Shown one piece after another: positions 1 through 18,485 of a stretch of DNA of 18,485 nucleotides. Under the pieces are notes generated by a model, which saw only the letters and a program-made list of their open reading frames with translations, did no database searches and was not told where the DNA came from. Numbering within the stretch: position 1 is the stretch's first letter; every line of letters starts with the position of its first letter. The DNA comes from an uncultured Lachnospiraceae bacterium (GTDB lineage: Bacteria; Bacillota; Clostridia; Lachnospirales; Lachnospiraceae): positions 1 to 18,485 of the forward strand of contig CADCQU010000018.1 of NCBI GenBank assembly GCA_902803635.1, in the 5' to 3' direction. The translations under genes were made by a program, and so were the position numbers.

Positions 1-12
1 GTATCACGAGGT

Positions 13-3000
13 TTAGGTTAAGAAGTAGGCGTAGGCTGCCTTGCAATAGTCGTAGATGGCGATGACAACGTTCTTCAAGGCATCGTTGTCCCCTTCAAGA
101 GCGTTCTTGATGTAGTCCTGCGTGCTGACGGTCGCGCCATAGGTCGTGCTGCCATTCGTGAAGGTCAGGGAAAATTCATCCAGAATGCAGCTTGCCGCGA
201 TGGAAGGAATCTCATAGAAAATGTAGGAGCCGGTCGGCTTTTTCTTCCATTGCAGCGGCGTACCGTTCAGGGTGACGGCTGTGTTCTCGAACGTCTCCGG
301 ATCGATAACCTCGAAATACAGCCGGTAGCTCGTCTTCGTCTTCAGCAAAAGCGTCGAACCCTTGTACGCAAGGCCGAAATCACCGAAGTTGTCCGGGAGC
401 AAGTTCTTCTTCAGTCCGGTCGGCGCGGTCAAGGTATAGGCAAGGTCTTCATCGGCCGGAAACCACGTCCTGTAGCCAAACACCCGCTGCGCCTTCGCGC
501 CATAAATCAACATGGCCCTGGCCAGATTCCAGAGCGTCTCGCTGTAGGTCGTGTGCTCTGCATCGGCCAGAATCGTCCTCGCGTAGGTCTGCACGGAATA
601 TTGATTCTTTTTGACCACGGCATCATTAATCTTCAGGGTCGCCGTCACGACATCGGTCATTTCCTTCGCCGCAACATGCACCGGCACTTTATAACAGCCT
701 GCGCACGGCTCGCCCTGCGGAATCTGCTCCGCCTCGCTGAGGCTAACGCTTTCCGTCTTTTCCACCGTCGTACCATCCGCCAGATCGACCGTCCAATGGA
801 AGTCCACATCGGCCGCCGCGGGGTCGGCAGTGCCGAGGTCGACGATGAAATTGATGCCGATATCGTCCTTCAGTGTCAGCGAGTGACCGATGAAGTACAT
901 TTGCCCGCTCGGAATGTCCGGAACGGTGTATGTATAGTCGATCACGGCGGTCGTAGCATCCATATTGTCAACCGTCGCAGCGCCGCTCTGACCGTTGACG
1001 GTCAACGCAAAGCATTTGTCCTGAGCAATCGTGCCGTCGGGATTTTGCGCACTGTTGTGGCCCTTGAACCAGACGGTGCAGGAGTCGTAATCGCCGGTGG
1101 AGAACATCGCGCGAAGCTGATAGGTCTGGCCCGGTTCGAAGTTCATTCCGGGATCTTCCCCGTTCGCATCGAGCCATTGGGCCCAGACTACAGCGTAGTC
1201 CGTGCCGGCCGGCACGGCCAGCCCAAAATCGGCGGCATTTGCAAAATCTGTCGGGATCGGATCTCCCGCCTGCGCGTCGACCGTCAGCTCGACCGCTTCG
1301 ACGAGCTTTGCCGCCTGCGTCCATTTACAGTAGAGCGTCACATCCCCCTCAACGAAATCCCACGTAGCAACACCGGTGGTCTCGTCATTCGGGTCGAGGA
1401 ACCAGCGCACCGTGCCCTTCTCCGGGTCGTACACCTCGTACTGCGTGTAATTGTCGTCGTCACATAAAGCCTCGGCGTAGGCGGCACCGTTAAACCAGTC
1501 CTTGTCGGGCCGGCCGCTTGCGCTGGAACCGCTCCAGACGCTCTGCATCGGTGCCGGAGCCGCGCCGATCCCGCCGGTGTCGAACGAAATCGTATAGTGG
1601 CTGTATGTGAATGTGTAGGTCCGGTCCTCGGTGACCGCCTCCCTCGTCGGGGTGACATCCCAATGACCAACACCGTAGCCGTACTCCGGCTGCATATCGT
1701 CGGGAATGTAGGACGGCGATTCGCCATCGAGCACGTATTCGATTACCGTGTCGGAATTCTCATGCGACCAAAGGCCGTTGACGATTTTGTAGGTCACGGT
1801 GCGGAGTACCAACGGACGGGTTTCGGTGTGGCCGGAATCATGGAGGCAGACACGGGTCTCCAATCCCGGCTCCTCGGGCGTGGGCTGCGTCGTGACCGTC
1901 CACGGCCCCCATTCGTGCTCACTGTTCGAGAAACGAATCGATCCGTTGTGCTTCAAAAGCGCAATATCATCGCTTTCTCCGACACGGATGATCACCGAAA
2001 GTGAGCCCTCCGTCATTGGCAGGTTCTTATTCACCGTGCAGGAGAAGGCACCGGTTTCGTCGGTCGTGAAATAGTTCCCAAAGTAGCCCGCTCCGCCATA
2101 ATTCATCTGTATATCTACGGAACCGGAGACACCTGCGGCAGCCTCACCCCACTGATCCGTCAGAACGCCGCTGACCGTGTAGGACTGGCCCGGATGCGCG
2201 ACCGCAGGCGCAAGGTTCTGTACGGTCAAATGGCGTTTTTCCTTGACAATCACGGTGCAGGTTGCCTGGCAGGGCGCAAATTCTTCGCTGCCGGGATAGG
2301 AAATCAGCAGCTCATGTGTACCGATACCCAGATCCGACGCCCGAATCTTCACCCTGTAGCCCACCATGGACTCCATCTCACCGACCGGCGTGCCGTTGAC
2401 CGTGACCGCAGGCGCAGGAGCATAGACCTCCTGATACTCGTCATCCGTACCGACGTAAAAAGATACGTAGAAATCGTCGCTCACATCGACAGTGTCCGGA
2501 CAGTAAAATACGCGAATCTCCGTCAGAGCGGCGAGGCGCAGAATGTGGACGGAATAGTCCTGCCGGTGAGCCTTGTCCTCCGCGACCGCGGTGACGGTGA
2601 AGTCGTTCCAGCCGACATTGAGTGCCTTTTGTCCGCCGCCCTCGACCGTCGCGGTAGCGTGGTAGGTATCCGCCTGAATCTCGACGCTCTCGGTAGCATA
2701 AGGTACGGTGGCGTAGTAGTCAATGATATTCGAGGCAAATGCAGGCTGGAGCGTTACGCCGGGGATCGTGATATTTCCCAACCGCGCATAGCTCGAAATC
2801 TCGGCAAATGTATAGGTAAAGGTCTGGTCCTGCGCAATGGAGACGGCGGCCGGGTCCGTGTCCCAGCGGCCATATGTGCTAAATCCCTCCGCCTGGGTCA
2901 TCCCGGTGGGAATTTCCGCCGGCGTCTGTCCTTCGGGAACATACTCCGTCCTGGGCGTGTTTGTGCCGTCGGCCCAGAAGCCGTTCTCGATCACATAGGT

Positions 3001-4113
3001 CACGGTATGACACGGCGTAAAGGAATAAATGAAGGTCCGGTCTCCGCTGATGATCCAGCTACCCGGCAGAGAGTTCCAGCTACCCGGTTCGGCATACCCC
3101 GCGGAGGGCTGTCCAGGGGAAGGGACATTGCCCGGCTTTTTCTGGTTGCTGACGTACTCGGTTTTGGTTCCTGTCGTGCCGTCCGACCAGGTTCCCCCAA
3201 TCATTTCATAGGTAACAACCCACTTCGGCAGGAAGCTCGCGCTTACCGTCACGGGCCCGGCCGGCATCGTGAAGGTATATACGCCATTTCCCTGCGACCG
3301 CAGCGCAACGCTGCCGGAAGATGTGGCTGCGGTCACGCCCGAAAAATCGTAGGCCTCGTTCGGTGTCGCGGTGATCGTGACGGTATCGCCCGCGTAATAG
3401 CTGCCCGTGCCTGAAACGGAGCCGCCATTTCCGGGACTGCAATCTGCGTGCACGCTGTACTGCGGGGCGTCCTTCCAGAAGAAAGTCATAAAAACGCTGG
3501 TGTTGCCGTCGTCCGGGGAAGTCAACGAGTAGATGGTCTGTCCGGGGACGCCGGGGATGTTGTACCAATGGCTGTACCTATTGTCCACGATTTTTTCCAC
3601 CCGTATATGGTCAAGCGCCTGCCTGTAGGGTTCCGTGACGTACAGGTTCACCTTCGTGTTCGGCGAGGTGTGGACCTTGTCCATTCGGAGATACTCTCTA
3701 TCGTCCGCGTAGACCCAGAATTCCTGCGTCGTGGTTTTCCTGTCCGCGAAGGTAATGTAGACCGTAATGTTTTTGGCCGGCATCGGGAACGTGACCACGG
3801 AATCCTGGTAGGAAAAAGCCGTGTCAGCATCCGATAAAAGGTACGTGATGTTGCCAGCGCTGTCCCGGTAGTAGCAGCTCTGCGTGACATAACCGCTTTG
3901 ACCGGGTCTGGATATCATGATCGAGACAGGCTCGCCGGCCGCAGCCCGGTTTTTGTCAATCTCGTAGAGGCGGCCAAAGTTGAGGGGGGTTCCCGCAGTG
4001 ATTGTGTAGGTTGGTTCCTCCGCCTCGACATCGCTTTGCGTTACCGCTGGCAACAGAACAGCAAACAGCAGGCAGACAAGGGGCATCAGAAGAAATCTGG
4101 TTATTTTTTTCAT
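13..4113 (-). CDS. Large secreted multidomain surface protein (InlB-like repeats, cadherin-like domain, shared C-terminal domain)
   Basis: This is a 1366-aa exported protein. An upstream ATG at 4125 is possible, but AGAAAGGA lies just before the ATG at 4113, which also begins the signal peptide (MKKITRFLLMPLVCLLFAVL, followed by a small-residue region). Counting from the 4125 ATG, the modules are: a divergent InlB-type repeat (about 225-300, ending YTFTMPAGPVTVSASF); three copies of a roughly 70-aa repeat of the type VTYxIxNGxW...EYV..G..P..IP (about 303-370, 373-442 and 790-860); a cadherin-like beta-sandwich (about 446-532, with PAFASNIIDYYATVPY); Ig-like stretches; a WGPWTV...ETRVCLHDSGHTETR module typical of ruminococcal surface proteins; and a C-terminal domain of about 270 aa starting at GHSLTLKDDIGINF. 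There is no LPXTG motif. The C-terminal domain recurs in the protein at 6525-10667. The role is unknown; adhesion or glycan contact is an inference. Confidence 0.85.
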   Translation of the reverse strand: MKKITRFLLMPLVCLLFAVLLPAVTQSDVEAEEPTYTITAGTPLNFGRLYEIDKNRAAAGEPVSIMISRPGQSGYVTQSCYYRDSAGNITYLLSDADTAFSYQDSVVTFPMPAKNITVYITFADRKTTTQEFWVYADDREYLRMDKVHTSPNTKVNLYVTEPYRQALDHIRVEKIVDNRYSHWYNIPGVPGQTIYSLTSPDDGNTSVFMTFFWKDAPQYSVHADCSPGNGGSVSGTGSYYAGDTVTITATPNEAYDFSGVTAATSSGSVALRSQGNGVYTFTMPAGPVTVSASFLPKWVVTYEMIGGTWSDGTTGTKTEYVSNQKKPGNVPSPGQPSAGYAEPGSWNSLPGSWIISGDRTFIYSFTPCHTVTYVIENGFWADGTNTPRTEYVPEGQTPAEIPTGMTQAEGFSTYGRWDTDPAAVSIAQDQTFTYTFAEISSYARLGNITIPGVTLQPAFASNIIDYYATVPYATESVEIQADTYHATATVEGGGQKALNVGWNDFTVTAVAEDKAHRQDYSVHILRLAALTEIRVFYCPDTVDVSDDFYVSFYVGTDDEYQEVYAPAPAVTVNGTPVGEMESMVGYRVKIRASDLGIGTHELLISYPGSEEFAPCQATCTVIVKEKRHLTVQNLAPAVAHPGQSYTVSGVLTDQWGEAAAGVSGSVDIQMNYGGAGYFGNYFTTDETGAFSCTVNKNLPMTEGSLSVIIRVGESDDIALLKHNGSIRFSNSEHEWGPWTVTTQPTPEEPGLETRVCLHDSGHTETRPLVLRTVTYKIVNGLWSHENSDTVIEYVLDGESPSYIPDDMQPEYGYGVGHWDVTPTREAVTEDRTYTFTYSHYTISFDTGGIGAAPAPMQSVWSGSSASGRPDKDWFNGAAYAEALCDDDNYTQYEVYDPEKGTVRWFLDPNDETTGVATWDFVEGDVTLYCKWTQAAKLVEAVELTVDAQAGDPIPTDFANAADFGLAVPAGTDYAVVWAQWLDANGEDPGMNFEPGQTYQLRAMFSTGDYDSCTVWFKGHNSAQNPDGTIAQDKCFALTVNGQSGAATVDNMDATTAVIDYTYTVPDIPSGQMYFIGHSLTLKDDIGINFIVDLGTADPAAADVDFHWTVDLADGTTVEKTESVSLSEAEQIPQGEPCAGCYKVPVHVAAKEMTDVVTATLKINDAVVKKNQYSVQTYARTILADAEHTTYSETLWNLARAMLIYGAKAQRVFGYRTWFPADEDLAYTLTAPTGLKKNLLPDNFGDFGLAYKGSTLLLKTKTSYRLYFEVIDPETFENTAVTLNGTPLQWKKKPTGSYIFYEIPSIAASCILDEFSLTFTNGSTTYGATVSTQDYIKNALEGDNDALKNVVIAIYDYCKAAYAYFLT

Positions 4114-4306
4114 GGCATCGTCCATCCTTTCTGATAAAATTCAAGAAATGATTACTATATAATCCCCATCGCCGGAGGCGATTAAATTCATGGGATTTCG
4201 ACATGCGCGTACACGAAATAATACCCCGTGGTGGCGCGCGCCAGCGCATGGAGATTTAATCTGTAACCGGAAACACAGTTGCAGCTCACAGTGGAAGTCC
4301 ATCGAG

Positions 4307-5770
4307 TCACCTCTTCAGCTTCACAATCTCCGGATTTGACTGGTATGTCGCGACTTTCTCTCCTTTTCGTTCGAGAAGCAGCCCCATTTCGACCAGCCGG
4401 CCAAGCACATTCTTCCGGAAATAGGTGGACGGCTGCAGGGAAAGGCTGTCCGCGATTTCCCTCGCCGTGCGCGGCTTCGCGTAACAAAAAGACAGAATTT
4501 GCAGGTCATTCTTCCCATCCAGCACGACTTCGGTATAAATGTCCGGAAGCGCATCGCTCTCCTCCAAAACGCCGCCGCGGAACGTAAGGTCGGGAAGCGT
4601 CAACGTGAAGGAAGAGGCATTTGCCGAGATATAAGGCTGGAACGCCTCCCCGTACCCTGCGTAATCCGCCGCAATCTTATCGAAGCCGGAACCCTTTTCT
4701 TCCATATAATGGCAGAGCTCCAAAACGGCACAGATGACATCGTTTCGCCGCCTCGGGATAATCTGGGAAATGTTCTTCTCCTTCCGCAGCTCCCGGACGC
4801 CGAGAAGCGAGCCCGGGGACGTAATCTCCAGCCGGTCGCGGAAAACATTTACCTCAATCTGTGAACCTTGAATATAATAATTTCGGTGTCCGACTGCATT
4901 CACAATACCTTCGGTCACAGACCGCGCCGGAAAGGACACATAGTCACTCCGCCCGGTCGCCTGTTTTTCAAAGCCATTGTTGGAATGGTTCCTGACAAAT
5001 GCAATGCACGCGGCGATTACGTCCAGAAGGTTCCCAACAAATGTCTCGGAAGCGGTCACATACGAGCTTCCCTTCGTGATTCCCGGCCAGGCCGTGGCAA
5101 CGGCCTTCGTCCGCAGGTCGCTGCAGGCATCCGCAAAGAGCAATGCTCCCTTCGAAAGACAGCCTTCGCCGGACAAAAAGCCAATGGACATAAGCTGCTT
5201 CTCCGTGACATTTTCCCCCTGCTCCTTCGCATGCGCAAACAGCTTTTGGAAGTCCTCCTGCCGAAAATGGGCATCGACAAATGGCCTGTCATACGGGGTG
5301 TTGTCGCTCATGAGTACCATTTCCCGAATCTGCTCCGGGGTCGCCTGGACGGTCTCCCCAAAGCTGCGGACATAAATACCCAGAAGACCGCCCTCATGAA
5401 CCATCACCGGAACGTTCCTGCTCGGACGGACAACGATGTTGAGTACATACCTTGTGGGCGTATACTCCGTGCAGGGAATCGGCTGGATATCGTAATCAAC
5501 AGCCGGTTCAAAATGTTCCCTCGCCTTTCGGTGCACCAGGAGAACCGTCTTGTCCGCCGTCGTATGGTCCATGGCCAGCACCGTATGTGTCCGATTGTCC
5601 ACGCCAATGTAAAGGTTCCCTCCCTCCGTGTTTGCAAATGCAGCCATCGTCTTCAGCCAGCCCATTTCCTTCGACTTCCCCGAAGCGGCGTTCCCTTCCT
5701 CAATCATACCCTTAAATTCCACATTCCTGCTTTCCAGATTCACGCCAGGAACCAGCTCTTCAAAAAGCAT
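4307..5770 (-). CDS. AlbA_2/Schlafen-type ATP-binding transcriptional regulator (COG2865-like)
   Basis: This is a 487-aa cytoplasmic protein. An in-frame ATG lies at 5791, but AAGGAGGTG lies just downstream of it and ends a few bases before the ATG at 5770, so the start is placed there. The N-terminus (about 1-130) is an AlbA_2 nucleic-acid-binding domain: ESRNVEFKG, WLKTMAAFANTEGGNLYIGV, then VLNIVVRPSRNVPV. The middle (about 270-370) resembles HATPase_c_4: TEGIVNAVGHRNYY and FRDRLEITSPGSL. The last 65 residues form a winged helix-turn-helix (TAREIADSLSL...LGRLVEMGLLLERKG). Proteins with this order are usually annotated as predicted transcriptional regulators. The gene is monocistronic by its surroundings. 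Its promoter carries an array of ACTTCACT sites, which fits autoregulation, but no target is shown. Length is normal for the family and no lesion is visible. Confidence 0.85.
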   Translation of the reverse strand: MLFEELVPGVNLESRNVEFKGMIEEGNAASGKSKEMGWLKTMAAFANTEGGNLYIGVDNRTHTVLAMDHTTADKTVLLVHRKAREHFEPAVDYDIQPIPCTEYTPTRYVLNIVVRPSRNVPVMVHEGGLLGIYVRSFGETVQATPEQIREMVLMSDNTPYDRPFVDAHFRQEDFQKLFAHAKEQGENVTEKQLMSIGFLSGEGCLSKGALLFADACSDLRTKAVATAWPGITKGSSYVTASETFVGNLLDVIAACIAFVRNHSNNGFEKQATGRSDYVSFPARSVTEGIVNAVGHRNYYIQGSQIEVNVFRDRLEITSPGSLLGVRELRKEKNISQIIPRRRNDVICAVLELCHYMEEKGSGFDKIAADYAGYGEAFQPYISANASSFTLTLPDLTFRGGVLEESDALPDIYTEVVLDGKNDLQILSFCYAKPRTAREIADSLSLQPSTYFRKNVLGRLVEMGLLLERKGEKVATYQSNPEIVKLKR

Positions 5771-5808
5771 CCCCATCACCTCCTTTTTCATTTTCGGTTC
5801 TATCTTGG

Positions 5809-5817
5809 ATTATAACA
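5809..5817 (-). promoter_or_regulatory. Extended -10 promoter of the AlbA_2 gene
   Basis: On the minus strand TGTTATAAT gives a consensus TATAAT with the TG extension. No good -35 is seen; the region 17 bp upstream is occupied by the ACTTCACT array, so a repressor or activator bound there would meet RNA polymerase directly. The predicted transcript starts about 30 nt before the ATG at 5770. Confidence 0.6.
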
Positions 5818-5823
5818 GAAAAC

Positions 5824-5894
5824 AGTGAAGTAGAGAAGAAAAACTTCACTCTACTTCACTATAAACTTCACTGTACTTCATTATAAACTTTACT
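5824..5894. repeat. Phased ACTTCACT operator-like array upstream of the AlbA_2 gene
   Basis: The plus strand has ACTTCACT at 5843 and 5853, again at 5865, then ACTTCATT at 5875 and ACTTTACT at 5887. Spacings are 10, 12, 10 and 12 bp, forming a 22-bp unit whose leading AAACTT recurs at 5841, 5863 and 5885. An inverted AGTGAAGTAGAG at 5824-5835 pairs with CTCTACTTCACT at 5849-5860. Sites one helical turn apart and next to the promoter suggest cooperative protein binding. The binding protein is not known; the adjacent gene product is the obvious candidate. Confidence 0.7.
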
Positions 5895-5896
5895 CA

Positions 5897-5925
5897 GGAG
5901 ACAGAGAACCGTCCCCCCCGTCTCC
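5897..5925. repeat. GGAGACAG hairpin repeat, copy 1
   Basis: GGAGACAG...ACCGTCCCC...GTCTCC is an imperfect hairpin. It belongs to a family present five times in this window (also 10681, 12211, 13548, 15170). It ends exactly where the fibronectin-III-like fragment at 5926 is cut off. Confidence 0.75.
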
Positions 5926-6119
5926 CTATTCGCCTTTTTGTACGAGCGCGCCCGAAGGAAGTAGGTCGTACCCTCCCGCAGCCCGGTCACCGACTTTAAG
6001 GTGTTCATCCTGCCCTTCAGCGCGAATGTCCTCGTCCTTGCCATGTTCTCCTTAAGGCTCACCTGAAGCTGGTAGCCGGAAGCGCCATTTGCCTGAACTG
6101 TAACACATTTTCCGTTCAG
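5926..6119 (-). pseudogene. Fibronectin-III-like domain fragment (C-terminal remnant of a surface protein)
   Basis: Read on the minus strand, the open frame contains VTVQANGASGYQLQVSLKE, then TFALKGRMNTLKSVTGL, then REGTTYFLRARSYKKANR. That is the second half of an Fn3-like repeat of the kind common in Lachnospiraceae secreted proteins (GYQIQxS...V.GL..G..YYVRVRAY). No start codon with a ribosome site precedes it, and the coding sense dissolves into the GGAGACAG repeat at 5925 and into low-complexity C-runs near 6121. It appears to be a leftover of a gene destroyed by repeat insertion or deletion. Confidence 0.6.
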
Positions 6120-6161
6120 GTGCCCCCCCCTCGAAAAAAGCTCTATTGCTTCGTAAAGGGC

Positions 6162-6248
6162 CTGTCATCCTGAGCGAAGCGAAGGATCCCGTTAGGTTTT
6201 TCCAAAATTTGACGGGATTCTTCGTCGCTTCGCTCCTCAGAATGACAG
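6162..6248. repeat. 87-bp palindromic repeat element (CTGTCAT...ATGACAG), copy 1
   Basis: The ends CTGTCATCCTGAGCGAAGCG and GCTTCGCTCCTCAGAATGACAG are long imperfect inverted repeats around a short centre. A second member of the same family lies at 17749-17833. The motif CCTGAGCGAAGCGAAGGATC is a widespread intergenic palindrome in bacterial genomes. No coding capacity; it would fold as a long hairpin in RNA. Confidence 0.7.
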
Positions 6249-6438
6249 AAAATCGGGGATCAGCTGAACAGTAACCATTTTCCCGCCGTGCACCCCGTAA
6301 AGACAATGAAATAAGGATGACAGACGGCATCTGAAATGCTACAATAAAGATACGTAAGAAAACTGTGAAAAAGGTGGCCAGCATCAGATTTGCGGAAGCT
6401 GGGAACCAGAGGAGAAGACAGAATCCTTACGTAACCCC

Positions 6439-6468
6439 TTGAATATGCACGAATTAAAGGCATATTCT
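6439..6468 (+). promoter_or_regulatory. Putative promoter of the 6525 secreted protein gene
   Basis: TTGAAT, an 18-bp spacer and TATTCT lie about 57 bp before the ATG. The spacer and -10 overlap an inverted repeat, GAATATGC and GCATATTC (about 6441-6467). The preceding stretch 6249-6438 shows no gene or RNA I can recognise. Confidence 0.4.
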
Positions 6469-6524
6469 ATGGGATAAGTCCGTCCCACGAGGGGAATTTT
6501 TATATTTCAAAAAGGAGGAAAACT

Positions 6525-9500
6525 ATGAACAAACACAGTACGCGACCGGTCTTGCGCATTTTGGCGGTGATACTCAGCCTTGCGCTTCTGCTAACCTTCA
6601 CGCCGCTGTCGGGGATGGTATCGTTCACGGCGAGCGCGGCAACTGCTAAGCACCCGTATTACAGGGTCACCGTATACTGGAATGTCAAAAATGCCAACAG
6701 TGATGCAGGCAACTGGTTTTCGTTTATCTATCAATATCCTGATGCATATGACAGCGATTCAAATACTATGATGTCTAAGGTAATCTCAAACGAGACGTTC
6801 CACAAAGCTGCAGAACAAGAAGGCGAACAACACGCCATCTTTGAACTGCCGGGCATACCCTACAAACTGACATATAATATATACGGTAGAACAAAAGATG
6901 TATCCGAGTGGTACATCACAAAGGTGACCGTAGAAGCCATAAATCCTGTTCCTAATTGTGGAATAGGAATAATTACACTTTGGGAAGGCAAATTAGGAGA
7001 GAATGTGGCTCGTCTCGGAGGTGGTTCCAACCAAAACACAATATCATTCAACACTAATGGTCCCACTTTTAGTGGTTGGACATACAGTGAGGTCGGCTCT
7101 AACGCAAGTGCCGTGACAAACAGCTATTTTTCGGATGTACACGCAAAAGGCATTTATGTTAAAGGAGCTACGCCTATATCCTGCGACAGTACCTTTTATG
7201 TTCCGACAAACCTTGGTGGCGTCAGCTATTACTCCGTAACCAAGGGCGTAGTGTACGACCAGTACGGTGGAAGATACCCCGACCAAAGAATGAAGACATA
7301 CGTAAAAAAACAGGAAACCGGTATTACTTATGACGGGTCAAATGTTGATCTGTATAATTCAGCCAACAGGGCAAACGACTATACCTATACCTTTGGCTAC
7401 GATTTTAACGCAGGGATACGTTCCGAAAAAACCGTTACTGTTAAAACCTTCGACTATAATGTTACATTCAAAGACAAGGACGGCAATGTCCTGAAAACCG
7501 AAACCGTAGACTACGGCAAGAGCGCCACTCCGCCGGATTCGGTTCCTTTGCATATAAACGACGGCAAAACCAAATATGATTTCTCCGGATGGAATTACGG
7601 CGCCGACTACTATACCAATATCACGGATGGATCTCAATACAGATCTCTTTACTCGTGTTATTTTGAAAGCAATGCTTTTTCCGGCAGCGGCACCCAGTCC
7701 GATCCCTATCTCATCCGAAACGCCGATGACTGGGAATCCCTGCGCCAGCGCTGCCTGAATTACGACACAACGGATGAATACTTCCGTATGGAGAACGATA
7801 TCACGGTCAGCGACCCGGTAGGTGCTTACGGTCACCCCTTTAAGGGAATCTTTGACGGCAACAGCAAGACCCTCCGCTTTGACCACACCGCAACAGGCGA
7901 AAACGCCGCTCCGTTCAACTATATTGACGGCTGTACGATCAAAAATCTCCGCACGGTTGGCACGATCAATACCGCATACAAATACGCCGCCGGTCTTGTT
8001 GCGGATCTGTCCGGCACTGTCACGATTGAAAACTGCCGCAGCAGCGTTGCGATCAACAGCACCGTAAGCGGCGACGGCACGCACGCCGGCTTTATCGCAA
8101 AAGCCAATAAGGGCTCTCTCCTCACCATGAGGGGCTGTTTGTTTGACGGAAGCTTCTCCGGTCAGAGCACAAATTCCTGCGGCGGCTTTATCGGCTGGCG
8201 CAGCGGCGGAGCCGATATTTATGACAGCGTTTTCGCTCCGTCAAATATAGACATTGACCTTACCGATTGCTCCACCTTTGCGCGTAACAAGGTGGATACC
8301 CATAACAGCTACTATTTGCAGACAATGGGTACGGATAATCTTGCCATGTGGAAAAAGGGTTATACCGTTACCGCAGGCGCTGACGTGACGATCAACAAGG
8401 GCGAAGGCACGCCGTACAAGGTAAGCGGCATCACCGCCTACGGCACGGGTCTTGACTACAACAAAAAATTTTATGCAGGCACGGGCGATACGCTCAGCCT
8501 TTCTCACTCCGATAAAACAGGCTATATCTTCAAAAATTATTCGGTAAATTCCGGCTCCGTCAGCGGAAACACCCTTACCGTAGGCTCCGCCGACACCACC
8601 GTGAACGCGGTGTATAACGCCCTGTATACCGTCACATGGAAAAACGGCAATACGGTTTTGAGAAGCGAATCGGTTGAGTCCGGCAAGGTTCCGACTTATA
8701 CGGGCGCAACGCCTACAAAGGCAAGCGATAACAAATACAGCTATACCTTCAAGGAGTGGTCTCCTGCGGTATCGGCAGTGACAGGCAATGTGACCTATAC
8801 GGCTGTGTTTACAAAAACTCCCCTTGCGACACATTTTTCACAGAGTGGCAGTACCTATATCATCAACGATGAAACAGGCTGGGACATCTTCTGTGACATG
8901 CTGGCTGAGAACACCAAGGGCTTCTTCACCGGTAAGACCGTCAAGCTGGGCAAAAGCATCACTGTCAGCCGTATGGCAGGCAGCGATTATCACGACTTTA
9001 CCGGCACCTTTGACGGACAGAGTTACACGCTGACCTTCAACTACACAGCCGACTCTGAAAGTGCCGCCCCCTTCCGCAACACGGAGAGCGGTTGTGTCAT
9101 CAAAAATCTTCATGTAAACGGCACCATCAACACTGCATACAAATATGCCGCCGGTCTTATCGCACAGCAGTACGGCACGGCAACAATCGAAAACTGCCGC
9201 AGCAGTGTTATGATCAACAGCTCCGTAAACGGCGACGGCACCCACGGCGGCTTTGTTGCCGTAGCAGGCGGTGCCACGATGAAAGGCTGTGTTTTCGACG
9301 GCGTTATCTGCTCGCTAAGCAGCGCTGCCCGCACAAGCTCCTGCGGCGGTTTTGTCGGTTGGGGTTCGGTCAATATCAGTGATTCGGTTTATAATCCTGC
9401 TGCGGTTCCCGACGGCAAATTTGCCCTCGCCAGCACCGACTGTTATACATTCAGCCGCCGTTCGGGAGATGTTACAAACTGCTACTACACATCAGACCTC

Positions 9501-10667
9501 GGCACAGCGCAGGGCAAACAGGCTTACACCATCACCGCAGGCGATGATGTGACGCTCGCCCTTTCCGGCAAGGCGACCGTATACAAGGTAAGCCAAATCA
9601 CCGCATACGCAGACAACAGCGGTCTCAAGTACGGAGATACCTTCTACGCAGGTAGCGGAGATACGGTAGAGCTCACGCTTGGCTACACGGGCACCCCGGC
9701 GGAAGGCTACATCCAGAACGGTTTTGCCGCAAGTGCAGGCACGCTTGACGGCACTGTACTGACAATGCCCAAAGATAATGTGACCGTTTCGGCAAAAATT
9801 GACTTTACAGACGGCATAGGTGCTTCCCTTGTCGGACATTCCATCAGCCTGGACGGCGATATCGGCGTGAACTTCTATATGGAGCTTGCGGATGATATTG
9901 TAAGCAGCGACACCGCCTATATGCAGTTTACCATTCCCAACGGCAGCAAGACCGAAACAAAAAAGGTCTTCATCAAGGACGCACGGGTAGAAGGCAACTA
10001 TCACGTCTTCAAGTGCAGCGTCTCCGCAAAGGATATGAATTCTATCATTAAAGCTCAGATTTCTGACGGCAACGGCGGTTCGGGTACAGAGTACACCTAC
10101 TCCGTAAAAGACTATGCAGATTATCTGCTGGCGCATACTGGAAATCATGCAGAATATGCGGCTGCAGCTCCGCTTGTCAGGGCGATGCTCCATTACGGCG
10201 CAGCCGCACAGGAGTTTTTCGGCAGCACCTATTCACCTGCAAACGAAGGCATAGACAGCAACGGTTGGGAGAACGTGACCGCGCAGACGATCAACAAACC
10301 CTATGACAATACAACCGGGAACCTGCCGGAAGGCACGACCATTGTGGGAGCGACACTCTCGCTGAAGTCGCAGACCACGCTATCGCTTTATTTCAAGAGC
10401 GATACAACGCTCGAATTTTCCTGCGAAGGTATGACCGTCAAAACAGAAGCAAAGGGCGATTATCAAATTGCGCGTATCCGCAACATCCCCGCAAAAATGC
10501 TCAGCGATGACTTTACCGTCAGCCTTGGCAACGGATATCACGTAACCTACAGCCCGCTGACCTACTGCTATAACGTACTCAGCGACTGCGATCAGCCCGA
10601 TTCGCTCAAGCACGTCGCTCAAACATTGTACCTGTACTCGCAGGCGGCTGACGAATATTTTGGTTGA
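6525..10667 (+). CDS. Large secreted protein with duplicated GLUG-like beta-helix modules and shared C-terminal domain
   Basis: This is a 1380-aa exported protein. AAGGAGG at 6512-6518 fixes the ATG at 6525. The signal peptide (hydrophobic core LAVILSLALLLTF, likely cut after TASA) covers about 1-39. Order of modules: a unique N-terminal region to about 305; an InlB B-type repeat (about 310-375, VTFKDKDGNVLKTETVDYG); a GLUG/parallel beta-helix-like block (about 385-605); a YTVTAG-type module (about 612-700); a second InlB-type repeat (about 700-763, VTWKNGNTVLRSESVESGK); then a second helix block (about 766-990) and a second YTITAGDDV module (about 998-1090). Residues from about 1100 to the end match the C-terminal domain of the 13-4113 product. 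No LPXTG or membrane anchor is visible. Function is unknown; cell-surface binding is an inference. Confidence 0.85.
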   Translation: MNKHSTRPVLRILAVILSLALLLTFTPLSGMVSFTASAATAKHPYYRVTVYWNVKNANSDAGNWFSFIYQYPDAYDSDSNTMMSKVISNETFHKAAEQEGEQHAIFELPGIPYKLTYNIYGRTKDVSEWYITKVTVEAINPVPNCGIGIITLWEGKLGENVARLGGGSNQNTISFNTNGPTFSGWTYSEVGSNASAVTNSYFSDVHAKGIYVKGATPISCDSTFYVPTNLGGVSYYSVTKGVVYDQYGGRYPDQRMKTYVKKQETGITYDGSNVDLYNSANRANDYTYTFGYDFNAGIRSEKTVTVKTFDYNVTFKDKDGNVLKTETVDYGKSATPPDSVPLHINDGKTKYDFSGWNYGADYYTNITDGSQYRSLYSCYFESNAFSGSGTQSDPYLIRNADDWESLRQRCLNYDTTDEYFRMENDITVSDPVGAYGHPFKGIFDGNSKTLRFDHTATGENAAPFNYIDGCTIKNLRTVGTINTAYKYAAGLVADLSGTVTIENCRSSVAINSTVSGDGTHAGFIAKANKGSLLTMRGCLFDGSFSGQSTNSCGGFIGWRSGGADIYDSVFAPSNIDIDLTDCSTFARNKVDTHNSYYLQTMGTDNLAMWKKGYTVTAGADVTINKGEGTPYKVSGITAYGTGLDYNKKFYAGTGDTLSLSHSDKTGYIFKNYSVNSGSVSGNTLTVGSADTTVNAVYNALYTVTWKNGNTVLRSESVESGKVPTYTGATPTKASDNKYSYTFKEWSPAVSAVTGNVTYTAVFTKTPLATHFSQSGSTYIINDETGWDIFCDMLAENTKGFFTGKTVKLGKSITVSRMAGSDYHDFTGTFDGQSYTLTFNYTADSESAAPFRNTESGCVIKNLHVNGTINTAYKYAAGLIAQQYGTATIENCRSSVMINSSVNGDGTHGGFVAVAGGATMKGCVFDGVICSLSSAARTSSCGGFVGWGSVNISDSVYNPAAVPDGKFALASTDCYTFSRRSGDVTNCYYTSDLGTAQGKQAYTITAGDDVTLALSGKATVYKVSQITAYADNSGLKYGDTFYAGSGDTVELTLGYTGTPAEGYIQNGFAASAGTLDGTVLTMPKDNVTVSAKIDFTDGIGASLVGHSISLDGDIGVNFYMELADDIVSSDTAYMQFTIPNGSKTETKKVFIKDARVEGNYHVFKCSVSAKDMNSIIKAQISDGNGGSGTEYTYSVKDYADYLLAHTGNHAEYAAAAPLVRAMLHYGAAAQEFFGSTYSPANEGIDSNGWENVTAQTINKPYDNTTGNLPEGTTIVGATLSLKSQTTLSLYFKSDTTLEFSCEGMTVKTEAKGDYQIARIRNIPAKMLSDDFTVSLGNGYHVTYSPLTYCYNVLSDCDQPDSLKHVAQTLYLYSQAADEYFG

Positions 10668-10680
10668 GGCGCACGAAAAA

Positions 10681-10708
10681 GGAGACAGGGGGACGTTCCT
10701 CTGTCTCC
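10681..10708. repeat. GGAGACAG hairpin repeat, copy 2
   Basis: GGAGACAG and CTGTCTCC form a perfect 8-bp stem around GGGGACGTTCCT. It lies 13 bp after the stop codon at 10667, between two convergent genes, so it may serve as a transcript end for the upstream gene, although no T-run follows it. Confidence 0.75.
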
Positions 10709-10716
10709 TCCTATTA

Positions 10717-10754
10717 ACTTCACTCCACTTCACTGCAAACTTCACCACTTCACT
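10717..10754. repeat. Orphan ACTTCACT array
   Basis: ACTTCACT occurs at 10717 and 10727, ACTTCACC at 10739 and ACTTCACT at 10747. Spacings are 10, 12 and 8 bp, and the intervening bases (CTCCACTTCACTGCAAACTT) match the AlbA_2 upstream array at 5843-5880. Here no AlbA_2 gene is attached; the array abuts the stop codon of the ATPase gene at 10760. It again sits beside a GGAGACAG hairpin, as at 5824-5925. Confidence 0.7.
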
Positions 10755-10759
10755 GTAAA

Positions 10760-12103
10760 TTACAAAAGACCTTCCCCATCATCCTTGCGGATATAGTATT
10801 CCAGATTCCAGCCAAGATACAAAGGAATACTGTAAGTCACGGTGCTTTCGCATAGATTCTTCGCGATGTTCTTCCGGGAAAGCTTTAAGCCAGTTCTCGG
10901 CAAATATTTTTTGCAGAATTGCCGGAAGCTCTTCGCCTGCGTGTTGTCGGCGGCCTTCACCTCGACCGGGACGATCTCGCCATTTTCTTCAAAAACAAAA
11001 TCCACCTCCGCCGCATTTCCGGAACGCCAAAAGTACGGTTCCTTGCCAAGCGAAAGCAGCTCATTTGCCACGTAGTTCTCGGCAAATGCGCCTTTGTACT
11101 TCACGTACAGGGCCGACTCCTTCCAGATTGTTTCCGCGGACACCCCGGACCTTGTCCTGAGGAGGCCAATATCCGACAAATATACCTTAAAATAAGTCTT
11201 GTCAGCAAAGCCGGAGAGGGGGATTTCCGGCTTTTCAACCAGCTCCGTTCTCACGATCAGGCCTGCATTTGCCAGCCACTGCAGGGCATCCTCCAGCTCC
11301 GCCGCCCTCTTTCCCTGTTTTACATGGGAAAAGACGAATTTGTTATTCTCCTTGGCAAGCTGCACGGGGATGGAATCCCAGATCCACCGGATTTTTGGCA
11401 CCTCGCTAAGCGGTGCATGTTTTGCAAAATCGTCCGCGTAATCCTGCAGGATTTCCTTCTGGACCTCCTCGACTTCGTCCACATCGTGTGTTTCAATCCA
11501 AGTCTTGACAGCCTCCGGCATCCCGCCGACAATATAGTACTCCTTCAACAGCCTGTCCATTGGAACCGAATAAAGCTCCGGAATCGGCCGGTCAGTTGGC
11601 CATTCCCGGAACACCTCCAGCAAGTCGGCCCTGCCATTTGCAGCTACAAACTCCTTGAAGCTCATCGGATACAGACGAAGCCGGTTCACCTTTCCGACAG
11701 GAAAGGAAAGCTGCTCCTTTTTCAGAACGACGCCCAACAGAGAACCGGCACAGATCAAATGCAGCTCCCTCATGTCTTCGCAAAAATATTTTAACGCGGT
11801 AATCGCACGGGGACACTCCCCGATTTCGTCCAGAAAAACCAGCGTCTTCCCTGGAACAATCTCCGTTTTAAAATGCCTTCCGAGCTCCGTTAAAATTCTA
11901 TGCACGTCAAAATCATAGTCAAATATCGCCGCAAGCGTTTCCGTGGCCTCAAAATTCACATACACGTAGCTCTCGAAGTACTCTTTTGCAAATTTTTCCA
12001 CAATATACGTCTTCCCGCACTGCCGAACGCCGGTCAATAAAAGCGGCTTCCTCCGAGCCTTCCCCTTCCACGCCAGCAATTCCTTCATAATATCCCTATC
12101 CAT
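10760..12103 (-). CDS. AAA-family ATPase with C-terminal DUF4143 (PD-(D/E)XK-like) domain, ATPase 1
   Basis: This is a 447-aa protein. The open frame extends to 12316, but CTGGAGGTGGGG immediately precedes the ATG at 12103, which begins the family-typical MDRDIMKELLAWKGKARRKP. Walker A is GVRQCGKT (25-32), Walker B is LVFLDEIGE (about 88-96), and LICAGSLLGV is the sensor-like strand. The C-terminal DUF4143 region includes ENYVANELLS and EVDFVF...PVEVKA, with D368, E381 and K383 spaced as in the PD-(D/E)XK nuclease fold. Such ATPases are numerous in gut Firmicutes, and their biological role is not established. No frameshift is seen. The gene converges on the secreted protein gene and has a dedicated operator-like array upstream (12116-12195). 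Confidence 0.88.
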   Translation of the reverse strand: MDRDIMKELLAWKGKARRKPLLLTGVRQCGKTYIVEKFAKEYFESYVYVNFEATETLAAIFDYDFDVHRILTELGRHFKTEIVPGKTLVFLDEIGECPRAITALKYFCEDMRELHLICAGSLLGVVLKKEQLSFPVGKVNRLRLYPMSFKEFVAANGRADLLEVFREWPTDRPIPELYSVPMDRLLKEYYIVGGMPEAVKTWIETHDVDEVEEVQKEILQDYADDFAKHAPLSEVPKIRWIWDSIPVQLAKENNKFVFSHVKQGKRAAELEDALQWLANAGLIVRTELVEKPEIPLSGFADKTYFKVYLSDIGLLRTRSGVSAETIWKESALYVKYKGAFAENYVANELLSLGKEPYFWRSGNAAEVDFVFEENGEIVPVEVKAADNTQAKSFRQFCKKYLPRTGLKLSRKNIAKNLCESTVTYSIPLYLGWNLEYYIRKDDGEGLL

Positions 12104-12115
12104 CCCCACCTCCAG

Positions 12116-12195
12116 AAGTCCTATGACATTTGTAAACATTGTAACAAAAGTCCTATGACTTTTGCAAGAGTTGCCGCAAAAGTCATAGGACTTTT
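12116..12195. promoter_or_regulatory. Triple palindrome operator-like array, 32-bp period, upstream of ATPase 1
   Basis: Three copies occur: AAGTC-CTAT-GACAT (core 12121-12124), AAAAGTC-CTAT-GACTTTT (12146-12163, core 12153-12156) and AAAAGTC-ATAG-GACTTTT (12178-12195, core 12185-12188). Core centres are 12122.5, 12154.5 and 12186.5, exactly 32 bp apart. The distal copy carries the complementary core, so it is inverted relative to the other two. The distal two together also form a 20-bp inverted repeat that could act as a terminator for the operon arriving from 12243; the third copy at the same period argues for protein binding sites. Confidence 0.7.
12138..12167 (-). promoter_or_regulatory. 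Putative promoter of ATPase 1
   Basis: Minus strand: TTGCAA (12167-12162), an 18-bp spacer and TACAAT (12143-12138) with an upstream TG. The middle palindrome of the array occupies the spacer exactly, and the proximal palindrome lies between the -10 and the ribosome site, the usual arrangement for repression. Confidence 0.5.
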
Positions 12196-12210
12196 TGTCA
12201 AAAATTATAA

Positions 12211-12238
12211 GAAGACAGTGGAACCGTCCCCTGTCTCC
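12211..12238. repeat. GGAGACAG hairpin repeat, copy 3
   Basis: On the minus strand GGAGACAG...GGACGGTTCC...CTGTCTTC folds as a hairpin and is followed by TTATAATTTTT. It lies directly after the stop codon of the hydrolase gene at 12243 and could terminate that operon. Confidence 0.7.
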
Positions 12239-12242
12239 TGCT

Positions 12243-13175
12243 TTACCAGATTTGTACCGACTTCTTTCCCGAGGCATATTTATATACTTTGATATTCTTC
12301 TCTTTGAGATACGCAATCAGAGCCGGGGCATCGTATTTCCCCGTTTTATCCTCCGTAATGCTCTTGGGGGCATCGACAAATGCCGCCTTAGGCTGTACGT
12401 AATCGTAAAACCGTTTCGTCAGACCCCAATTTCCGTGATGTCCGCACTGTACAAATGTCGATTTGAGTTCTTTTCTGTATTTTTTCACAATCCGTTTTCC
12501 GCGTGACTTCGAGACATCTCCGCAGAACAGGAAGCTTCTCTTCTGTCCTTTTAATTTGAACATCAGGGAACCATAATTGCACTGGTTCTTTTTGTATTGA
12601 TCGATGGACTTGTCCCAGCCGTTCAGAACCTTCAGCTCCAGGCCAAGCACCTTTCGTCCATCGCCCTCCTGAAGATATTTTAATTTCTTCGTCTTCTTTG
12701 CCAGAGCGTTAAACTGCTCATAGATACTGTATTCGTCCCAAGGCTTCTGTGTAGCTTTATACTGTTTTGCCCTTGTTTTTGGGCTGTAAATTACGCCGAT
12801 GCTGATATTTGTATAATTGTTCCCCAGAATCTCCGTCAGAGCTCCCACATGATCCGGATGTGGATGCGTAATGATCCAGACGGCCACCTTGTTCCCCAGA
12901 CTCCTGATCACAGAGCGCACCGTATCCGCCTCGTAACGCCAGCCACCGTCGATTACCATAAGCTTTCCCGAACTGTTGACCACCGTATAAAACATCGATT
13001 GCCTTGGTGCATCCTCCCGGCCATACTGCGTCACGGTCCATATTTCTTTTTTCGACGCATTCTTTCCGTAGACAGGTGTCCGCAGCAACGCCACCGCCAG
13101 GATTATCATGGCAGCGAAAAATCCCACGTGCAGCAGCCTTCGAAATCTTTTGCAAGCTATTCCCTTCTTTTGCAT
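12243..13175 (-). CDS. Membrane-anchored or secreted metallo-beta-lactamase-fold hydrolase (ComEC C-terminal-like)
   Basis: This is a 310-aa protein. The frame is open to 13232, but GGAGG eight bases before the ATG at 13175 sets the start. Residues about 14-36 are a single hydrophobic segment (VGFFAAMIILAVALL), either a signal peptide or an anchor, so the catalytic part is probably outside the cytoplasm. The metal-binding motif HPHPDH (104-109) follows the strand VWIIT, and VIDGG (about 74-78) and FLFCGD are further family strands; QCGHHGN carries a late histidine ligand. The arrangement resembles soluble homologues of the ComEC/Rec2 C-terminal domain, whose members include nucleases and phosphodiesterases. 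The substrate is unknown. It is the second gene of an operon with the small gene 53 bp upstream. Confidence 0.85.
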   Translation of the reverse strand: MQKKGIACKRFRRLLHVGFFAAMIILAVALLRTPVYGKNASKKEIWTVTQYGREDAPRQSMFYTVVNSSGKLMVIDGGWRYEADTVRSVIRSLGNKVAVWIITHPHPDHVGALTEILGNNYTNISIGVIYSPKTRAKQYKATQKPWDEYSIYEQFNALAKKTKKLKYLQEGDGRKVLGLELKVLNGWDKSIDQYKKNQCNYGSLMFKLKGQKRSFLFCGDVSKSRGKRIVKKYRKELKSTFVQCGHHGNWGLTKRFYDYVQPKAAFVDAPKSITEDKTGKYDAPALIAYLKEKNIKVYKYASGKKSVQIW

Positions 13176-13228
13176 GCTTTTATCCTCCAAAGTAATCCAA
13201 AATCCGACCGGAGCCGCCGTGAGGGCGG

Positions 13229-13495
13229 TCAATCGTCGGACATAAGACGACGGTTCTTTTCGCGAAGCTCCCGGTAGAGGCGCATCTCCGGAGAGTTCAA
13301 ATCCTCCTCCCTCTCCTTCTCCATCTGCCGGATCCTTTCGGCCACCTCTCGGCGGCGGCTTTCGATGAGGGCGGCCTCCTGCCGCTTTCTCGCCATCTCG
13401 GCAAGCTCCCTCTCACGATCCTTCTTCTTTGCAATTCGCGCCTCATGCTGGAAAAACAGCAGGAAGAGCATCAAAGCGATGATAAATCCAAGCAT
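13229..13495 (-). CDS. Small membrane-anchored coiled-coil protein
   Basis: This 88-aa protein has a strong AAGGAGGTG just before the ATG at 13495. Residues 2-16 (LGFIIALMLFLLFFQ) form one membrane segment. The rest, from about 20 to 85, is highly charged (RIAKKKDRERELAEMARKRQ, then REVAERIRQMEKEREED) and should be a long alpha-helix or coiled coil. I do not recognise a family. It is likely co-transcribed with the MBL-fold hydrolase gene, whose product also carries an N-terminal membrane segment, so the two may act together at the membrane; that is inference. Confidence 0.75.
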   Translation of the reverse strand: MLGFIIALMLFLLFFQHEARIAKKKDRERELAEMARKRQEAALIESRRREVAERIRQMEKEREEDLNSPEMRLYRELREKNRRLMSDD

Positions 13496-13547
13496 ATCAC
13501 ACCTCCTTTTTCATGGTTGTGGCAGAGCAACTTTGGGAGCATTTTAA

Positions 13548-13572
13548 GGAGACAGGGGACGGTTCTGTCTCC
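13548..13572. repeat. GGAGACAG hairpin repeat, copy 4
   Basis: GGAGACAGGGGACGGTTCTG followed by TCTCC folds as a short hairpin. It sits in the leader of the 13495 operon, between the putative promoter at 13660-13688 and the first gene. Confidence 0.75.
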
Positions 13573-13605
13573 CTTTTATTTCTCAGACTTCATGTGTGCT
13601 CTCAC

Positions 13606-13709
13606 TTATCGATTTTCCATACCTTCTCGATACTTCAAATGTATGCACACTCTCTTCCTATAATATACCATGTTCTCCCCCTATTCAACAACAGACAAAA
13701 AGAAAAAAT
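13606..13709. repeat. Direct repeat flanking ATPase 2, left copy
   Basis: About 100 bp (TTATCGATTTTCCATACC... through ...AAAAAGAAAAAAT) recurs at 15223-15321 with only about four substitutions and one 4-bp indel. Both copies are preceded by a GGAGACAG hairpin. The two copies bracket ATPase 2, with an offset of 1617 bp. Confidence 0.85.
13660..13688 (-). promoter_or_regulatory. Putative promoter of the coiled-coil/hydrolase operon, inside the direct repeat
   Basis: Minus strand: TTGAAT (13688-13683), 17-bp spacer, TATTAT (13665-13660). It points toward the ATG at 13495. In the right-hand copy of the repeat (15223-15321) the same positions read TTGAAC and TTCTAT, a weaker match pointing against ATPase 2. 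Confidence 0.5.
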
Positions 13710-13751
13710 GTTCTGAATCTGGGCGAACCGCTTTTCATGATACCTCTGGCC

Positions 13752-13812
13752 GGGGTGCCCCTCTCCGTCACTGCTTTGCCGTGACACTTCCCCTGAAGGG
13801 GGAGGCAAGGGG
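13752..13812. repeat. GC-rich double-hairpin intergenic repeat
   Basis: GTCAC-9-GTGAC (13767-13785) and CTTCCCC-TGAA-GGGGGAG (13787-13804) follow GGGGTGCCCC (13752-13761). The composition differs sharply from the AT-rich DNA after 13812. Similar GTCAC/GGGGGAG palindromes are scattered in gut Firmicutes genomes as I know them; no coding capacity is evident. Confidence 0.5.
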
Positions 13813-13844
13813 TTTACATACTTTTTGCAGAATTGCCAGAAAAA

Positions 13845-13924
13845 GTGTTTACAAACATCTTTTGATGCCATAAAATAATGTTTGGAAACATTTTTTCTTC
13901 TATGAAAATAGTGTTTCAAAACAC
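13845..13924. promoter_or_regulatory. Triple palindrome operator-like array, 33-bp period, upstream of ATPase 2
   Basis: GTGTTT-AC-AAACAT (13845-13858), ATGTTT-GG-AAACAT (13878-13891) and GTGTTT-CA-AAACAC (13911-13924) have centres exactly 33 bp apart (13851.5, 13884.5, 13917.5). A degenerate GTTTACATAC at 13812-13821 may be a fourth, out-of-register copy. The last palindrome ends 27 bp before the ATG. The architecture copies that of ATPase 1 with an unrelated site sequence. Confidence 0.75.
13848..13876 (+). promoter_or_regulatory. Putative promoter of ATPase 2
   Basis: TTTACA (13848-13853), 17-bp spacer, TAAAAT (13871-13876). The -35 lies within the first palindrome of the array; the second and third palindromes fall at and after the predicted start point. 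Confidence 0.4.
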
Positions 13925-13951
13925 CATTTGAACATTTTGAGGTGAAAGCAG

Positions 13952-15163
13952 ATGAATTATAACGATTATGAGTGGATTCTTGACCGCTCCCGCCGGAGGG
14001 TCCGGGAAGTCTCGCTCGATAAAAAGAGATTCCTGTTTGACAGTATCGACTGGCGCGACCGTCTGATCTGCGTTCTTGGGGCAAGAGGCACCGGAAAAAC
14101 CACGTTGCTTCTTCAACATATAAAAACGGATTTTTCGGAAAACCCGGACGCTGCCCTGTATGCCTCTTTGGACAATCTCTGGTTCAAGACACATGCTCTG
14201 GAGGATTTGGCCGAAACACATTATAAAAACGGGGGCAGCCATCTTTTTCTTGATGAAATCCATTATCTGAAAGACTGGCAGCTCATCCTGAAAAACATGT
14301 ACGATGATTTTCCCGGCCTCCACATCGTATATTCCGGCTCATCGCTGCTGAAAATCGATACGGAAAGCGGGGATCTCTCCAGGAGGCAGATCATTTACCA
14401 TTTGCCGGGCTTATCCTTCCGGGAATACCTCGATTTTGAAAACGTTCTGCAGACCGAGGCCGTGTCCCTGCAGCATTTGTTGGAAAACCATGTGACGCTG
14501 GCAAATGCATTTGCCGAAAAAACAAAGGTCCTCCATTTCTTCAACCAATACCTTGCAAAGGGCTACTATCCGTTTTACAAGGAAGTCTACGCCGGTTACG
14601 AGCTCCGGATGCAGCAAATGATCAACCAGATTCTGGAAAGTGACTATCCTTCCACGGAATCCATCTCGTATGCCACCGTCCAGAAGATAAAAAAAATGCT
14701 CTACATCCTTGCGCAAAGCTGCCCGCAGACACCGAACATGCAGGAACTGTACCGTGAGCTCGAAACGGACAGAAACCAGGGCCTTCGGATGCTGTACATC
14801 CTCGAAAAAGCAGATTTGCTAAGCCTCCTGTCCTCCAAGGACATTTCCCTAACCAACATGGCCCGTCCCGATAAAGTTTACTGTGACAACACAAACATCA
14901 TGTTTTCCTTAACAGAAAATATCAACACAGGCACCAAACGGGAAACCTTTTTCCTAAACCAGCTGCGGGCCGCCGGCTATGCCGTCCGTTACCCCCGGCA
15001 GGGTGATTTTCTTGTAAACGACAAGTATCTTTTCGAGGTTGGCGGCAGAAGAAAATCCTTCGACCAGATCAAAGACATCGCCGACAGCTATCTGGCGATT
15101 GACGACGTGGAGGTAGGAAGAGGAAACAAAATCCCCCTCTGGCTGTTCGGGTTTTTATATTAA
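13952..15163 (+). CDS. AAA-family ATPase with DUF4143-like C-terminal domain, ATPase 2
   Basis: This is a 403-aa protein; GAGGTG at 13939-13944 supports the ATG at 13952. Walker A is GARGTGKT (43-50), Walker B is HLFLDEIH (97-104), and IVYSGSSLLKI is the sensor-like strand. The C-terminus has DFLVNDKYLFEVGGRRKSFD, a D...FEVGG..K variant of the PD-(D/E)XK-like signature seen in one branch of these proteins, unlike the D...PVEVK form of ATPase 1. The two ATPases share architecture but little sequence, so they are not a recent duplicate pair. The gene stands alone, bracketed by direct repeats (13606-13709 and 15223-15321) and preceded by its own palindrome array. Its role is not established; reading frame intact. 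Confidence 0.87.
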   Translation: MNYNDYEWILDRSRRRVREVSLDKKRFLFDSIDWRDRLICVLGARGTGKTTLLLQHIKTDFSENPDAALYASLDNLWFKTHALEDLAETHYKNGGSHLFLDEIHYLKDWQLILKNMYDDFPGLHIVYSGSSLLKIDTESGDLSRRQIIYHLPGLSFREYLDFENVLQTEAVSLQHLLENHVTLANAFAEKTKVLHFFNQYLAKGYYPFYKEVYAGYELRMQQMINQILESDYPSTESISYATVQKIKKMLYILAQSCPQTPNMQELYRELETDRNQGLRMLYILEKADLLSLLSSKDISLTNMARPDKVYCDNTNIMFSLTENINTGTKRETFFLNQLRAAGYAVRYPRQGDFLVNDKYLFEVGGRRKSFDQIKDIADSYLAIDDVEVGRGNKIPLWLFGFLY

Positions 15164-15169
15164 GTCACG

Positions 15170-15188
15170 GGAGACAGGGGACGGTTCC
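15170..15188. repeat. GGAGACAG hairpin repeat, copy 5 (half copy)
   Basis: GGAGACAGGGGACGGTTCC lies 7 bp after the stop of ATPase 2, lacking the right arm CTGTCTCC. It stands before the right direct repeat, as copy 4 stands before the left one. Confidence 0.65.
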
Positions 15189-15222
15189 TTTTCCGCAATA
15201 GATACTGTAGCAATGCCTTTTT

Positions 15223-15321
15223 TTATCGATTTTCCATACTTTCTCGATACTTCAAATGTATGCACACTCTCTTCCTATAGAATACCATGTTCTCCCCCTG
15301 TTCAACAACAAAAAGAAAAAA
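15223..15321. repeat. Direct repeat flanking ATPase 2, right copy
   Basis: This copy nearly matches 13606-13709 from TTATCGATTTTCCATAC onward. The following stretch 15322-15483 is AT-rich (poly-A/T near 15447-15480) and holds no gene I can see. Confidence 0.85.
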
Positions 15322-15483
15322 TTTTGTTCTCAATCGATAGACAGACACACTAAATCAAGAAAACGAGGCAAATAGAGATACCTATCTTCCTTCGACGATT
15401 AAACTGGTACAAAATAATTCAGGTAAATGTATCAGAAAACTACAATTTAAAAATCGTAATATTTTTATATTATATATTTTCAC

Positions 15484-15512
15484 TTGCTTTTCCGTCATTC
15501 TTCTGTTATAAT
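15484..15512 (+). promoter_or_regulatory. Strong promoter of the nuclease-like gene
   Basis: TTGCTT (15484-15489), 17-bp spacer, TATAAT (15507-15512) with the TG extension, followed by GGAGGTGG at 15542-15549 and an ATG at 15557. The signals look fully functional despite the broken reading frame downstream. Confidence 0.65.
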
Positions 15513-15556
15513 GGACAAAACGCCAGAAAATATGATATACTGGAGGTGGCTGCTTG

Positions 15557-16705
15557 ATGGCTAAAAAGACTGACGCGGAAACGCTTGCAAGGATTCAGGA
15601 GCTTCGGAAGGAACTGCGGGAGCTGGAGAAGACTGTTCTTCGGAGCGACTGGCACGCGGGGTTCGAGGGGGCTTTGCGGATTGATTTACATAAGTACGGG
15701 AACGCCGTGCATTTGCTGACGGAGGAGGAAATCGGTGAGATGCCGCCGCGGGCGGATTTCATGGTGCTCGTGGAAGACGAGGAAGTGGCATTTGACGAGG
15801 CGATTTTCCAGATTTTCCGGAAAATCAACGTGATCGAATATAAGAACCCGAGCGATTCCTGAAACGAGCGGACGCTTTGGAAGGCGAGCGGGTATGCGAG
15901 CCTGTATATTGGCGTTGCCGAACATGAGGGCGACCGGCCGGCGGACCAAGTGACGATTTCCATTTTTCGCGCGGGGAAGAACCCGGAAATGTTCGCGAAG
16001 ATGGAACGGGAGGGGACGCTTGTGCGTGGCGAGGTGCCGGGGATTTACCAAGTTCGGCGTATCACGAATTTGCCGTTCCAGATTGTGATTACAAATGAGC
16101 TGGAAGGGGACGAGTACGCGGCTTACCGGGCGTTGACGGAGCGGGCGAAGGAGGAGGATGTGGCAGCCGTCCTTGACAGGGTCGGGGCTTCCGCAGGGAG
16201 TGATAGTCTGGTGGATCACTTCGCGGCTCTGCTTCGCCTTGTGCTCGAGAAAAATCCGCAGTATTTTTCGCTTGCCAAGAGGAGGGAGAAGGATATGGAT
16301 GAGCATGAGTATGCTGTAAAAGTATTCATGGAAGTGTTCAAGGACGAGGTGGACGCAAAAGTTAATACTGCGGTTGACAAGATAAAGGTCGAATTGGACG
16401 CGGCTAATGAAAAAGCGGATAAAGCAAAGGCTGAAGCGGATAAAGCAAACGCCGAAGCGGATAAAGCAAACGCCGAAGCAACCGAGGCAAGGGCTGAGGC
16501 AGACAAGGTAAAAGCCGAAGCTATTGCGAACGATGCAAAGTGGCAGAAGACTCTTGCCGAGAAAGAAGAAATCATAAAGGCACAAAGCCTTACGAATATT
16601 TCCAACATAATGAGTTCTTTACAAATTTCTGCGGAAAAGGCAATGGATCTGCTAAAGATTCCTGTGGAAGAGCGGCATTTATATGTGGCGCTTTTGCCGA
16701 AATAA
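15557..16705 (+). pseudogene. PD-(D/E)XK nuclease-like gene interrupted by one in-frame TGA
   Basis: Reading from the ATG at 15557 (ribosome site GGAGGTGG, 7-bp spacing), 101 codons end in TGA at 15860-15862. The same frame continues without another stop to TAA at 16703-16705, 382 codons in all apart from the TGA. The N-terminal part has ADFMVLV...INVIEYKNPSDS, a D...EYK nuclease-like signature; the post-stop sequence NERTLWKASGYASLYIGV continues the family pattern, in which the stop position is normally Leu. The C-terminal third is a coiled coil of (E)ADKAKAEADKANAE repeats, then a conserved-looking tail ending LKIPVEERHLYVALLPK. No credible ribosome site supports a restart at the in-frame GTG at 15950. 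Options are a fresh nonsense mutation, a sequence error or TGA readthrough. Lachnospiraceae carry many such genes; their role is unclear. Confidence 0.75.
16412..16474 (+). repeat. Tandem 21-bp repeat encoding a 7-residue coiled-coil unit
   Basis: Units start at 16412, 16433 and 16454; the last two are identical (GAAGCGGATAAAGCAAACGC plus C). They encode EADKANA heptads within the coiled coil of the nuclease-like gene, so length variation here would keep the frame. Confidence 0.75.
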
Positions 16706-16721
16706 CATCCTGAAAAAACGA

Positions 16722-16754
16722 GTAAGCGGCAGGTTTTCTATCCTTACCGCTTAC
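16722..16754. terminator. Bidirectional intrinsic terminator
   Basis: GTAAGCGG (16722-16729) and CCGCTTAC (16747-16754) form an 8-bp stem, followed by CTGTTTTTC on the plus strand and preceded by GAAAAAACGA, which gives a T-run on the minus strand. It separates the convergent nuclease-like and esterase genes. Confidence 0.65.
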
Positions 16755-16787
16755 CTGTTTTTCTATGTTGTTGGTTGCGTCTTTCTC

Positions 16788-17408
16788 CTACCTAATCACC
16801 CATGCAAACGCGGCCGCAGTTCTGAGATTCGCATCCTTGAAATGGTTTCCTTTGTTCCACGCAAGCGTGCAGGTGGTACCATTTGCCTGAAGAAGCTCGT
16901 AAGCGTCCCGGATACAATCACCGACGGAAGCCATTACATGATTCCTTGTTTTTTCTTCCCGGTCTCCAAGGCTCAAATAGACTTTGCGGGCATGGATGGA
17001 ATTGTCCCTCATGTAATCAACAAAGTCTGGAAACCAGATGGAGGGCGATGCAGCCGCTACTCCTCGGAATACATCTGTCTGGTATGCAGCCCAGATAGCG
17101 AACAATGCAGCCAGGGAGTAACCGCCGATGAAATATGTCTTACCGGCATCTTGGGTGTACTTCAAAACCTCCTCCAGTGTTGCTGCCGCTCCGCCTCCAA
17201 AGTCCTCTTTGCCAAATACAGCTGGAGCTTTCCAAGGAGACAAATCTTTGTTCCAGTCATCCACTTTGATAGCGATGAGGCTGAACTCTACATTTACAAG
17301 ACGCTTTATATCCGCGACCTCATTTTCAATTCCTGCAAGGTCATGGTCGTCCACCATTTGAATCAAAACCACCCCGGCATCCGTGCTTCCATATCTGCTT
17401 ACGTCCAT
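16788..17408 (-). CDS. Alpha/beta-hydrolase-fold esterase
   Basis: This 206-aa cytoplasmic protein has no signal peptide. GGGGAGAG four bases before the ATG at 17408 supports the start. The nucleophile motif is GGYSLAALFAIW (G-x-S-x-A, serine in the elbow), a pattern of the putative esterase/enterochelin-esterase-like family. SLGDREEKTRN may hold the acid, and NKGNHF near the C-terminus the catalytic histidine. The protein begins with VVLIQMVDDHDLAGIENEV and is short for the family (often 230-280 aa), but no break is evident. Substrate unknown. It converges with the nuclease-like gene and is preceded upstream by a fragment (17474-17685) on the same strand. Confidence 0.8.
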   Translation of the reverse strand: MDVSRYGSTDAGVVLIQMVDDHDLAGIENEVADIKRLVNVEFSLIAIKVDDWNKDLSPWKAPAVFGKEDFGGGAAATLEEVLKYTQDAGKTYFIGGYSLAALFAIWAAYQTDVFRGVAAASPSIWFPDFVDYMRDNSIHARKVYLSLGDREEKTRNHVMASVGDCIRDAYELLQANGTTCTLAWNKGNHFKDANLRTAAAFAWVIR

Positions 17409-17473
17409 AAATCTCTCCCCATAAAAAACGTTTCCGTTAGATTTAGAAACATCCTATCCCCATTTGGGGATTC

Positions 17474-17685
17474 TCAGCGGGAATACCGCGTCCCTCGCCC
17501 TGTTCCCGAAACCTTCACGTAACCGCCCTCCATCATTTTCTTAAGAAGCGAAAGCGTCTTCGCCTTTCCAAAACCGCTCTCCTTCACGATTTCCGAACTT
17601 GAAAGTGCCTTCCGTAATGGTGGCCAATCGATTCAAGACGGTCAATGAACTTCGATTCAATTTTGTATTCGGAAATGCGCGGCAT
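17474..17685 (-). pseudogene. Chimeric remnant: HsdR-like N-terminus joined out of frame to a winged-helix C-terminus
   Basis: AGGAGG seven bases before the ATG at 17685 starts MPRISEYKIESKFIDRLESI, which resembles the first residues of type I restriction R subunits. After about 25 codons the frame loses sense. One frame over, from about 17608, reads ALSSSEIVKESGFGKAKTLS, then LLKKMMEGGYVKVSGTGRGTRYSR and stop TGA at 17476-17474, a winged-helix ending of the kind found on ATP-binding regulators. A deletion fusing two genes, with a frame shift, explains this best. A 6-bp hairpin ATCCCC-4-GGGGAT (17456-17471) follows the stop. The HsdR assignment rests on a short stretch. Confidence 0.5.
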
Positions 17686-17713
17686 GGGAGGTCCTCCTAT
17701 GTGCAAATTTTTT

Positions 17714-17729
17714 CTAACTGTACGGTTAG
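17714..17729. promoter_or_regulatory. Palindromic operator-like site upstream of the HsdR-like fragment
   Basis: CTAACTGTACGGTTAG is a 16-bp palindrome with one mismatched pair, lying 28 bp before the ATG at 17685. It could be the operator of the lost gene. Confidence 0.35.
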
Positions 17730-17748
17730 CCCACAATGTAACGTTTTC

Positions 17749-17833
17749 TGTCATTCTGAGTAGCGAAGCGACGAAGAATCCTGTCAACAGTAGCGAAAAA
17801 CATACGGGATTCTTCGCTTCGCTCAGAATGACA
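17749..17833. repeat. 85-bp palindromic repeat element, copy 2
   Basis: TGTCATTCTGAG...GCGAAGAATC at the left and GATTCTTCGCTTCGCTCAGA...ATGACA at the right form a long hairpin. It is of the same family as 6162-6248, with a different centre. Confidence 0.7.
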
Positions 17834-18149
17834 ACCATTTTTCAAAGAAGATGATTCTTTTAATGAATTCAAACGTACAGGTGGAAATTTTTATCAAATT
17901 GCGTACGGAAATCTCTCCCACCCTCTCGACAACAAATTTCACAGAAATCGAAACCGTAGACAATGGGCTTGCTGAACGTATATCAATCTAAATCCAATTC
18001 CATTATAACACGAAGGCTTTTGTTCGGAAACGAAAAAAGCTATAATGACAACCAGCAACCAAAGTGTTAATATTCTCTTGTCGAACAAAAACCTATCCAA
18101 GGTTTTTATAGGTATTTCTCGAGGGAAAGACCGAATTTGTTTTATTCAT
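17834..18149. other. Intergenic stretch with small hairpins, no confident gene
   Basis: A 42-codon frame (17863-17991, plus) has no good ribosome site and is not recognised. GCTTTTGTTCG-GAAA-CGAAAAAAGC (18016-18040) folds with a GAAA tetraloop, and AAAACC-7-GGTTTTT follows near 18090. The arm TTTTGTTCG (18018-18026) can also pair with CGAACAAAA about 50 bp downstream, so alternative RNA folds are possible. Confidence 0.3.
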
Positions 18150-18196
18150 AGCCCGTTAAATGTGGCAAATGTACCATTTGTCACATTTAACGGGCT
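18150..18196. repeat. Long near-perfect hairpin (22-bp arms, 3-nt loop)
   Basis: The left arm AGCCCGTTAAATGTGGCAAA plus TG (18150-18171), loop TAC, and the right arm (18175-18196) pair over 22 bp with a single G-T wobble. ATTTTGC follows. It could be a strong terminator or a small palindromic mobile repeat. Confidence 0.7.
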
Positions 18197-18246
18197 ATTT
18201 TGCAAAGTTTCCAAATCCTACCCACTCTATTCAAGATTAACGGAGT

Positions 18247-18348
18247 TTACAAATCAAGCGGAGTATCATCCATGTCCTTATAAGCAATAATCCCGGCCTT
18301 CTCGTCAACCCGCTCCTCGCAGTAAACGATTCTGGCAGAAAAAATCTT
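18247..18348 (-). pseudogene. Orphan C-terminal protein tail
   Basis: On the minus strand the frame reads KDFSARIVYCEERVDEKAGI, then IAYKDMDDTPLDL and TAA at 18249-18247. It has well-formed protein character but begins just after an in-frame stop (18351-18349) within AT-rich DNA, and no start or ribosome site exists. I do not recognise the family; it looks like the last 30 residues of a deleted gene. Confidence 0.4.
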
Positions 18349-18402
18349 TTTAAAAAAATTTGAAAAACGCAAAAATCTGTAAAGAAGTTGTCAACATCGG
18401 CC

Positions 18403-18411
18403 TGATATACT
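18403..18411 (+). promoter_or_regulatory. Putative extended -10 promoter for the gene at 18464
   Basis: TGATATACT gives TATACT with the TG extension, about 53 bp before the ATG. A TTGTCA lies only 12 bp upstream, too close to act as its -35. Confidence 0.4.
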
Positions 18412-18463
18412 TTAGTCACAGTCAAGGAAACAACAAACAGCCCAAACAGAAAGGAGAAACAAC

Positions 18464-18485
18464 CATGAAAAACTTATTCAAAGCA
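18464..18485 (+). CDS. Start of an unidentified gene, truncated by the window edge
   Basis: AAGGAG at 18451-18456, spaced 7 bp from ATG at 18464, starts MKNLFKA before the window ends. The lysine followed by hydrophobic residues would fit a signal peptide, but seven residues cannot identify the protein. Confidence 0.6.

Follow-up and report, generated by a model that had tools for sequence, protein, structure and literature searches.

A largely gene-private upstream repeat array at 32–33-bp spacing is a trait of the DUF4143/PDC-S01 ATPase family

Plasmid iterons are direct repeats set at helical spacing that adjoin the gene of their binding protein. The arrays described here are likewise helically spaced direct repeats adjoining the gene of a protein that would putatively bind them, but they occur on genome contigs as well as on plasmids, and they stand beside an ATPase-nuclease. 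MalT-type STAND regulators bind MalT boxes and, to our knowledge, neither a PD-(D/E)XK-like domain nor a gene-private motif is a known feature of these regulators or of ORC/Cdc6 proteins. A further point of comparison is RptR, a 9-kDa repressor of a defense island that recognizes three direct repeats located within its own promoter, the 9-bp repeats holding a 6-bp palindrome (PMC12255303). Both cases combine promoter-associated direct repeats at a defense locus, here a candidate one, with autogenous control, which for our genes is proposed below; in contrast, the ATPase-nuclease itself would be the binder here, the repeats stand 32–33 bp apart and the motif varies from gene to gene. Finally, PDC-S01 is a PADLOC candidate phage-defense family, an ATPase fused to PD-(D/E)XK, which its description ranks fourth in frequency among prokaryotic defenses, most PDCs still awaiting validation (PMC12988326). 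The available text on this family mentions no upstream array (PMC12988326, PMC13356809), and the portions consulted of these two papers, PMC12255303 and PMC4406477 describe none at DUF4143 or PDC-S01 genes. The arrays are thus undescribed in the literature searched, a body of text beyond which lay most subscription papers and all bioRxiv preprints.

The window, i.e., the whole stretch of 18,485 nucleotides analyzed here, corresponds to a single contig from the incomplete genome (2.4 Mb, 411 contigs, 88.65% complete) of an uncultured Lachnospiraceae bacterium. According to Pfam, its three genes of concern encode a protein with AlbA_2 and HATPase_c_4 domains, an AAA_14-DUF4143 ATPase (ATPase 1) and an AAA_14 ATPase (ATPase 2); NCBIfam has no name for any of them. 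When the 200 bp upstream of each gene were matched against themselves, the top lag was 22 for the AlbA_2 gene, 32 for ATPase 1 and 33 for ATPase 2, and these self-matches were reached by 0, 0 and 1 of 300 dinucleotide shuffles, respectively. In line with a previous sequence-only reading, which had reported arrays with these periods upstream of the three genes, the three arrays are real. The window also holds two very large genes, one at 13–4125 with InlB-type repeat and cadherin-like domains (Pfam) and one at 6525–10667 that matched no Pfam family. Elements of the type GGAGACAG..GTCTCC were seen by eye to recur between its genes (5895–5927, 10680–10709, 12212–12239 and 13549–13578), and one of them was picked up as an inverted repeat in the repeat search. 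Genome-wide, the GGAGACAG pattern gave 8 matches against 12 for the control and, since this is no better than the control, the idea of a dispersed element stays unproven. Upstream of the two other DUF4143 genes of this genome (contigs C20 and C240), apparent spaced repeats of AATCG and of AAATGTT at approximately 68 and 32 bp were noted by eye.

ATPase 1 (447 aa; 10760–12103, minus strand) exceeded the Pfam cut-off for both AAA_14 and DUF4143 and matched PDC-S01 in PADLOC with an E-value of 6.1e-169. Its AlphaFold model (pLDDT 90.5) suggests a succession of AAA_14, a winged helix and a DUF4143 PD-(D/E)XK-like domain, the winged helix being our own reading of the model. The likely start at 12103 was chosen from a Shine-Dalgarno sequence recognized by eye and from the alignment start of 27 homologues; the longest open reading frame extends to 12316 and passes through array 1, which lies upstream of the likely start. 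This array comprises three units at 32 bp on the minus strand: a gene-proximal unit at 12113–12134 (offset −31 from the start codon), a middle unit with a AAAAGTCATAGGACTTTTG core at 12145–12166 and a distal unit at 12177–12198. The middle unit falls within the core promoter predicted by the promoter scan. Here, the promoter-like site (12138–12167, minus strand), a consensus match only, with coordinates taken by eye, consists of a −35 element TTGCAA (12162–12167) and a −10 element TACAAT (12138–12143); TTGCAA was found together with TATAAT at three homologues (L011, L012 and L014). In addition, a perfect inverted repeat of 20 bp (12146–12165/12176–12195) with a 10-nt loop is formed by the middle and distal units.

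ATPase 2 (403 aa; 13952–15163, plus strand) is a divergent PDC-S01 match (E 1.7e-25) in which AAA_14 alone was above the Pfam cut-off and PF13635 (DUF4143) was not reached. Pfam bears out the earlier assignment to DUF4143 for ATPase 1; for ATPase 2 the family membership is indicated by AAA_14 and the PDC-S01 models. As both proteins match the models of PDC-S01 (AAA_14-DUF4143, COG1373), a role in defense may be considered a candidate function. In a plasmid orthologue of ATPase 2 (L284), DUF4143 was just above the cut-off (30.3 vs. 28.1 bits). The repeat search and shuffles delimited array 2 at 13840–13931 (plus strand), where three 26-nt units begin 33 bp apart (13840, 13873 and 13906), each with a TGTTTnnAAACA palindrome. 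Elsewhere (G135:C35:2612-2686), a 33-aa open frame with 68% identity to the C-terminus of ATPase 2 directly precedes another DUF4143 gene and is possibly a gene remnant.

To place these arrays in a family context, 150 genomes of the same bacterial family were searched with ATPase 1, 102 of which had a match, and 128 usable genes were taken. A repeat score of at least 9 was reached upstream of 98 of the 128 genes, compared with 29 of 126 downstream stretches and 15 of 128 stretches inside the gene, and 80 of the 128 upstreams scored higher than every one of their 25 shuffles. Lags of 32 and 33 were the best in 29 and 45 genes, respectively, while the controls had scattered lags. A scan of named genomes added 77 usable genes from the best 80 of at least 577 matches, spanning Bacillota, Bacteroidota, Pseudomonadota, Spirochaetota and others; 65 of these scored at least 9, against 16.6% of 1003 control stretches, again with lags of 32 (27 genes) and 33 (31 genes). 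Under one criterion for all 205 genes (steps of 31–35 bp, or 64–67 bp; lag histograms allowing 15–74 gave the same peak), an array was present at 138, compared with 11 of 205 shuffles and 7 of 200 3' flanks, and 67 genes were without one. Three or more copies were counted at 103 genes, compared with 3 in the shuffles and 2 in the 3' flanks. Arrays at other DUF4143 members, on which the sequence-only reading depended, were thus found, and the 32/33-bp upstream array is a DUF4143 family trait that recurs across bacterial phyla, a larger observation than the window alone could reveal.

Within the 103 arrays, spacings were distributed as 31 (13), 32 (87), 33 (134), 34 (8), 35 (2) and 66 (3), and the last copy ended a median of 35 bp before the start codon. 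A palindrome common to all arrays was considered and rejected, as 16% of the 103 were palindromic beyond the 95% level of column shuffles and most units are asymmetric. A single profile (ACA, A/T tract, TCGTT, AAAAARTGT), trained on the same 205 genes on which it was scored, was matched at a score of 12 by 107 of them and by 0 of 205 mononucleotide shuffles; the clades outside it have other half-sites. Arrays overlap or abut promoter-like sites, the overlap being only moderately above chance, and predicted transcription start sites (TSS) fell inside the array in 30 of 100 genes and downstream of the last unit in 66.

The same arrangement was observed on mobile elements and in archaea. Homologues of ATPase 1 from plasmid and phage records (L293–L298) showed strong repeats in all six cases, at lags of 32, 33 or 66. 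Among plasmid orthologues of ATPase 2, a score of at least 9 at 32–34 bp was reached in 7 of 15 usable upstreams: Segatella with TCCCTCATTGAGGGA units, Parabacteroides and Persicobacter with three copies each of TTTGCTTTTTACCCTTAACAAA and TTTTGTGAAATTAATTTTACAA, respectively, Emticicia, and three Arcobacteraceae at 34 bp. The other eight (L281, L285, L291, L292 and L316–L319) scored below 9 at this spacing, and the nifJ-adjacent Bacteroidota members (L291, L318 and L319) had no array; nor did Sulfuricurvum L320. By eye, the upstreams of L291, L318, L319 and the unannotated L292 appear to have one site in common, which resembles TTTGCnATCTnnAGTTTGCAAAT. Two of three archaeal plasmid genes carry arrays, with three units at 32 bp in Methanosphaera and Methanomethylovorans and none in Thermococcus (L314). 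All six homologues with arrays that were scanned, including two from archaea, matched PDC-S01 models (L284, L313 and L315 among the matches).

The gene for the AlbA_2 (SLFN) and HATPase_c_4 protein (4307–5773, minus strand; both domains above the Pfam cut-off) proved to be a different case. Its likely start near 5773, behind AAGGAGGTG, was set by eye and from the alignment of homologues, and its PADLOC matches were partial and to models other than PDC-S01 (best E 1.2e-8). The array, located by repeat search and shuffles at 5841–5895 on the minus strand, consists of two 22-nt repeats, 91% alike, plus a part of another. Its 8-nt ACTTCACT units alternate at 10 and 12 bp, which accounts for the 22-bp period; spacing by several helical turns, previously suggested for all three genes, therefore applies to ATPases 1 and 2 and not to AlbA_2, where each unit takes about one turn. 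An inverted copy of the unit at 5824–5835 (plus strand) pairs perfectly (12/12) with 5849–5860. A second ACTTCACT array (10717–10754, plus strand), detected both by the repeat search and by a motif search of the window, lies between the 6525–10667 gene and the 3' end of ATPase 1, approximately 5 kb off the AlbA_2 gene.

Arrays of TTGAAGT in 11–12-bp steps (GTGAAGT in the window) were present in all five of the closest AlbA_2 relatives (34–37% identity), and a whole-genome pattern search of these five located them at the AlbA_2 gene and only there. Ten of the 29 AlbA_2 upstreams scored beat all 60 shuffles, namely 6/6 of the close clade, window included, and 4/23 others, so that distant relatives are mostly without an array. 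Of those four, L083 repeats another unit, AATGAT, at one-turn spacing, a hint that the AlbA_2 family may have private codes as well, and L093 has a purine-rich run. A search of 398 genomes at E 1e-60 returned the window's own gene alone, indicating that close relatives are rare at this threshold. A further TTGAAGT array lies in the window's own genome (G000:C185:13524-13576), approximately 180 bp upstream of a DUF3810 gene; no AlbA_2 gene was present in the stretch read, and the contig ends at 13661, 85 bp past the array. The AlbA_2 array is therefore a separate design and not a general AlbA_2 trait. Instead of the one design claimed for the three genes there are two, and the three-turn array belongs to the DUF4143/PDC-S01 family.

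We also determined how specific each motif is to its gene. The leave-one-out score of a unit against its own array had a median of 18.7 (10th percentile 7.4), while the best score against the array of a same-genome paralogue had a median of 4.1 (90th percentile 8.1, maximum 12.8). None of 56 ordered paralogue pairs (33 genes, 14 genomes) reached the 25th percentile of the self scores, although paralogue scores overlap the low tail of these (best 12.8 vs. self 10th percentile 7.4). Outside the upstream array, own-motif matches numbered four in about 250 kb of flanks of 112 genes; three look like the array continuing further upstream and one is 3' of its gene. The motifs are thus largely private to the gene and, within the flanks searched, almost confined to its own upstream region. 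For the window itself, the previously proposed three private codes are too strong a description, because 8-mers of TGTTTACAAA are common to arrays 1 and 2 and the AlbA_2 motif recurs at 10717–10754. In genome G039, a whole-genome check of one gene's motif with up to 2 mismatches gave 8 matches, all of them on the contig that carries the gene. Five belong to the array, two closely follow the 3' end of the gene at a mutual spacing of 33 bp, and the last, with 2 mismatches, is approximately 2.5 kb further on, near a radical-SAM gene. The two 3' copies (G039:C109:3135-3186) stand behind a terminator-like hairpin, and no promoter was evident near them.

Next to this specificity, motif and protein were found to vary together. 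Among the 103 genes with at least three copies, compared on the forward strand only, the higher the protein identity, the more similar were the motifs (rho 0.387; reached by none of 1000 permutations, whose maximum was 0.15). The same was seen between phyla (79 Bacillota-type by 22 other-phylum genes; rho 0.359, 0 of 1000 permutations), compared with a rho of −0.06 for the 3' flanks of 100 genes at the same geometry. The forward-strand test replaced a first, noisier measure with free shift and strand (82 genes, rho 0.09). The expected correlation between array motif and protein sequence was hence confirmed: the motif tracks the protein across phyla, and shared descent of intergenic DNA between phyla is an unlikely cause. 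By contrast, covariation with a particular variable region of the protein, also put forward earlier, was not detected. When individual residues were tested in a fixed register (101 genes; rho 0.26 between identity and code), even the best alignment column, at 0.193, stayed below the 95% level of 30 permutations (0.198), and none of the domains was distinguished from the others (rho 0.388 for the ATPase, 0.395 for the winged helix and 0.347 for the nuclease).

With regard to the protein, G25, G30, K31, D92, E93, E342, E366 and K383 (ATPase 1 numbering) were invariant in 28 sequences and E381 nearly so, and in a 55-sequence alignment D368, E381 and K383 were invariant and E342 nearly so. ATPase 2 is outside both alignments, and the assignment to Walker A/B and PD-(D/E)XK motifs is ours. 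Foldseek placed DNA-bound ORC1 and an entry on maltose regulation (8bob) among its top matches, with low full-length TM-scores of 0.26–0.27, which may indicate a likeness to ORC/Cdc6 and MalT-type STAND proteins. Sequence searches of the PDB gave weak matches only, with best E-values of 0.19 and 0.25, none of which we accept as a relative, and no solved PDC-S01 relative was found in them.

These results best support a reading in which the product of each gene recognizes its own array, and we consider it probable that the ATPase binds its own array through the winged helix and represses its own promoter, with the private code insulating paralogues. At many AAA_14-DUF4143 (PDC-S01) genes the array comprises 2–6 copies of a gene-specific site of approximately 16–24 bp, placed three helical turns (32–33 bp) apart over the promoter and immediately upstream. 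The protein, in which an ORC/STAND-like ATPase is joined to a winged helix and a PD-(D/E)XK-like domain, would occupy these sites side by side on one face of the DNA and repress its promoter, so that a potentially harmful nuclease would be kept low, and paralogues in one cell would be insulated from each other. More tentatively, a trigger such as infection may release the array, whereupon the protein would accumulate and act. For the AlbA_2 gene, a self-operator of a similar kind, though distinct and spaced by one turn, may be envisaged. Judged from sequence, autorepression is likely, and the position of the arrays at promoter-like sites fits it better than a cutting target. Of the roles that the sequence-only reading proposed for the ATPase at its array, marking and cutting are not supported. 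On the other hand, the asymmetry of most units, unusual for a simple dimeric repressor, and the 3' copies in G039 with no evident promoter count against autorepression. Further counterweights to our reading are the 67 of 205 genes and the plasmid orthologues of ATPase 2 that lack an array, the negative outcome for single residues and domains, the rho of 0.09 in the first measure, the overlap of paralogue scores with low self scores and the moderate excess of promoter overlap.

Those 3' copies would be accommodated if the array were a working site at which the ATPase oligomerizes in a filament- or ORC-like manner, holding the nuclease inactive or loaded, with promoter control secondary and the private code telling own from other elements. 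The strict three-turn phasing would suit such cooperative side-by-side assembly, as would the modelled ORC/STAND-type fold and the invariance of the Walker and most nuclease-motif residues. However, own-motif matches beyond the upstream array are rare (four in 250 kb), and we regard this explanation as unlikely. Binding of the arrays by a separate host regulator is compatible with the sequence alone, yet it is improbable, since paralogue motifs differ within one genome and similar proteins of different phyla share motifs; the motif follows the protein and not the host.

That the repeats act in RNA, by forming hairpins or anti-terminators within the 5' leader, might be suggested by the perfect inverted repeat in array 1 and by the predicted TSS within the array in some genes. 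Nevertheless, the predicted TSS downstream of the last unit in 66 of 100 genes and the mostly non-palindromic units speak against it, and it is not apparent what helical spacing would do in an RNA; we therefore judge this very improbable. Still less credence can be given to chance or to a dispersed family of intergenic repeats with no relation to the genes. The GGAGACAG..GTCTCC elements near the window arrays and the occurrence of AlbA_2-type arrays away from the AlbA_2 gene point in this direction, but the shuffles, the flat lags of the controls and the few motif matches elsewhere speak against it. For the DUF4143 arrays this explanation is already disfavored, the solitary AlbA_2-type arrays being its sole remaining case.

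Taken together, the gene-specific phased array that adjoins about two thirds of the copies sampled offers, for a very common but uncharacterized family, PDC-S01, a ready-made candidate ligand, reporter design and specificity code. The natural pairs of protein and site could also serve to decipher a DNA-recognition code. In a broader and rather doubtful extension, PDC-S01 proteins might be prokaryote-wide self-addressed ATPase-nucleases, in which the gene-specific phased array sets expression and licenses the oligomeric state, so that many paralogues could coexist without cross-talk, each array serving as the identity tag of one element.
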